Shown: piece by piece, positions 1-55,739 of the stretch
How the letters are laid out: every line of letters starts with the position of its first letter
How positions within the stretch are numbered: position 1 is the stretch's first letter
From: an uncultured Eubacteriales bacterium
GTDB taxonomy: Bacteria; Bacillota; Clostridia; Lachnospirales; Lachnospiraceae
Assembly: GCA_949289145.1 (NCBI GenBank)
Contig: CASEML010000062.1
Location: forward strand, 1-55,739
DNA: 55,739 nucleotides
Reading direction: 5' to 3'
Made by a program: the position numbers and the translations under genes
Notes under the pieces: generated by a model
Told to the model about the DNA's origin: nothing
Databases searched by the model: none
What the model saw: only the letters and a program-made list of their open reading frames with translations

Positions 1-772
<772 letters not shown>

Positions 773-787
773 AATATAAGATTTAGG

Positions 788-822
788 TGCTCTCCGGACG
801 AAATTGTCCGGAGAGCATTTTT
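788..822 (+). terminator. Rho-independent terminator of guaB
   Basis: A perfect 12-bp stem (788-799 with 806-817, arm TGCTCTCCGGAC) with a 6-base loop is followed by five T residues. It lies 16 bases after the guaB stop and separates guaB from the amidase gene. Confidence 0.93.
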
Positions 823-956
823 GTGGGAAAATGTAGAAACATGTAATTTTTAATGAAAAATTCAAAGAAAATTAAGGATTTTGGGGAAGAAGTATGATAC
901 ACTGATACATGCGGCAGAAATTTGCTGAAATATCATTGATCAAAGCGAGGGTAGCT

Positions 957-1805
957 ATGCAGAGAGAGAGGAAAGACTTTGCGGCTTATCGTGAGTCGGA
1001 AGAATATAAAAGGCTGAAAGAAATTCGGCGAAAAAAGAGAAGAAAACAGGTGCTGATAGCCAGAACCTGTGTGTTTGGCGGTGCAGTCTTAATCATATTG
1101 GTGGTAGCATTGTTAATTCGTGCCTTGGTATTTGACCACAAACAGTTAGAAACTGCTGGAAAGCCAGTAAATATTTTAAAAGAGGAAACATATCTGGTCA
1201 TTGAGAAAAAGCCGGATATTGATGTACAACTGTTGACACCAAATGAATATTCCAGACCGGGAATTGCCACAGAAACCATAGAGAATATTGTGGTGCATTA
1301 TACAGCAAATCCCGGAACTACAGCCCAGCAGAACCGGAATTTTTTCGAAAGTTTGAAGGATACTCATGAAACCAGTGTCAGCAGCCATTTTGTGGTTGGA
1401 TTAGAAGGGGAAATCATTCAGTGTATTCCCACGACGGAACGTGCATATGCATCCAACCAAAGAAATAATAATACAGTTTCTATTGAATGTTGTCATATGG
1501 ATGAAACAGGAAAATTTAATGACAGTACTTACAATTCTGTAGTGGAATTATGCGCATGGTTATGCTGTAAGTTTAATTTACAGGCAGAAGATGTAATAAG
1601 GCATTATGATGTGACCGGTAAATCCTGTCCTAAGTATTTTGTAGATTATCCAGAGGAATGGGATAAATTCATTCAGGATGTAGCAGATTATATAAAAGAA
1701 AATGCTGTGGAGATGACAAAAGAGGAGCGGGATGCTTATTATGGTGAAGGTCAGTCAGAGCAGGAAACAGCAACAGAAGAGAATAGTGAAAAGAATGAGC
1801 AATAA
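957..1805 (+). CDS. Membrane-anchored N-acetylmuramoyl-L-alanine amidase (Amidase_2 fold)
   Basis: Predicted zinc amidase that cleaves the MurNAc-L-Ala bond of peptidoglycan on the outer face of the membrane. I chose ATG 957, preceded by GCGAGG at 945-950; an in-frame ATG at 909 lacks a ribosome site. The product has 282 residues: a basic N-terminal segment, one membrane helix (about residues 33-59), and an amidase_2/PGRP-like domain (about 100-250). Zinc ligand candidates are His114 in VVHYTA, His216 in IRHYDVTG and Cys224 in GKSCP, the usual H/H/C set. The tail is Glu-rich. It is a type II membrane protein rather than a secreted one, so it probably acts near the membrane in wall turnover. 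The neighbours do not indicate a specific process. Confidence 0.88.
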   Translation: MQRERKDFAAYRESEEYKRLKEIRRKKRRKQVLIARTCVFGGAVLIILVVALLIRALVFDHKQLETAGKPVNILKEETYLVIEKKPDIDVQLLTPNEYSRPGIATETIENIVVHYTANPGTTAQQNRNFFESLKDTHETSVSSHFVVGLEGEIIQCIPTTERAYASNQRNNNTVSIECCHMDETGKFNDSTYNSVVELCAWLCCKFNLQAEDVIRHYDVTGKSCPKYFVDYPEEWDKFIQDVADYIKENAVEMTKEERDAYYGEGQSEQETATEENSEKNEQ

Positions 1806-1807
1806 TA

Positions 1808-2044
1808 TATCCTGACAAAATAAATGTGCCGGGGCTGCCAAAGCAGTTGATACATGTCCCATTAGAACCTTTTGAGAAAGCGGTGAAATGGCTGCAGCAG
1901 AAAGGTTATGAGTGCATTTTTATCTATGGGATTTCTAAGGGAGGAGAACTGGCTCTCCTTTGCGCTTCCTTAATGAAGGAAGAGTGTAAAAAAAATCGAG
2001 TGGATGCTTTTGAAAAAATAATGCAATGGCTTATGGAAACATAA
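1808..2044 (+). pseudogene. Decayed acyl-CoA thioesterase / BAAT C-terminal domain fragment
   Basis: About 78 codons can be read but there is no convincing start. The stretch NVPGLPKQLIHVPLEPFEKA resembles the entry to the BAAT/acyl-CoA thioester hydrolase alpha/beta-hydrolase domain. IYGISKGGELALLCASL carries its nucleophile elbow (G-x-S-K-G). Right after ASL the sequence jumps to VDAFEKIMQWLMET, which looks like the extreme C-terminus of the family, so the core with the catalytic Asp and His is missing. The N-terminal half is also absent, because the upstream gene is in another frame. I read this as a gene remnant with 5' loss and an internal deletion. A small expressed protein starting at GTG 1826 is possible but has no ribosome site. 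Confidence 0.6.
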
Positions 2045-2053
2045 TAAAAATTC

Positions 2054-2080
2054 AGAAGCAGCCCTTAATAGGCTGCTTCT
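2054..2080. terminator. Bidirectional terminator hairpin
   Basis: A 10-bp perfect stem AGAAGCAGCC (2054-2063) pairs with 2071-2080. It is flanked by A-rich sequence on the left and TTCTAG on the right. It overlaps the truA stop codon and sits between two convergent reading frames, so it may serve both strands. Confidence 0.7.
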
Positions 2081-2799
2081 TCTAGAAATAATCCGTGGGG
2101 CTTCGCCGGCGCAGAGGCAGAGGCAGCTCCCTTTAAAATTTTATCTATATCAGCAATAGGACGGTTAGACAGTCCCACATCCAATAAGGTTCCCACGATC
2201 ATTCTTGCCATATTGTGAAGGAATTGGTTAGCAGTTATGGTAATCTGAATTTCATTTTCATCCCCGTAAATTTCAAGGGATTTAATCTCCTTTTCCGTGG
2301 ATTTTGCTTTCTTTACGGTAGAGAAATTTTTAAAATCATGTCTGCCCAGCAAAGCCTGAGAAGCCACTACCATTTTATCCATATCTGGTTTCTTAAAGCA
2401 GTAATACATATATTTTCGTTCAAATACACTTGGTACATCTCCAATGGAAATACGATAAAGATAAGTGATAGATTTCACATTTAAGGAAGCGTGGAATCTT
2501 TCTGGCATTTCTTCAATGTCAATAACGGCAATATCCATAGGAAGATACCTATTAAAATAATTTTTTATTTCATACAGCTTCATTGGTGAGGCGGTTTTGA
2601 AATTCGCTATCTGACCGTGGGCGTGGACACCGGTTTCTGTGCGGGCAGCGCAGTTTAGTTCCGCTTCTTCGCCGGACATTTTTTTAATTACCTCTAAAAG
2701 TCTGGTTTCTATCGTGCCGGAATTATCGTCTTTTCCTAAACGCTGCCAGCCATTGTAGCGGCTGCCGTCGTATTCCAGTGTAAGTTTTATATTTCGCAT
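2065..2799 (-). CDS. truA: TruA-family tRNA pseudouridine synthase with Glu in place of catalytic Asp
   Basis: TruA enzymes isomerise uridines 38-40 of tRNA anticodon arms to pseudouridine. This 244-residue protein has normal family length and layout: LEYDGSRYNGWQ at the N-terminus, the active-site loop, then YLYRI, FLHNMARMIVGTLLDVG and a terminal HGLFLEEA. The active-site loop reads ARTETGVHAHGQ. The position that is the invariant catalytic Asp in the family (RTDxGVHA) is encoded as GAA, Glu. The start ATG has an AGGAGG site. The gene lies 9 bases downstream of the ribbon-helix-helix gene and is probably co-transcribed with it and the SPFH gene. This could be a divergent paralogue, with the housekeeping truA elsewhere; whether it is active is open. 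Confidence 0.88.
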   Translation of the reverse strand: MRNIKLTLEYDGSRYNGWQRLGKDDNSGTIETRLLEVIKKMSGEEAELNCAARTETGVHAHGQIANFKTASPMKLYEIKNYFNRYLPMDIAVIDIEEMPERFHASLNVKSITYLYRISIGDVPSVFERKYMYYCFKKPDMDKMVVASQALLGRHDFKNFSTVKKAKSTEKEIKSLEIYGDENEIQITITANQFLHNMARMIVGTLLDVGLSNRPIADIDKILKGAASASAPAKPHGLFLEEAAY

Positions 2800-2808
2800 A
2801 TAAGCCTC

Positions 2809-3063
2809 CTAATTCTGTTTCTTATGCTTTTTCACACATTCTGACAAAAGATATTCAATCTGGCTGTTGATAGAGCGAAAATCCTCCTCTGCCCAGGCGG
2901 CAATATCATTCCAAAGGCTGGGGGATAATCGCAACAAAATCTGTTTTTTCGCCTTTTCTTTGTCTTTTAGTGCTTTTTCTTTTTTCTTGATCTCGGTCTC
3001 CAAGGCATGAATTTTGTCAAGACGTTCCTGCAATTCCTGTTCTTTTTGTGTTAAGTTTTCCAT
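2809..3063 (-). CDS. Arc-type ribbon-helix-helix protein with coiled-coil N-terminus
   Basis: An 84-residue protein. The start is ATG 3063, which has GGAGGT directly upstream; an earlier in-frame ATG at 3117 lacks a site. Residues about 1-38 are a charged heptad-like segment (LTQKEQELQERL to KKKEKALKDKEK). Residues about 40-75 (ILLRLSPSLWNDIAAWAEEDF, then RSINSQIEYLL) match the strand-helix-helix pattern of Arc/MetJ DNA-binding proteins. It probably dimerises through the N-terminal helix and binds DNA. It sits between an SPFH membrane protein and a TruA homologue on the same strand; 9 bases to truA imply one transcript. Its target is unknown; autoregulation of this operon is a natural guess. 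Confidence 0.75.
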   Translation of the reverse strand: MENLTQKEQELQERLDKIHALETEIKKKEKALKDKEKAKKQILLRLSPSLWNDIAAWAEEDFRSINSQIEYLLSECVKKHKKQN

Positions 3064-3159
3064 TCCTGACCTCCATTCCCAAGGTAAACAGCGTATATGC
3101 CATAAATGCAAATACACTATTTTATTGTAACATTAACCAGTAAAATAGCAACAAAAATA

Positions 3160-4143
3160 TTAGTAAATACTTCCACTGTTTACAATGGGCTGGGCATCTT
3201 TATTGCCGCAGAGGACAACTAAAAGATTGCTGACCATGGCAGCTTTTCTTTCTTCATCTAACAGAACGATTTCTTCCTCGTTTAACTGGTCAATTGCCAT
3301 TTTTACCATGCTGACAGCGCCTTCTACAATCTTTTGTCTAGCGGCAATAATGGCGGTTGCCTGCTGTCTTTGCAGCATGGCGGCAGCAATTTCCTCTGAA
3401 TAGGACAGATGGGTAATACGCACTTCGTGAATGGTAAGACCTGCGTCCTTTACTTTTGCCTGTAATTCGGCTCTCATATTTTCTGCAATTTCCAAAGAAC
3501 TTCCACGCAATGTTTTCTCATCACTGTCTGTTTCCACAGTGTCATAGGGATAAAGCCTTGCTGTATTTCGAATAGTGGAATCGCATTGAGTAGATAAAAA
3601 CTGGACATAATTATCCACATGAAATACTGCCCTGGTAGGATCGCTGACATTCCAAATAACTACCGCGCCAATAATCACAGGATTTCCAAGAATATCATTA
3701 ACCTTCTGCTTTTGATTATTTAACGTCATAATCTTGGTAGAAACTTTTTTGCTGGCAGATGGTGACGGTACCTTGTTGGTGTTTTCGTGCGTGGAAGCAG
3801 TAGAAGGGATAGAGAATCCCTCCTGATCACATACGTGATTAAATGCCTTGGAAAAAGGGTGTACGAAAAAACAGCCGGAATCAGTAATGGTACCATAATA
3901 TTTACCAAATAGAGTAAGAACTAATGCTTCATTGGGATTCAGCACTCGTATTCCCGGATAGAGAAGGAACAGCAGGCAAAAGCAGGTTGCACCGACCAAC
4001 AGCAGCCAACCAGAAAAAAACATACCCGCAATGGAAAGTGCAGCAGATAAAATCTGGGCCAGAATGATTAGAAATATGGCAGCAATGCCAGAAAAGGGTT
4101 TTAGAATTTTTGTTTCAATTTTGTTGGTGTTTAATTCATTCAT
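3160..4143 (-). CDS. SPFH/band-7 domain membrane protein
   Basis: A 327-residue member of the stomatin/prohibitin/flotillin superfamily. ATG 4143 has AAAGGAG at the right distance; the upstream TTG at 4161 would start inside that site. Two hydrophobic helices (about residues 18-40 and 44-64) form a hairpin anchor. They are followed by the band-7 domain with the entry motif RVLNPNEALVLTLFGKYYGTI and the core stretch NDILGNPVIIGAVVIWNV. The C-terminal part (ISEEIAAAMLQRQQATAIIAARQKI, read as two overlapping pieces) is the typical oligomerising helix. Such proteins form large membrane rings or microdomains; the client here is unknown. It heads a probable operon with an Arc-type regulator and a TruA homologue. 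Confidence 0.88.
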   Translation of the reverse strand: MNELNTNKIETKILKPFSGIAAIFLIILAQILSAALSIAGMFFSGWLLLVGATCFCLLFLLYPGIRVLNPNEALVLTLFGKYYGTITDSGCFFVHPFSKAFNHVCDQEGFSIPSTASTHENTNKVPSPSASKKVSTKIMTLNNQKQKVNDILGNPVIIGAVVIWNVSDPTRAVFHVDNYVQFLSTQCDSTIRNTARLYPYDTVETDSDEKTLRGSSLEIAENMRAELQAKVKDAGLTIHEVRITHLSYSEEIAAAMLQRQQATAIIAARQKIVEGAVSMVKMAIDQLNEEEIVLLDEERKAAMVSNLLVVLCGNKDAQPIVNSGSIY

Positions 4144-4344
4144 AAATAATACTCCTTTCAATATTTAAAATGATATCAAAATGATATATAAAGTATATCT
4201 GAAATATAGTTGGGTGTCAAGGGGAAAGGAAAAATATAATAGTTCAGTCAGGAATTTTTATCTGCACCCTTTATAACCCCAAAAACATTGGTTACAATAA
4301 CAATGTTTAAGTTAAATTTGTGTAAAACACAAGGAGGACGAAAT

Positions 4345-6000
4345 ATGTGGATGACAGACGTGGAAATGTTATTTAAGTTCATTGGTGGACTTGGAATGTT
4401 TCTATATGGTATGCATGTAATGGCCGAAGGTCTGCAGAAAACTGCCGGTGATAAAATGAAAAAGTTGTTGGGAATTTTGACCAATAACCGTTTTTTAGCA
4501 GTTTTAGTAGGAGCGGCAGTAACAGCGATTATTCAAAGTAGTTCAGCTACCACCGTTATGGTAGTCGGTTTCGTAAATGCGGGACTGCTTAACCTTGCTC
4601 AGGCAGTGGGAGTTATTATGGGTGCCAATATTGGTACAACAGTAACCAGCTGGTTGGTGTCCATGAGTGAGTGGGGAGCATTTTTTAAACCAGAATTTTT
4701 AGCACCGTTGATTATCGGTATTGGTGCTTTTGGAGTTCTCTTTTCAAAAGACGAAAAGAAAAACGAGATCAGTCAGATTGCAGTAGGTTTTGGGGTGTTG
4801 TTTATTGGACTTAGCTTTATGTCAGCTGCAATTACACCTTATAAGGAGGCCCCGATTTTTGCCACAGCTTTTAAAACGCTTGGTTCCAACCCTATTCTGG
4901 GAATTATTGCCGGTGCATTGGTTACTGCGGTAATTCAGAGTTCGTCTGCTTCTGTTGGCATTTTGCAGACACTGGCGCTCAATGGAATGGTAACTTGGAA
5001 TTCTGCTGTGTATATTATGTTGGGGCAGAACATCGGTACTTGTGTAACAGCACTAATTTCTAGTGCCGGAGCTCAGAAAAATGCAAAGAGAGCAGCTGTC
5101 ATCCACTTATTGTTTAATGTGGTTGGAGCAGTGATATTTGGAATCATCATGTTTGTGTTTTTTCTGTTTCATACAGAAATGGCAATAGCTTCAGTTTCTA
5201 GTGTGGAAATTTCCATTTTCCATACAGTGTTTAATGTTGGGAATACCATCATCCTGTTTCCGTTTGCAAATCTTCTGGTAAAAGCATCTGAAATGATTTT
5301 GCGTGGAGAAGAACATAATACAGAAGATAATATTGAAGTGATTATCAGACATTTAGATGACAGAATCTTGGAAACTCCTTCCTTTGCCATACAGAATACT
5401 ATACTGGAAATTGAACATATGGGGGAAATGGCAATGAAGCATATTTCCACCGTAAAAGAAGCAGTATTGGAGCGGAATCCCAAAAAGATAAAAAAAGCAT
5501 ACAAGATAGAGGAAAGCATGGATCAGTATGCAGAACTGATTTCTAATTATCTCTTAAAGATTAATAAGCTTCCATTGACAGAACAGCAGAATTTAATCGT
5601 TAGCAATTTATTCTATACGGTCAGCGATTTGGAACGCATTGGTGACCATTGTGATAATATTGCAGAATTGGCGGACAATTTGTTGAGATCAAATCTTGTT
5701 TTTTCGGAAACAGCAGTGAAGGGAATTCTAAGAGTATTTGATAAGGCGGAAGAAGCGGTGAACAAAGCTGTGGAGGCACGTTCTAATGAAAATATAGAGG
5801 CCATTGATGTTGTGGAACGTGATGAAGCCTTTATTGATGACATGGAAAAAGAATTAAGGAGTCAGCATATGAAACGTCTTGGAAAACAGTTATGTAATGC
5901 AAACGCAGGTGTTATTTATTTGGATATACTTACGAATCTGGAACGAATCTCCGATCACTGTTTTAATATTGTAGGTTATGTAAAGAATGAACAACATTAA
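4345..6000 (+). CDS. Na+/phosphate cotransporter with C-terminal PhoU-like domains
   Basis: A NptA/YjbB-type sodium-phosphate symporter (PNaS family). ATG 4345 follows AAGGAGG with 7 bases of spacing; upstream in-frame ATGs have no site. The 551-residue product has two inverted transport repeats, each with the family QSSSA motif (IIQSSSATT near residue 54 and VIQSSSASV near residue 197). A cytoplasmic tail from about residue 340 has two PhoU-like helical repeats (DLERIGDHCDNIAELA and LERISDHCFNIVGYV). It lies directly upstream of the pst operon but has its own terminator, so it is probably a separately controlled low-affinity phosphate route linked to the same regulon. Confidence 0.92.
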   Translation: MWMTDVEMLFKFIGGLGMFLYGMHVMAEGLQKTAGDKMKKLLGILTNNRFLAVLVGAAVTAIIQSSSATTVMVVGFVNAGLLNLAQAVGVIMGANIGTTVTSWLVSMSEWGAFFKPEFLAPLIIGIGAFGVLFSKDEKKNEISQIAVGFGVLFIGLSFMSAAITPYKEAPIFATAFKTLGSNPILGIIAGALVTAVIQSSSASVGILQTLALNGMVTWNSAVYIMLGQNIGTCVTALISSAGAQKNAKRAAVIHLLFNVVGAVIFGIIMFVFFLFHTEMAIASVSSVEISIFHTVFNVGNTIILFPFANLLVKASEMILRGEEHNTEDNIEVIIRHLDDRILETPSFAIQNTILEIEHMGEMAMKHISTVKEAVLERNPKKIKKAYKIEESMDQYAELISNYLLKINKLPLTEQQNLIVSNLFYTVSDLERIGDHCDNIAELADNLLRSNLVFSETAVKGILRVFDKAEEAVNKAVEARSNENIEAIDVVERDEAFIDDMEKELRSQHMKRLGKQLCNANAGVIYLDILTNLERISDHCFNIVGYVKNEQH

Positions 6001-6036
6001 AAATAAAATAGCGGATATAAAATGTAAAATCCCTGT

Positions 6037-6073
6037 AAACCCCTGATAAATCAAGGGCTTGCAGGGGTTTTGC
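6037..6073 (+). terminator. Terminator between Na/Pi symporter and pstS
   Basis: AAACCCCTG (6037-6045) pairs with CAGGGGTTT (6062-6070), followed by TTG. The loop itself contains a second possible short hairpin (CCCTGA with TCAAGGG). Confidence 0.7.
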
Positions 6074-6085
6074 TTGTGATTTGAT

Positions 6086-6139
6086 TTTACATAAACTTAA
6101 CATAAGCATTATTTGCATTTGATAAAGTACTGTTACAAT
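6086..6139 (+). promoter_or_regulatory. Pho-box-like direct repeat and promoter of the pst operon
   Basis: Two hexamers, TTTACA (6086-6091) and TTAACA (6097-6102), are separated by 5 bases. This matches the TT(A/C/T)ACA repeat with about 5-bp spacing known as the PhoP box in Firmicutes. A plausible -10, TACAAT, lies at 6134-6139. The site is about 110 bases before the pstS start and the operon encodes its own PhoR/PhoP pair, so control by that PhoP is a reasonable inference. Confidence 0.6.
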
Positions 6140-6209
6140 AAAGGAGCTGAAGTACAGAATCAGCACTAGAGATTAAAATAAAAGTAAACAATCTAGCGGA
6201 GGAAAAAGT

Positions 6210-7151
6210 ATGAAGTTAAAAAAAGTAACAGCAGGGCTGCTGGCAGGAATGATGGTATTATCACTGACTGCTTGTGGTTCGGGAGAAAACCAGACAACAG
6301 AGGAAAACAATAGTACGCAAGCAACTGAGAATCAGAACACAGAAACAGACAGCACAGAAGACAGCACAGAAGACAGCAGTGAAGTGGAAGATACAGCTTC
6401 GGGAGATATCAGTGGGACAGTGGTAATTACTGGTTCTACATCAGTGGAAAAGATTCTTACAGAAATGAAGGATGAATTTTGCGCTATGTATCCAAATGTA
6501 ACCATTGAATATACCGGAAGTGGATCTTCAGCGGGAATCAAAGACACCAAAGCAGGAACAAATAATATTGGAGCTTCTTCCAGAGAATTAAAAGAAGAAG
6601 AACAGGAAGATGCATTGCTGACAGAAGTATTTGCTTATGATGGAATCGCTGTTATTGTCAATCCGGCAAATGAGGCAGTAAATGATCTTACAGTGGAACA
6701 GCTTTGCGATATATATTCTGGAAAAATTACCAACTGGTCAGAAGTAGGCGGCGAAGATGGAGATATTTTTGTGGTATCCAGAGAAGAATCTTCTGGTACA
6801 AGAAGTGCTTTTGAAGAATTGATCAGTTTAGAAGGTGCAGGCGGGCTCACCAGCGGGGCAGCAGTTTCAGAAGGAAATGGTCCGGTACAGGCAGCAGTAG
6901 CAGAAAACGAAAATGCTATTGGATATGTATCCTTTTCCTTTATTGATGACAGCGTAAAGGCGTTGACTGTGGGCGGAATTGAAGCAACAGCGGAACTTGC
7001 AAAAAGTGGAGAGTACCCATTATCTCGTCCGTTCTTATTCTGCTACTATGAAGACAAAGTAGGGGAAGCAGGAAAAGCCTTTCTTGAGTTTGCATTATCA
7101 GAAGACGGTCAGATGTGCGTGGAAGACAATCAGGGAATCCGCGTAGATTAA
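6210..7151 (+). CDS. pstS: Phosphate ABC transporter substrate-binding lipoprotein
   Basis: Binds inorganic phosphate outside the cell and delivers it to PstCA. The 313-residue protein has a lipoprotein signal (MKLKKVTAGLL to lipobox LTAC, Cys22), then an acidic Ser/Thr/Glu linker to about residue 67, then the PstS fold. Ligand-loop motifs are ITGSTSVEKI, YTGSGSSAGIKD, GASSREL and SREESSGTRSAF. ATG 6210 follows GGAGGAAAAAGT. It is the first gene of pstSCAB-phoU-phoRP, all on one strand with short gaps. The linker is somewhat long but normal for Gram-positive lipoproteins. Confidence 0.96.
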   Translation: MKLKKVTAGLLAGMMVLSLTACGSGENQTTEENNSTQATENQNTETDSTEDSTEDSSEVEDTASGDISGTVVITGSTSVEKILTEMKDEFCAMYPNVTIEYTGSGSSAGIKDTKAGTNNIGASSRELKEEEQEDALLTEVFAYDGIAVIVNPANEAVNDLTVEQLCDIYSGKITNWSEVGGEDGDIFVVSREESSGTRSAFEELISLEGAGGLTSGAAVSEGNGPVQAAVAENENAIGYVSFSFIDDSVKALTVGGIEATAELAKSGEYPLSRPFLFCYYEDKVGEAGKAFLEFALSEDGQMCVEDNQGIRVD

Positions 7152-7179
7152 TTAATTCAGAAAGGGAAGGAAGAACTTT

Positions 7180-8139
7180 ATGAATGGCGATACTATGGCA
7201 GTGAAAAGTGAAACAAAAATGATTCGGAGAAAAGAAACAAAAAAGGTTATGAAACGTAATTATAAACGTGAAATTTTAGAAAAAACGGTGGAAACTATCT
7301 TTTTCCTTTGTGCATTTATAAGTGTGGTTTCCGTAATAGCCATTATTGGATTTGTGTTCTATAAAGGTCTTCATCCCTTTGTGGGGGAAGATGCTTATAG
7401 TTTTGTGAAATTTATCACAGGAACCAGATGGGCACCTTCCGAAAATGTATACGGTATCTTTTATATGATAGTTGCATCTGTACTGGCGACTTTCGGAGCA
7501 GTATTGGTGGGAGTGCCTATTGGAGTGCTGACTGCAGTATTTATTGCAGAAATAGCGCCAGAGTGGGCGGTGAAGATATTAAAACCGGCAGTGGAACTTT
7601 TGGCAGGCATTCCATCAGTACTTTATGGAGCATTTGGTTTGGGAGTGATTGTGCCGATGATTAAGGCGATTTCCCCGAAGGTTCATGGTCAGTCTTTGTT
7701 TGCCGTAATCATTGTACTTACTATTATGATACTTCCCACCATTGTGTCTTTGTCGGAAAGCGCCATCAAAGCGGTGCCGCGTTCCTATACAGAGGCTTCT
7801 TTAGGACTTGGTGCTTCCAAGATTCAGACAATTTTCAAAGCAGTGCTGCCAGCGGCAAAATCAGGAATCTTATCTGCAGCGGTGCTGGGAGTGGGACGTG
7901 CTATTGGGGAAACCATGGCAGTTATGATGATTGCCGGAAATCCAACAGCAGGACTGCCGGACAGTATCTGGTCCATGGTAAGACCGCTGACCACTAATAT
8001 TGCTATGGAAATGAGTTATGCCTCTGGAAGACAAGCAGAAATGTTGTTTGCTACCGGTGTGGTTCTATTTGTATTTATTATGTGCGTTAACCTGATTATG
8101 ACATATATTACAAAAAAGACGGAGGTTTCCAGTAAATGA
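7180..8139 (+). CDS. pstC: Phosphate ABC transporter permease PstC
   Basis: One of the two membrane subunits of the high-affinity phosphate importer. The 319-residue protein has a basic N-terminal extension of about 30 residues, six predicted membrane helices, and the binding-protein-dependent permease motif (EASLGLGASKIQTIFKAVLP) followed by GVGRAIGETMAV. A GGAAGGAAG site precedes ATG 7180; ATG 7195 is an alternative. The stop overlaps the pstA start by four bases (ATGA), indicating translational coupling. Confidence 0.95.
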   Translation: MNGDTMAVKSETKMIRRKETKKVMKRNYKREILEKTVETIFFLCAFISVVSVIAIIGFVFYKGLHPFVGEDAYSFVKFITGTRWAPSENVYGIFYMIVASVLATFGAVLVGVPIGVLTAVFIAEIAPEWAVKILKPAVELLAGIPSVLYGAFGLGVIVPMIKAISPKVHGQSLFAVIIVLTIMILPTIVSLSESAIKAVPRSYTEASLGLGASKIQTIFKAVLPAAKSGILSAAVLGVGRAIGETMAVMMIAGNPTAGLPDSIWSMVRPLTTNIAMEMSYASGRQAEMLFATGVVLFVFIMCVNLIMTYITKKTEVSSK

Positions 8140-9311
8140 TGAGCAGACAGATAAAAGATAATATAATAAAAGCGTTGATTTATGCAGCATCTGCATTTAG
8201 TGTTGTGATTTTGGTAATTATTATAGGATTTGTTCTGATTAAGGGAATTCCCAGAATTGACATGGATTTTTTAACCAATTCCTATGAAGATAAAACTACA
8301 TATGTGACAGTAGGGGAAGTAACAGCAGCTGAGGCAGAAATAGAAGACAGTAAGTGTATAAGCGAAACATTGGGAGTGGTTTTGTCAGTCGGCGAAGAAG
8401 GTTTGGTGATTGAAAAAATAGAAAAGGACTCTTTGCTTAAAAATGGTGTGGACGGCACTGGAGCTGTGTATGGGCTTAAGAAAGACGATATCATCACCAG
8501 GCTTGGAAGCTATAATGTGGAGCGGGAATTGAGAAATGGCGTTGCCCCAGAAGAAGTTTTGGAGGAAAGTGCCAAAGCCATTGGAGATAATACGGGAGCT
8601 ATGAAAATCAAAGTAGTCCGCAAGGGGGGCGGAATTGTAACCATGGTGGTCACCACAATTTATATGATAGGTTTGTCCTTGGTGATTGCGGGACCTGTGG
8701 GAATCTTGGCGGCAGTTTACCTGAATGAATATGCAAGAAAAGGAAAAATGATGACACTAATACATTTTGCCATTGAAAATCTAGCAGGAATACCGTCAAT
8801 TATCTATGGATTGTTTGGTTCCTTGGTATTTGTGCAGATGTTAAAAATGCAGTATTCCATTTTGGCAGGAGCACTGACAGTAAGTATTATTTTGCTTCCG
8901 ACCATCATTACCACAACGGAAGAAACACTAAAGACGATACCAAAGACCTATAGAGAATCCTCTCTAGGGCTGGGAGCAACAAAGCTTCAGACCATAACCA
9001 GAGTAGTGCTTCCAAATGCAATATCAGGGATTCTTGTGGCAATTTTATTAAGTATCGGAAGAATTGTAGGAGAATCGGCAGCATTGCTTCTTACTGCGGG
9101 AACCGTGGCTCAGATTCCGTCAAGATTGTTTGGAAATTCTGCCAGCGGTGCTACCTTGACCATTAAGGCGTATATGCTTATGAAAGAAGAAAATGACCTG
9201 ACAACAGCTTGTGCCATTGGAGTGATTTTGTTGCTGATCGTTATTGTAATTAATGTATCCTCCAAACTTGTCACAAAATATTTTTTAAACAATAAAGGAG
9301 AAAAGGCATGA
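8136..9311 (+). CDS. pstA: Phosphate ABC transporter permease PstA with PDZ-like insert
   Basis: Second permease subunit of the phosphate importer. At 391 residues it is about 100 longer than usual. Helix 1 is at about 18-37. Residues about 79-164 form an insert between helix 1 and the conserved GGI-to-helix-2 region. The insert reads like a PDZ domain: [15 protein letters not shown], then [17 protein letters not shown], then [10 protein letters not shown]. The rest is standard, with [20 protein letters not shown] and [12 protein letters not shown]. By topology the insert would be outside the membrane, near the PstS docking side. The start overlaps pstC and the stop overlaps pstB (both ATGA). 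Confidence 0.94.
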
Positions 9312-10084
9312 TAAAGAAAGACAAGGAAAGAGAAGCCATAAAATTTGACGTAAAAGATTTGAATCTTTATTATGGCGATTTTCACGCACTGAAAAATATC
9401 AATATGCAGATACCGGAACATGAAATTACAGCATTCATCGGACCTTCCGGATGCGGTAAGTCAACTTTCTTAAAAACCATAAATCGTATGAACGATCTGG
9501 TAGAAAACGTGAAGATTGAAGGGAATATCTTATTGGACGGCGTGGATATTTACAGTGATATTGATGTGATAAAATTGCGTCAGAGAGTAGGGATGGTCTT
9601 TCAGCAGCCCAATCCTTTCCCTATGAGTATCTATGATAATGTGGCATATGGTCCGAGGATTCATGGAATTAAGAAAAAAAGTGAATTAGATGAAATCGTG
9701 GAGAGAAGTTTACAGCAGGCAGCTATTTGGGATGAAGTAAAGGACAGGTTAAAAAAGAATGCGTTAGGCTTATCAGGAGGGCAGCAGCAGCGTATCTGCA
9801 TTGCAAGAGCTTTAGCAGTAGAGCCGGAAGTTATTTTGATGGATGAACCTACTTCAGCCTTGGACCCTATTTCTACTTTGAAAATAGAAGATTTAGCAAT
9901 TGAGTTAAAAGAAAAGTATACCATTGTAATCGTTACTCACAATATGCAGCAGGCAAGCCGTATTTCCGACAAAACAGCTTTTTTCCTAACTGGAGATGTA
10001 GTAGAATATGGTGATACAATGGATATCTTTAATAATCCGCAAGACAAAAGAACAGAAGACTATATTACAGGAAGATTTGGTTAG
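9308..10084 (+). CDS. pstB: Phosphate ABC transporter ATP-binding protein PstB
   Basis: ATPase that powers phosphate import by PstCA. The 258-residue protein has a normal length and intact motifs: Walker [11 protein letters not shown]-loop [11 protein letters not shown], signature LSGGQQQR, Walker [13 protein letters not shown] and H-loop VTHNM. The start codon overlaps the pstA stop, and AAAGGAGAAAAGGC lies upstream. The phoU gene follows after 12 bases. Confidence 0.97.
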
Positions 10085-10096
10085 GAGGAGCAGATT

Positions 10097-10741
10097 ATGT
10101 CTACAAGGCAGAGATATATGGCGGAATTAGAGGAGATGAATCAGAATGTGATTCAAATGAGTACGCTGATAGAAGAATCCATTGGAAAAGTGATACATGC
10201 GCTGAAAAATAAGGATTCTGAAGCGGCACATAAAATTATTGAAGATGATGATGCCATTGATGAAATGGAACGGAAGATTGAATCGGAATGTATTACTATC
10301 ATCGCAAAACAGCAGCCAGTGGCTAAGGATTTGCGACGTGTTACTTCCATTATGAGAATGATTTCTGACATAGAACGCATTGCTGATCATTGTGCAGATA
10401 TTTCAGAGTATATTATTCTTCTTTCTAAGGAGGAAAAAATTCCGTTGCCGATGTTAGTGGAAGATATGTTATTGAAGATGAAAGAAATGGTGATGGCGGC
10501 CATTGATAGTTTTGTGAATGAAGATTTAGAGAAGGCATATTATGTGAAGAAGGAAGATGATGTGGTAGATCATTATTTTGACCAGCTTTTACAGGATTTG
10601 TGTGTTGCTATGAAAAAGGACCCGGAATCAATAAGACAGTATGCTTATTTTATTATGATCATTAAATATATTGAACGAATGGCAGACCATGCCACTAATA
10701 TGGCAGAATGGAATATATTTATCATTACAGGGGATTTGTAA
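10097..10741 (+). CDS. phoU: Phosphate transport regulator PhoU
   Basis: A 214-residue, all-helical PhoU with two three-helix repeats. Each repeat carries the metal-binding E-R-x-x-D-H signature (IERIADHCADI near residue 94 and IERMADHATNMAEW near the C-terminus). PhoU connects transporter state to the PhoR kinase and represses Pho signalling when phosphate is plentiful. The gene has an AGGAGG site and lies between pstB and phoR, the expected place for that role. Confidence 0.96.
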   Translation: MSTRQRYMAELEEMNQNVIQMSTLIEESIGKVIHALKNKDSEAAHKIIEDDDAIDEMERKIESECITIIAKQQPVAKDLRRVTSIMRMISDIERIADHCADISEYIILLSKEEKIPLPMLVEDMLLKMKEMVMAAIDSFVNEDLEKAYYVKKEDDVVDHYFDQLLQDLCVAMKKDPESIRQYAYFIMIIKYIERMADHATNMAEWNIFIITGDL

Positions 10742-10744
10742 TCT

Positions 10745-12502
10745 ATGAAGAAAAAGCTTTTTATTACTTACTTTATTATTGCCTTAGTCACTATGCTTGC
10801 CGTGGGAGGAACTTTATTTCTAAAAGGATATTCCTCTCTGGTAAAGCAGAGCGAAGAGGGATATATGGTACAGACACAATTGTTGGCAGCTGTTTTTGAG
10901 GCGGATTTTCCGGGAGAAGAAAATTTAAATCAATTAGTAGAAAAGTATGCAGAAGAATATAATGTGAGAATTACAATCGTGTCAGAGGCAGGAAACGTAG
11001 TGGCAGAAAGCAGCGGTGACTATGAGGACATAGAAAATCATTCCAACCGTATAGAGATTAAGAAGGCTTTAGAAGGCGAAAAGTATAGTGTAAGAAGATA
11101 TTCGAAAACTTTAGGTGTGGAGTGTATGTATTGTGCAGCACCTCTAGTGACAGAAGAGTTTCGCGGTGTGATTCGTATTGCGGTTCCATTGGAAGAACTA
11201 AAGAGTATGGAGTATGGTTTTTTGAAATCTGTTGTGTTGGCAGTGATAGCCATATCGGCAGCAATTCTTTTACTGGCTGTCTACTTTAGTAATTATATTA
11301 CAAAGCCCTTAGATGAAGTTACAAATGCGGCAAGAAAGATTGCAAAAGGAGATTTACAGGTTAAAATATATACCAGACAGAAAAATCAGATTGGAGTATT
11401 TGCTGATGCATTTAATTCCATGGTGGAAAAATTAAAAAATAATATGGCGGTATTATATGCCAGAAATAATGAACTAGAAGCTATCTTGTATAGTATGGAT
11501 AATGGTGTAGTGGCCATTGACAAAGATAATAAAATTATTTTCTGTAATCAGGAATTTAAATCCCTCACAGACCGGGAGAACGATGATGTAACAGGACTTC
11601 CTATTTATCATGTGTTGCGCAATCAGATACTTTATGACGTGATTGATAAAGTAAAGGAAACAGGAGATTCCATAACAAAAGAAGGCAACCTTTATCGAGA
11701 AGAAGAATGTATTATGAAAATCAGTGGTACTCCTTTATATGATTTGTATGAGAAAAAGGAAAATAAAACAGTAGGGGTATTGCTCATATTTGAAGATGTT
11801 ACTCAGATTAGAAAGCTAGAGCATATGAGGAGTGAGTTTGTGTCCAACGTATCTCACGAATTTAAAACACCACTCACATCTATTCGCGGATTTGTGGATA
11901 CCTTAAAAAATGGTGCCATTCATGATGAAAAATTTGCCTTGAAATTTTTAGATATAATTGATATTGAAACAGAGCGGCTGTATAATTTGATTCAGGATAT
12001 CTTGCTGCTGTCGGAAATCGAGAATAATAACGATTATAATGTAAAAGAGAACAATATAAAGGAGATTGTGGGTGACGTGATTACCCTGTTACATCCTAAG
12101 GTAAAGAAAAATGTAGATTTAAAATATGAGGCAGATGCCTATATCCGGCCTTATACTTGCAATGCGGACCGCATAAAGCAGTTGATGATTAATTTGATAG
12201 ATAATGCTATTAAATATACAGAAAACGGCACCATACTTGTAACGTGCTCCAGTGACGGAAATTTCTTATATTTAAGTGTTCAGGATACAGGAAAAGGAAT
12301 AGAAAAGGAATGTCTTGACAGAATATTTGAAAGGTTTTATCGTGTAGATAAAAGTCGTTCCAGTAAAACGGGCGGTACCGGTCTAGGCTTATCCATTGTA
12401 AAACATATTGTAGAGATGTACAATGGGGATATTGAAGTGGAAAGCGAAGTTTTGGTTGGAACTAAATTTTTAGTAAAGCTGCCGTATCAGACGGTATCGT
12501 AA
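10745..12502 (+). CDS. phoR: Phosphate-sensing type sensor histidine kinase PhoR
   Basis: A 585-residue membrane histidine kinase. Domain order: helix 1 (about 5-25), extracytoplasmic sensor region (26-155), helix 2 (about 158-182), HAMP (about 183-235, TKPLDEVTNAARKIAKGDL), PAS (about 240-355), HisKA with phosphoacceptor near residue 371 in NVSHEFKTPLTSIRGF, and HATPase with NLIDNAIKYTENG, DTGKGI and GGTGLGLSIVKHIVEMY. This is PhoR/WalK/ResE architecture. The position after pst-phoU and before an OmpR-type regulator assigns it to phosphate. It starts 3 bases after phoU. Confidence 0.92.
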   Translation: MKKKLFITYFIIALVTMLAVGGTLFLKGYSSLVKQSEEGYMVQTQLLAAVFEADFPGEENLNQLVEKYAEEYNVRITIVSEAGNVVAESSGDYEDIENHSNRIEIKKALEGEKYSVRRYSKTLGVECMYCAAPLVTEEFRGVIRIAVPLEELKSMEYGFLKSVVLAVIAISAAILLLAVYFSNYITKPLDEVTNAARKIAKGDLQVKIYTRQKNQIGVFADAFNSMVEKLKNNMAVLYARNNELEAILYSMDNGVVAIDKDNKIIFCNQEFKSLTDRENDDVTGLPIYHVLRNQILYDVIDKVKETGDSITKEGNLYREEECIMKISGTPLYDLYEKKENKTVGVLLIFEDVTQIRKLEHMRSEFVSNVSHEFKTPLTSIRGFVDTLKNGAIHDEKFALKFLDIIDIETERLYNLIQDILLLSEIENNNDYNVKENNIKEIVGDVITLLHPKVKKNVDLKYEADAYIRPYTCNADRIKQLMINLIDNAIKYTENGTILVTCSSDGNFLYLSVQDTGKGIEKECLDRIFERFYRVDKSRSSKTGGTGLGLSIVKHIVEMYNGDIEVESEVLVGTKFLVKLPYQTVS

Positions 12503-12512
12503 GGAGTTTGAA

Positions 12513-13220
12513 ATGGGAAAAGTAATTCTTGCAGTAGATGATGAAGAACATATTTTAGAATTATTGGTATACAATTTAGAAAGCAATGGTTTCCGGGTGC
12601 TGACTGCAGACAGCGGAGAAGAAGGTCTTGAAATACTGAAAAAAGAAGCTGTTGATTTAGTACTTTTAGATATCATGCTTCCCGGAATTGATGGGATGGA
12701 AATGTTGAAAAGGATACGAAAAAATCCTAATACAGCAGAACTTCCGGTAATTATGCTAACTGCAAAAAGTGAAGAGATCAACAAAGTTTTAGGGTTGGAA
12801 GTAGGTGCAGATGATTACATCAGCAAGCCCTTTGGAATTTATGAACTGGTGGCAAGAGTAAAAGCAGTTTTAAGAAGAAGTGAGAGAAGTAAGGCGTCAC
12901 CGGCAGCAGTAGAAGATGAGGATGAAATTATTACCATTGATAAAATTGTAATCAACAATACCACTCATGAAGTGATGGTAGACGGGAAACCGGTGGAGTT
13001 GGCACTGAAGGAATTTGAACTGCTTTATGTGCTGGCAAAACACCGGACCCGTGTGTTCTCCAGAGAAACTTTATTAGATAAAATTTGGGGATACGAATAT
13101 GCCGGAGAGACTAGAACGGTAGACGTACATATCAGAAATTTAAGAAAAAAAATAGAAGAAGATGACAATAAACCTAAATATATTAAGACGGTAAGAGGAG
13201 TAGGATATAAATTTTCCTGA
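12513..13220 (+). CDS. phoP: OmpR-family response regulator PhoP
   Basis: A 235-residue regulator. The receiver has acidic DDEE near the N-terminus, the phosphoacceptor Asp in VLLDIMLPG (about residue 52) and Lys in SKPFG. The C-terminal winged helix runs from about residue 135 (EFELLYVLAKHRTRVFSRETLL, read in two parts, to YEYAGETRTVDVHI and VRGVGYKF). An AAGGAG site lies 10 bases after the phoR stop. It is the presumed partner of PhoR and the likely binder of the Pho-box repeat before pstS. The order kinase-then-regulator is the reverse of that in Bacillus. Confidence 0.92.
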   Translation: MGKVILAVDDEEHILELLVYNLESNGFRVLTADSGEEGLEILKKEAVDLVLLDIMLPGIDGMEMLKRIRKNPNTAELPVIMLTAKSEEINKVLGLEVGADDYISKPFGIYELVARVKAVLRRSERSKASPAAVEDEDEIITIDKIVINNTTHEVMVDGKPVELALKEFELLYVLAKHRTRVFSRETLLDKIWGYEYAGETRTVDVHIRNLRKKIEEDDNKPKYIKTVRGVGYKFS

Positions 13221-13436
13221 TTTGTTCGTTTTCAAGAGCAGCTCATAAAGTAATGACTCCCTTATGCGGTCTGTGGCAGTAAACCAAACAGTTGAGTTGG
13301 TGCTGCTAATGAGTGTCGGTAAAGCCCAACAAACCCGAAATGCTACGAATGTGAAACAATAGTTGCAATCATAGGCTTTTTCATGTAGAATAAATATTGA
13401 CATGATGAGAAAATATTGCGGGGCAGGTGTGGAGAA
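13221..13436 (+). other. Possible structured leader before the GGDEF/EAL gene
   Basis: A 216-base gap without a credible ORF. The clearest element is the hairpin 13276-13306, where GCAG and ACCAA pair with TTGGT and CTGC around a 9-base loop. It is followed by GC-rich single-stranded-looking stretches (GTCGGTAAAGCCCAACAAACCC). I compared it by eye with c-di-GMP class I and II, SAM, purine, TPP, glycine and T-box consensus and saw no match. It may be an unclassified cis-acting RNA; evidence is limited to one hairpin and base composition. Confidence 0.3.
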
Positions 13437-16127
13437 ATGGGTATACAAATCAACGATGGAAATCTAACAATTGAAAAATTTTCATCTCTGATACAGGGAG
13501 AAGAATTGCAGTATATACAAGATAGCTATGCACAAGTTGCACAGCTTTTTGTTGTTTGTTCGGACGCAGAAGGCCATCGTATTACGGAATATTCCGGTGC
13601 GAAAGAGGAACTTAAATTTATTTTGGACAAGGTGAAACCCCGCTATTATGATTTGCTGGTGGAGCAGCTTAGAGACAATCCATATGAGGAACAGATCATT
13701 GTGGATACCGATTGGCCATGGGTAAAATTAATCGGAGCAGCCATTGCAGTTGGCAGTAAACCGATTATTTTATGGTGCAGTTATGCGGTGTTAAAAGATG
13801 TAGATATACCGGAGGATGAAGCGAGGCAGTGGGACAAGATAAAAACAAGAGTGACCAAAGATGAAATGAGCAGCAGAATGGAATTGTCTAGAGTTCTGAT
13901 GGAAAAGCTGTTTGCCGAAGCGTTTCTTGTGACTAATGCCAAGGAAGAAGCAGAAAAGTGCAGATTGGCAGAGCAAAAGATGAAAAGGGAACTTCATAAA
14001 AATGAAACAATGGCTTCCATAGTAAGAAATTTGGAATCGGCAGAAGAATTTGAAGTGCTGGCTAAGAATATTATTACGTTGGCAGGAAGATATTTGGGGA
14101 CGGACATTGCAAATATATTTAAAGTACATAAAGCAGAAGAAACTATGGAGGTAATATGTCATTGGGCGGAACAGGAAGCAAATAACTGTTTTCAGGATGG
14201 CAGTAAAATTTCAAACAGTGAATGGGCATTGAACAATGAACGCCCGGTGTTTATTTCATCTGGTATGCAGCTTCCGGCTTTCAGCCGTCAAAAATTTTCA
14301 GAATATGGAATTCGGGCCATTGCAGCGCTTCCGATTTATGTCAATGAGGAAGTAGCAATGTATGTGAATTTTATAGAAACTTCAAAAAAACGTGTTTGGG
14401 AATTGGCAGATATACAGTTTTTAGGAGATGTGGCAAAAATTATTCAAAGTATTCTGGCAAAGCGGATCGCAAAGAATTCTCTGGCAGGTTCCTATACAGC
14501 ATTAGTGAAAATTTTAGAAAATGTGGGAAGCGGTATTCTAGTTACAGATAAACATACAGACGAGGTCCTGTTTATTAATAAAATTATCAGCAAAAATTTT
14601 TCTGAGGAGTTGGCAAAGGGAAACTTAAGCCAAGTACTTCGCAAAGGAAGGAAAATTAACTATAATTCCAATTATTTAGAATATTTTGCAGAGAGAACTA
14701 AGCGTTGGTATGATTTATATTATACGGAGCTTTCGTGGGTGGACGGCAGAGAAGTGGTTCTTTGTTCCTGTTATGATGTTACGGACAAGCGCAATTATCA
14801 GAAAAAGATAGAGCAGCAGGCAAACAATGATTTCCTGACGGGACTGTATAACCGTATGCGCTGCGAGCGTGATTTAAAGAAATACCTGGCAGATGTGAAA
14901 CATAACGGTTTGCGTGGTTCCTTATTCTATATGGATTTGGATAACTTTAAAAATATCAATGATGGTTTGGGGCATCAGTATGGTGATATTCTTTTGCAGA
15001 AACTTTCAGGCAGACTGCGGACAATTCCAGAGATCGCAAAGACTTGTTACCGTATGGGAGGTGATGAGTTCATTATCATCCTTCCGGAAAAACATTATGA
15101 GAAGAAAGATGAAATACTAAATCGTTTGATGCAGATATGCAACCAGCCGTGGCATTTGAACGGGGCAGATTATTATTGCACCATGAGTGTTGGTGTGGTG
15201 GATTTTCCTGAAAATGGACAGGAGGCCAGTGATTTAATTAAGAAAGCGGATATTGCCATGTATGAGGCAAAGAAAGCAGGAAAGAACAGGATTCATTTTT
15301 ATACAGAGGAATCTGGTTCCTCATCTTTGAAACGATTTGATATGGAAAAAAATATGCGCGATTCCAGCAATGATGGATATCGTGACTTTATTGTTTATTA
15401 TCAGCCCATTATTTGTGTTGGTAAGGATGGAGAAATGCGCTGCAGCGGTGCGGAAGCTTTGATTCGCTGGAAACATGCGACTATGGGTTTTGTTTCACCG
15501 GCAGAATTTATTCCGCTAGCAGAGTATCTGGGGCTTATCAATCCTATTGGTTCTTATGTACTTCGGCAGGCATGTAAGGCATGCAGAAATTGGAATGAGC
15601 TGGGACATCCGGATTACAAGGTAAATGTCAACCTGTCGGTAGTGCAATTGTTACAAAATGATATTGTAGATATCATAAGAACAACAGTAGAGGAGACAGG
15701 AATTAATCCCAAGAATCTTACCTTGGAGGTAACAGAAAGTCTTGCAATCAATGATATGAAGCGAATGAAACAGGTGCTTTCGGAAATTCGTAAACTGGGC
15801 ATAAAAATTGCTCTGGATGATTTTGGGACAGGCTATTCTTCACTAAATCATATTAAAGAGATACCCCTTGATGTAATTAAGATCGACCAGACTTTTGTAA
15901 CAGAGATTGAGCAGGACGATTATGCCAAGGCATTTATCAAAATGATAAGTGAACTGGCAGTGGCTTTAGGACTTCATGTATGCGTGGAAGGAATTGAGCG
16001 GAAGGAACAGCTTAACATTGTGCAAAATTTGGACATTGAGTATATACAAGGGTTTTACTTCGATAAGGCAATTCCTTTAGAAGAATACGAAACCAAGTAC
16101 GTTTTCAACAGTGGGGGAATTAAATAA
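13437..16127 (+). CDS. PocR/GAF/GGDEF/EAL cyclic-di-GMP turnover protein
   Basis: A bifunctional c-di-GMP enzyme candidate of about 896 residues, with no membrane helix. Order: PocR-like sensor (about 10-125, LQYIQDSYAQVAQLF and GHRITEYSG), coiled coil (about 155-200), GAF (about 205-345), degenerate PAS-like segment (about 355-455), GGDEF (about 460-620) and EAL (about 640-890). The cyclase site is intact (MGGDEF near residue 540). The phosphodiesterase keeps AEALIRW, VNVNLS, EVTES, DDFGTGYSSL, IKID and EGIE. ATG 13437 is preferred; TTG 13416 is an alternative, and neither has an ideal site. The next gene starts 15 bases downstream, so this enzyme heads the DUF5717/5716-like operon. Confidence 0.9.
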   Translation: MGIQINDGNLTIEKFSSLIQGEELQYIQDSYAQVAQLFVVCSDAEGHRITEYSGAKEELKFILDKVKPRYYDLLVEQLRDNPYEEQIIVDTDWPWVKLIGAAIAVGSKPIILWCSYAVLKDVDIPEDEARQWDKIKTRVTKDEMSSRMELSRVLMEKLFAEAFLVTNAKEEAEKCRLAEQKMKRELHKNETMASIVRNLESAEEFEVLAKNIITLAGRYLGTDIANIFKVHKAEETMEVICHWAEQEANNCFQDGSKISNSEWALNNERPVFISSGMQLPAFSRQKFSEYGIRAIAALPIYVNEEVAMYVNFIETSKKRVWELADIQFLGDVAKIIQSILAKRIAKNSLAGSYTALVKILENVGSGILVTDKHTDEVLFINKIISKNFSEELAKGNLSQVLRKGRKINYNSNYLEYFAERTKRWYDLYYTELSWVDGREVVLCSCYDVTDKRNYQKKIEQQANNDFLTGLYNRMRCERDLKKYLADVKHNGLRGSLFYMDLDNFKNINDGLGHQYGDILLQKLSGRLRTIPEIAKTCYRMGGDEFIIILPEKHYEKKDEILNRLMQICNQPWHLNGADYYCTMSVGVVDFPENGQEASDLIKKADIAMYEAKKAGKNRIHFYTEESGSSSLKRFDMEKNMRDSSNDGYRDFIVYYQPIICVGKDGEMRCSGAEALIRWKHATMGFVSPAEFIPLAEYLGLINPIGSYVLRQACKACRNWNELGHPDYKVNVNLSVVQLLQNDIVDIIRTTVEETGINPKNLTLEVTESLAINDMKRMKQVLSEIRKLGIKIALDDFGTGYSSLNHIKEIPLDVIKIDQTFVTEIEQDDYAKAFIKMISELAVALGLHVCVEGIERKEQLNIVQNLDIEYIQGFYFDKAIPLEEYETKYVFNSGGIK

Positions 16128-16142
16128 TAGGAAGTGATTACA

Positions 16143-19100
16143 GTGTACATATCTTTGGAAAAATACAGCAAAGAACAGTTTGAATATGAGCTGCCTGAAT
16201 TGACATTATCCACGCCGAGAGTGGAGTGTAACATGTATCAGGGAGAAAATTATAAAGGTACCTTTGAAATTAACGGAAACCGTGAAATTCAAGGGTTTCT
16301 TATTGTATCATCGCCGAGAATGCACTGTATGTCTAATTCTTTTAGTGGAACTCACAATGTAATTGAATTTGAATTTAACAGCCTTGGTATGAGCGAGGGG
16401 GAAGTAGTCAAAGGAAAGTTTGAAATTATCAGCAATGGAGGGGAATATAGTCTCCCTTTTGTGGCAACCATTGAAAAATGCCATATGGATTCTTCTATGG
16501 GAAGTATCAAAAATTTATTTCATTTTGCTAATTTAGCGCAGAATTCATGGGGAGAAGCTTTGAAAATATTTGAAAGCAGACAGTTTCCTAAAATTTTCGC
16601 CAGCCATGACAGACAGTTTCTGCCATTATATGAAGGACTTTTGAAAAATTCCGATAAAAATTATGCCATGGAAGAATTTCTCATTTCCATACGTAAGAAA
16701 GAACAGGTGTGGTTACAGGTAGGCGAACAGCAGGAAGTGCTTCATGAAATTTCCGGTGACATTCGGGAAACGATTCCCTTGACAAAGAACAATCCGGGAT
16801 ATTTTGAGGTTATGGTGGAGTCGGATGCACCATTTTTAATACCTTATAAGAAATATCTTCATGAAGAAGATTTTGTGGGAAGTCTTTGTCCGTTTCAGTA
16901 TTATATCAAATACCACATGCTTCATGGCGGGAAAAATATAGGGCGTTTGATTTTTACCACTACGAGACAGCGTATTGAATTTACAGTAATTGCACTGCGT
17001 AAAAGAGAAACAGAAAAAGAAAAGAGCACAGAGCGGCATGTAATGGTGGAACTGGCTGAGGCGTACACCGCCTTTCGCACCAGAAAAATGAATAGCCACA
17101 GCTGGGTGAAAACCTCTCTGGATATCATAAATAGAGCACAGGCGCAGTCCAAAGAGCAGGTGTTTTTAGAGCTGTACAAGGTACAACTGTTGCTGGCAGA
17201 AAAGCGGATGGAGGAAGCGTGGTATGTGCTTAAGAATTCCATTGACGCAAGGCGGTTAAAAAGGAATGATACAGAGCATTACTGCTATTATCTGTATCTT
17301 TTGGCGTTGGCTGAGCAGAAAGAAAGCACCAGAGACAAGGCTTTACAGACAGTGATGGAAGCTTCCAAGATGTATGATAAGAGCTGGAAATTATTCTGGA
17401 TCAAGCTGCATATACAGGAAGAGTATGAATTAAATCGGCAAAAAAAGTATGATGATATAAAAGAATTTTGTGCTTATGGCTGCTATAATCCTGTGATTTA
17501 TATGGAAGCTGTAAATGTGCTGCGGAAGGATATCAGTGTTTTGAACCGGTTGGATTCCTTTGAATTAAAAGTGCTGTTGTGGGCAGCAAAAAACAATCAG
17601 ATTACGCAGGACATGGCGGAAAGAATTGTATATCTTGCATCTAAGATGACAGAATATCCTCCAATGCTTCATAAAATACTGACAGAGTGTTATATAAAAT
17701 ATCCTACAACGGAAACAGTGCGGGCTGTGTGCAGTATTTTGATACGGAATGACAGGAGGGAAAACAAATACTTTTACTGGTATGAGCTGGGAATACGCAA
17801 TGATTTAAAAATAACAAAGCTGTATGAGTATTATTTAATGTCCCTTGATACAAAAGTATATCATATACTGCCCAAAAATGTGATGATGTATTTTTTATAT
17901 CAGTGTGATTTGGATTATAAAAGGAAGGCGTATTTATATGTTAATCTTATAAAAAATGGGCAAGCTTACGGTGATTTGCTGGAAAAACATCGGGAGCAGG
18001 CAGAGAAATTTGCTTTGAAGGAAGTGTTAGAACGCCATATCAATGAGGATTTGGCATACTTATATGAGCATTTGATTAGAAAAGAGCATATTGATGAAAA
18101 AATGGCAGAGGCTCTTGTTTCCGTAATGTTTGTTCACAAGATTAAAGTAAATATAGAAAATGTACAACAGATTGTAGTGCGTCATGGTGCTTTATATTAT
18201 GAAGAAAGCTTTATATGCAATAAAGGGGAAGCTTATGTAAATATATACAATCATTCCTATGTACTTTTTGGAGAAGACGGCTATGGAAGAAGATTTCCTA
18301 TTCAATCCGTATCGGACCCCATACGGCTGTATCACAATCCAGAAGTGGAAGAAATATGTTTTCAATTAGCAAAAAGTGAGATTGGAATTTATGTTCACAA
18401 GCTGATTGACCGGGGCTCCTATTTGAAAGTAGATCAGGGGAATGTGCAGCAGCTGCGCAGGATTTCGAAAAGTCTGATCGTAAAGCAAGAAGAAAAGAAG
18501 GAATTTTACGGCAAAATTGCGGATTATTATTATGAAAGCGATCAGATGGAAGAACTGGATAATTATCTGCTAGAAGTGGCATTGGAAGAATTGCCTCAGA
18601 AAGACAGAGTGCGCATTATAGAATATATGATCATGAGAGATATGTATGAAAAGTCTTATAATTATGTAAAGACTTATGGTGCAGAAGGAATTAATAATAA
18701 ATTACTTTTAAGAGTATGCAGTTTATTCTTGAGAGAAAATCCCGAAGGATATGCAGAAGATGAAAGCTTTTGCCGACTGTGTCACTATCTTTATGATAAA
18801 GGGAAATATGATACAGTGCTGTTATCCTATCTCATTAAGTATTATCAAGGAAATTTAGGACAGATGCGAAAAGTATGGAAGTCTTCGAAAGAATTGGGAC
18901 TGGATAATTATGAACTGGAAGAAAGGCTGTTGGTACAGTCTTTGTTTGCCCATTCCCATGTGGAAGAACTGATCACTATTTTTGAGGACTATGTAAGGCA
19001 GGGAGCAAGACCAAGTATTGAAAGAGCTTTTATGATTAATCAGTCCTATGAATATTTCGTAAAACAAAATATCATAGAAGAAGCCGTATTAAATCGGCTT

Positions 19101-19685
19101 TATCATATGTTTGCCGAGGGAGAGGAACTTCCGGATATTTGCAAGTTTGCGCTTTTACAGGGTTTTTCGGAGCAGGAAGAAAAGATAAGGGAATATGAAT
19201 CTGTGTTAAAGCCTTTGGTGGCAGAAATGCTGCAAAAAAGGAAGTATTTTGAATTTTTGAAAAAGTATCCATATAGACTGCCGGAAGCAGTATTTTTGTT
19301 GGACAAGACATTGCTGGAATACAGGGAAAATCCATCGGGTACCACGCAGATTCATTATATTCAGGAAGAAAATCAGGAAAATGAATATCAGGTGGAGCCT
19401 TTAAAGCAGATATATCCCGGAGTGGAGACAAAGGAATTTATTTTGTTTTTTGGCGAAGCATTGCAATATTATCTCACCAAAAGCGGACAGGAGGGGGATG
19501 CAGTGGTGGAAAGCGGCAGACTGATGCGCTCAGAGGTTCCCGTTACCCAGGGAGAAAGCCGTTATGAGCTGTTGAATGATATGTTGATCAGTTATGCTAT
19601 GCGGGATGAAAAAACATTACAGGTACTAATTGATAAATACTTAAAGGAAGATTACATTGCAGAACATGTATTTTCCATAAAATAA
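16143..19685 (+). CDS. Large DUF5717-like protein with beta domains and helical repeats
   Basis: About 1180 residues, without signal peptide or membrane helix. I recognise it as resembling the Lachnospiraceae DUF5717 family; this is from memory. Residues about 1-120 are beta-rich and Ig-like (YKGTFEINGNREIQGFLIVSS, split here; GGEYSLPFVATIEK). A second beta region spans about 180-290. From about 300 to the end it is helical with TPR/HEAT-like repeats (for example EQVFLELYKVQLLLAEKRMEEA). GTG 16143 is preferred because AGGAAG lies 8 bases upstream; GTG 16134 sits within that site. It starts right after the GGDEF/EAL gene and 13 bases before the ATPase-like gene, so it is probably a scaffold in one complex. 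Function is unknown. Confidence 0.8.
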   Translation: MYISLEKYSKEQFEYELPELTLSTPRVECNMYQGENYKGTFEINGNREIQGFLIVSSPRMHCMSNSFSGTHNVIEFEFNSLGMSEGEVVKGKFEIISNGGEYSLPFVATIEKCHMDSSMGSIKNLFHFANLAQNSWGEALKIFESRQFPKIFASHDRQFLPLYEGLLKNSDKNYAMEEFLISIRKKEQVWLQVGEQQEVLHEISGDIRETIPLTKNNPGYFEVMVESDAPFLIPYKKYLHEEDFVGSLCPFQYYIKYHMLHGGKNIGRLIFTTTRQRIEFTVIALRKRETEKEKSTERHVMVELAEAYTAFRTRKMNSHSWVKTSLDIINRAQAQSKEQVFLELYKVQLLLAEKRMEEAWYVLKNSIDARRLKRNDTEHYCYYLYLLALAEQKESTRDKALQTVMEASKMYDKSWKLFWIKLHIQEEYELNRQKKYDDIKEFCAYGCYNPVIYMEAVNVLRKDISVLNRLDSFELKVLLWAAKNNQITQDMAERIVYLASKMTEYPPMLHKILTECYIKYPTTETVRAVCSILIRNDRRENKYFYWYELGIRNDLKITKLYEYYLMSLDTKVYHILPKNVMMYFLYQCDLDYKRKAYLYVNLIKNGQAYGDLLEKHREQAEKFALKEVLERHINEDLAYLYEHLIRKEHIDEKMAEALVSVMFVHKIKVNIENVQQIVVRHGALYYEESFICNKGEAYVNIYNHSYVLFGEDGYGRRFPIQSVSDPIRLYHNPEVEEICFQLAKSEIGIYVHKLIDRGSYLKVDQGNVQQLRRISKSLIVKQEEKKEFYGKIADYYYESDQMEELDNYLLEVALEELPQKDRVRIIEYMIMRDMYEKSYNYVKTYGAEGINNKLLLRVCSLFLRENPEGYAEDESFCRLCHYLYDKGKYDTVLLSYLIKYYQGNLGQMRKVWKSSKELGLDNYELEERLLVQSLFAHSHVEELITIFEDYVRQGARPSIERAFMINQSYEYFVKQNIIEEAVLNRLYHMFAEGEELPDICKFALLQGFSEQEEKIREYESVLKPLVAEMLQKRKYFEFLKKYPYRLPEAVFLLDKTLLEYRENPSGTTQIHYIQEENQENEYQVEPLKQIYPGVETKEFILFFGEALQYYLTKSGQEGDAVVESGRLMRSEVPVTQGESRYELLNDMLISYAMRDEKTLQVLIDKYLKEDYIAEHVFSIK

Positions 19686-19698
19686 GGTGGTGATTTGT

Positions 19699-20991
19699 GT
19701 GGAAAAAGAAGGAAGAAGGAAAGTTTATGCAGGATATGATCTAGGGGAGGAATATTGTCAGATCAGCTTGTTTTCACCGGAAAATAGTTCCGAGCCTATT
19801 TCCATAGCTACACTGCTTGGGGGAGAAAAAATCAGAATTCCTATGGTATTAGCCAAAAAAAAGAAAACTGAGCAATGGTATTATGGAGAAGAAGCAGTAA
19901 AACAAATAGAATTGGGGGAAGCCATTCAAGTAAACCAATTGTTCCGAGGAAGCAAAAATAAGCAGATGGTAGAACTGGAGGGAAACCAATATGAAGTGCT
20001 ACTGCTGCTGCAGATGTTTATAAAGAAAACGTTAGGTTTAATTTTATCCTATGTGTCATTGGAACAAATTGAAATGTGTACATTTGCTGTGGAAAAAATC
20101 GATGCAGAAACTGTACAAATGTGGAAAACAGTCACAAAGGGGCTGCCAATCAAAAAAAAATGTCTTCGCTTAATTTCCTATGCAGAAGGTTTTGCTTATT
20201 ATACATCATTCCAGCAGGAATTGCCGTGGGAGCGGGGGGTGATACTTTTAGAATACAATGATAGTGAAAAAATAAAAGTAAAAATACTTACTGTGGATAA
20301 AGGAACGGTACCATGTCTGTTGTTTGTAGAAGAGAAAGAGTGGGAAGCAGTAGAACGACAGGATACATTGCTTTTTCAAAATGCAAAACAATTATTGGCA
20401 GAACACAGAGCATCGGTAATATATCTTGTGGGAGATGGGTTTGTAGGATCATGGTATCCTGAAACTCTTAAGCTGTTGTGTCAGGGAAGACGGGTATTTC
20501 GAGGACAGAATCTGTATGGACTTGGTGCGTTGAATTATTCAGGGATTCAGCTTGGAGTAAAAAAACAGGATTATCTGTATCTGGGAGAAGAACAGCTTCA
20601 TGTTAATTTTTTTTTGAAAGCAGTATACCAGGGAGAAGAAGTAGATTATGAGATTATATCGGCGGAAGTCCATTGGTTTGAAGCAGAAGGAATCATTGAG
20701 TTTATTCCTGACAGGGAAAATGAAGTGGCAGTGTATGCCAGAGGTCTGGATGGAAAATGCGAAGAAGTAATAAGAGTGCCCTTAAAGGATTTTCCGGTCA
20801 GAGAGGAAAAGGCATCTAGATTGCAGATGAAGCTATATTTTACAGATAGAAATAAAGGTGTTATTGAAGTTCGGGATTTGGGATTTGGAGAAATTTATCA
20901 GGCAACAGATAAAATATGGAAAGAAGAATTTGATCTGCAGTTACTGAAGCAGAAACTAAATGGAAATTTAGAGCATATAAAGGAGAAGTAA
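19699..20991 (+). CDS. DUF5716-like actin/Hsp70-fold protein
   Basis: About 430 residues. The N-terminus YAGYDLGEEYCQISLF resembles the phosphate-1 loop of the actin/Hsp70/sugar-kinase superfamily. VIYLVGDGFVGSWYPETL resembles the adenosine motif, followed by FRGQNLYGLGALNYSG. The last 130 residues (from about 300) are beta-rich, as in a substrate-binding-like domain. I associate it with DUF5716; the assignment is from motif memory. GTG 19699 is chosen because AAGGTGG lies 8 bases upstream; GTG 19687 and 19690 are alternatives. It lies between a large TPR-type protein and a small one, which suggests an Hsp70-like ATPase working with helical-repeat partners. Substrates are unknown. Confidence 0.75.
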   Translation: MEKEGRRKVYAGYDLGEEYCQISLFSPENSSEPISIATLLGGEKIRIPMVLAKKKKTEQWYYGEEAVKQIELGEAIQVNQLFRGSKNKQMVELEGNQYEVLLLLQMFIKKTLGLILSYVSLEQIEMCTFAVEKIDAETVQMWKTVTKGLPIKKKCLRLISYAEGFAYYTSFQQELPWERGVILLEYNDSEKIKVKILTVDKGTVPCLLFVEEKEWEAVERQDTLLFQNAKQLLAEHRASVIYLVGDGFVGSWYPETLKLLCQGRRVFRGQNLYGLGALNYSGIQLGVKKQDYLYLGEEQLHVNFFLKAVYQGEEVDYEIISAEVHWFEAEGIIEFIPDRENEVAVYARGLDGKCEEVIRVPLKDFPVREEKASRLQMKLYFTDRNKGVIEVRDLGFGEIYQATDKIWKEEFDLQLLKQKLNGNLEHIKEK

Positions 20992-20992
20992 T

Positions 20993-21829
20993 ATGGGAAG
21001 AATGTTGATCTGTTGCGGAAAAAAGGCAGAAACGCCCCTTTACATGAAGGAGTTTCAAATAACGGTATCTACCATTGAAGAATTGTGTTACTGTTTAAAA
21101 AAGAATCTTCATATGCTGGATAAAAATATAATGCGAGAAAAGCTTTGTAGTTTTATTGAACAACAACTAGAATTAAAAACATTGGCACAGCAGTTGAGAA
21201 CAGTAATTGAAAATCAGGAAGGGCTAGTAGCGTTTGTATGCTGTATCATGAAGTTTGTGGGGTATCTTTCCAATGAGGAAATGTTATATTTGGAGGCAGA
21301 ACTTCAGGAGGTAGAGGGTCAAAGTCAGGTGGTACGAAGAAAAGCCAAGGCGGACTTTTTGCTGGAGCATAAAAAATATGCGAAAGCTGCTATGGAATAC
21401 AATTATATTTTGCAGGAAGAAACCATAGAAGACGAAAAGATAGCGGGGGATATTTATCATAATCTTGGTACCATATACAGCAGAATATTCTTTTTTGACA
21501 AGGCGGCAGAGTATTATCAAATAGCATACGAAAAAAATAAGGATGAAGAAAGTTATGAGTGTTACTTGCTGGCACTTCACATGCAGCTACCGAAAGAAGA
21601 ATATGTAAAGAGAGTGGCAGAGGAAATGGTGGCAGAAAAAACAGCTCTTGATCTGGAAAAGAAATTAGGGCAGGTGTTAATCGATGAGGCTACCTCTCAT
21701 AAGCGATGTCAGATGCAGCAAATTTCAAAATACCGTCAGATGGGATATGTACAAGAATATTACCGGGCATTGGAAAAGATTTTTGATGAGTATAAGCAGG
21801 AATACAGAGGAAGTATGTCAGAAGGGTAA
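20993..21829 (+). CDS. TPR-repeat protein of the DUF5717/5716 operon
   Basis: A 278-residue soluble helical protein. Residues about 118-190 contain tetratricopeptide-like repeats (KADFLLEHKKYAKAAMEYNY and DIYHNLGTIYSRIFFFDKAA, then AEYYQIAYEKN). The N-terminal 110 residues begin with GRMLICCGKKAETPLYMKEF and are Cys-rich for a cytoplasmic protein. AAAGGAG precedes ATG 20993, which follows the previous stop by one base, so translation is coupled. As a TPR protein beside an Hsp70-fold ATPase it could act as a cochaperone or adaptor; that is inference. Confidence 0.75.
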   Translation: MGRMLICCGKKAETPLYMKEFQITVSTIEELCYCLKKNLHMLDKNIMREKLCSFIEQQLELKTLAQQLRTVIENQEGLVAFVCCIMKFVGYLSNEEMLYLEAELQEVEGQSQVVRRKAKADFLLEHKKYAKAAMEYNYILQEETIEDEKIAGDIYHNLGTIYSRIFFFDKAAEYYQIAYEKNKDEESYECYLLALHMQLPKEEYVKRVAEEMVAEKTALDLEKKLGQVLIDEATSHKRCQMQQISKYRQMGYVQEYYRALEKIFDEYKQEYRGSMSEG

Positions 21830-21834
21830 AAGGT

Positions 21835-23052
21835 ATGAAGATAGCAGAATGGTTTTTAAAAAAAATTAGGAAAAATCAAACAACAAAAGAAATTCAGGAT
21901 GGTATTGCAGAGGAAAACTTGAATGTGGAGAAAGAGGAGCTTAAGGAGGAAACAGTAAGCTTCCGCAAACAGAAGATAAATATGGAAGATGCACAGGAGC
22001 GCCGCCGTTATGTGAAAAATTGCTGTGAGCAGATGGTAGAAGCCTCCAATGAAACAGAAAACGCAAAACTAGAATATAATCTTGTGACAGCATATCTGCA
22101 CGATATGCAGATGATTGAAGAATTGCCGGAAGATAAAAAAACCATAGTAAATTCCACTGTGCGGAAAATTTTAAATTTAAACGAAGAACGAAAAAGTCTT
22201 CAAAAAACAGCCAGTAAGATTACAGATATGCAGTACTGGTTTGCAGAGAACCATGAGGATGAGATTCCCAATGTGCTAAAGAGAATGACAGAAAATGAAA
22301 AGTACCGGGAAATCTTAAAATCAGATATGCGTCATCTGGAAAGCGAAAAGGCAGCACAGAATATTAGGAAAAGAGATATTATTCAGGAACAGCAGAATCT
22401 AAAGGGGATGTCGGTGATAGCCTTTGCCACACTGATAGCAGTACTTGTTTTGATCATGGCATTTCAGATGATATTTGCGGCAGAAGTTCAGATTGCATAT
22501 TTGGTGTCCATGTTTGCAGCGGTACTGGTGACCGCAGGACTTTTTATGAAATTGAAAAATGCAGATTATGAGTTAAAATATACGGAGCGCTGCTTAAACA
22601 AGGCAATCGGTCTCTTAAATCACACAAAAATTAAATATGTAAACATTACAAATGCACTGGAGTACAGCTACGAGAAATACAATGTGAAAAATGCTTACCA
22701 ATTAAATTATATTTGGGAAAATTATATGAAAGAGCGGGATGAACGGTACCGCTATCAGCAGGCCAGTGATGATTTGGAATTTTACAATGAACAGTTGGTT
22801 CGACAGCTAAGTGAATATGGGATTCAGGATGCCAGCGTGTGGCCGTCCCAGGTAAATGCCATTATTGACAATAAAGAGATGGTAGAAATCCGTCACAGAT
22901 TAATTGGACGGAGACAGAAAATCAGAAAACAGTTGGAGTATAATAAAAAGATCATGGAAGCAGCCAAGCAGGAAATATCAGAATTGGTGGCAAACCACAA
23001 GGAATATGCCGCTGAAATACTGGATATTGTAAATTCCGTGGAAGCAAACTAA
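21835..23052 (+). CDS. Coiled-coil membrane protein of the DUF5717/5716 operon
   Basis: 405 residues with a long charged coiled coil (about 20-190), two adjacent membrane helices (about 194-216 and 222-241, MSVIAFATLIAVLVLIMAF and YLVSMFAAVLVTAGLF), and a second coiled coil (about 250-400). The helical hairpin with both coiled-coil arms on one side, presumably cytoplasmic, would make it the membrane anchor of the complex formed by the preceding genes. ATG 21835 starts 5 bases after the TPR gene stop. No enzymatic motif is seen. The operon ends here; purC follows after 157 bases. Confidence 0.75.
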   Translation: MKIAEWFLKKIRKNQTTKEIQDGIAEENLNVEKEELKEETVSFRKQKINMEDAQERRRYVKNCCEQMVEASNETENAKLEYNLVTAYLHDMQMIEELPEDKKTIVNSTVRKILNLNEERKSLQKTASKITDMQYWFAENHEDEIPNVLKRMTENEKYREILKSDMRHLESEKAAQNIRKRDIIQEQQNLKGMSVIAFATLIAVLVLIMAFQMIFAAEVQIAYLVSMFAAVLVTAGLFMKLKNADYELKYTERCLNKAIGLLNHTKIKYVNITNALEYSYEKYNVKNAYQLNYIWENYMKERDERYRYQQASDDLEFYNEQLVRQLSEYGIQDASVWPSQVNAIIDNKEMVEIRHRLIGRRQKIRKQLEYNKKIMEAAKQEISELVANHKEYAAEILDIVNSVEAN

Positions 23053-23102
23053 GTATTCTTGAAATGGGTGTTGCTTTTCTAAATTTTATGTTATATAATT
23101 TG

Positions 23103-23132
23103 GACTGGGAGTTTGTGTACAAACTCCCAGTC
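23103..23132 (+). other. Perfect 13-bp inverted repeat before purC
   Basis: GACTGGGAGTTTG (23103-23115) pairs perfectly with 23120-23132 around the loop TGTA. It could terminate the upstream operon, but what follows is TGTGTATTC rather than a U-run. It is 78 bases before purC, so a regulatory hairpin or protein site is also possible. Confidence 0.5.
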
Positions 23133-23209
23133 TGTGTATTCATGACAATAGATGCAATACATACAGCAGACACGAAAATCAGATATAAGAAAAGGACAGG
23201 TGGAAAACA

Positions 23210-23917
23210 ATGGAAAAAAGAGAACTCATGTATGAAGGAAAAGCAAAGAAAGTTTACACAACGGATGACCCAAATATCGTTATTGTAGACTATAAAGATG
23301 ATGCAACAGCTTTCAACGGTGAAAAGAAGGGGACTATTGTTGGAAAAGGTGCCATCAATAACCGTATGACAAACCATGTATTTAAGCTTTTAGAAAAAGC
23401 TGGAGTTCCAACCCATCTGGTAGAAGAATTAAGTGATAGAGAAACAGCTGTAAAGAAAGTGGAGATCGTACCATTGGAAGTAATCGTAAGAAATGTTGCT
23501 GCAGGCAGCTTTTCTAAGAAACTTGGTATCGAGGAAGGACGCGAATTGTTATGTCCTACTTTAGAATTCAGCTATAAAAATGATGATCTGGGTGATCCAT
23601 TTATCAATGGATACTATGCCCTGGCATTAGGTCTTGCCACACAGGAAGAAATTGACAAAATTGCAGAATATACTTTTAAAGTAAATGATGTATTAAAAGA
23701 ATATTTCTTAAATGCCGGTATTAAATTAATCGACTTCAAAATTGAATTTGGAAGGGATGCAGAAGGAAATATCATCCTTGCAGATGAAATTTCACCGGAT
23801 ACCTGCAGACTGTGGGATGTGGAAACCAATGAAAAATTAGACAAAGACCGTTTCAGACGTGATATGGGAAATGTAGAAGAGGCATACAACGAGGTATTTA
23901 ACCGTTTAGGATTATAG
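23210..23917 (+). CDS. purC: SAICAR synthetase
   Basis: Phosphoribosylaminoimidazole-succinocarboxamide synthase joins CAIR and aspartate using ATP in purine synthesis. The 235-residue protein has standard length. Landmarks are the N-terminal YEGKAKKVY nucleotide loop, [19 protein letters not shown], and the signature LIDFKIEFG with [15 protein letters not shown] 23210 is preceded by GGACAGGTGG. It starts a purC-purF-purB-purA series with short gaps (9, 11 and 39 bases), a probable operon. No purine riboswitch is visible in the 157 bases upstream. Confidence 0.96.
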
Positions 23918-23926
23918 GAGTAAAGA

Positions 23927-25366
23927 ATGGATAATCACAAAATGCAGGAAGACAGAGAACTACATGAAGAATGTGGCGTGTTTGGAATTTATGATTTTGA
24001 CGGCAATGACGTAGCTTCCTCTATTTATTATGGATTATTTGCATTACAGCATAGAGGGCAGGAAAGCTGCGGTATTGCAGTCAGTGATACCAACGGACCA
24101 AAGAGAAAAGTAGATTCCTATAAGGGCATGGGACTGGTAAATGAAGTATTCAGCCCGGAAGATTTAGAAGGCTTAAAAGGTGATATTGGTGTTGGGCATG
24201 TAAGATATTCCACAGCAGGTGAAAGTACAAGAGAGAATGCACAACCATTGGTATTAAACTATGTAAAGGGCACCCTTGGGCTTGCTCATAATGGCAATCT
24301 GATTAATGCACTGGAACTTAGAAGGGAATTAGAGTATACCGGAGCTATTTTCCAGACAACCATTGATTCTGAAGTAATTGCATACCATATTGCAAGAGAA
24401 CGTTTAAATTGTGGTACCGTAGAGGAGGCAGTAAAGCTTGCAATGAAAAAGATTAAAGGAGCCTATTCCTTGGTGGTAATGAGTCCGAGAAAGTTGATTG
24501 GTGCAAGAGATCCACAGGGATTTAAGCCGCTTTGTATCGGGAAAAGAGACAATGCATATATTCTGGCATCTGAAACCTGTGCGTTAGATACTATCGGTGC
24601 AGAGTTTGTAAGAGATGTACTTCCGGGTGAAATTGTTACCATTACGCCAAAAGATGGCATTGTATCGGACACCAGCATGTGTCCAAAACCATCGGAAGAA
24701 GCAAGATGTATTTTCGAATACATCTATTTTGCACGTCCGGACAGCTGTATCGATGGTGTCAGTGTATACGATTCCAGAATCAAAGCAGGACGTTTCCTTG
24801 CGATAGATTCCCCGGTGGAAGCAGATATTGTAGTAGGAGTACCGGAATCCGGCAATGCGGCGGCACTGGGCTATTCTTTGGAATCAGGGATTCCCTACGG
24901 AACTGCATTTGTAAAAAACAGTTATGTGGGAAGAACTTTCATTAAGCCAAAGCAAAGTAGCAGGGAATCTAGCGTAAAAGTAAAATTAAATGTTTTAAAA
25001 AATGCGGTTAAGGGTAAAAGAGTTGTTATGATCGACGATTCCATTGTACGCGGAACCACCAGTGACCGGATTGTCAGTATGTTGAAGGAAGCCGGTGCTA
25101 CGGAAGTACATGTACGTATCAGCTCTCCGCCGTTTTTATGGCCATGTTATTTCGGAACAGATGTACCGGCAAGAGAACAGTTAATCGCCTACAATCGTTC
25201 TGTGGAAGATATCAGAAAAATGATTGGTGCTGATACCTTAGGATATTTAGATATTAATCGATTGGAGGAACTATCCGAAGGAAAAGCAATCTGTAAAGGA
25301 TGCTTTAATGGAAACTATCCAATTGAACCGCCAAAAGAAGATATTCGTGGTGAATACCAGAAGTAG
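23927..25366 (+). CDS. purF: Amidophosphoribosyltransferase
   Basis: Makes phosphoribosylamine from PRPP and glutamine, the first step of purine synthesis. The 479-residue protein has a 15-residue propeptide before the Cys nucleophile in EECGVFGIYDFDG, then an N-terminal-nucleophile glutaminase and a phosphoribosyltransferase domain (PRPP loop VVMIDDSIVRGTTS). Cysteines in EEARCIFEY, FLWPCYFGTD and ICKGCFNG match the four ligands of the iron-sulfur cluster in Bacillus-type PurF. AGGAG precedes ATG 23927. Confidence 0.97.
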   Translation: MDNHKMQEDRELHEECGVFGIYDFDGNDVASSIYYGLFALQHRGQESCGIAVSDTNGPKRKVDSYKGMGLVNEVFSPEDLEGLKGDIGVGHVRYSTAGESTRENAQPLVLNYVKGTLGLAHNGNLINALELRRELEYTGAIFQTTIDSEVIAYHIARERLNCGTVEEAVKLAMKKIKGAYSLVVMSPRKLIGARDPQGFKPLCIGKRDNAYILASETCALDTIGAEFVRDVLPGEIVTITPKDGIVSDTSMCPKPSEEARCIFEYIYFARPDSCIDGVSVYDSRIKAGRFLAIDSPVEADIVVGVPESGNAAALGYSLESGIPYGTAFVKNSYVGRTFIKPKQSSRESSVKVKLNVLKNAVKGKRVVMIDDSIVRGTTSDRIVSMLKEAGATEVHVRISSPPFLWPCYFGTDVPAREQLIAYNRSVEDIRKMIGADTLGYLDINRLEELSEGKAICKGCFNGNYPIEPPKEDIRGEYQK

Positions 25367-25377
25367 GAGGAAAAAGA

Positions 25378-26808
25378 ATGACAGACAGATACCAAAGTCC
25401 ATTATCAGAGCGCTATGCAAGTAAGGAAATGCAGTATATTTTCTCACCTGACATGAAATTCAGAACTTGGAGAAGATTATGGATCGCTCTTGCAGAAACA
25501 GAAAAAGAATTAGGACTTGATATTACAGATGAGCAGATTGCAGAATTAAAGGCTCATCAGGATGATATAAATTATGATGTGGCGAAGGAAAGAGAAAAAC
25601 AGGTGCGCCACGATGTAATGTCACATGTGTACGCCTACGGCGTACAGTGCCCGAAAGCAAAAGGCATTATTCATTTAGGAGCTACTTCCTGTTATGTTGG
25701 CGATAACACAGATATTATCGTTATGACAGAAGCGTTAAAATTAGTAAAGAAAAAATTGATCAATGTGATTGATGAACTTGCTAAATTTGCAGAGGAATAC
25801 AAGGCACTTCCGACTTTGGCGTTTACCCATTTCCAGCCTGCGCAGCCAACTACAGTAGGTAAGAGAGCCACACTTTGGATACAGGAATTTTTACTGGACC
25901 TAGAAGACCTTGACCATGTGCTGTCCAATATGAAACTTTTAGGTTCCAAGGGAACTACAGGAACACAGGCAAGCTTTTTAGAATTATTTGACGGGGATCA
26001 TGAGACCATCGACAAAATCGATCCTATGATTGCCAAGAAAATGGGGTTTGAGAGCTGCTATCCTGTTTCAGGTCAGACTTATTCCCGTAAAGTGGATACC
26101 AGAGTACTGAATGTATTGGCGGGAATTGCTGCCAGTGCCCATAAATTTTCTAATGATATCCGTCTGTTGCAGCACTTAAAAGAAATAGAAGAACCATTTG
26201 AAAAATCACAGATTGGTTCCTCTGCCATGGCTTATAAACGTAATCCAATGAGAAGTGAACGTATTGCGTCCCTTTCTAGATTTGTAATGGCAGATGTGAT
26301 CAATCCAATGATCACTTCAGCAACCCAGTGGTTTGAGCGTACTTTGGATGATTCTGCAAATAAGCGCCTCAGTGTGCCGGAAGGCTTTTTAGCTGTGGAT
26401 GGTATTTTGGACTTATGCTTAAATGTCGTAGACGGACTTGTGGTATATCCAAAGGTGATTGAAAAACGTCTTCGTTCCGAACTGCCGTTTATGGCAACAG
26501 AAAATATTATGATGGATGCGGTAAAGGCAGGCGGTGATAGGCAGGAATTACACGAAAAGATTCGTACTCTTTCCATGGAAGCTGGAAGAAATGTGAAAGA
26601 AAAAGGATTGGATAACAATTTATTGGAGTTAATTGCAGCAGATCCGGAATTTAACATGACATTAGAAGATTTACAGAAAACAATGGACCCTGCAAGATAT
26701 ACAGGACGTGCGAAGGAACAGGTGGAAGCCTTCTTAAAGAATGTGGTAAACCCAATCTTGGAGGAAAACAAAGAGATTCTTGGTATGAAAGCAGAAATTA
26801 ACGTTTAA
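25378..26808 (+). CDS. purB: Adenylosuccinate lyase
   Basis: Cleaves SAICAR to AICAR and adenylosuccinate to AMP, both with release of fumarate. The 476-residue protein has the superfamily signature GSSAMAYKRNPMRSE, the catalytic His region in THFQPAQPTTVGKRA, and HLGATSCYVGDNTD near the N-terminus. The start ATG is preceded by AGGAGGAAAAAGA. It is closer in length to the animal-like PurB branch than to the 430-residue Bacillus form. It lies 11 bases after purF. Confidence 0.96.
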   Translation: MTDRYQSPLSERYASKEMQYIFSPDMKFRTWRRLWIALAETEKELGLDITDEQIAELKAHQDDINYDVAKEREKQVRHDVMSHVYAYGVQCPKAKGIIHLGATSCYVGDNTDIIVMTEALKLVKKKLINVIDELAKFAEEYKALPTLAFTHFQPAQPTTVGKRATLWIQEFLLDLEDLDHVLSNMKLLGSKGTTGTQASFLELFDGDHETIDKIDPMIAKKMGFESCYPVSGQTYSRKVDTRVLNVLAGIAASAHKFSNDIRLLQHLKEIEEPFEKSQIGSSAMAYKRNPMRSERIASLSRFVMADVINPMITSATQWFERTLDDSANKRLSVPEGFLAVDGILDLCLNVVDGLVVYPKVIEKRLRSELPFMATENIMMDAVKAGGDRQELHEKIRTLSMEAGRNVKEKGLDNNLLELIAADPEFNMTLEDLQKTMDPARYTGRAKEQVEAFLKNVVNPILEENKEILGMKAEINV

Positions 26809-26847
26809 TGTAACAGGTAAAAATAACAAGACTTAGGAGGAACAAAC

Positions 26848-28128
26848 ATGGTAAAAGCAGTCGTTGGAGCGAACTGGGGAGATGAAGGGAAAGGAAAGAT
26901 TACAGATACGTTGGCAAAAGAAGCTGACATTATTGTAAGATTCCAAGGTGGTGCCAATGCAGGTCATACTATTGTAAATGACTATGGCAAGTTTGCATTA
27001 CATACACTTCCCTCCGGCGTTTTTTACAATCATACAACAAGCATTATCGGAAACGGAGTTGCCTTAAATATACCTCTCCTGTTTAAAGAGGTTCAGGACA
27101 TAGTAAGTAAAGGTGTACCGGAACCTAAAATATTAGTTTCTGACAGAGCCCAGATCGTTATGCCATATCATATTCTGTTTGACCAGTATGAGGAAGAAAG
27201 ACTAGGAAAAAATTCTTTCGGTTCCACAAAATCCGGTATTGCACCATTTTACTCAGATAAATATGCAAAAATCGGATTTCAGGTAAGTGAGTTATTTGAT
27301 GAGGACTTATTAAAAAAGAAAGTCGCCCGTGTCTGCGAAACAAAGAACGTGTTATTAGAACATTTGTATCACAAGCCTGCCATTGATCAGGAAGAATTAT
27401 TAGCAACTCTTCATGAATACAGGGACATGGTGAAACCATTTGTATGCGATGTATCTTTATATCTGCATAACGCCTTGAAGGAAGGAAAAGAAATCCTGTT
27501 AGAGGGACAGCTTGGAACATTAAAAGATCCCGATCATGGAATCTACCCAATGGTTACATCATCTTCTACACTGGCTGCTTATGGTGCTATCGGAGCAGGT
27601 GTGCCTCCGTATGAGATCAAGAAAGTAATCACTGTATGTAAGGCTTACTCATCGGCAGTAGGGGCAGGTGCTTTTGTCAGTGAAATCTTTGGTGAAGAAG
27701 CAGATGAACTGAGAAGACGCGGTGGTGATGGCGGAGAGTTTGGTGCAACCACAGGACGTCCAAGACGTATGGGCTGGTTTGATTGTGTGGCTTCCAAATA
27801 TGGCTGCCGTCTACAGGGAGCTACAGATGTGGCATTCACCGTACTTGATGTTCTTGGTTATTTAGATGAGATTCCAGTATGTACTGCTTATGAAATTGAC
27901 GGTAAGCAGACTACGGAATTCCCGACCACGGTACTGCTTGAAAAGGCAAAACCGGTAATTGAGAAATTGCCGGGATGGAAATGTGAAATCCGTGGTATCA
28001 AGAAATATGAAGAACTGCCGGAAAACTGTAGAAAATATATTGAATTCGTGGAAGAAAAAATCGGATATCCAATTACTATGGTTTCCAACGGACCGGGCAG
28101 AGAGGACATCATATACAGAAATAAATAA
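26848..28128 (+). CDS. purA: Adenylosuccinate synthetase
   Basis: Joins IMP and aspartate with GTP, the first step towards AMP; with purB nearby the two AMP-branch steps are encoded together. 426 residues, normal length. Motifs: NWGDEGKGKITD at the N-terminus (catalytic Asp and P-loop), NAGHT with catalytic His, EGQLGT, and TGRPRRMGWFD. AGGAGGAACAAAC precedes the ATG. A terminator follows the stop, closing the pur series that began at purC. Together with guaB at the left edge, this window carries both branches from IMP. Confidence 0.97.
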   Translation: MVKAVVGANWGDEGKGKITDTLAKEADIIVRFQGGANAGHTIVNDYGKFALHTLPSGVFYNHTTSIIGNGVALNIPLLFKEVQDIVSKGVPEPKILVSDRAQIVMPYHILFDQYEEERLGKNSFGSTKSGIAPFYSDKYAKIGFQVSELFDEDLLKKKVARVCETKNVLLEHLYHKPAIDQEELLATLHEYRDMVKPFVCDVSLYLHNALKEGKEILLEGQLGTLKDPDHGIYPMVTSSSTLAAYGAIGAGVPPYEIKKVITVCKAYSSAVGAGAFVSEIFGEEADELRRRGGDGGEFGATTGRPRRMGWFDCVASKYGCRLQGATDVAFTVLDVLGYLDEIPVCTAYEIDGKQTTEFPTTVLLEKAKPVIEKLPGWKCEIRGIKKYEELPENCRKYIEFVEEKIGYPITMVSNGPGREDIIYRNK

Positions 28129-28143
28129 AAAACAATGCAAATG

Positions 28144-28169
28144 GCTGCTCGAAAAGAGCAGCTATTTTT
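28144..28169 (+). terminator. Terminator of the pur operon
   Basis: GCTGCTC (28144-28150) pairs with GAGCAGC (28156-28162) over an A-rich loop and is followed by TATTTTT. It lies 15 bases after purA. Confidence 0.88.
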
Positions 28170-28211
28170 GCAGTTTGCCAAATATTATATACTTAGAAAA
28201 GGATGATTATT

Positions 28212-28817
28212 ATGATAGACACTATTATTTTTGATATTGGACGTGTGCTGGTAGCATGGGATTGGAAGGGATATTTGCAGGGGTTTGGTTATTCTGAGCA
28301 AAAGATAGAAAAATTAGCCAGAGCCGTTTTTCAGAATGAAAATTGGCGGGAGACAGACCGAGGTGTCTGGAGTGATGAACAAATTCTGCAAAGTTTCATA
28401 AAAGAGGCTCCCCAATACGAAGCGGATATTCGAAAGATATGGGAGAGTATGGATAAATGTATCTGGAAATATGAGTATGCAGATGAGTGGATAGAAGAAT
28501 TAAAGAAAAGAGGGTATAAAGTATACTATCTGTCTAACTATGGAAAAACCTTGAGAATCAAGACAAAAGCGGCATTGAGCTTTACCCAAAACTGTGATGG
28601 AGGAATTTTTTCTTACCAAATTCAGAAAATTAAGCCGGACTCTGCTATCTATGAAGCTTTGATACAAAAGTATTCCCTTATTCCTGAACACTGTGTATTT
28701 CTTGATGATATGCCCGAAAACGTGGAGGCGGCGAGAAAGTGCGGGTTCCATGGAATACAGTTTACAAATTACCGGGAAAGCAGAGCTGAACTGGAGAAGA
28801 AACTGATGAATGAATAA
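28212..28817 (+). CDS. HAD-superfamily phosphatase (YihX-like)
   Basis: A 201-residue haloacid dehalogenase-type hydrolase. ATG 28212 has AAAAGGA upstream; ATG 28203 would start at that site. Motif I is FDIGRVLVAW, with the nucleophile Asp and Gly two residues later, as in the YihX/epoxide-hydrolase-like branch. Motif II is YYLSNYG, motif III the Lys of IKPDSAIYEAL, and motif IV VFLDDMPENVEAA. A helical cap lies at about 15-85. The family dephosphorylates small sugar phosphates; the substrate here cannot be told. It stands alone between two transcription units. Confidence 0.85.
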   Translation: MIDTIIFDIGRVLVAWDWKGYLQGFGYSEQKIEKLARAVFQNENWRETDRGVWSDEQILQSFIKEAPQYEADIRKIWESMDKCIWKYEYADEWIEELKKRGYKVYYLSNYGKTLRIKTKAALSFTQNCDGGIFSYQIQKIKPDSAIYEALIQKYSLIPEHCVFLDDMPENVEAARKCGFHGIQFTNYRESRAELEKKLMNE

Positions 28818-28937
28818 AAAATAGCGAAATTCTGTTAAATAACAAGTGAATTCTGTCGATATATAAGTAATAGCATATTTATGCCTATTTTTTGAAATAG
28901 TAAATAATATGAAGAAATAATATAGGGAACGGGTGGT

Positions 28938-31900
28938 ATGATGATAAGAAAAAAAATGGGGAAATGGAAAAAAATTACAGCTGCTTTTTTGGCAGGAATA
29001 ATGCTTACATCCACGACTGCACCAACAGCACAGCAGGTACAGGCGGCAACGAAAGGGAGTGTACAGGTTACAAATGCAATCTCCAGTGGAATTACTTTGA
29101 AAACAGACGGAGATTTAGTTCAGACTTCAGAAGAAGAAAACACATCTGCAGCAAATTCCTATAGTACGATAAGTGCGGTGGCGGCTTATGTGTCGAAGCA
29201 TATGACGAATAGAGAGACACATTTTAGTGTGATTTATACAGGCAGTGACTATGATACTTATGGTGACAGAGGTAAAATTAAAACGGACCTGCTGCCAAAA
29301 GTGTTTTCTATTGATACAGCAAGCACCAGTGATGCAGACTATTTATTTCATATTTATAAGTCAATAGATGTAGACTATGTGGTAAATTCTACCAACAAAT
29401 ATATTCATTTTACGTTTGATGTGGAGTACTGGGAAAGCAAAGAGGAAACAGATTATGTGGATGATAATTTATCTTCTATCATCTCAGATATGGGATTATC
29501 TGAAAGTGCGACAGACTATGATAAAGTGAAGGCAGTACATGACTGGATCTGCGGTAATGTAAGTAAAGGAACTTCTATAACATCCGAAGTGGACGGAAAA
29601 ACAGAAATTGCCACATTGACACCATATACAGCATTTAAATATGGTCAGTCTTCCAGTGCAGGTTATGCGGGACTGGCATACAAATTGCTTTTTAAATTGG
29701 GAGTGCAGAGCGCTATTATTCGTGGGACAGATCAGGGAAGTAATACTAAGGTTTGGAATTTGGTGAAGCTGGATGGAATATGGTACCATATGAGTATTTA
29801 TGAAGATGATAAAGATTCTGCCAACGATGGTTTGGACAGTGCAACTTATGATTACACATATTTTCTTTTGGGAACTAACACGCAGAGAAAAAAACTTCCG
29901 GTAGGAAGTATATATTCCGGATATACCGCTTATTATGAAATGTCTGAGGAAGATTATTTTGCGGATGATGATCCGATTTACACAGAAGATGGTACGAAAT
30001 CGCTTTATGGAATCACAGCGCAGTTTGTGGGGCAGGAACAGGAAATTGGAAGCTTTATATCTAAGGGACAGATTTTAGTATATGCATACTATTCGAAAGA
30101 GGATTATGATTTAAAACAAAACAGCGCATCGGTACGTGTGTTTGATATTGATCCAATGCGTGTAGAACGAGAAGGAGACAATACCATCACAGTTACTTAT
30201 ATGGGAAAATCCTGTAAGATTAACGTGGTAGGCTCCAACACACCGGCAACCGATGGAAAGCTAAAGATTGATTTTGTAGTAAATGGTGGAAGTGCAGTAG
30301 ATTCAATCACAGATATCTCTAAAAACCAGACCATCAGTTTGTCTTCCATTACGCCAGTAAAAGAAGGATATCAGTTTGGGGGATGGTATTTAGACAGTAC
30401 TTTGCAGACGAAATGCCCTACAAAATTTACCATTACACAGAGCATCACATTATATGCGAAGTGGGAAAAAACAAGTGTATCTGCTCTAAAAGTAACTTAT
30501 ACAGGAAAGCCGCTGCCGGTAAATACGGTATATGAAAAAGATGCCAATGGAGATAACATTATAGCAGAAGACGGAAAACCAAGTATTTTGCGCTGGGAAG
30601 CAACGTTGGACCGGTCTGATTTAGAGGTTATGGCATATAATAGTGATGGCACAGAAGAGCTGATTACAGATTATAACGTGCGGTTAAAAGAAGGAAAGAA
30701 TAATTTTGATTGCATCTATGAAGAACCTTTGCTGCTGTTTGATAAAAATTCCACTACATTTCCGGCTTATGGTCAGAGCATTGTCATGGAAGTGGAGAAG
30801 GATGGAAAAACGGATACTTTTGAAGTGTATTTGGCAGAATACTGGGGCGAAGACGAAACTGTATCCAGTGGAACAGTAAAAATTGAAGTATACGAAGATG
30901 TGTCTGAAGAAGGGGTACCGGGCATGCCTACAGTGGTAGAAATTCCCAGATATTCCAGATTTTCCGAAGCAGGAATAGAGGAACCGTCAAGAGCAACGGA
31001 AACATTTGGCGGATGGTATACAGAAACAGATTATGTTAACAGAGTAACGGATTATACAAGAATTACAGAAGACACTAAAATTTATGCCAAATGGGTAAAG
31101 AAAACATTGAAATCTCTGAGGGTAGAATATACTGGAACGGATATGCCTATTTGGAGCAACATTGATTTGGATAAAGTTCTGGTGAAGGCTTTTTATGATG
31201 ACTATTCTGTTAAAACTATTTTGGATTCCTACGAAATTTCTTCAACTTTAATAGAACATGAAGGAACTAATGTATTTACAGTAAAATATCAGGAAACCAA
31301 TCCTTACGATGCGGATGAAATTATTTCTTTTACAAAAACCTTTACGGTAGAAGGATATATACCGGATGGTGAAACATATCGTGTCAGCTTTGACAGTATG
31401 GGTGGTTCTGTGGTGGAAAGTATCACAGGCGTGGCCAAGGGAGAAACTATTACTTTGCCAAATCCACCGACGAAGGAGGGCTTTGTATTTGGCGGTTGGT
31501 ATCGTGATACTTCCTGCAAGGTACCATTTACAGAAAACTCCAAGGTAACGAAAGATATTACATTATATGCCAAATGGGAAGAATTTCAGCTGATACCATA
31601 TGCGTTGGAAGCGGCTTATGTTGGAGATGCATTATATGTCAATGACGGTATTCCGAAAGAAAGTATTCGTGTTATTGCAATGTATAATGACTCTGTGGCA
31701 AGAATGGTAGATGACTTTACTTATACTCCAAATACGATTCTGCAGGAAGGAGCTAATGTGATTACCGTTTCCTTTGAAGATTTGAATGCAGCGGTTGTAA
31801 TTGAGACTGGGGTTCCGGGGAAAAAATATACAATTACCTTTGACAGTTGTGGTGGAAATGAAATAGAAGAGATTCCCAATATTACTTGGGGGGATACAGT

Positions 31901-33482
31901 TACCCTGCCAAGGCCCGTTAAGACCGGAGCAGTTTTTGAAGGTTGGTATACTTCCAAGGATTACACAACGGAATTTACAGAAAAAGATTATGTGACCAGA
32001 GATATGACATTGTATGCTAAGTGGAGTGAGGAATCTCAGGGAACGGTAACACCAACCTCCGCGGCTGATATTACTGGCGGAGCAGGAGGAAATGTAACTC
32101 CCACTGTTACAGTGACACCAACACCAACCACTACACCAACTGCAACACCTACGCCGGGAGTGCAAGCTACACCGACATCAGGTGGAGATAGTTCTGCAAA
32201 TAGTAAAAAAACAGTAGAATCCATTACAGCTGAATATCTTGGAAATAATATGGTGGTGGGAACTGCCATTGCAAAAGAAAATATTCTAGTGACTGCAACC
32301 TATTCCGATGGAACCACAGAAACAGTAACGGACTTTACCTTGACTCCAGATTCAATTAAGACAGTGGGCACCAATGTAGTGGTAGTAAAATATAAGAGGA
32401 AATCTGCTACCATAACAATTAATGGTGTGGAAGCAACTGCAGCACCTACTCAGTCGGTAACCGCAGCACCAACAGCAACCAGCGGGGCTGCAAGAGCCAC
32501 AACAACACCAGGGGCAACCGCAGCACCAACAGGTTCGCCTACCTCTAGCGCTTCGTCTCTAGATGCATCTCCTGAAAATTTTCAGGACAAGGTGAACTCT
32601 ATTTTTAACAAGATAAAAAATGGAAACAGTGATGCCAGTGTTGAAGATATTGCAGAGGCAATAAGTATGCTTCATGAAATGACTCCAAGGGAATTAAGCG
32701 AGATTGATGAAGATATTTTACGAACACTGGATACTATGATACAAAATCTCAGCAATGTAAGTGTTGTTATTGATAACCATATTGAAGATTATCCGGTAAC
32801 TGAAAAGGATGTATGGGGATTGGCACTTGTGCTTACGGCTAACGATATCCTCAGCGGTAATAAAATTGAGGTGATATTGGATATTTCAGAAGCGTCTCTC
32901 ACCTCTAGTATACGAAGCTTGTTAGAACAGTATGCCATTATTCAAGATAAAAACATTTTCAAATATCTTGATATCAGGTTATATAAGTATACTGAAACTG
33001 CCGACAGTACAAGAGATGAGGATAAGCTTCCCATTTATGAGACCTTGCTGCCGATACATCTCACATTGCCAATACCTGTGGAGAATCAGGGAGAATCCTT
33101 TTATTGTGTGATTCGTGAGCACGAAGAACAGGTGACAGCGATTCCGGATTCTGACAGTTCAGAAGAAACGATCAGCTTTGAAAGCAATTATTTCTCTATT
33201 TTTGCACTGGCATACGGAAATACTCAGGTAGAAGAACTTACAGTGGAAGAGGGGGAAATGGTTACAGCTGACACGCCTGAAAACACATCAGGTACTGGAG
33301 AGACTGACAGTATAGAGAAAAAAACAAAGGGAAATTCAACGCTTCCGTTTATTTTAGCTGCTATTGCAGTTATTGCTTTTGCGATTATGGTTATTACCAT
33401 CGTAATTGTGAAAGAATTAAATAAGAAGGATGAGGAAGAAGAAACCGTGCAGCAGGTGCCGGCAACAGAACAAAATAAATAG
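28938..33482 (+). CDS. Large cell-surface protein: inactive transglutaminase-like domain, InlB B-repeats, C-terminal membrane anchor
   Basis: 1514 residues. A signal peptide (about 1-36, ending VQAA) leads to a transglutaminase-like domain (about 190-300). Its triad is replaced: Ser240 in SSSAGYAG where Cys is expected, Lys271 in KVWNLV for His, Ser286 in WYHMSIY for Asp. Four InlB/Listeria-Bacteroides B-repeats follow, ending near residues 511, 722, 881 and 1030, each closing with YAKW. They alternate with Ig-like units (YTGKPLPV, YTGTDMPI). Thr/Pro-rich linkers (about 1035-1085 and 1165-1210) flank another Ig-like unit. The end has one membrane helix (about 1470-1490) and a charged tail, with no LPXTG. 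It is probably an exposed scaffold or adhesin; there is no partner gene. Confidence 0.9.
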   Translation: MMIRKKMGKWKKITAAFLAGIMLTSTTAPTAQQVQAATKGSVQVTNAISSGITLKTDGDLVQTSEEENTSAANSYSTISAVAAYVSKHMTNRETHFSVIYTGSDYDTYGDRGKIKTDLLPKVFSIDTASTSDADYLFHIYKSIDVDYVVNSTNKYIHFTFDVEYWESKEETDYVDDNLSSIISDMGLSESATDYDKVKAVHDWICGNVSKGTSITSEVDGKTEIATLTPYTAFKYGQSSSAGYAGLAYKLLFKLGVQSAIIRGTDQGSNTKVWNLVKLDGIWYHMSIYEDDKDSANDGLDSATYDYTYFLLGTNTQRKKLPVGSIYSGYTAYYEMSEEDYFADDDPIYTEDGTKSLYGITAQFVGQEQEIGSFISKGQILVYAYYSKEDYDLKQNSASVRVFDIDPMRVEREGDNTITVTYMGKSCKINVVGSNTPATDGKLKIDFVVNGGSAVDSITDISKNQTISLSSITPVKEGYQFGGWYLDSTLQTKCPTKFTITQSITLYAKWEKTSVSALKVTYTGKPLPVNTVYEKDANGDNIIAEDGKPSILRWEATLDRSDLEVMAYNSDGTEELITDYNVRLKEGKNNFDCIYEEPLLLFDKNSTTFPAYGQSIVMEVEKDGKTDTFEVYLAEYWGEDETVSSGTVKIEVYEDVSEEGVPGMPTVVEIPRYSRFSEAGIEEPSRATETFGGWYTETDYVNRVTDYTRITEDTKIYAKWVKKTLKSLRVEYTGTDMPIWSNIDLDKVLVKAFYDDYSVKTILDSYEISSTLIEHEGTNVFTVKYQETNPYDADEIISFTKTFTVEGYIPDGETYRVSFDSMGGSVVESITGVAKGETITLPNPPTKEGFVFGGWYRDTSCKVPFTENSKVTKDITLYAKWEEFQLIPYALEAAYVGDALYVNDGIPKESIRVIAMYNDSVARMVDDFTYTPNTILQEGANVITVSFEDLNAAVVIETGVPGKKYTITFDSCGGNEIEEIPNITWGDTVTLPRPVKTGAVFEGWYTSKDYTTEFTEKDYVTRDMTLYAKWSEESQGTVTPTSAADITGGAGGNVTPTVTVTPTPTTTPTATPTPGVQATPTSGGDSSANSKKTVESITAEYLGNNMVVGTAIAKENILVTATYSDGTTETVTDFTLTPDSIKTVGTNVVVVKYKRKSATITINGVEATAAPTQSVTAAPTATSGAARATTTPGATAAPTGSPTSSASSLDASPENFQDKVNSIFNKIKNGNSDASVEDIAEAISMLHEMTPRELSEIDEDILRTLDTMIQNLSNVSVVIDNHIEDYPVTEKDVWGLALVLTANDILSGNKIEVILDISEASLTSSIRSLLEQYAIIQDKNIFKYLDIRLYKYTETADSTRDEDKLPIYETLLPIHLTLPIPVENQGESFYCVIREHEEQVTAIPDSDSSEETISFESNYFSIFALAYGNTQVEELTVEEGEMVTADTPENTSGTGETDSIEKKTKGNSTLPFILAAIAVIAFAIMVITIVIVKELNKKDEEEETVQQVPATEQNK

Positions 33483-33509
33483 GAAAACAATAGAAAGTTA
33501 TGAAAAAAT

Positions 33510-33554
33510 AGAGTTATTGTTCTCGGAGGATTAGCACTCGGGTACAATAACTCT
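33510..33554. terminator. Probable bidirectional terminator hairpin
   Basis: AGAGTTATTGT (33510-33520) pairs perfectly with ACAATAACTCT (33544-33554) over a 23-base loop. It lies between the convergent surface-protein gene and a minus-strand gene. There is an A-rich run on the left and only a short T run on the right. Confidence 0.5.
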
Positions 33555-33569
33555 ATGTTTCTTCGCAGC

Positions 33570-33767
33570 TCAATCTTTATGTAATAGTTTATACAGCATA
33601 TTGCAGACGTAAAGAATTACCGGAAAGGCAATGGTGAAGAAAATGGAAATCTGCAGCAGCTGGAAACTTAACTCGCTGTCCATAAGGGCGAACACCAGTG
33701 TAGAAATATACAGACCCGCTAATACTATGATACCCAAAATTGCAAGTACTTTTTTTGCTTTTTTCAA
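33570..33767 (-). CDS. Small two-helix membrane protein
   Basis: 65 residues with a Lys-rich N-terminus (KKAKK) and two hydrophobic helices (about 8-28 and 36-58), ending in a charged KLLHKD. The start is TTG 33767 with a strong AGGAGG upstream; no ATG is available in frame. I do not recognise a family. A gap of 62 bases separates it from the TIGR04086-like gene upstream on the same strand, so they may be co-transcribed. Confidence 0.6.
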   Translation of the reverse strand: MKKAKKVLAILGIIVLAGLYISTLVFALMDSELSFQLLQISIFFTIAFPVILYVCNMLYKLLHKD

Positions 33768-33829
33768 AATTTGACCTCCTAATAAGATATATGGAATAGT
33801 ATAGCATAGATCTTGTTAATAGAAAAGAA

Positions 33830-34195
33830 TTATCTTTTGTTGGTCAGCATTCCTCCCAGCATACCACTTAAAGAGCACATAGCCATAACCGTTATAAAAT
33901 GTACCGCATCGCTTTGTACACCCTTGTTGATGGCAAGAGAAATCAGGGTAAGTAAAACAAAATAGATGGCACCCAGCAGCAAGCCGCATAAAAAACGTCT
34001 GGAGGAAGACATTTTGCCGGCAATATAGCCACCGGTAAAACAACTAATTACATAGCTTAGTGTAATACCAATGCTGATGATAGATTCATTCAGATGAAGC
34101 TTTAACAAAAGAAAGGAAAGTAAAATTAATATTAGTAAAGTAATCACGTAAGAAGCAATAAGACTTTTTATCAGACTGGAAATTTTAATATTCAT
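33830..34195 (-). CDS. TIGR04086-like four-helix membrane protein
   Basis: 121 residues with four predicted membrane helices (about 9-31, 38-62, 69-90 and 97-117). Gly-rich helix pairs (CFTGGYIAGK, SLSGMLGGML) are typical of the TIGR04086/YrzE family. ATG 34195 has GGGAGG upstream; the earlier in-frame ATG at 34213 lies before that site and is unlikely. The function of the family is unknown. It is divergent from the CorC-type gene. Confidence 0.75.
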   Translation of the reverse strand: MNIKISSLIKSLIASYVITLLILILLSFLLLKLHLNESIISIGITLSYVISCFTGGYIAGKMSSSRRFLCGLLLGAIYFVLLTLISLAINKGVQSDAVHFITVMAMCSLSGMLGGMLTNKR

Positions 34196-34299
34196 AAGAA
34201 CCTCCCATGGCAAATAGTTAAAATAAGTGTTGACCTCATTGTATTATATTTGACAAGTATTATAATTATGTTAATTATCTCAAATCTAAGCAAATCTAC

Positions 34300-34328
34300 T
34301 TGACAAATTACCGGAAAAATTGTATATT
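34300..34328 (+). promoter_or_regulatory. Sigma-A promoter of the CorC-type gene
   Basis: Consensus -35 TTGACA (34300-34305), a 17-base spacer and -10 TATATT (34323-34328). The predicted transcript starts near 34335. This excludes the upstream reading-frame starts of the following gene and supports TTG 34372. Confidence 0.75.
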
Positions 34329-34371
34329 TTTAAAAAATAAACTTACAAATATGAGAAAAGGGGAGATATTT

Positions 34372-35658
34372 TTGGATTCAGGAGATGCCATACAGTTGTT
34401 GATTTTAGCGATACTTATTATATTGTCAGCATTTTTTTCCTCGGCAGAAACATCGCTTACAACAGTAAACAGAATCCGTATTATGAATTTAGCAGAGGAA
34501 GGTAGCAAAAGAGCAGCAATCATGTTGAAAGTAATAGATGATTCCGGAAAGATGCTCAGTGCCATATTAATTGGAAATAATATTGTGAATATTTTAGCTT
34601 CTTCATTGGCAACAGTGCTGGCTACTCGTTTGCTGGGAAACAAAGGTGTGGGAATTGCTACAGGTATAGTGACACTGTTAATACTTGTTTTTGGAGAGAT
34701 AACACCAAAAACACTGGCAACTATACATTCAGAAAAGATGGCCTTGTTGTATGCGCCGATTATATATTATCTGATGATTATATTGACTCCGTTTATCTTT
34801 ATCATAAATAAATTGTCAATGGGCTTTTTAAAGCTTTTGCGTGTGAATCCCAGCGAAAAGAATGACACCATGACAGAAAATGAGCTTCGAACGATTGTAA
34901 ATGTAAGTCATGAGGAAGGTGTTATAGAAAGTGAAGAGCGTCAAATGATTTATAATGTGTTTGATTTTGGCGATTCTTTGGCAAAGGATATTATGGTTCC
35001 CAGAGTGGATATGATTTTTGCCCATGTAGATGCCACAAGGGAAGAACTGATTGAAATATTTAAAAAGGAAAAGTTTACCAGACTTCCGGTGTATGAAGAA
35101 TCTACCGATGATGTGATCGGTATTCTAAACATTAAAGATTTGCTATTGTATGAAAACGGTAAAGAGTTTCACGTGAGAGATATTCTTCGGGGAGCGTACT
35201 TTACATATGAGTACAAAAAGACATCGGAATTAATGATTGATATGAAGCAGGATTCTAATAATCTTGCCATTGTATTGGATGAATATGGAGCTACGGCTGG
35301 TTTGATTACTTTGGAAGATCTGCTGGAAGAAATCGTGGGTGAAATCCGAGATGAGTATGATGAAGATGAGAAGGATTTGATTCGCATGCTGTCAGAAAAT
35401 GAGTACCTGATCGAGGGGTCTATGAAGCTGGATGATGTTAATGATGCATTGGGACTTTCTTTTAGTTCGGAAGATTATGATTCCATTGGAGGGTTGATTA
35501 TTGAATTGTTAGACCGCTTGCCGGAAAAGCATGAAGCGGTTACCACAAAAGAAGGGATACGGCTGGAAGTAGAAAACATTGATAAAAACAGAATAGATAC
35601 GGTTCGCTTAACTATTCCCGAGAAGAAGGAAGATAAGGAAATAGAAAAGACAGAATGA
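34372..35658 (+). CDS. CNNM/CorC-type CBS membrane protein (hemolysin C family)
   Basis: A 428-residue magnesium/cobalt-efflux-type protein. DUF21/CNNM membrane domain (about 1-185; FFSSAETSLTTVNRIR, FGEITPKTLA), two CBS domains (about 195-320; VPRVDMIFAHV, RLPVYEES, VIGILNIKDLL) and a CorC/HlyC C-terminal domain (about 335-415; EYLIEGSMKLDDVND). TTG 34372 is favoured because GGGGAG precedes it and the sigma-A promoter lies just upstream. ATG 34351 lacks a ribosome site. It is monocistronic, closed by a terminator. Ion specificity cannot be told. Confidence 0.9.
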   Translation: MDSGDAIQLLILAILIILSAFFSSAETSLTTVNRIRIMNLAEEGSKRAAIMLKVIDDSGKMLSAILIGNNIVNILASSLATVLATRLLGNKGVGIATGIVTLLILVFGEITPKTLATIHSEKMALLYAPIIYYLMIILTPFIFIINKLSMGFLKLLRVNPSEKNDTMTENELRTIVNVSHEEGVIESEERQMIYNVFDFGDSLAKDIMVPRVDMIFAHVDATREELIEIFKKEKFTRLPVYEESTDDVIGILNIKDLLLYENGKEFHVRDILRGAYFTYEYKKTSELMIDMKQDSNNLAIVLDEYGATAGLITLEDLLEEIVGEIRDEYDEDEKDLIRMLSENEYLIEGSMKLDDVNDALGLSFSSEDYDSIGGLIIELLDRLPEKHEAVTTKEGIRLEVENIDKNRIDTVRLTIPEKKEDKEIEKTE

Positions 35659-35732
35659 ATTAAGAGAAATAAAAAATTAGTAGATTACTTGAAAAGAGAA
35701 AGTTAAAAGTGCATAGTCATTTGAAATACTTT

Positions 35733-35777
35733 AATCCTGATATGATGTTTTTAGAACAGATATATCAGGATTTTTTG
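35733..35777 (+). terminator. Terminator of the CorC-type gene
   Basis: AATCCTGATAT (35733-35743) pairs with ATATCAGGATT (35762-35772), followed by TTTTT. Confidence 0.85.
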
Positions 35778-35784
35778 CAAAAAT

Positions 35785-35826
35785 AAAAAAGCTAAAACCC
35801 TGATAAATTCAAGATTTCAGCTTTTT
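35785..35826 (-). terminator. Terminator of the tRNA-Thr transcript
   Basis: AAAAAGCT...AAA on the left pairs with TTT...AGCTTTTT on the right. Read on the minus strand it lies directly downstream of the tRNA and ends in a U-run. It can also act on the plus strand. Confidence 0.75.
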
Positions 35827-35833
35827 AAAATTA

Positions 35834-35906
35834 AGCTAGCAACGGGAATCGAACCCGTGACCTCTTCACTACCAATGAAGTGCGCTACCGACTGTGCCAT
35901 GCCAGC
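35834..35906 (-). tRNA. tRNA-Thr (anticodon GGT)
   Basis: The minus strand folds as a complete cloverleaf: acceptor GCTGGCA with TGCTAGC (one G-T pair), D arm with AGTCGGTAG, anticodon stem CTTCA/TGAAG with loop TTGGTAG (anticodon GGT, reading ACC), and T arm ACGGG-TTCGATT-CCCGT. CCA is not encoded. The discriminator is T. No other tRNA is adjacent. Confidence 0.95.
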
Positions 35907-36015
35907 ATATTCATTACTTGACAAAAAGAGTATAGCATATTGTGTATATAATTGCAACAGTTTATTAAAAAAAATAATTGGATAACACAGCTACAATTAT
36001 TTTTTAACTTTAATA

Positions 36016-36058
36016 TAGGGGGGAGGCAGATGATTCTTTTATCTACCTCCTCCCCCAT
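36016..36058. terminator. Hairpin downstream of the PAP2 gene
   Basis: A long imperfect stem pairs GGGGGGAGG (left) with CCTCCTCCCCC (right) over an A/T-rich loop. It lies just past the stop of the minus-strand PAP2 gene, and an A/T-rich stretch follows in that direction. Confidence 0.5.
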
Positions 36059-36064
36059 AGGATG

Positions 36065-36730
36065 TTAATCTGTTTTCTTTACTCGCAGTTCTTTCCTTCG
36101 TTGACCAAAGGGAAGAACCTCACGCCGATAGGCCAGTGGGTAGATTACTACAGCCATAAGAATTCCGGTCAGTACGTCGAACATAGAGTGCTGTTTTAAA
36201 AACACAGTAGACATACAAATAGATATCATTAAGACAAAAGAAAAAATTCGAATGGCTTTTTTATCCTTTAAGGTACTGGAGTGAATGACCGCAAAGTGTG
36301 TTCCAATGGAATTATACACATGAATGCTTGGAAATAAATTGGTTGGAGTATCGGTCGCATGCAATGCCATTACCATTTTTGTAAAAATGGAGGAATCCGG
36401 ATAAACTTCCGGACGCAGGTGATGTCCATTTGGATACAAAGTGGAAACAATCAAAAATATGGTCATTCCAGTAAATAGAAAAACACAGTTGCGCGTAAAA
36501 TCTGAAGCATTAGTAAAACATTGATATAAAAGTACCGCGGCAACGTATACAAACCATAAAAGATATGGAATAATAAACACAGAAATAAATGGTATTTTGT
36601 CATCGATTTCCATATGAATGACATTATAGTTAGTGGTTACATGGTTTTCTAAATAGATAAACCATGGAAGATAAAGAAATCCATAGGAAAACCATAAAAT
36701 ATGTTTATATTTTTTGAAAAATGTTTTCAT
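36065..36730 (-). CDS. PAP2-superfamily membrane phosphatase
   Basis: 221 residues, about six membrane helices. The superfamily motifs are PSIHVYNS (motif II with the catalytic His) and KQHSMFDVLTGI (motif III with the nucleophilic His and Asp). Motif I is weak: HHLRPEVYPDSS lies where KxxxxxxRP is expected. It resembles lipid phosphatase or inositolphosphoryl-type transferases. It is 60 bases downstream of a glycerophosphodiesterase gene on the same strand, pointing to membrane-lipid turnover. The start ATG has GGAGGC upstream. Confidence 0.8.
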   Translation of the reverse strand: MKTFFKKYKHILWFSYGFLYLPWFIYLENHVTTNYNVIHMEIDDKIPFISVFIIPYLLWFVYVAAVLLYQCFTNASDFTRNCVFLFTGMTIFLIVSTLYPNGHHLRPEVYPDSSIFTKMVMALHATDTPTNLFPSIHVYNSIGTHFAVIHSSTLKDKKAIRIFSFVLMISICMSTVFLKQHSMFDVLTGILMAVVIYPLAYRREVLPFGQRRKELRVKKTD

Positions 36731-36790
36731 AAAAAAAGCCTCCTAAAATTTCAAGTAAATTATATGATAAGTTGACAAAAAGTACAAGCG

Positions 36791-37639
36791 TTACATAATA
36801 AAGCCTTCGAAAATGAAGGAATCGAATTTTTTAAAGGAATCAGCATAAGCCTTTGGAGAATCTATTGTCCATGCAAAGGTGGGCACACGAAACAGATAGC
36901 GGTTTAAAAGGAAACTTAAATTAAAAGTATCCTTGTAACAAAAGGAAATGAAATCTGGTCGTGCTAAAATATTAGCCAGCAGATATTTTACAATAAAGCA
37001 TAGGATGAAGCCGCCATCAGCTACTGGTTTTGTCAAATTGCCCGACAACTGTCCGCGAACAACATCGGGACGGTGAATACGATACCATACCAATGCCAGC
37101 GTATTAAAGGACTCAATGCAGTATTTCCCTTTATAATTGCGTAAGATTTCATCTACTAGCTGACAGGTTAACATATTAAAAACGGGAAGTTTTATTTCAA
37201 TTAAAAGTGGAACCTGACCATTCACCAGCTTTAATACTTCAGAAAGTAATGGAATTTTACAATCGGTAGAAAGCAGTGTCAGTTCGCATAGTTCCCGATA
37301 AGTTTTTTCATTTACGTTCACATCAATGCCGCACATACGGCTTAAAGTGTTGTCGTGAAAAACCACTAGTTTGTTGTCTTTTGTAACTTGAACATCCAGC
37401 TCAATTCCATAACCGTTTTCCACTGCATTTGCAAAGGCGGGCAAAGAATTTTCGGGACAAGAAGCTTCGTTGGAAAACAATCCCCGGTGGGCATAGCACT
37501 TTCCCATATATTCTCTGGTAACTTTCCTTTTTGGAAAGCGGGGGGCAATAAAAATAAGATAGAGAAGTAAAAAAGCCAGAATACTTATCACATATGTCAT
37601 ACGGTAAAAACCCCTTTGTATTTTAATTTTCATTTTCAT
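36791..37639 (-). CDS. Membrane-anchored glycerophosphodiester phosphodiesterase
   Basis: 282 residues. ATG 37639 is chosen since AAGGTAGGT precedes it; an earlier TTG/ATG extension has no site. One N-terminal membrane helix (about 13-35) is followed by the GDPD barrel with AHRGLFSNEASCPENSLPAF (split in reading), ELDVQVTKDNKLVVFHDN, IEIKL, and a final AWTID. The His, Glu and Asp positions for metal and catalysis are present. It hydrolyses glycerophosphodiesters to an alcohol and glycerol-3-phosphate, probably outside the membrane, and pairs with the downstream PAP2 gene. Confidence 0.88.
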   Translation of the reverse strand: MKMKIKIQRGFYRMTYVISILAFLLLYLIFIAPRFPKRKVTREYMGKCYAHRGLFSNEASCPENSLPAFANAVENGYGIELDVQVTKDNKLVVFHDNTLSRMCGIDVNVNEKTYRELCELTLLSTDCKIPLLSEVLKLVNGQVPLLIEIKLPVFNMLTCQLVDEILRNYKGKYCIESFNTLALVWYRIHRPDVVRGQLSGNLTKPVADGGFILCFIVKYLLANILARPDFISFCYKDTFNLSFLLNRYLFRVPTFAWTIDSPKAYADSFKKFDSFIFEGFIM

Positions 37640-37744
37640 ACCTACCTTAGCACAGTCGATTTGTGAAATCAATAACAAACAAAAAATCTTCAGAAAAGTT
37701 TAAAAATTTTTTACAGATTCCATATAGTAATTCCGTAACAAAAA

Positions 37745-37753
37745 TGTTATAAT
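37745..37753 (+). promoter_or_regulatory. Extended -10 promoter element
   Basis: TGTTATAAT is a perfect extended -10 (TGnTATAAT), 43 bases before the VanY-type gene. No good -35 is seen, which is usual for extended -10 promoters. Confidence 0.5.
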
Positions 37754-37795
37754 ATTGAAACAAGTAGCAACGATAAAATATTTGAACGGTAAACA

Positions 37796-38905
37796 ATGGT
37801 GAAAATTACAATGGACATAAAAGAGAAAATAATTTCTTATGGAAAAGAACACCCAAAAGATAAAAAAATAGTCATCGCATTGCTTGCAGGGATTATTTTC
37901 GCGGAAAATATAAAGAAAGCAATTTTGTCTGGTATTAGAAAACAAAAGACCAGAAGAAAGAAAGTTTTGGCAGAGGTCGGGGACATGAATGAGTATGATG
38001 AACAGTTTGGTGGATCTCACACAAGTATAAGAAATGTTGAATATAATAGTGAGCAGGTAAAAAAACAGTTAAAGCCTGTAAACAGGGCAGTGATAGTACC
38101 GATTGCTTTAGTCTGTATGGCCGCTGTTGGCATGACTGCGGTTGCGGGAAATTCGATTCTTCCGGTAACAGTCAGCGCCAGAGAAAGTCTGGAGAATTCT
38201 GCTGCAGATACTAAGCCAGTAGTAAATTTGTTGGAACAATCAGAAGCACAGGAGATAGAACCGGCAGTAGTGACGAAAGCAGAAACACAGACCTCTGCTT
38301 CTGTGGATGAAAGTATTATTATTGATAATGAGGCATTGCCATGGAATTTAATTTTGGTCAATGATGATTATCCTATTCCGGAAAACTATCAGGTGGAGCT
38401 GGTATATGTGGAGGGAAAACAGGTAGATAAACGAATTGAGGAAGATTTAAAGGATATGCTGAAAGCAGCAAAGGCGGCCGGCATGAACTGTAAAATCTGT
38501 TCTGGCTATCGTACTTCTGCAAAACAGGAAAGTTTAGTGAAAAAAGATGTGCAAAAGTATAAAGCCAAAGGATATGATGAGGAAGAGGCCTTAAAATTGA
38601 CCTATGAAGGTGTGGCTCCGGTAGACCATAGCGAACATCAGACAGGTCTTACAGTGGATATTGTCAGTGCTTCCCATCAGAGTCTGGATGCAGCTCATGC
38701 AGACACAAAAGAAGCCATTTGGTTAAAAGAGCATTGCATGGAATACGGATTTATTGTAAGATATATGGAGGGAAAAGAGGACATTACTCACAGAAAGGCG
38801 GAATCATGGCATTTCCGATATGTGGGAGTGGAAGCTGCAACCTACATTATGGAAAATGATATTACTCTGGAAGAATACCTAGAGGAGTACATAACGAAAA
38901 ACTAA
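37796..38905 (+). CDS. D-alanyl-D-alanine carboxypeptidase, VanY/M15B type
   Basis: 369 residues: cytoplasmic N-terminal part (about 1-95), one membrane helix (about 98-118), an extracellular linker, and a VanY domain (about 195-365). Zinc and active-site motifs are SGYRTSAKQE, SEHQTGLTVDIV (His and Asp ligands) and ESWHFRYVG (Glu base and His ligand). It trims terminal D-Ala from peptidoglycan stems. The long basic cytoplasmic tail before the helix is unusual compared with lipoprotein VanY. The ribosome site of ATG 37796 is weak; ATG 37811 is an alternative. There are no van resistance genes nearby, so a housekeeping wall role is likely. Confidence 0.88.
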   Translation: MVKITMDIKEKIISYGKEHPKDKKIVIALLAGIIFAENIKKAILSGIRKQKTRRKKVLAEVGDMNEYDEQFGGSHTSIRNVEYNSEQVKKQLKPVNRAVIVPIALVCMAAVGMTAVAGNSILPVTVSARESLENSAADTKPVVNLLEQSEAQEIEPAVVTKAETQTSASVDESIIIDNEALPWNLILVNDDYPIPENYQVELVYVEGKQVDKRIEEDLKDMLKAAKAAGMNCKICSGYRTSAKQESLVKKDVQKYKAKGYDEEEALKLTYEGVAPVDHSEHQTGLTVDIVSASHQSLDAAHADTKEAIWLKEHCMEYGFIVRYMEGKEDITHRKAESWHFRYVGVEAATYIMENDITLEEYLEEYITKN

Positions 38906-38937
38906 ATTTATTCAATTAAAAAAATGGAGGACTAGAA

Positions 38938-40173
38938 ATGTATTCATTAGACGAAGTAAAAGCAGTGGACATGGAAGTGGCACAGGCAATCGAAGACGAA
39001 GTAGCAAGACAGAACAGCCATATTGAATTGATTGCATCTGAAAACTGGGTCAGTAAGGCAGTTATGGCAGCAATGGGAAGTCCTATGACAAATAAATATG
39101 CAGAAGGTTATCCGGGAAAGCGTTATTATGGTGGCTGTGACTGTGTGGATGTAGTAGAAAATTTGGCAATCAAGCGTGCCTGTGAATTGTTTGGCTGTGA
39201 TTATGCAAATGTTCAGCCTCATTCCGGGGCTCAGGCAAACCTTGCCGTATTTTTTGCTATGTTAGAGCCGGGAGATACTGTGATGGGGATGAACCTTGAC
39301 CATGGCGGACATTTAACCCATGGAAGTCCTGTAAACATTTCAGGAAAATATTTCAAGATTGTTCCTTACGGCGTAAATGACGAAGGATTTATTGATTATG
39401 ATAAATTAAGAGAAATTGCATTGGAAGCGAAACCGAAATTAATTGTGGCTGGTGCCAGTGCTTATGCTAGAACCATTGATTTTAAGAAATTTAGAGAAGT
39501 GGCAGATGAAGTTGGTGCATATCTTATGGTGGATATGGCTCACATCGCCGGACTTGTGGCGGCGGGGATACATCCATCACCAATTCCATACGCAGATGTA
39601 GTAACAACTACAACTCATAAAACATTGAGAGGACCTAGGGGTGGGCTGATTCTGGCAAATAGAGAAGCTGCAGAGAAATTTAACTTTAATAAGGCAGTGT
39701 TCCCAGGAATTCAGGGCGGTCCTTTGATGCATGTAATTGCAGCTAAGGCAGTATGTTTTGAAGAAGCTTTGAAACCTGAATTTAAAGAATATCAGAAGCA
39801 AGTTGCTTTAAATGCACAGGCATTATGCAAAGGATTACAAAAAAGAGGTATTAAGATTGTATCCGATGGAACAGATAACCACTTAATGTTAGTGGATTTG
39901 ACACCATATGATCTTACAGGCAAAGAAATCGAAAAATTGTTAGATTCTGTTAATATTACATGTAACAAGAACACTATTCCAAATGATCCGAAATCACCAT
40001 TTGTAACCAGTGGTATCCGTCTTGGTTCTCCTGCAGTTACTTCTCGTGGATTTAAGGAAGAAGACATGGATGTAGTGGCAGAAGCTATTGCAATGATGAT
40101 TAAAGATGCATCTAAGACAGAAGAAGCAAAGGCTCTGGTGAAATCTTTAACAGATAAGTATCCGTTAGCATAA
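38938..40173 (+). CDS. glyA: Serine hydroxymethyltransferase
   Basis: PLP enzyme that interconverts serine and glycine with tetrahydrofolate, supplying one-carbon units for purine synthesis. 411 residues, normal length. Landmarks: [27 protein letters not shown] (active-site region), [19 protein letters not shown], and the PLP lysine in [17 protein letters not shown] 38938 follows GGAGGACTAGAA. It is monocistronic with a terminator behind it. Confidence 0.97.
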
Positions 40174-40211
40174 GAGGAAGTATTGCAAAATGCGGATTAG
40201 ATAATAAAAAA

Positions 40212-40250
40212 GAAGGCGGAAGCATTTCAAAAAAGTGCTTCTGCCTTTTT
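40212..40250. terminator. Bidirectional terminator glyA / AraC regulator
   Basis: GAAGGCGGAAGCA (from 40212) pairs with TGCTTCTGCCTTTTT, with A-rich flank on the left and T-run on the right. It lies between convergent genes. Confidence 0.85.
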
Positions 40251-40255
40251 GGCAT

Positions 40256-41116
40256 CTACCATTGTTTCCGATAAACCATTGGAGTACAGCCTTCTAGTTT
40301 CCGAAATACTTTAGTAAAATAATTTGTATCTGGAATACCGCATTTGCCGGCAATTTCTTCGATTTTTAAGTCTGTAAACCGAAGCAGTGTCTTGGCATAG
40401 GTGATGCGGCAGGAAGTAATATGGCTGCCTACAGTAACCCCATAAGTATCCTTAAATTCTCTTGCCAGATAATATTTACTGATAAAAAAGTATTCTGCCA
40501 GCTGGCTCAGAGAAATATTTTCAGCAAAATGATTATCAATGTATTCCTTAATCTCTTTCATCTTAGATGAAACACCCTCCTGAGAGTCTCTTTGATTGTG
40601 GCTGATGCATAAAGTAAGCAAATCTGTAATGGATTTGTGAATCAAAAATTCCGAAGTAACATCCTTTTTCTGAGATAGCTGCATACACTGGTCAATAATA
40701 GAAGTAAAATCGGTAAAACTTTCCACATGAAATAAAATAGACGGAACCAGTGCATTATAATAAGTAAAAAAAGGAACAGCATCTTTGCCGTTGAAGTGAA
40801 TCCACATAAGCTCCCAAGGATCCTCTTCACTGCTTTGGTGAGAATAAGAATTGGCACAATTAATAAAAAGACAGTCCTTTGGAGAAAGCAGATATTCCTG
40901 ATTTTGATAAGTAAATTTTCCCTTGCCGGACAAAACAATTAGAAACAAATAAGAATCTAATTTTTCACGTTTCGATATATGACTTTTTAAGCTCTTTAAA
41001 TATCCTGCTTCCTGCAGATACAGCAAATGTTTTCTGGCAAAGTCACTGGGGGTATTTAAAACACGGTTGGATTCGGTAATGTTTCCGGTATTTGAAAATG
41101 AAATGGGCTGTAACAT
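40256..41116 (-). CDS. AraC-family transcriptional regulator
   Basis: 286 residues. ATG 41116 has AAGGAGG upstream; a longer frame reaches 41179 but has no site. An N-terminal cupin-type sensor (about 20-150; GKGKFTYQNQEYLLSPKDCLFI, read in two parts) is followed by the AraC DNA-binding domain (about 190-285) with two helix-turn-helix units (ISLSQLAEYFFISKYYLAREF in two parts, and KIEEIAGKCGIPDTNYFTKVFRK likewise). It probably senses a sugar. No transport or catabolic operon adjoins it, so its target is elsewhere or is itself. Confidence 0.9.
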   Translation of the reverse strand: MLQPISFSNTGNITESNRVLNTPSDFARKHLLYLQEAGYLKSLKSHISKREKLDSYLFLIVLSGKGKFTYQNQEYLLSPKDCLFINCANSYSHQSSEEDPWELMWIHFNGKDAVPFFTYYNALVPSILFHVESFTDFTSIIDQCMQLSQKKDVTSEFLIHKSITDLLTLCISHNQRDSQEGVSSKMKEIKEYIDNHFAENISLSQLAEYFFISKYYLAREFKDTYGVTVGSHITSCRITYAKTLLRFTDLKIEEIAGKCGIPDTNYFTKVFRKLEGCTPMVYRKQW

Positions 41117-41160
41117 GATTTCCTCCTTTGGGTAGTGGTGATTTTTTAATGTGTGGGTGG

Positions 41161-41343
41161 TTGGACAAAGGGAGGGCATAGGGCGGAATGGCTCCGGGGG
41201 ATAAGAAGTTACGGGAATCCCTTTGCGTACCCTTTACCAGAATCCCCCAAAGGGACACTTAGAACCTTTCGCCCTCCGGAACCGCTGTCAGCCCTCCGGT
41301 ACCCCCCGTCCCCCTGTCCAATATGCCCCATACCTTCCGCCCC
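41161..41343. repeat. GC-rich imperfect inverted-repeat element
   Basis: This stretch is far richer in G+C than its surroundings and lies in a 360-base gap without a supported gene. It is roughly palindromic around 41240: TTGGACA (41161) faces TGTCCAA (41315-41321); CCCTTTG (41219-41225) faces CAAAGGG (41248-41254); GGGCGGAA faces TTCCGCCC near 41335. GCCCTCCGG occurs twice (41271, 41291). It could be a small non-autonomous mobile or REP-like element. No transposase or clear target duplication is seen. Confidence 0.45.
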
Positions 41344-41476
41344 ACACCGTCACAGTCTATACCGCAATATTTTACTATAAAAAGTCAACACATGACATTT
41401 ACTTCCTAATTATAGTATATTATACTGAAAAATGAAATACAAAAAAATGCTATTTATGCAAAGAAAGAGGTTGAAG

Positions 41477-42547
41477 ATGAGTAAGGTAGCTTTAATTACA
41501 GGGATTACAGGTCAGGATGGCTCTTATTTGGCAGAGCTCTTGTTAGAGAAGGGGTATGATGTTCATGGTATTATCAGACGTCACAGCACTATCTGTACCG
41601 ACAGAATTGACCATTTATACAACAATAAAGAATTAAGAGATAAGAGATTTTTCCTGCATCATGGAGATTTGACGGATTCTTGTAATCTTCTGTCTCTGAT
41701 TAATAAGATAAAGCCAGACGAAGTGTATAATCTAGCGGCCCAGTCTCATGTGGCAGTTTCGTTTGAGGTGCCGGAGTATACGGCGGAAACTACTGGGGTT
41801 GGTACCATTCGTCTGTTGGATGCCATCCACCAGAGTGGATTACAATGTAAATTTTATCAGGCCTCCACATCAGAATTGTTTGGAGGAATTCCGGGAACTG
41901 CACCTCAGAATGAAAACACACCGTTTTATCCAAAGAGTCCCTATGGTGCGGCAAAATTGTATTCATACTGGATTACGGTAAATTATAGAGAGTCCTATGA
42001 TATGTTTGCGTGCAATGGCATTTTGTTTAACCATGAATCGCCAAGACGCGGTGAAACCTTTGTTACGCGTAAGATCACAAGAGCCGTGGCAGATATTATG
42101 GCAGGAAATCAGGATACGTTGTATCTCGGAAATATGAATGCAAAACGTGACTGGGGGTATGCCGGGGACTATGTAGAAGGAATGTGGAGAATTTTGCAGC
42201 AGGACAAGCCGGGAGATTATGTGCTTGCTACCAATGAAACACATACGGTACGTGAATTTGTGGAATTAAGCTTTGCGGAAGTTGGCATTGAAATTACATG
42301 GCAGGGTGAAGGCGTGAATGAAAAGGGAATTGACAAGAAGACAGGTAAGGTTTTGGTTGCCGTTAATCCAAGATATTTCCGTCCGGCAGAAGTGGAACTG
42401 CTTTGGGGAGATGCCACTAAGGCAGAAACAGAACTGGGCTGGAAGCGCAAAGTAAGTTTTAAAGAACTGGTGGCCATGATGGTGGACAGCGATATGAGAG
42501 AACTGGCAGGAATCAGTGCCAAAGAATTTCGTGAAAAGAATGCATAA
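41477..42547 (+). CDS. gmd: GDP-mannose 4,6-dehydratase
   Basis: Converts GDP-mannose to GDP-4-keto-6-deoxymannose, the first step to GDP-fucose. 356 residues. ATG 41477 follows AAGAGGTTGAAG; the upstream ATG at 41432 has no site. Short-chain dehydrogenase fold with [14 protein letters not shown] (NADP loop), HHGDLTDS, the Thr/Ser of STSELFGG, and [10 protein letters not shown] (YxxxK). It starts a three-gene cassette with fcl and manC. Confidence 0.96.
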
Positions 42548-42575
42548 AGGTAAAAGTTTTTTAGGAGGATAAAAA

Positions 42576-43517
42576 ATGGAAAAAAATGCAAAAATATATG
42601 TGGCGGGACACAGAGGAATGGTTGGTTCTGCTATTGTAAGAGAACTGCAGAAAAAGGGATATACTAATATTATTACCAGAACATCAAAAGAGTTGGATTT
42701 AAGAAGACAGGAGCAGGTGGAAGCATTTTTTGAGGCGGAACAACCGGAATATGTGTTTCTTGCGGCGGCAAAAGTAGGCGGAATTATGGCAAATAGCAAA
42801 CATCCGGCAGATTTTATGTATGATAATATGATTTTAGAGATGAATGTAATTCATTCCGCTTATGAGAATAAGGTAAAAAAGTTAATGTTTTTGGGAAGCT
42901 CCTGCATTTATCCGAGAATGGCGCCTCAGCCTATGCCGGAAAGCTGCCTCTTAACTTCCGCCTTAGAACAGACCAATGAAGCATATGCTTTGGCAAAAAT
43001 CTCAGGTTTAAAGTACTGCGAATATTTGAATAAGCAGTATGGCACCGATTATATCAGCGTAATGCCTACGAACCTGTATGGGCCAAATGACAATTATCAT
43101 CCGGAACATTCTCATGTATTACCTGCATTGATCCGACGTTTTCATGAGGCAAAGGAAAATAAACTGGAAGAGGTGGTTATCTGGGGAACCGGTACACCTC
43201 TCCGGGAATTTTTATATGTAGATGATCTGGCAGAAGCCTGTGTTTACTTAATAAATAATTATTCTGGCAGTGAAACGGTGAATCTTGGCACAGGAAAAGA
43301 AGTGACGATTAAGGAGTTGGCTGAAATCGTAAAAGATGTGGTGGGATATGAGGGAAAACTTACCTTTGATACCACAAAACCGGACGGTACGCCAAGAAAA
43401 TTGCTGGATGTAAGTAAATTAGAGGAACTGGGCTGGAAATATCATACAGAGCTAAAGGATGGAATTAAGCTTGCATATGAGGATTTCCTCCATAGTAAGA
43501 TTCGTGCAGAAAGGTAA
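42576..43517 (+). CDS. fcl: GDP-L-fucose synthase
   Basis: Epimerase-reductase that turns GDP-4-keto-6-deoxymannose into GDP-L-fucose using NADPH. 313 residues. Motifs: [15 protein letters not shown] (NADP loop), [17 protein letters not shown] (catalytic Ser/Cys region) and [15 protein letters not shown] (YxxxK). The start has AGGAGG. 28 bases after gmd and 5 before manC, a clear operon. Confidence 0.96.
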
Positions 43518-43522
43518 AAAAA

Positions 43523-44593
43523 ATGAAGAATACAGCATTGATTATGGCTGGAGGACGTGGGGAACGTTTCTGGCCGCGAAGCAGAAAAGATCTGCCAAAA
43601 CAGTTTTTGTGTCTTACCGATGACGGAAAGAGTATGATTCAGCTTACTGTAGAAAGAATCCGTGGGCTGGTGGATATCGAAGATGTGTATATTGCTACGA
43701 ACCAGAATTATAAGAACTTGGTAATGGAGCAGTTGCCGGAACTTCCGGTGGAAAATATTCTCTGCGAACCGGTAGGAAAAAATACCGCACCGTGTATCGG
43801 TTTAGGCGCAGTGTATATTGCACAAAAATATCAGGATGCCATTATGATGGTATTGCCTTCAGATCATTTAATTAAGCACAATAAAATGTTTTTGAAAACA
43901 TTAAAGGATGCTATTGAAATTGCAGAGGAAGGCAGGAATTTAGTGACACTTGGCATCACTCCCACTTATCCGGAAACTGGCTATGGCTACATTAAATTTG
44001 ATGGGGAGGCTGTTTGCGGAAACGGATATGCAGTAGAAAAATTTGTGGAAAAGCCAGATTATCAGCTGGCAAGAGAATATTTAAATTCTGGAGAATATCT
44101 GTGGAATAGTGGTATGTTTGTATGGAAGGTATCTTCTATTTTAGATAATATTCAGAAATTTATGCCTGCTACCATGGAGGGACTGAACCGTATTAAAGCA
44201 GCTATTGGAACAGAAGCACAGCAGGAAGTCTTAGTAAAAGAATTTACGGAGTTCGAGTCAGAATCTGTGGATTATGGAATTATGGAAAAAGCGGATCATA
44301 TTTTCATTATTCCAGGGGCATTTGGCTGGGATGATGTGGGAAGTTGGAATGCCGTAGAGCGTATTAAGCAGACCAATGAATTGGGCAATACAGTAACCGG
44401 CAACATTATTACGATTGATACCAAAAACTGTATTATTGAAGGACATGATAAATTGATTGCCACAGTTGGTTTAGAAAATCTTGTGATCGTAGATACGGAG
44501 GATGCTACATTAATCTGTAATAAAAATAATACTGGTGATATAAAAAAAATATTGGAAAATCTTCGAATCTGCAATCGGACGGAATATATTTAG
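43523..44593 (+). CDS. manC: Mannose-1-phosphate guanylyltransferase
   Basis: Makes GDP-mannose from mannose-1-phosphate and GTP, the substrate for the gmd product. 356 residues: a nucleotidyltransferase with MAGGRGERFWPRSRKDLPKQ (signature loop), VLPSDH (metal Asp), EKPD, and GAFGWDDVGSWNA. It lacks the C-terminal phosphomannose isomerase cupin of bifunctional ManC. It completes GDP-fucose synthesis from Man-1-P; no phosphomannomutase or glycosyltransferase is in the window. Confidence 0.94.
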   Translation: MKNTALIMAGGRGERFWPRSRKDLPKQFLCLTDDGKSMIQLTVERIRGLVDIEDVYIATNQNYKNLVMEQLPELPVENILCEPVGKNTAPCIGLGAVYIAQKYQDAIMMVLPSDHLIKHNKMFLKTLKDAIEIAEEGRNLVTLGITPTYPETGYGYIKFDGEAVCGNGYAVEKFVEKPDYQLAREYLNSGEYLWNSGMFVWKVSSILDNIQKFMPATMEGLNRIKAAIGTEAQQEVLVKEFTEFESESVDYGIMEKADHIFIIPGAFGWDDVGSWNAVERIKQTNELGNTVTGNIITIDTKNCIIEGHDKLIATVGLENLVIVDTEDATLICNKNNTGDIKKILENLRICNRTEYI

Positions 44594-45020
44594 AGTTATA
44601 ATGAAAATACAAGAACTCAGGGGAGAAGGCTGTTGCTATTGATAAATTTGTCCCAAAACGAGGAGTGCCCCAAACGTCTTTCGACGCTGGGGCTATTATG
44701 AAAAAAATTATCTATGTGTGTAATGAAAACACTATCTGTAACTCATCTCTAAGTTGTATTTAGTATAGCAAGTGCTTATGAACAAACTATGAACAAGCTG
44801 TGAAAATATTGTAAAAAATATACAAAAGAATTGTGGATAATAAGTAAAAATGAAACAAAATACACAAAGAGGAAAGTAGATTTGAGGGAAATTAAAAAAA
44901 TTATTACTAATCAAAGGGAAAAAACAAAAAACGGTGTCATTCTTTGGTTGACGAATCAATAAAAATATGTAAAATTATATAGTAGAATAAATTAAAAAAT
45001 ACAAGGAAAGAAGGAAGATT
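44594..45020 (+). other. Gene-free spacer of 427 bases
   Basis: No supported ORF. It contains a hairpin at 44667-44693 (GCCCC...GGGGC with an inner ACGTC/GACG) that may end the GDP-fucose operon but lacks a U-run, and a very A/T-rich stretch leading to the pyrophosphatase gene, with TTGACG near 44948 as a possible -35. Confidence 0.4.
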
Positions 45021-46667
45021 ATGCCGAATAATCAGAAAATATATGTAGTAGGACATAAAAATCCAGATACGGATTCCATCTGTTCTGCTATTTGTTATGC
45101 GGAATTAAAAAGAAGAATCACAGGAGAAGTTTACGAAGCAAGAAGAGCAGGCAATGTAAATGAGGAAACACAGTATGTACTGGATTACTTTGGTGTAAAG
45201 GCACCGGAACTTTTGCCCAATGTATATACACAGGTCAAAGATATGCAGATTCAGAAATTAAACGGAGTTGATTCCGGCATTTCCATGAAAAAAGCATATA
45301 CATTAATGAGAAGTGAAAGTGTTGGCACACTGCCGATTACCAGTGAAGACGGAAAACTGGAAGGTCTGATCACGATTGGTGATATCGCAAAATCATATAT
45401 GGCAGATTATGATAATAATACATTGGCAGAAGCACGCACACAATATAGAAATATTATTGACACCATTGACGGAAAAATGCTCACAGGAAATGAACATGCG
45501 TTCTTTATGCATGGAAAAGTGGTAGTCGCAGCGGCTACGCCCGGAGTGTTAAAATCATATATCAGCGAAGATGATCTTGTAATCGTGGAAGACAGCAAAG
45601 AAGCCATGAATTGTGCATTGGAAAATAATGCAAGCTGCATTATCGTATGTGAGGATGCAAAGGTGGATGAAGATATTATTGCAAAGGCAGGAGAAAAAAG
45701 CTGTGTAATTATATCCACATCTCATGATGCCTTTACAGCAGCACGGTTGGTAAACCAAAGTGTTCCGATTAAGAGATTTATGACAAAGAATGGAGTTGTA
45801 AGCTTTCGGGTTGACGAGCCTTTGGAAGAAGTAAAAGGTGCTATGACAAAGTTTAGATATAGAGATTTTCCAATCTTAGATGAAAACGGAAAATATGTGG
45901 GAATGCTTTCTAGAAGAAGTCTGTTAAAAGCAGATAATAAGAAAGTAATTTTAGTGGATCACAATGAACTGACACAGACGGTGGACGGAATCAAAGATGC
46001 TGAAATTTTGGAAGTGATCGATCATCATAAGATTGGTGATGTATCCACAGCGTCCCCAATTTATTTTAGAAATCAGCCGGTGGGATGCACAGCAACAATC
46101 GTTTATCAGATGTATCAGGAAAACAGTCAGGAAGTAACGAAAGAAATTGCGGGATTGCTATGCTCTGCTATTATTTCAGATACATTGATGTTCCGTTCTC
46201 CAACTTGTACACCAGTGGATAAAGAAGCTGCGTTAAAACTGGCTGAAATTGCAGGTATTAATGTGGAAGAATACGCAATGGCAATGTTTAAGGCAGGAAG
46301 CAATCTCTCTGACAAAACACCGGAAGAAATTTTTTATCAGGATTTCAAAAAATTTAGTACAGACGATGTAAACTTTGGTGTAGGGCAGATCAGCTCCATG
46401 GCAGCAGATGAATTGTTTGAAATCGCAGAACGTTTAAAACCATATATTGAAAAAGCATGTGAGGAACAAGGGTTAGATATGATTTTCTTCATGTTGACAG
46501 ATATTTTAGAAGAATCTACCAACTTAATTTATGCAGGTGACAAAGCAGGAGAGTTTGTAGAAAAAGCATATGGAGTTCCAAGGGAAGCAGGAGATTACTA
46601 TAAATTAACAGGCGTGGTATCCAGAAAGAAACAGTTGATTCCTGCATTTATGGCAGCACTTCAGTAG
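45021..46667 (+). CDS. ppaC: CBS/DRTGG-type family II (Mn-dependent) inorganic pyrophosphatase
   Basis: Hydrolyses pyrophosphate. 548 residues, the length of the nucleotide-regulated form: DHH domain start with VGHKNPDTDSICSAI (metal ligands), a CBS pair split by a DRTGG domain (about 70-300; VGTLPITSEDGKLEGLI and FPILDENGKYVGMLSRR), the second DHH part with EVIDHHKIGD, and a DHHA2 domain to the C-terminus. CBS domains in this class bind adenine nucleotides and modulate activity. GGAAAGAAGGAAG precedes ATG. A flavin-reductase gene follows after 10 bases. Confidence 0.96.
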   Translation: MPNNQKIYVVGHKNPDTDSICSAICYAELKRRITGEVYEARRAGNVNEETQYVLDYFGVKAPELLPNVYTQVKDMQIQKLNGVDSGISMKKAYTLMRSESVGTLPITSEDGKLEGLITIGDIAKSYMADYDNNTLAEARTQYRNIIDTIDGKMLTGNEHAFFMHGKVVVAAATPGVLKSYISEDDLVIVEDSKEAMNCALENNASCIIVCEDAKVDEDIIAKAGEKSCVIISTSHDAFTAARLVNQSVPIKRFMTKNGVVSFRVDEPLEEVKGAMTKFRYRDFPILDENGKYVGMLSRRSLLKADNKKVILVDHNELTQTVDGIKDAEILEVIDHHKIGDVSTASPIYFRNQPVGCTATIVYQMYQENSQEVTKEIAGLLCSAIISDTLMFRSPTCTPVDKEAALKLAEIAGINVEEYAMAMFKAGSNLSDKTPEEIFYQDFKKFSTDDVNFGVGQISSMAADELFEIAERLKPYIEKACEEQGLDMIFFMLTDILEESTNLIYAGDKAGEFVEKAYGVPREAGDYYKLTGVVSRKKQLIPAFMAALQ

Positions 46668-46677
46668 AGGCACTGTT

Positions 46678-47277
46678 ATGGCAAAACAGGAATGGAAGCC
46701 AGGAAATATGCTTTACCCTTTGCCGGCGGTCATGGTCAGTGTGGCGGACAAGGCAGGACATTTCAATATTATAACCGTGGCATGGGCAGGAACGGTATGT
46801 ACCAATCCTCCTATGCTTTCTATATCGGTAAGACCAGAGAGATATTCTTACCATATGATAAAAGAAACAAGAGAATTTGTGGTGAATTTAACTACGGAAT
46901 CTTTGGCATATGCGACGGACTATTGTGGAGTGCGGTCGGGCAGGGATGTGGACAAATTTCAGGAGATGGAACTGACACCGGAGAAAGCTTCTAAGGTGAA
47001 AGCTCCCATGATTAAAGAAAGTCCGGTAAATATTGAATGTAAAGTGAAAGAGGTATTAGAGCTTGGTTCCCACCATATGTTTTTGGCAGAAGTGGTGGGG
47101 GTTCATGTAGATGAAAACTATATGAATGAAAAGAATAAGTTCGAACTATCCAAGGCAAAGCCTATAGTATATTCTCATGGAGAATATTATGGTTTGGGAA
47201 AAGTACTGGGTACTTTTGGATATAGTGTCAGAAAAAAGAGTACCAAAGGGAAAAAAGCACAGAAAAAAAAGAAATAG
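46678..47277 (+). CDS. Flavin reductase-like FMN-binding protein
   Basis: 199 residues of the flavin reductase/DIM6 split-barrel family. Landmarks: YPLPAVMVSVADKAGHFNI, AWAGTVCTNPPMLSISVRP (FMN-binding loop) and EFVVNLTTESLAYATDYCG. The last 15 residues are Lys-rich and probably disordered. It may bind FMN and transfer electrons; the partner is unknown. It lies 10 bases after the pyrophosphatase gene and shares its terminator, though no functional link is evident. Confidence 0.88.
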   Translation: MAKQEWKPGNMLYPLPAVMVSVADKAGHFNIITVAWAGTVCTNPPMLSISVRPERYSYHMIKETREFVVNLTTESLAYATDYCGVRSGRDVDKFQEMELTPEKASKVKAPMIKESPVNIECKVKEVLELGSHHMFLAEVVGVHVDENYMNEKNKFELSKAKPIVYSHGEYYGLGKVLGTFGYSVRKKSTKGKKAQKKKK

Positions 47278-47296
47278 AATATGTTATAGAAAAGAA

Positions 47297-47338
47297 ATAT
47301 GCAAAGCATAGATAATTTTGCTTTGCATATTTTTTTGC
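47297..47338 (+). terminator. Terminator of the pyrophosphatase-flavin reductase unit
   Basis: ATATGCAAAGCA (47297-47308) pairs perfectly with TGCTTTGCATAT (47319-47330), then a run of T. Confidence 0.92.
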
Positions 47339-47388
47339 TTTTTTAGAAATAATAAGAGGGAATAAATTGTAAGGTAACAGGTGATGAA

Positions 47389-48018
47389 ATGAAAAAGGAA
47401 ACTGTGTATTTGAAATTGGAGCGGGATGTAAAAGTAATTAATTATGATGTGATGCTCAGTGATGTAGCGGCAATCAGCTGTAATGATAATACATTGGCGG
47501 CAAAAATAAAATGTATAAAATTATTTCAGATTCATGCAGAAAAATCAAAACGTGAGATTATTTCTGTGATTAAAGTGGTGGACAGTATCATTCGGGAATT
47601 TCCGGATGCAGAGATTCAGAGTATTGGAGAAATGGAATGTGTCGTGGAATATGTGGGAGATAAAAAGAAGCATAAGATATGGGATATGATAAAAATAATT
47701 TTTGTATCGCTGACTGCCTTTTTTGGAGCAGCATTTGCTATTATGACATTCAATGAAGATGTGTCAGTGACAGATGTATTTGGTAAGCTGTATACACTCG
47801 TATTTGGTGCAATGCCCGAAGGGCCAGGGCTTTTGGAATTGTCATATTCTATTGGTTTAGCTATGGGAATCATTCTTTTTTATAATCATATTGGTGGAAG
47901 AAGAATTACAAAGGATCCCACACCTATTGAGGTGCAGATGAGAATGTATGAAAATAATGTAAATGATGCATTGGTAGAGACTGCAAATAGAAAGGGGGAA
48001 CTTCTTGACGTTGATTAG
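47389..48018 (+). CDS. spoVAA: Stage V sporulation protein AA
   Basis: 209 residues. A soluble N-terminal part (about 1-95) is followed by two membrane helices (about 103-123 and 150-170), the SpoVAA layout. SpoVA proteins form the inner-membrane channel for dipicolinic acid in forespores. ATG 47389 is preceded by AGGTGAT. The C-terminal end overlaps the spoVAB start. Presence indicates a spore former. Confidence 0.88.
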   Translation: MKKETVYLKLERDVKVINYDVMLSDVAAISCNDNTLAAKIKCIKLFQIHAEKSKREIISVIKVVDSIIREFPDAEIQSIGEMECVVEYVGDKKKHKIWDMIKIIFVSLTAFFGAAFAIMTFNEDVSVTDVFGKLYTLVFGAMPEGPGLLELSYSIGLAMGIILFYNHIGGRRITKDPTPIEVQMRMYENNVNDALVETANRKGELLDVD

Positions 48019-48424
48019 GAATTTAATTATGATTGTGATCGGTTTATCCAGCGGAGTCATAGTATCTGGCGGAATGTTTACGGCATTGTTTACAGTGGGA
48101 TTAATTCCTAGATTTGCTGGAAAAACTCATACAGGTTCTCATGTGATGATATATGAGACAGCGGTGGTTTTCGGAACAATTTTGGGAAATTTAATTGGTA
48201 TGTATGAATATTCCCTGCCTTGTGGAAATCTATTGCTGGGAATGTTTGGACTTTTCTCGGGAATCTTTGTGGGATGTTTAGCGCTTGCCATCGCAGAGGC
48301 GTTCAATGGAATTCCCATTTTTGCAAGACGGATTAATTTTCGACGGGGACTGGGAATTTGGATACTGGCATTGGCAATTGGAAAAAGCATTGGAAATATT
48401 ATATATTTTTTTAATTTCCAGTAG
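48005..48424 (+). CDS. spoVAB: Stage V sporulation protein AB
   Basis: 139 residues with four membrane helices and the family stretch GLSSGVIVSGGMFTALFTVGLIPR (in two parts) and GNLIGMYEYSLPCG. TTG 48005 with a GGGGG site is used; it overlaps spoVAA by 14 bases, so translation is coupled. TTG 48011 is an alternative. Confidence 0.88.
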   Translation: MTLIRNLIMIVIGLSSGVIVSGGMFTALFTVGLIPRFAGKTHTGSHVMIYETAVVFGTILGNLIGMYEYSLPCGNLLLGMFGLFSGIFVGCLALAIAEAFNGIPIFARRINFRRGLGIWILALAIGKSIGNIIYFFNFQ

Positions 48425-48490
48425 CAAGATAGAGGGTTATGATTTTGCAGGAAGAAACAAATAATTGTAGGAAAAGAGGAATATAGACTT

Positions 48491-48946
48491 ATGAATGAAA
48501 TGCAAAAACAGAAATATAACGATTATGTGGAGCAGGTAACACCAAAAACCAATCTAATCTGTAATATGGTGAAAGCATTTATTACAGGTGGAATTATCTG
48601 TGTGATTGGGCAGGGCATTTTGAATTTTTGCTACGCACATGGATTGGACAAGGATACTTCAGGCAGCTGGTGCTCCATGTTGCTAGTATTATTAAGTGTG
48701 GTGCTTACTGGCTTTAATTTGTTTTCAAAGATTGTAGACTTTGGCGGGGCGGGGGCATTAGTGCCAATTACTGGTTTTGCAAATTCGGTGGCGGCGCCGG
48801 CAGTGGAGTACAAAACAGAAGGCCAGGTATTTGGAATTGGATGTAAGATATTTACAATTGCAGGTCCGGTAATATTGTACGGTATTGTTACAAGCTGGGC
48901 AGTAGGATTGATTTATTGGTTTTTGAAAGTGTTGGGGGTGATATAA
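48491..48946 (+). CDS. spoVAC: Stage V sporulation protein AC
   Basis: 151 residues. Conserved SpoVAC motifs are YVEQVTPKTNL, AFITGGIICVIGQ, DFGGAGALVPITGFANSV and GQVFGIGCKIFTIAGPVI. In Bacillus SpoVAC acts as a mechanosensitive channel for dipicolinate release. GAGGA precedes ATG 48491. The stop overlaps the next start by one base (TAATG). spoVAD and spoVAE, which normally follow, are not here. Confidence 0.94.
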   Translation: MNEMQKQKYNDYVEQVTPKTNLICNMVKAFITGGIICVIGQGILNFCYAHGLDKDTSGSWCSMLLVLLSVVLTGFNLFSKIVDFGGAGALVPITGFANSVAAPAVEYKTEGQVFGIGCKIFTIAGPVILYGIVTSWAVGLIYWFLKVLGVI

Positions 48947-49128
48947 TGAGCAGAGAAGAGGATATGCCATTGGGCTTAGGGTTTGGCCTAGCCATGAATG
49001 AGCAGGCAATGAACAGCTTTTCCTCTATGACAGATCCGGAAAAAAGACAGGTGATAGAAGCGGCAAGAAGTGTTCAGTCAAAAGCAGAAATGGAAAGTCT
49101 GATTCAGGATATTGCCAAAATGTCATAG
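48946..49128 (+). CDS. Small 60-residue protein coupled to spoVAC
   Basis: ATG 48946 overlaps the spoVAC stop (TAATG), with GGGGGTGAT as ribosome site, so this is almost certainly translated. The sequence has LGLGFGLAMNEQAMNSF and SSMTDPEKRQVIEAARSVQ, then a terminal helix. It resembles short Clostridia proteins with a GFGxALAQN-like start and helix-turn-helix-size length, of unknown function. It has no membrane helix. Its position suggests a sporulation or germination role. Confidence 0.7.
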   Translation: MSREEDMPLGLGFGLAMNEQAMNSFSSMTDPEKRQVIEAARSVQSKAEMESLIQDIAKMS

Positions 49129-49200
49129 CATGTATAGGAAGCATAATGCAAAATGAAATATATTGAAAAACAATAGAGATAAAAGTGAAAAAATGTTACA

Positions 49201-49241
49201 AAAAAGCAATGCCTTGTATAAAGATAAGACATTGCTTTTTT
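49201..49241 (-). terminator. Terminator of the first LytTR regulator
   Basis: AAAAAGCAATGCCTT and AAGACATTGCTTTTTT form a stem just past the stop of the minus-strand gene. It is nearly the same as the element at 50385-50428 and belongs to the duplicated unit. Confidence 0.8.
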
Positions 49242-49247
49242 AATGAA

Positions 49248-50000
49248 TTAAATTGAATTAAAACAGTCGTTTCGAAACCGTTTATTCAATTTAGGGTAAA
49301 AACTTCGGGAAACAGGAAGTGCAATAGTATTGTCCAAAACTACATTGTAATTTTTTACAAAGGTGATGTGAGAATAATTTACAATATAGCCCTGATGCAC
49401 CTGTACAAATTTCTGCATATCCAATTGGTTTTTCAATTCCTTAAAAGTTTGATATATGGTATAAGGTTTCTCTAAAGTATGTAAAATTGCCTGATTTCTA
49501 CGTTTTTCAATGTACAGAATTGAAGCAAATGGAATATGAAAAATTTTTCCTAACATGTTGAATGTAAGATATTTTTCGTCTGCAGTCATTCTGTCAACTA
49601 AATAGTCCACTGTTATAATCGCACGATTCATCTTTTTCTTCAAATCACTATAATTATAAGGCTTTAAAAGATAAGCAAGTGCATCAACTTCAAAAGCCGA
49701 AAGCGCAAAGTGGGGGTGATTTGTAGAAAATAAAAGAACCGTATGGGTGTCTATTTTTCTGATTTCTTTTGCAATATCCGTTCCTAAAATTTTTTGTCCA
49801 TTTATGACACCAAGTTCTACATCCAGAATAATTATGTGATAGAGGTTATGATTATTAAGACTGTCTATTAAATCCAATCCGGTGTTAAAATGAGAAGTTT
49901 TTAACTCTACCCCAGTTTCATCCTGATATGCGTCAAGGTATTCACAAATTTTTTGACGAAAGAGTGATTCATCATCACAAATAGCAATAGAGTAAGCCAT
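49248..50000 (-). CDS. LytTR response regulator, copy 1 (no adjacent peptide gene)
   Basis: 250 residues. ATG 50000 has AGGAGG; a 16-residue upstream extension has no site. Receiver with acidic CDDE, phosphoacceptor Asp60 in IIILDVELG, and KPYN; LytTR DNA-binding domain (about 145-245) with VQVHQGYIVN. By hand alignment it differs from copy 2 at about 34 of 250 positions (roughly 86% identity). It is the AgrA/ComE type. Differences cluster in the receiver's first half and in the region joining the domains, while the DNA-contact end is almost unchanged, so both copies probably bind the same sites. Confidence 0.9.
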   Translation of the reverse strand: MAYSIAICDDESLFRQKICEYLDAYQDETGVELKTSHFNTGLDLIDSLNNHNLYHIIILDVELGVINGQKILGTDIAKEIRKIDTHTVLLFSTNHPHFALSAFEVDALAYLLKPYNYSDLKKKMNRAIITVDYLVDRMTADEKYLTFNMLGKIFHIPFASILYIEKRRNQAILHTLEKPYTIYQTFKELKNQLDMQKFVQVHQGYIVNYSHITFVKNYNVVLDNTIALPVSRSFYPKLNKRFRNDCFNSI

Positions 50001-50105
50001 ATATCCTCCTAATGATTGTAAGTTACTTTTTAAAATGATAACGTACATTTAAGGAAAAATCTACCGTATTTTGAAAAACAGAAAACTGTTTCCTTTTCAA
50101 AAAAT

Positions 50106-50163
50106 AACATAATAAGACAAAAAAAGAAATAGGAAAAGTATAAATCGACGTTTATTTGGGATG
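50106..50163 (-). promoter_or_regulatory. Candidate LytTR-controlled promoter A (copy 1)
   Basis: On the minus strand, CGTCGA (50145-50150) is followed after exactly 33 bases by TATGTT (50106-50111) as a -10. The same spacing occurs at 51470-51514 and 52899-52943. The distal half (TATCAC in the others) is degenerate here. It would drive regulator copy 1. Confidence 0.55.
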
Positions 50164-50384
50164 AAATGCGGCATAAAATATATAAATAAAATAATATTAT
50201 TAAAACAAATTAAAAGTAGTTGCAAGAGGAGAAAGCTACATATACATATAAAAAACCCAAAGGCATTATTTCTGGTCAATAAATATTGCATTTTTCCGCA
50301 AATTGCTTATAATATAAATTAGAAAATAAAAATATTCTCACGTTGTTTTCTTACCCAATTGGTGTAAAAATGGTGTGGTAAGCC
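50164..50384. other. A/T-rich relic segment between regulator copies
   Basis: No supported gene. The first part (GATGAAATGCGGCATAAAA and on) resembles the sequence just before the histidine kinase start at 51582, so it is probably the decayed end of the duplicated unit. A hydrophobic minus-strand frame at 50097-50291 has no ribosome site and poor composition. Confidence 0.4.
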
Positions 50385-50428
50385 AAAAAAAGCAATGTCT
50401 TGGGTAAAGAGCAAGGCATTGCTTTTTT
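50385..50428 (-). terminator. Terminator of the second LytTR regulator
   Basis: AAAAAAGCAATGTCTT pairs with AAGGCATTGCTTTTTT; on the minus strand it ends in a U-run. It is a duplicate of the element at 49201-49241. Confidence 0.8.
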
Positions 50429-50434
50429 GATGCA

Positions 50435-51187
50435 TTAAATTGTATGAAAACAATCATTTCGGAACCGTTTGTTCAATTTGGGGTAAAAACTGCGGGAAAC
50501 AGGAAGTGTAATGGTATCATCCAAAACCACATTGTAATTTTTCACAAAGGTGATGTGAGAATAATTCACAATATAACCTTGATGTACCTGTACAAATTTC
50601 TGCATATCCAGCTGCTTTTTCAGTTCCTTGAAAGTTTGATATATGGTGTAATGTTTTTCTAAGGTATGTAAAATTACTTGGTTTTTATGTTTTTCGATGT
50701 ACAGAATAGAAGCAAAAGGGATATGAAAATTCTGCCCTGACATTTGGAATGTAAGGTACTTTTCATCTGAAGTCATCCTGTCTACTAAGTAGTCTACTGT
50801 TATGACCGCTCGATTCATTTTTTCTTTCAGATCACTGTAATTATAAGGCTTTAAGAGATAAGCAAGTGCATCAACTTCAAAAGCCGAGAGCGCAAAGTGG
50901 GAGTGATTCGTAGAAAATAGAAGAACCGTGTGAGTATCTAATTTTCTGATTTCTTTCGCAATATCTGTCCCTAATATTTCTTGTCCATTTATGATACCAA
51001 GTTCTACATCCAAAATGATAATGTGATAGAGGTTGTGGTGTTTTATACTATCTAATAAATCCAATCCGGTGTAAAAATGAGAAGTTTCTAACTCTATCTC
51101 GGCTTCACTCTGATATGTATCGAGGTATTCACAAATTTTTTCATGAAAGAGTGATTCGTCATCACAAATAGCAATAGAATACGCCAT
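50435..51187 (-). CDS. LytTR response regulator, copy 2 (downstream of the peptide gene)
   Basis: 250 residues, the paralogue of copy 1, with the same domains: receiver with CDDE, Asp60 in IIILDVELG and KPYN, and LytTR domain with VQVHQGYIVN and PVSRSFYPKLNKRF. AGGAGG lies before the ATG. It is 59 bases downstream of the double-glycine peptide gene and on the same strand, so they probably share promoter B. Its kinase is likely the GHKL protein encoded divergently at 51582. It is the most likely activator of the peptide and exporter promoters. Confidence 0.92.
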   Translation of the reverse strand: MAYSIAICDDESLFHEKICEYLDTYQSEAEIELETSHFYTGLDLLDSIKHHNLYHIIILDVELGIINGQEILGTDIAKEIRKLDTHTVLLFSTNHSHFALSAFEVDALAYLLKPYNYSDLKEKMNRAVITVDYLVDRMTSDEKYLTFQMSGQNFHIPFASILYIEKHKNQVILHTLEKHYTIYQTFKELKKQLDMQKFVQVHQGYIVNYSHITFVKNYNVVLDDTITLPVSRSFYPKLNKRFRNDCFHTI

Positions 51188-51246
51188 ATATCCTCCTAGT
51201 CATTGTATGTTATTTTTTTAAATGATAACGTACACGTAAAGAAAAA

Positions 51247-51408
51247 TCAATTGCCGTAAATTAATTTCTGGAAGAAACGACAGATTCTTTCAATGCTACC
51301 GCCATAACTATCACGTCCACCTTTTACTTCAGCAATTTCAGAAGTTGAAAGTGGTGCAATATGTGAGCTAAATGTAATATTTGCTAAATGAGTTTTTTGG
51401 TTATTCAT
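51247..51408 (-). CDS. Double-glycine leader peptide precursor (signal peptide or bacteriocin)
   Basis: 53 residues. ATG 51408 follows AAAGGAGAGG. The leader (1-31) ends LSTSEIAEVKGG, with hydrophobic/acidic spacing typical of GG leaders cut by C39 peptidases. The predicted mature peptide is 22 residues, starting RDSYGG and ending LIYGN, net charge about +2, with one Cys (ERICRFF). A later GG at 36-37 lacks the leader pattern. A C39 exporter gene lies 1.6 kb away. The single Cys argues against an intramolecular disulfide. No maturation enzyme gene (radical SAM, LanM, YcaO) is nearby, so it is probably unmodified. Pheromone or class II bacteriocin; the sensor-regulator neighbours favour a pheromone. 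Confidence 0.78.
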   Translation of the reverse strand: MNNQKTHLANITFSSHIAPLSTSEIAEVKGGRDSYGGSIERICRFFQKLIYGN

Positions 51409-51469
51409 GTATGTTCCTCTCCTTTCTGAATATTTGAAAAACAATGAATATTGTTTCATGTCAGAAATT

Positions 51470-51527
51470 AGCATAAAAAAGCGAAAAAGAAAATAGGATA
51501 AGGATATATCGACGTTTTGGAGTGATA
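51470..51527. promoter_or_regulatory. Candidate LytTR-controlled promoter B (peptide gene) and divergent operator
   Basis: The motif TCGACGTTTTGGAGTGATA (51509-51527) reads on the minus strand as TATCAC...CGTCGA, followed after 33 bases by TATGCT (51470-51475) as a -10 for the peptide-regulator unit. It is also 55 bases before the kinase start on the plus strand and could serve both. Confidence 0.6.
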
Positions 51528-51581
51528 AATGGCATTGAGAAAAATAAAAATAAAATATACGTATATAAAAGGAGAAAATGC

Positions 51582-52877
51582 ATGAGAATAATATGTAGTG
51601 TAATGATAATTATTATGACCTGGATTATCTATTATGTATGCTGTACGATAGTTTTGAATCCGAGATGGAAAGGTAAAATCGGGTCATTAAATTATGCAAT
51701 ATATGTGTGTATAAACTTAGTTGCTATAGAAATACTGGATAATAGCGACATGACATTTATTTTTGAAATTTTAATGCCCATTATATTTTTCAAAGGAAAA
51801 GTTTTAAAAAAAGAGATTATTTACTGGGCATCGGTGGTAGTTACCTCTTTCCTTGTACTATTTATAGATGCAATCATATGTAAAGTGATGGCAATTAGCA
51901 GCATGGAAATTGTAGAATATAGAATAACCGCAAGAATGGTCTTTGTGTTGGCATTGTTAATTTGCTATTACCTAGTTTCTTTTTTAAAGATAAAAATTGA
52001 TAACCGTTTCGCACTAATTCGCACGCCATCGCTGCTTCATTTTATTGTGGTAATGTTTATGCTGGTTACTATCATCTGTTTTCTAGTACAGATTTACAAG
52101 TATGAACTGGCAGAAGAAGTACTTGAGGGAATTGAGGATGCTACCTGCGGAATCTTTATATTAGTAATTATTATAGAGATGATTTCTTTTGAAATTCTCA
52201 AAAGTGCTATCTTTCAAGCGAAAAGATACGCAGAAGAAAAGACAAAACTAGAAATGTATGAAATGCAGAGAAACCATTATCGGCTGACCACAGAACAAAT
52301 TAAGAAGTTGTCTGCTTTGCGTCACGATTTTAAAAATCACTTATATGTGATTGCAGAAAGAATCCGCAGGTCAGAATATGAGGAGGCAATTTCCTATATT
52401 GATAAGATAGGTGCGTGTACCGAAGAGGCAAGCACCATTGTGGTGGCGGAGAATGAAATACTATCAACTATATTGACGGTTAAAAATACGATTTGTAAAA
52501 ATAATGACATATCATTTGATTATGAAATAAACTGTGGCAAAATACATATAGAAGATATGGACTTAAATACAGTGGTGTCAAACCTGTTGGATAATGCTAT
52601 TGAAGCCAGTGAAAAATGTGAAATGAATCAGCGGAAAATAGTATTTAAAATTAAAGAGATAAAGCAGTTTCTGGCGATTGAATGTAGCAATACATGTAAA
52701 ATGAAAGAGACAGCAAAGAAACACATATTTCAAACCACGAAAGAAAATAAAGAAGAACATGGATATGGAATTGAAAATATAAAAGAGACGGTAGAAAAGT
52801 ATGGTGGACAGGCAGAGTTTACCTGCCAATCGGGAGTCTTTTATGCCAAAATCATGGTGGAAAATAATTTGTATTGA
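51582..52877 (+). CDS. GHKL (AgrC/ComD-type) sensor histidine kinase
   Basis: 431 residues. ATG 51582 has AAAAGGAG 7 bases upstream; earlier codons in frame have none. The N-terminal half (about 1-205) has about six membrane helices, a pheromone-receptor-like sensor. The kinase core has LRHDFKNHLYVI with phosphoacceptor His near 248, the N-box SNLLDNAIEA near 336, and HGYGIENIKETVEKYGG (G-box). This is the HPK10 class that pairs with LytTR regulators and senses peptides. It is divergent from the peptide-regulator unit, with operator B between them. Confidence 0.92.
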   Translation: MRIICSVMIIIMTWIIYYVCCTIVLNPRWKGKIGSLNYAIYVCINLVAIEILDNSDMTFIFEILMPIIFFKGKVLKKEIIYWASVVVTSFLVLFIDAIICKVMAISSMEIVEYRITARMVFVLALLICYYLVSFLKIKIDNRFALIRTPSLLHFIVVMFMLVTIICFLVQIYKYELAEEVLEGIEDATCGIFILVIIIEMISFEILKSAIFQAKRYAEEKTKLEMYEMQRNHYRLTTEQIKKLSALRHDFKNHLYVIAERIRRSEYEEAISYIDKIGACTEEASTIVVAENEILSTILTVKNTICKNNDISFDYEINCGKIHIEDMDLNTVVSNLLDNAIEASEKCEMNQRKIVFKIKEIKQFLAIECSNTCKMKETAKKHIFQTTKENKEEHGYGIENIKETVEKYGGQAEFTCQSGVFYAKIMVENNLY

Positions 52878-52885
52878 TTGCCGAA

Positions 52886-52943
52886 TATCACATAAAAACG
52901 TCGAAATAACACATAATGCTTCTGGCACCCAAATAATTGTGCT
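52886..52943 (+). promoter_or_regulatory. Candidate LytTR-controlled promoter C (exporter)
   Basis: TATCACATAAAAACGTCGA (52886-52904) shares its ends and spacing with site B, and TGTGCT (52938-52943) follows after 33 bases as a -10-like element. The predicted transcript start is near 52950, 29 bases before the exporter ATG. Confidence 0.6.
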
Positions 52944-52950
52944 ACATTTA

Positions 52951-52972
52951 CTCCTATCAAAAAGGATAGGAG
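52951..52972 (+). promoter_or_regulatory. Hairpin burying the exporter ribosome site
   Basis: CTCCTATC (52951-52958) pairs perfectly with GATAGGAG (52965-52972) over a 6-base loop. The right arm contains the AGGAG ribosome site of the ATG at 52979. With a transcript start near 52950 the hairpin would be the first thing on the messenger. Confidence 0.55.
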
Positions 52973-52978
52973 AATGTT

Positions 52979-55123
52979 ATGGGATATACATATGTAAAAC
53001 AACATGACACTACAGACTGCGGAGCAGCTTGTATGGCGATGATTTGCTCCTACTATAAAAAACATACTAGTTTGACTTTGCTTAGAGATTTAATGGGAAC
53101 AGATGACTGCGGAACAAATCTGATGGGAATGCAGCATTGTGCCAAAACGCTGGGATTTAATTCTCAGGCGGTACGGGTGGACAAAGAGGGCTTTTTCAGT
53201 AAGTATCCATTGCCGGCGGTGGCCAATATTGTCACAAAGAAAGGTTTTTCTCATTTTGTGGTAATATTCAAAATAAACAATGATCGAGTAATTATCGGTG
53301 ACCCTGCCAAACGAATTTTGTCGGTAAAAATAGATGAGTTTTTTCAGAAATTTACCGGTATTTTAATGTTGTTGGAGCCAGGGGAAGAATTTACAGCAGA
53401 AAAAAAGAAGAGAAAGAGCATTTTCTCCTACTGTAAACAATGGCTGTATCCACACCGGAAGCTATTTCTAGGGGGCGTGGCTGCTATGGCAGCGGCATTA
53501 ATTTTGCAGCTGTCAGTAAGTGTGTTTTATTACATTATATACAATAAAGTACTACCTTCTGGCAGCACCGATACGCTGTTATTCTGTCTGGCAATTTTTC
53601 TTGTGGTGGTTTTAGCGCAAAGTGCTGTTGTTTTTTTACAAAAATGGCTAATAAGTAAGCTTTCAAAGAAAATAGATATACCTTTGATGTCAAGGTATGT
53701 GGAACACATTTACCATCTTCCGGTAAGATTTTTTGCTACCCGTAGAACAGGTGATATGGTCAATCGTGTATCAGATGCTTTTGCAATTAAGGAATTATAT
53801 ACTCAGACGGCGCCTGCTTGTATAGTGAATCTTGGGATGGTGCTGTTAAGTGGATTAGTAATGTTTCAGGTAAACAGTAAGCTGTTTACGGTGTGCGTGT
53901 TGATGAATGGCTTTATTGCTATATGCATACTCTTTACCCAAAAAAAGCTAGGAAACTGGAAAGAAAAGCAGGTACAGCAAAGTTCAGAGGTATCCTCTCA
54001 GATGGTGGAGGGGATTTTTGCTATGGAAACTTTGAAAGCAAATGCCGGAGAAAAAGCGCAGATACAGTCTATAAAATCAGAGTACGGAAAGCTAATCGAG
54101 TTAGAGTACAAAATGGGAAAGTTATGTAATTTACAGCACAGCCTGCAGGAAGTTATATCTGGTGCAGGAAATTTGTTATTTTTATATTATGGAATTACGC
54201 AGATGATGAATGATCGTCTGTCACTGGGAAGTATGATGGCATTTATGGCTTTGTCCGGATTGTTTCAGGAACCGTTTCAGCAATTGACACAGATGCGGTA
54301 TGCTGTAAAAGAAGCGGATATTTCTATAAAAAGAGTGGCAGAAGTACTGGAATATCCGGTGGAGGAAAATGAGGAACTGAAGCAGCTGTCTGATATTCAA
54401 GGGAATGTGGCGTTTGAGCATGTAACCTTTCGATATGGTGTGGGAGAACCTGTGTTGCAGGATATTAGTTTTCAGATTCCCAAAGGAAAAAAAGTGGCTC
54501 TAGTAGGCGGCAGTGGAAGCGGAAAAAGTACCATTGCCAAGCTTCTGTTAAGATATTATGATACGGAGCAGGGAGATGTATTTATTGAGGGAACCAGTGT
54601 CAAGCAGTATTCGCACAGTTCCATAAGAGAAGGTATTGCATATGTACCGCAAACAATGCAGCTGTTCTCAAAAAGCATTTATGACAATATTCGTATCAGC
54701 AGACCGGGGGCTACCGATGAAGAAGTGATCGAGGCTGCAAAAAGTGCAGGGGCTCATGAATTTATTTCCCGCTTGCCCAAGCAGTATGATACCTGTTTAG
54801 AAGAAGGGGGAACTGGCTTAAGTGTGGGAGAAAAACAAAGAATTGTACTGGCAAGAGCTTTTTTGAAAAAAAGCAGTTTTTGGATTTTGGATGAAAGCAC
54901 CAGTAATTTAGATTACCGCACAGAACATGAAGTTTTTTCTAGAATTTACAAAGAATATCCAAATGCATCCATGTTGATTATAGCCCATCGTTTGGCTACG
55001 GTCAGAGAATGTGATGAAATACTGGTGTTAAATAAGGGAAGAATTGTGGAACGGGGAAATCATGAAGAACTGCTTAAGGCGGGCGGTTATTATTCCGAAC
55101 TTTGGGGGATGCAGACATGTTGA
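52979..55123 (+). CDS. Peptidase-containing bacteriocin/pheromone ABC exporter (PCAT)
   Basis: 714 residues in three modules. C39 peptidase (about 1-130): Cys14 in TTDCGAACMA, His in GFSHFVVI, Asp in IIGDPAK. Membrane domain (about 150-440) with six helices. ATPase domain (about 470-714): Walker A GGSGSGKST, signature LSVGEKQR (variant of LSGGQ), Walker B FWILDEST, H-loop IIAHRL. It cleaves GG leaders and exports the peptide. The substrate is presumably the 53-residue precursor at 51247-51408. No HlyD-type accessory gene follows, as is common in clostridial PCATs. Control by promoter C would make export part of the same autoinduction loop. Confidence 0.95.
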   Translation: MGYTYVKQHDTTDCGAACMAMICSYYKKHTSLTLLRDLMGTDDCGTNLMGMQHCAKTLGFNSQAVRVDKEGFFSKYPLPAVANIVTKKGFSHFVVIFKINNDRVIIGDPAKRILSVKIDEFFQKFTGILMLLEPGEEFTAEKKKRKSIFSYCKQWLYPHRKLFLGGVAAMAAALILQLSVSVFYYIIYNKVLPSGSTDTLLFCLAIFLVVVLAQSAVVFLQKWLISKLSKKIDIPLMSRYVEHIYHLPVRFFATRRTGDMVNRVSDAFAIKELYTQTAPACIVNLGMVLLSGLVMFQVNSKLFTVCVLMNGFIAICILFTQKKLGNWKEKQVQQSSEVSSQMVEGIFAMETLKANAGEKAQIQSIKSEYGKLIELEYKMGKLCNLQHSLQEVISGAGNLLFLYYGITQMMNDRLSLGSMMAFMALSGLFQEPFQQLTQMRYAVKEADISIKRVAEVLEYPVEENEELKQLSDIQGNVAFEHVTFRYGVGEPVLQDISFQIPKGKKVALVGGSGSGKSTIAKLLLRYYDTEQGDVFIEGTSVKQYSHSSIREGIAYVPQTMQLFSKSIYDNIRISRPGATDEEVIEAAKSAGAHEFISRLPKQYDTCLEEGGTGLSVGEKQRIVLARAFLKKSSFWILDESTSNLDYRTEHEVFSRIYKEYPNASMLIIAHRLATVRECDEILVLNKGRIVERGNHEELLKAGGYYSELWGMQTC

Positions 55124-55193
55124 AAACAGTATATTTATTTAAAAATATAATATTATTGGAATAAAAAATGTAAATAAAATGAAATGATAAAAA

Positions 55194-55222
55194 TTGACAA
55201 AATAAAAATGATGGGTTAGTAT
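55194..55222 (+). promoter_or_regulatory. Sigma-A promoter of the last gene
   Basis: TTGACA (55194-55199), a 17-base spacer and TAGTAT (55217-55222), 31 bases before the ATG. It gives the small secreted protein its own promoter, without the CGTCGA motif. Confidence 0.7.
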
Positions 55223-55253
55223 ATTGAACGAAAAATAAAATTAGGAGGGAAAA

Positions 55254-55595
55254 ATGAAGAAAAAATTAATAAAAGTAGTGATGAGTGGATTGGCAGGCAT
55301 AATGATTATAGGTTCAGTGTATATTCCGACTAATGGAATGACATTATTTTATGCGAACAAAGGAAGAAGAAATACAAAAGTGTTTGTGGAAGCAAAATTT
55401 ACACCAAATGTAAAAACCACTTCTACGGAATATGGTCTTAAAAAAGGAAAATATGTAAAAAAAGTTACCATCAGACTGAAGGAAGGAAGCTACAATAAGA
55501 CAAAATCGGATACGAAAGGTTATTTAATTAAATTGGAAAAAACAAATAATCCTACAAAAACATCTAGTGGTTCATGGACTTGGACATATAAATAA
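55254..55595 (+). CDS. Small secreted protein of unknown function
   Basis: 113 residues, ATG with GGAGGG upstream. A signal peptide (about 1-34: KKKLIKVVMS, hydrophobic GLAGIMIIGSVYI, cleavage probably after LFYA) leads to a basic, Lys/Thr-rich mature part of about 79 residues, beta-like and Cys-free, ending SGSWTWTYK. I do not recognise a family. It could be immunity, bacteriocin or unrelated; position beside the exporter is the only link. It is not a GG peptide, so it would leave by the Sec pathway. Confidence 0.7.
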   Translation: MKKKLIKVVMSGLAGIMIIGSVYIPTNGMTLFYANKGRRNTKVFVEAKFTPNVKTTSTEYGLKKGKYVKKVTIRLKEGSYNKTKSDTKGYLIKLEKTNNPTKTSSGSWTWTYK

Positions 55596-55605
55596 GTTAT
55601 AAAGA

Positions 55606-55643
55606 AAATAATGTTAGGGCAATGAAATGTCCTAACATTATTT
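55606..55643 (+). terminator. Terminator of the small secreted protein gene
   Basis: AAATAATGTTAGG (55606-55618) pairs perfectly with CCTAACATTATTT (55631-55643). No supported gene is seen from here to the window end. Confidence 0.8.
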
Positions 55644-55739
55644 GGGTTAAGGAGCATTCCTGTAATTCAGAAATAATGCCAATTGAATAAAAGAAAACCT
55701 CGAAGTACAATTAAGGTGTTCATCTTGGCGGATGAAAAA

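Follow-up and report, generated by a model that had tools for sequence, protein, structure and literature searches.

Does a short stretch of a gut bacterial contig that combines a small peptide gene with two regulators, a sensor kinase and an exporter encode a complete signalling circuit? In the 55.7-kb window, which is the whole stretch of DNA that was analysed, all of these parts are intact between positions 49248 and 55123, a span of 5.9 kb. They comprise the gene for a 53-residue peptide precursor (51247–51408, minus strand), two LytTR response regulators, RR1 (50435–51187, minus strand) and RR2 (49248–50003, minus strand), a GHKL sensor kinase and a C39 peptidase-containing exporter. An earlier note on this DNA had recognised the same set of genes within 6 kb and placed them in a gut Clostridium; the gene set is confirmed, and the host is a gut member of the Lachnospiraceae instead of Clostridium. 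The precursor gene and RR1, which presumably form one operon with RR1 as its second gene, are separated by 59 bases and have one operator ahead of both. Terminator-like hairpins on the minus strand follow RR2 (49199–49242, fold -18.1 kcal/mol) and RR1 (50386–50428, fold -16.9 kcal/mol), and both are absent from the list produced by a terminator scan that considered loops of 3–8 only. No output gene was seen linked to the locus, and none of its ORFs was recognised as an accessory export protein.

Exactly one ORF in the window, the precursor gene, was returned by a scan for frames of 30–130 residues with a ribosome site, here GAAAGGAG, and a double-glycine-type motif. Double-glycine leaders follow the consensus LSxxELxxIxGG, and the predicted 31-residue leader (MNNQKTHLANITFSSHIAPLSTSEIAEVKGG; 51316–51408, minus strand) has the motif LSxxExxxVxGG. 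The predicted mature peptide of 22 residues (RDSYGGSIERICRFFQKLIYGN; 51250–51315, minus strand) contains one conserved cysteine, Cys43, and the precursor has no family match in Pfam or NCBIfam at their cut-offs, in agreement with the earlier impression that the peptide belongs to no recognised family.

Four other genomes of the genus (G300, G299, G301 and G276) were compared with the genome under study (G000). The earlier note had proposed looking for the 53-residue frame in relatives that retain the kinase and the exporter; one of the four, G300, retains both, and it also keeps the frame (n=1). The two precursors share 40 of 53 residues, and the changes are in synonymous excess, 16.5 at 33.2 synonymous sites vs 15.5 at 125.8 nonsynonymous sites (Fisher test on rounded substitution counts, p = 2.6e-5), with a dN/dS of 0.165 overall and 0.088 in the mature part. 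As judged from this pattern of substitutions, the frame is a real gene under purifying selection. In G299, the only genome on the exporter-loss side of the co-occurrence (n=1), the exporter is lost and the peptide is a pseudogene, and since the regulator and the kinase are still open, these two can outlive the peptide.

The kinase (51582–52877, plus strand) is HPK10-like and has 431 residues, a match to PF14501 (E 4.1e-24) and 5–7 predicted membrane segments, the count of hydrophobic segments being 5, 6 or 7 depending on the threshold. An automatic ORF call put its start at the GTG at 51522; we favor the ATG at 51582 because of the ribosome site AAAAGGAG and the frame in G299. RR2 and RR1 each consist of a receiver and a LytTR domain (PF04397, E 9.3e-21 and 1.2e-21), and the best match of RR1 among solved structures is ComE (4CBV, E 2.1e-9). 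The exporter (52979–55123, plus strand), a PCAT-type ABC transporter of 714 residues, contains PF03412 (E 2e-34, over the cut-off), ABC_membrane and ABC_tran domains, and scores 507.9 bits against TIGR01193, slightly below the cut-off of 523.85. Its Cys, His and Asp, presumably the catalytic residues, line up with those of PCAT1 (4RY2, E 1.1e-143), and the C39 residues are thus intact, as had been claimed before.

A newly found 33-bp direct repeat with a 12-9-12 arrangement and a 21-bp phase is present both in the divergent region between the peptide and kinase genes (51501–51533) and in the exporter promoter (52880–52912), where it reads on the minus strand. Repeats phased by 21 bp have the usual LytTR geometry, and we consider these to be putative operators. 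A -10-like element lies 25 bp from each, TATGCTAA in the peptide promoter (51468–51475, minus strand) and TGTGCTAC in the exporter promoter (52938–52945, plus strand), and a TRTGCTA-like -10 begins 25 bp past the operator in all six promoters compared, four of them exact and two with one change. The operator register was initially chosen by eye; at the 21-bp phase the five sites have 7, 8, 9, 5 and 9 repeat matches (mean 7.6 of 12), vs means of 2.2–4.2 at 13 other phases, the five not being independent because they are partly orthologues. The weakest, with 5 of 12, is the peptide promoter of G300. When the full operator model was run on the five genomes of the genus, its significant matches were its five training sites only; about 12% of the genome under study is absent from the assembly. 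The presence of LytTR-type direct repeats in both promoter regions supports autoinduction.

RR2 is 87% identical to RR1 and is a later tandem duplicate that kept a copy of the promoter and from which the peptide gene is gone. The synonymous distance between RR1 and RR2 is 0.65, and the distances to the G300 orthologue are 1.39 and 1.22. Between the regulators lies a remnant (50049–50437, minus strand) that matches the peptide promoter at 74% over 129 columns; its promoter-like part runs straight into the bases preceding the regulator, with no peptide gene between. The remnant includes a degenerate operator copy ahead of RR2 (50137–50169, minus strand) with 6 of 12 repeat matches, which reaches 12.6 bits in the operator model (E 0.64 for one genome).

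Very probably, then, the locus encodes a pheromone circuit of the ComCDE/Blp/Pln kind, with positive feedback through a linear double-glycine peptide. The linear-peptide autoinduction circuit proposed in the earlier note is supported by the fate of the peptide in G300 and G299 and by the direct repeats in the promoters. We infer that the C39 exporter would cleave the precursor after GG and export the product, that the adjacent GHKL kinase would sense the 22-residue peptide outside the cell, and that it would phosphorylate RR1 and probably RR2 too. The regulators may then bind the 21-bp-phased direct repeat and, once bound, would activate transcription of the peptide-RR1 operon and of the exporter gene, and probably of the divergent kinase gene as well.

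The peptide appears to be lineage-restricted. It was recovered from its own genome only in a search of 299 genomes of the family, a sample outside which G300 lies, and a two-row profile run against 392 genomes of the order gave a confident match in the same genome alone (E 2.4e-39), the 28 other matches having E 0.007–0.1 and several of them lying in broken or tiny frames. No copy was found in plasmids, and 362 candidate stretches from a scan of genome contigs came down to a single locus, which lies in the same record as the G300 locus contig (C54). A possible second copy on contig C117 (L002, E 0.73) was dropped once its sequence had been read. For the regulator, 14 pattern stretches in viral contigs included no relative. 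The kinase, searched in 397 family genomes with at most the best 4 candidates scored per genome, gave eight matches at E<=1e-30 including its own, the other seven at 26–33% identity. A double-glycine scan of the seven loci from other genera fetched with the kinase (L040–L046) revealed no convincing peptide in any of them; the sole hit (L040, 8582–8755) was not credited. Among the seven fetched with the regulator (L122–L128), three have a double-glycine peptide and four have no convincing one: none was credited in L123, L124, L127 or L128, L124 stopping before a peptide is readable and a TTG-start hit in L127 being rejected. Five further genera of the Lachnospiraceae (G008, G139, G143, G311 and G328) have regulators that fall into the same 11-row set with 95/97 support, inside which is also a regulator with an agr neighbour (G300_agr).

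In G008, G139 and G311 the double-glycine peptide lies beside the regulator and kinase. These three loci (L122, L126 and L125, respectively) resemble the present one in the short peptide adjacent to a kinase, in regulators that are 30–39% identical and in repeats that by eye are of the 21-bp type. They differ in having bacteriocin-like ORFs alongside the exporter (truncated in L122), in an operator half-site that by eye reads GTGCTATTTGGT, and in mature peptides with no obvious common motif. This suggests that double-glycine signalling with bacteriocins is more widespread in the Lachnospiraceae, a dominant gut family in which peptide quorum sensing is usually discussed as agr. Among the matches listed from open-licence PMC literature, judged by titles and the starts of abstracts, no such Lachnospiraceae circuit is described. 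In the present locus the peptide, the operator and the promoter register are all defined, which brings it within reach of a test that uses a single synthetic peptide and a reporter.

The peptide looks new, and the general kind of circuit is already known from streptococci and lactobacilli. ComCDE/ComAB of Streptococcus pneumoniae likewise combines a signal, a kinase, a regulator and a C39 exporter, with no bacteriocin genes in the core locus, and the structures of ComA and ComE were matched here; unlike in the present locus, ComAB forms a separate operon with the accessory protein ComB. The pln regulon includes the inducing peptide and the kinase, as does the present locus. In the PlnABCD regulon of Lactobacillus plantarum, PlnC and PlnD are 59% identical, lie in one operon and act in opposite ways, and 9-bp repeats with a 12-bp spacer (21-bp phase) lie just upstream of the -35/-10 (PMC2714321). 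Two homologous LytTR-type regulators and 21-bp-phase repeats are thus common to both systems, whereas RR1 and RR2 are 87% identical and each stands behind its own promoter copy, and the pln system has linked bacteriocins (PMC2714321). The gallocin system GSP-BlpH-BlpR(-BlpS) of Streptococcus gallolyticus similarly has a 24-residue double-glycine inducing peptide, a kinase and a LytTR regulator, together with a 30-bp operator, and some operons at other places in the genome are induced along with it; its second regulator, BlpS, is a repressor with a LytTR domain only, whereas both regulators here are full length (PMC8545106).

We also considered whether the 22-mer might act as a small bacteriocin and not only as a signal, with the locus providing both its export and its feedback regulation. 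The locus has a dedicated exporter and no other output, and the peptide has a net charge of +2 and is more amphipathic than three peptides tried from other genera (maximum hydrophobic moment over 11 residues 0.96, and 0.93 in G300, vs 0.54–0.67). There is a precedent in plantaricin A, a feedback-regulated inducing peptide reported to be also a bacteriocin. We nevertheless find this reading unlikely, as the precursor is unmatched up to E 0.1 by bacteriocin families including Bacteriocin_IIc, no immunity gene was recognised by eye among the locus ORFs of the window or of G300, and the position of the gene matches that of the short double-glycine peptides in Lachnospiraceae loci with separate bacteriocin-like ORFs. 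The open regulator and kinase beside the broken peptide of G299 would also fit a kinase that senses something else, with the short ORF being either an export substrate carried along as a passenger or a frame open by chance. Since the peptide evolves under purifying selection in G300 and lies 59 bases from RR1 behind one operator, and since double-glycine peptides adjoin related regulators in three of the seven other-genus loci fetched with the regulator, this is very improbable.

An agr-type system, in which the peptide is cyclised through Cys43, is a barely conceivable reading of the locus. The kinase and RR1 are distantly related to AgrC and AgrA (in NCBIfam at E 7.4e-9 and 1e-9, scores far below the cut-off), the mature part has its single conserved cysteine, and the operator core is shared with an agr locus of G276; on the other hand, the locus contig has no AgrB hit in G000 (C62) or in G300 (C54), and a GG leader and a C39 exporter are present instead. 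AgrB hits lie elsewhere, on C68, C168 and C162 in the genome under study and on C43, C19 and C34 in G300. The earlier distinction from AgrBD by the absence of AgrB therefore applies to the locus and not to the genome, and because AgrB is encoded on three other contigs, the linear pheromone circuit would be an extra channel and no replacement for agr.

What might the pheromone circuit control? The exact 13-mer AAAAYGTCGAWAT has 5 hits in its own genome vs 1 for the reversed-pattern control, and this excess is confined to that genome because the other counts are not above their controls (G300 2 vs 2, both hits inside the locus; G299 0 vs 3; G301 1 vs 1; G276 1 vs 2). With one mismatch allowed, six sites of the same genome outside the locus, C149 included, are among the matches listed. 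Two unlinked antimicrobial loci, on C2 and C149, in which one half-site has stayed in register, are the best candidate outputs. They are not claimed as regulon members because the full 33-bp model, which in a first pass scored 150 of the 534–688 candidates per genome, did not list them at E<=10. A tentative and rather doubtful hypothesis is that one linear pheromone commands two unlinked and chemically different weapons. C2 would supply a cluster for a class IIc-like bacteriocin and C149 one for a two-peptide lanthipeptide, both captured via promoters whose proximal half-site is still in register with the -10, and the regulator would have been doubled in this lineage alone. As to the other positions of the exact 13-mer, one hit in the same genome lies on C9, the G301 hit is on C121 (L075), and the hit in G276 sits in an agr locus.

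As contig C62, the window belongs to a genome that comprises 2.93 Mb in 170 contigs at 88% completeness. Each of the parts named in the earlier note, a precursor, two regulators, a kinase and an exporter, was found intact at 49248-55123. Read from right to left, the minus strand carries the genes for the 53-residue precursor (51247-51408) and the LytTR response regulators RR1 (50435-51187) and RR2 (49248-50003), and the plus strand those for the GHKL kinase (51582-52877) and the C39 exporter (52979-55123), in which the Cys, His and Asp residues align with those of PCAT1. Because 59 bases separate the peptide gene from RR1 and T-tailed hairpins follow both RR1 (-16.9 kcal/mol) and RR2 (-18.1 kcal/mol), peptide and RR1 look like one operon and RR2 like a separate second unit; both hairpins were absent from the output of a simple terminator scan that covered loops of 3-8 only. 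The upstream neighbours at 47389-49128 are genes that we take to be spoVA-like. Directly behind the exporter, close to the contig end, an ORF of 113 aa (55254-55595) has a signal-peptide-like start; it matched no family over the cut-off (weak Iron_transport, E 0.019), and the orthologous locus of G300, another genome of the genus, shows no counterpart at this position.

A scan for frames 30 to 130 aa long that have both a ribosome site and a double-glycine-type motif picked out the precursor alone in the whole window, and a scan of a contig collection returned a single relative, on a Lachnospiraceae MAG contig from goat colon that is probably contig C54 of G300. The earlier note's reading of this frame as a signal precursor is strengthened by G300, which retains the kinase and the exporter and has kept the frame, with 40 of 53 residues identical, LSTSEIAEVKGG entirely preserved and ERICRFFQKLI among the identical residues of the mature part. 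The whole precursor has a dN/dS of 0.165, with 0.238 for its leader and 0.088 for its mature part (synonymous versus nonsynonymous change, Fisher p = 2.6e-5 on rounded counts), and the other genes have 0.065 (kinase), 0.098 (exporter), 0.055 (RR1) and 0.051 (RR2).

Five genomes of the genus were compared: our own, G300, G299, G276 and G301. The full locus occupies the identical spoVA position in our genome and G300. A decayed circuit lies at the same position in G299 (contig C120; stretch L073, 9250-10842), where the regulator (69%) and the kinase (54% to the window) are open, the peptide is a pseudogene of unchanged length, interrupted by an in-frame stop at codon 38 and no longer carrying the GG, and the exporter is gone, an operator-like AAAAACGTCGAATT remaining after the kinase. 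In G276, spoVAC is present with no such locus behind it, and the position is uninformative in G301 because the contig stops about 130 bases past spoVAC; the best regulator is 30% identical in each of these two genomes. The pattern fits the idea that exporter and peptide stand or fall together, with three genomes having any locus.

RR1 and RR2 share 86% DNA identity across 863 columns, and their differences are mainly silent (dN/dS 0.094). The stretch that separates them is a copy (74%) of the peptide promoter and runs into the bases before RR2, with the peptide gene absent. Since this promoter copy lacks a peptide, the synonymous distance between the two regulators (0.65) is lower than that to G300 (1.39 and 1.22), and they are sisters in the regulator tree (support 97/90), the sequences indicate that the regulator was duplicated within this lineage and the second peptide gene then lost.

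The peptide/kinase gap (51501-51533) and the exporter promoter (52880-52912) have in common a 33-base element of two 12-base direct repeats. Its register was initially chosen by eye; at the 21-bp phase, the five sites from the window, G300 and G299 have 7, 8, 9, 5 and 9 of 12 repeat matches (mean 7.6), as against means of 2.2-4.2 at phases 14-20 and 22-27, and at least 7/12 occurs at 4.3% of random places in this region. The sequence after the G299 kinase, excluded from the five, has 1/12. The repeat geometry is the same as that reported for PlnC/PlnD sites, with 9-bp repeats and a 12-bp spacer (PMC2714321). A -10-like element begins exactly 25 bases past the operator in 6/6 promoters, which are not independent, being two promoters in at most three related genomes plus one duplicate. 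It reads TRTGCTA in the exporter and peptide promoters of the window and G300; the peptide promoter of G299 has CATGCTA, and the promoter copy in front of RR2, with its degenerate operator at 50137-50169, has TATGTTA.

Beside the observed parts, conservation, operator and duplication, we infer every biochemical step of the circuit. In the most likely course, leaky expression of peptide and RR1 would supply the exporter with substrate, its C39 domain would cleave after GG, and the linear 22-mer would build up outside. The kinase would then phosphorylate RR1 and probably RR2, and the phosphorylated dimer may, on the repeats, recruit RNA polymerase to a promoter with a weak -35, so that peptide, RR1 and exporter would all be raised together. 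RR2 may add gain or be a brake, like PlnD.

Circuits of this kind are already known (ComCDE, Blp, Pln), which fits the ComD-ComE pair reported from clostridia (PMC8895600). Relatives with solved structures are PCAT1 and ComA for the exporter and ComE for the regulator. As far as we searched, neither the peptide family nor the operator has been described before, and the stand-alone layout and the recently doubled full-length regulator are new as well. No such circuit in Lachnospiraceae was found among the best literature matches. The circuit is clean and testable, yet expected in kind.

Matches to the regulator at E<=1e-25 occurred in 62 of 397 genomes, our own included, with at most six candidates scored per genome. 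We examined the best five loci besides our own (L122-L126, from other Lachnospiraceae genera, 30-39% identity) and two weaker ones (L127, L128). Three of these loci (L122, L125 and L126) have a short double-glycine peptide adjoining the kinase (read by eye in L125), together with a LytTR regulator, double-glycine bacteriocin-like ORFs and an exporter (truncated in L122). No double-glycine peptide was seen in L123, L127 or L128, and L124 stops before any could be read. Repeats of the GTGCTATTTGGT type lie, by eye, upstream of the kinases in L122, L124, L125 and L126. A 28-row regulator tree places the window clade and the five other-genus regulators within a set of 11 rows (95/97) that also includes G265 and one agr-linked regulator. 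L122, L125 and L126 seem to represent a broader family of circuits that induce bacteriocins, not found in the literature searched.

How far the regulon extends was addressed with a sequence-only operator model built from the five sites and run over the five genus genomes. Among 11 matches at E<=10, five were the training sites (E<=1.4e-5), the RR2 copy scored E 0.64 and the best further match E 0.25. By that test, the circuit would control only itself, as far as the assembly shows. The exact short core AAAAYGTCGAWAT gave five matches in our genome, compared with a single match of the reversed control; in none of the four other genomes did its matches exceed that control. The five are the two window operators, C2:9298, C149:39137 and C9:344.

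The sites on contigs C2 and C149 mark candidate outputs of the circuit. The C2 core lies 95 bases upstream of a second C39 exporter that is 53% identical. Double-glycine peptides are encoded behind it, and one of them passes the cut-off for Bacteriocin_IIc. In this C2 locus (stretch L024, 1400-9325), the ORFs after the exporter are interspersed with exporter fragments and have near-identical leaders, MEMTYDGMLVMPSSYAVMDEEEMTYVEGG in two and variants ending EAG in two others. The C149 core precedes a broken copy of the C2-type exporter and, downstream, a two-peptide class II lanthipeptide cluster (stretch L028, 7823-17165). This cluster encodes two LanM and one precursor each of the plantaricin C and LchA2/BrtA2 families, every one above its cut-off, as well as a C39-type exporter. 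Promoter and broken exporter are paralogous to those on C2, and the two loci therefore count once. Both retain the promoter-proximal half-site and a TTGACA, and TATAAT starts 26 bases past the element. Repeat matches are 2/12 on C2 and 5/12 on C149, and the full model misses both; degenerate left (distal) repeats are also reported in some pln promoters (PMC2714321). What counts against these loci as outputs is, besides the misses of the full model and the paralogy, that the same core is found in an agr locus of G276. Our own genome has three AgrB genes, on C68, C168 and C162; the five exact AAAAYGTCGAWAT sites all lie on other contigs. The G276 locus (contig C39; stretch L074, 8500-10896; AgrB at C39:27018-27548) contains an AgrD-like frame, by eye, ending ACIWLAYQPEFPEEACKFKKMVK, and its promoter has a 21-bp direct repeat with 9/12 matches and a TTTCGACATTTT core common to C2 and C149.
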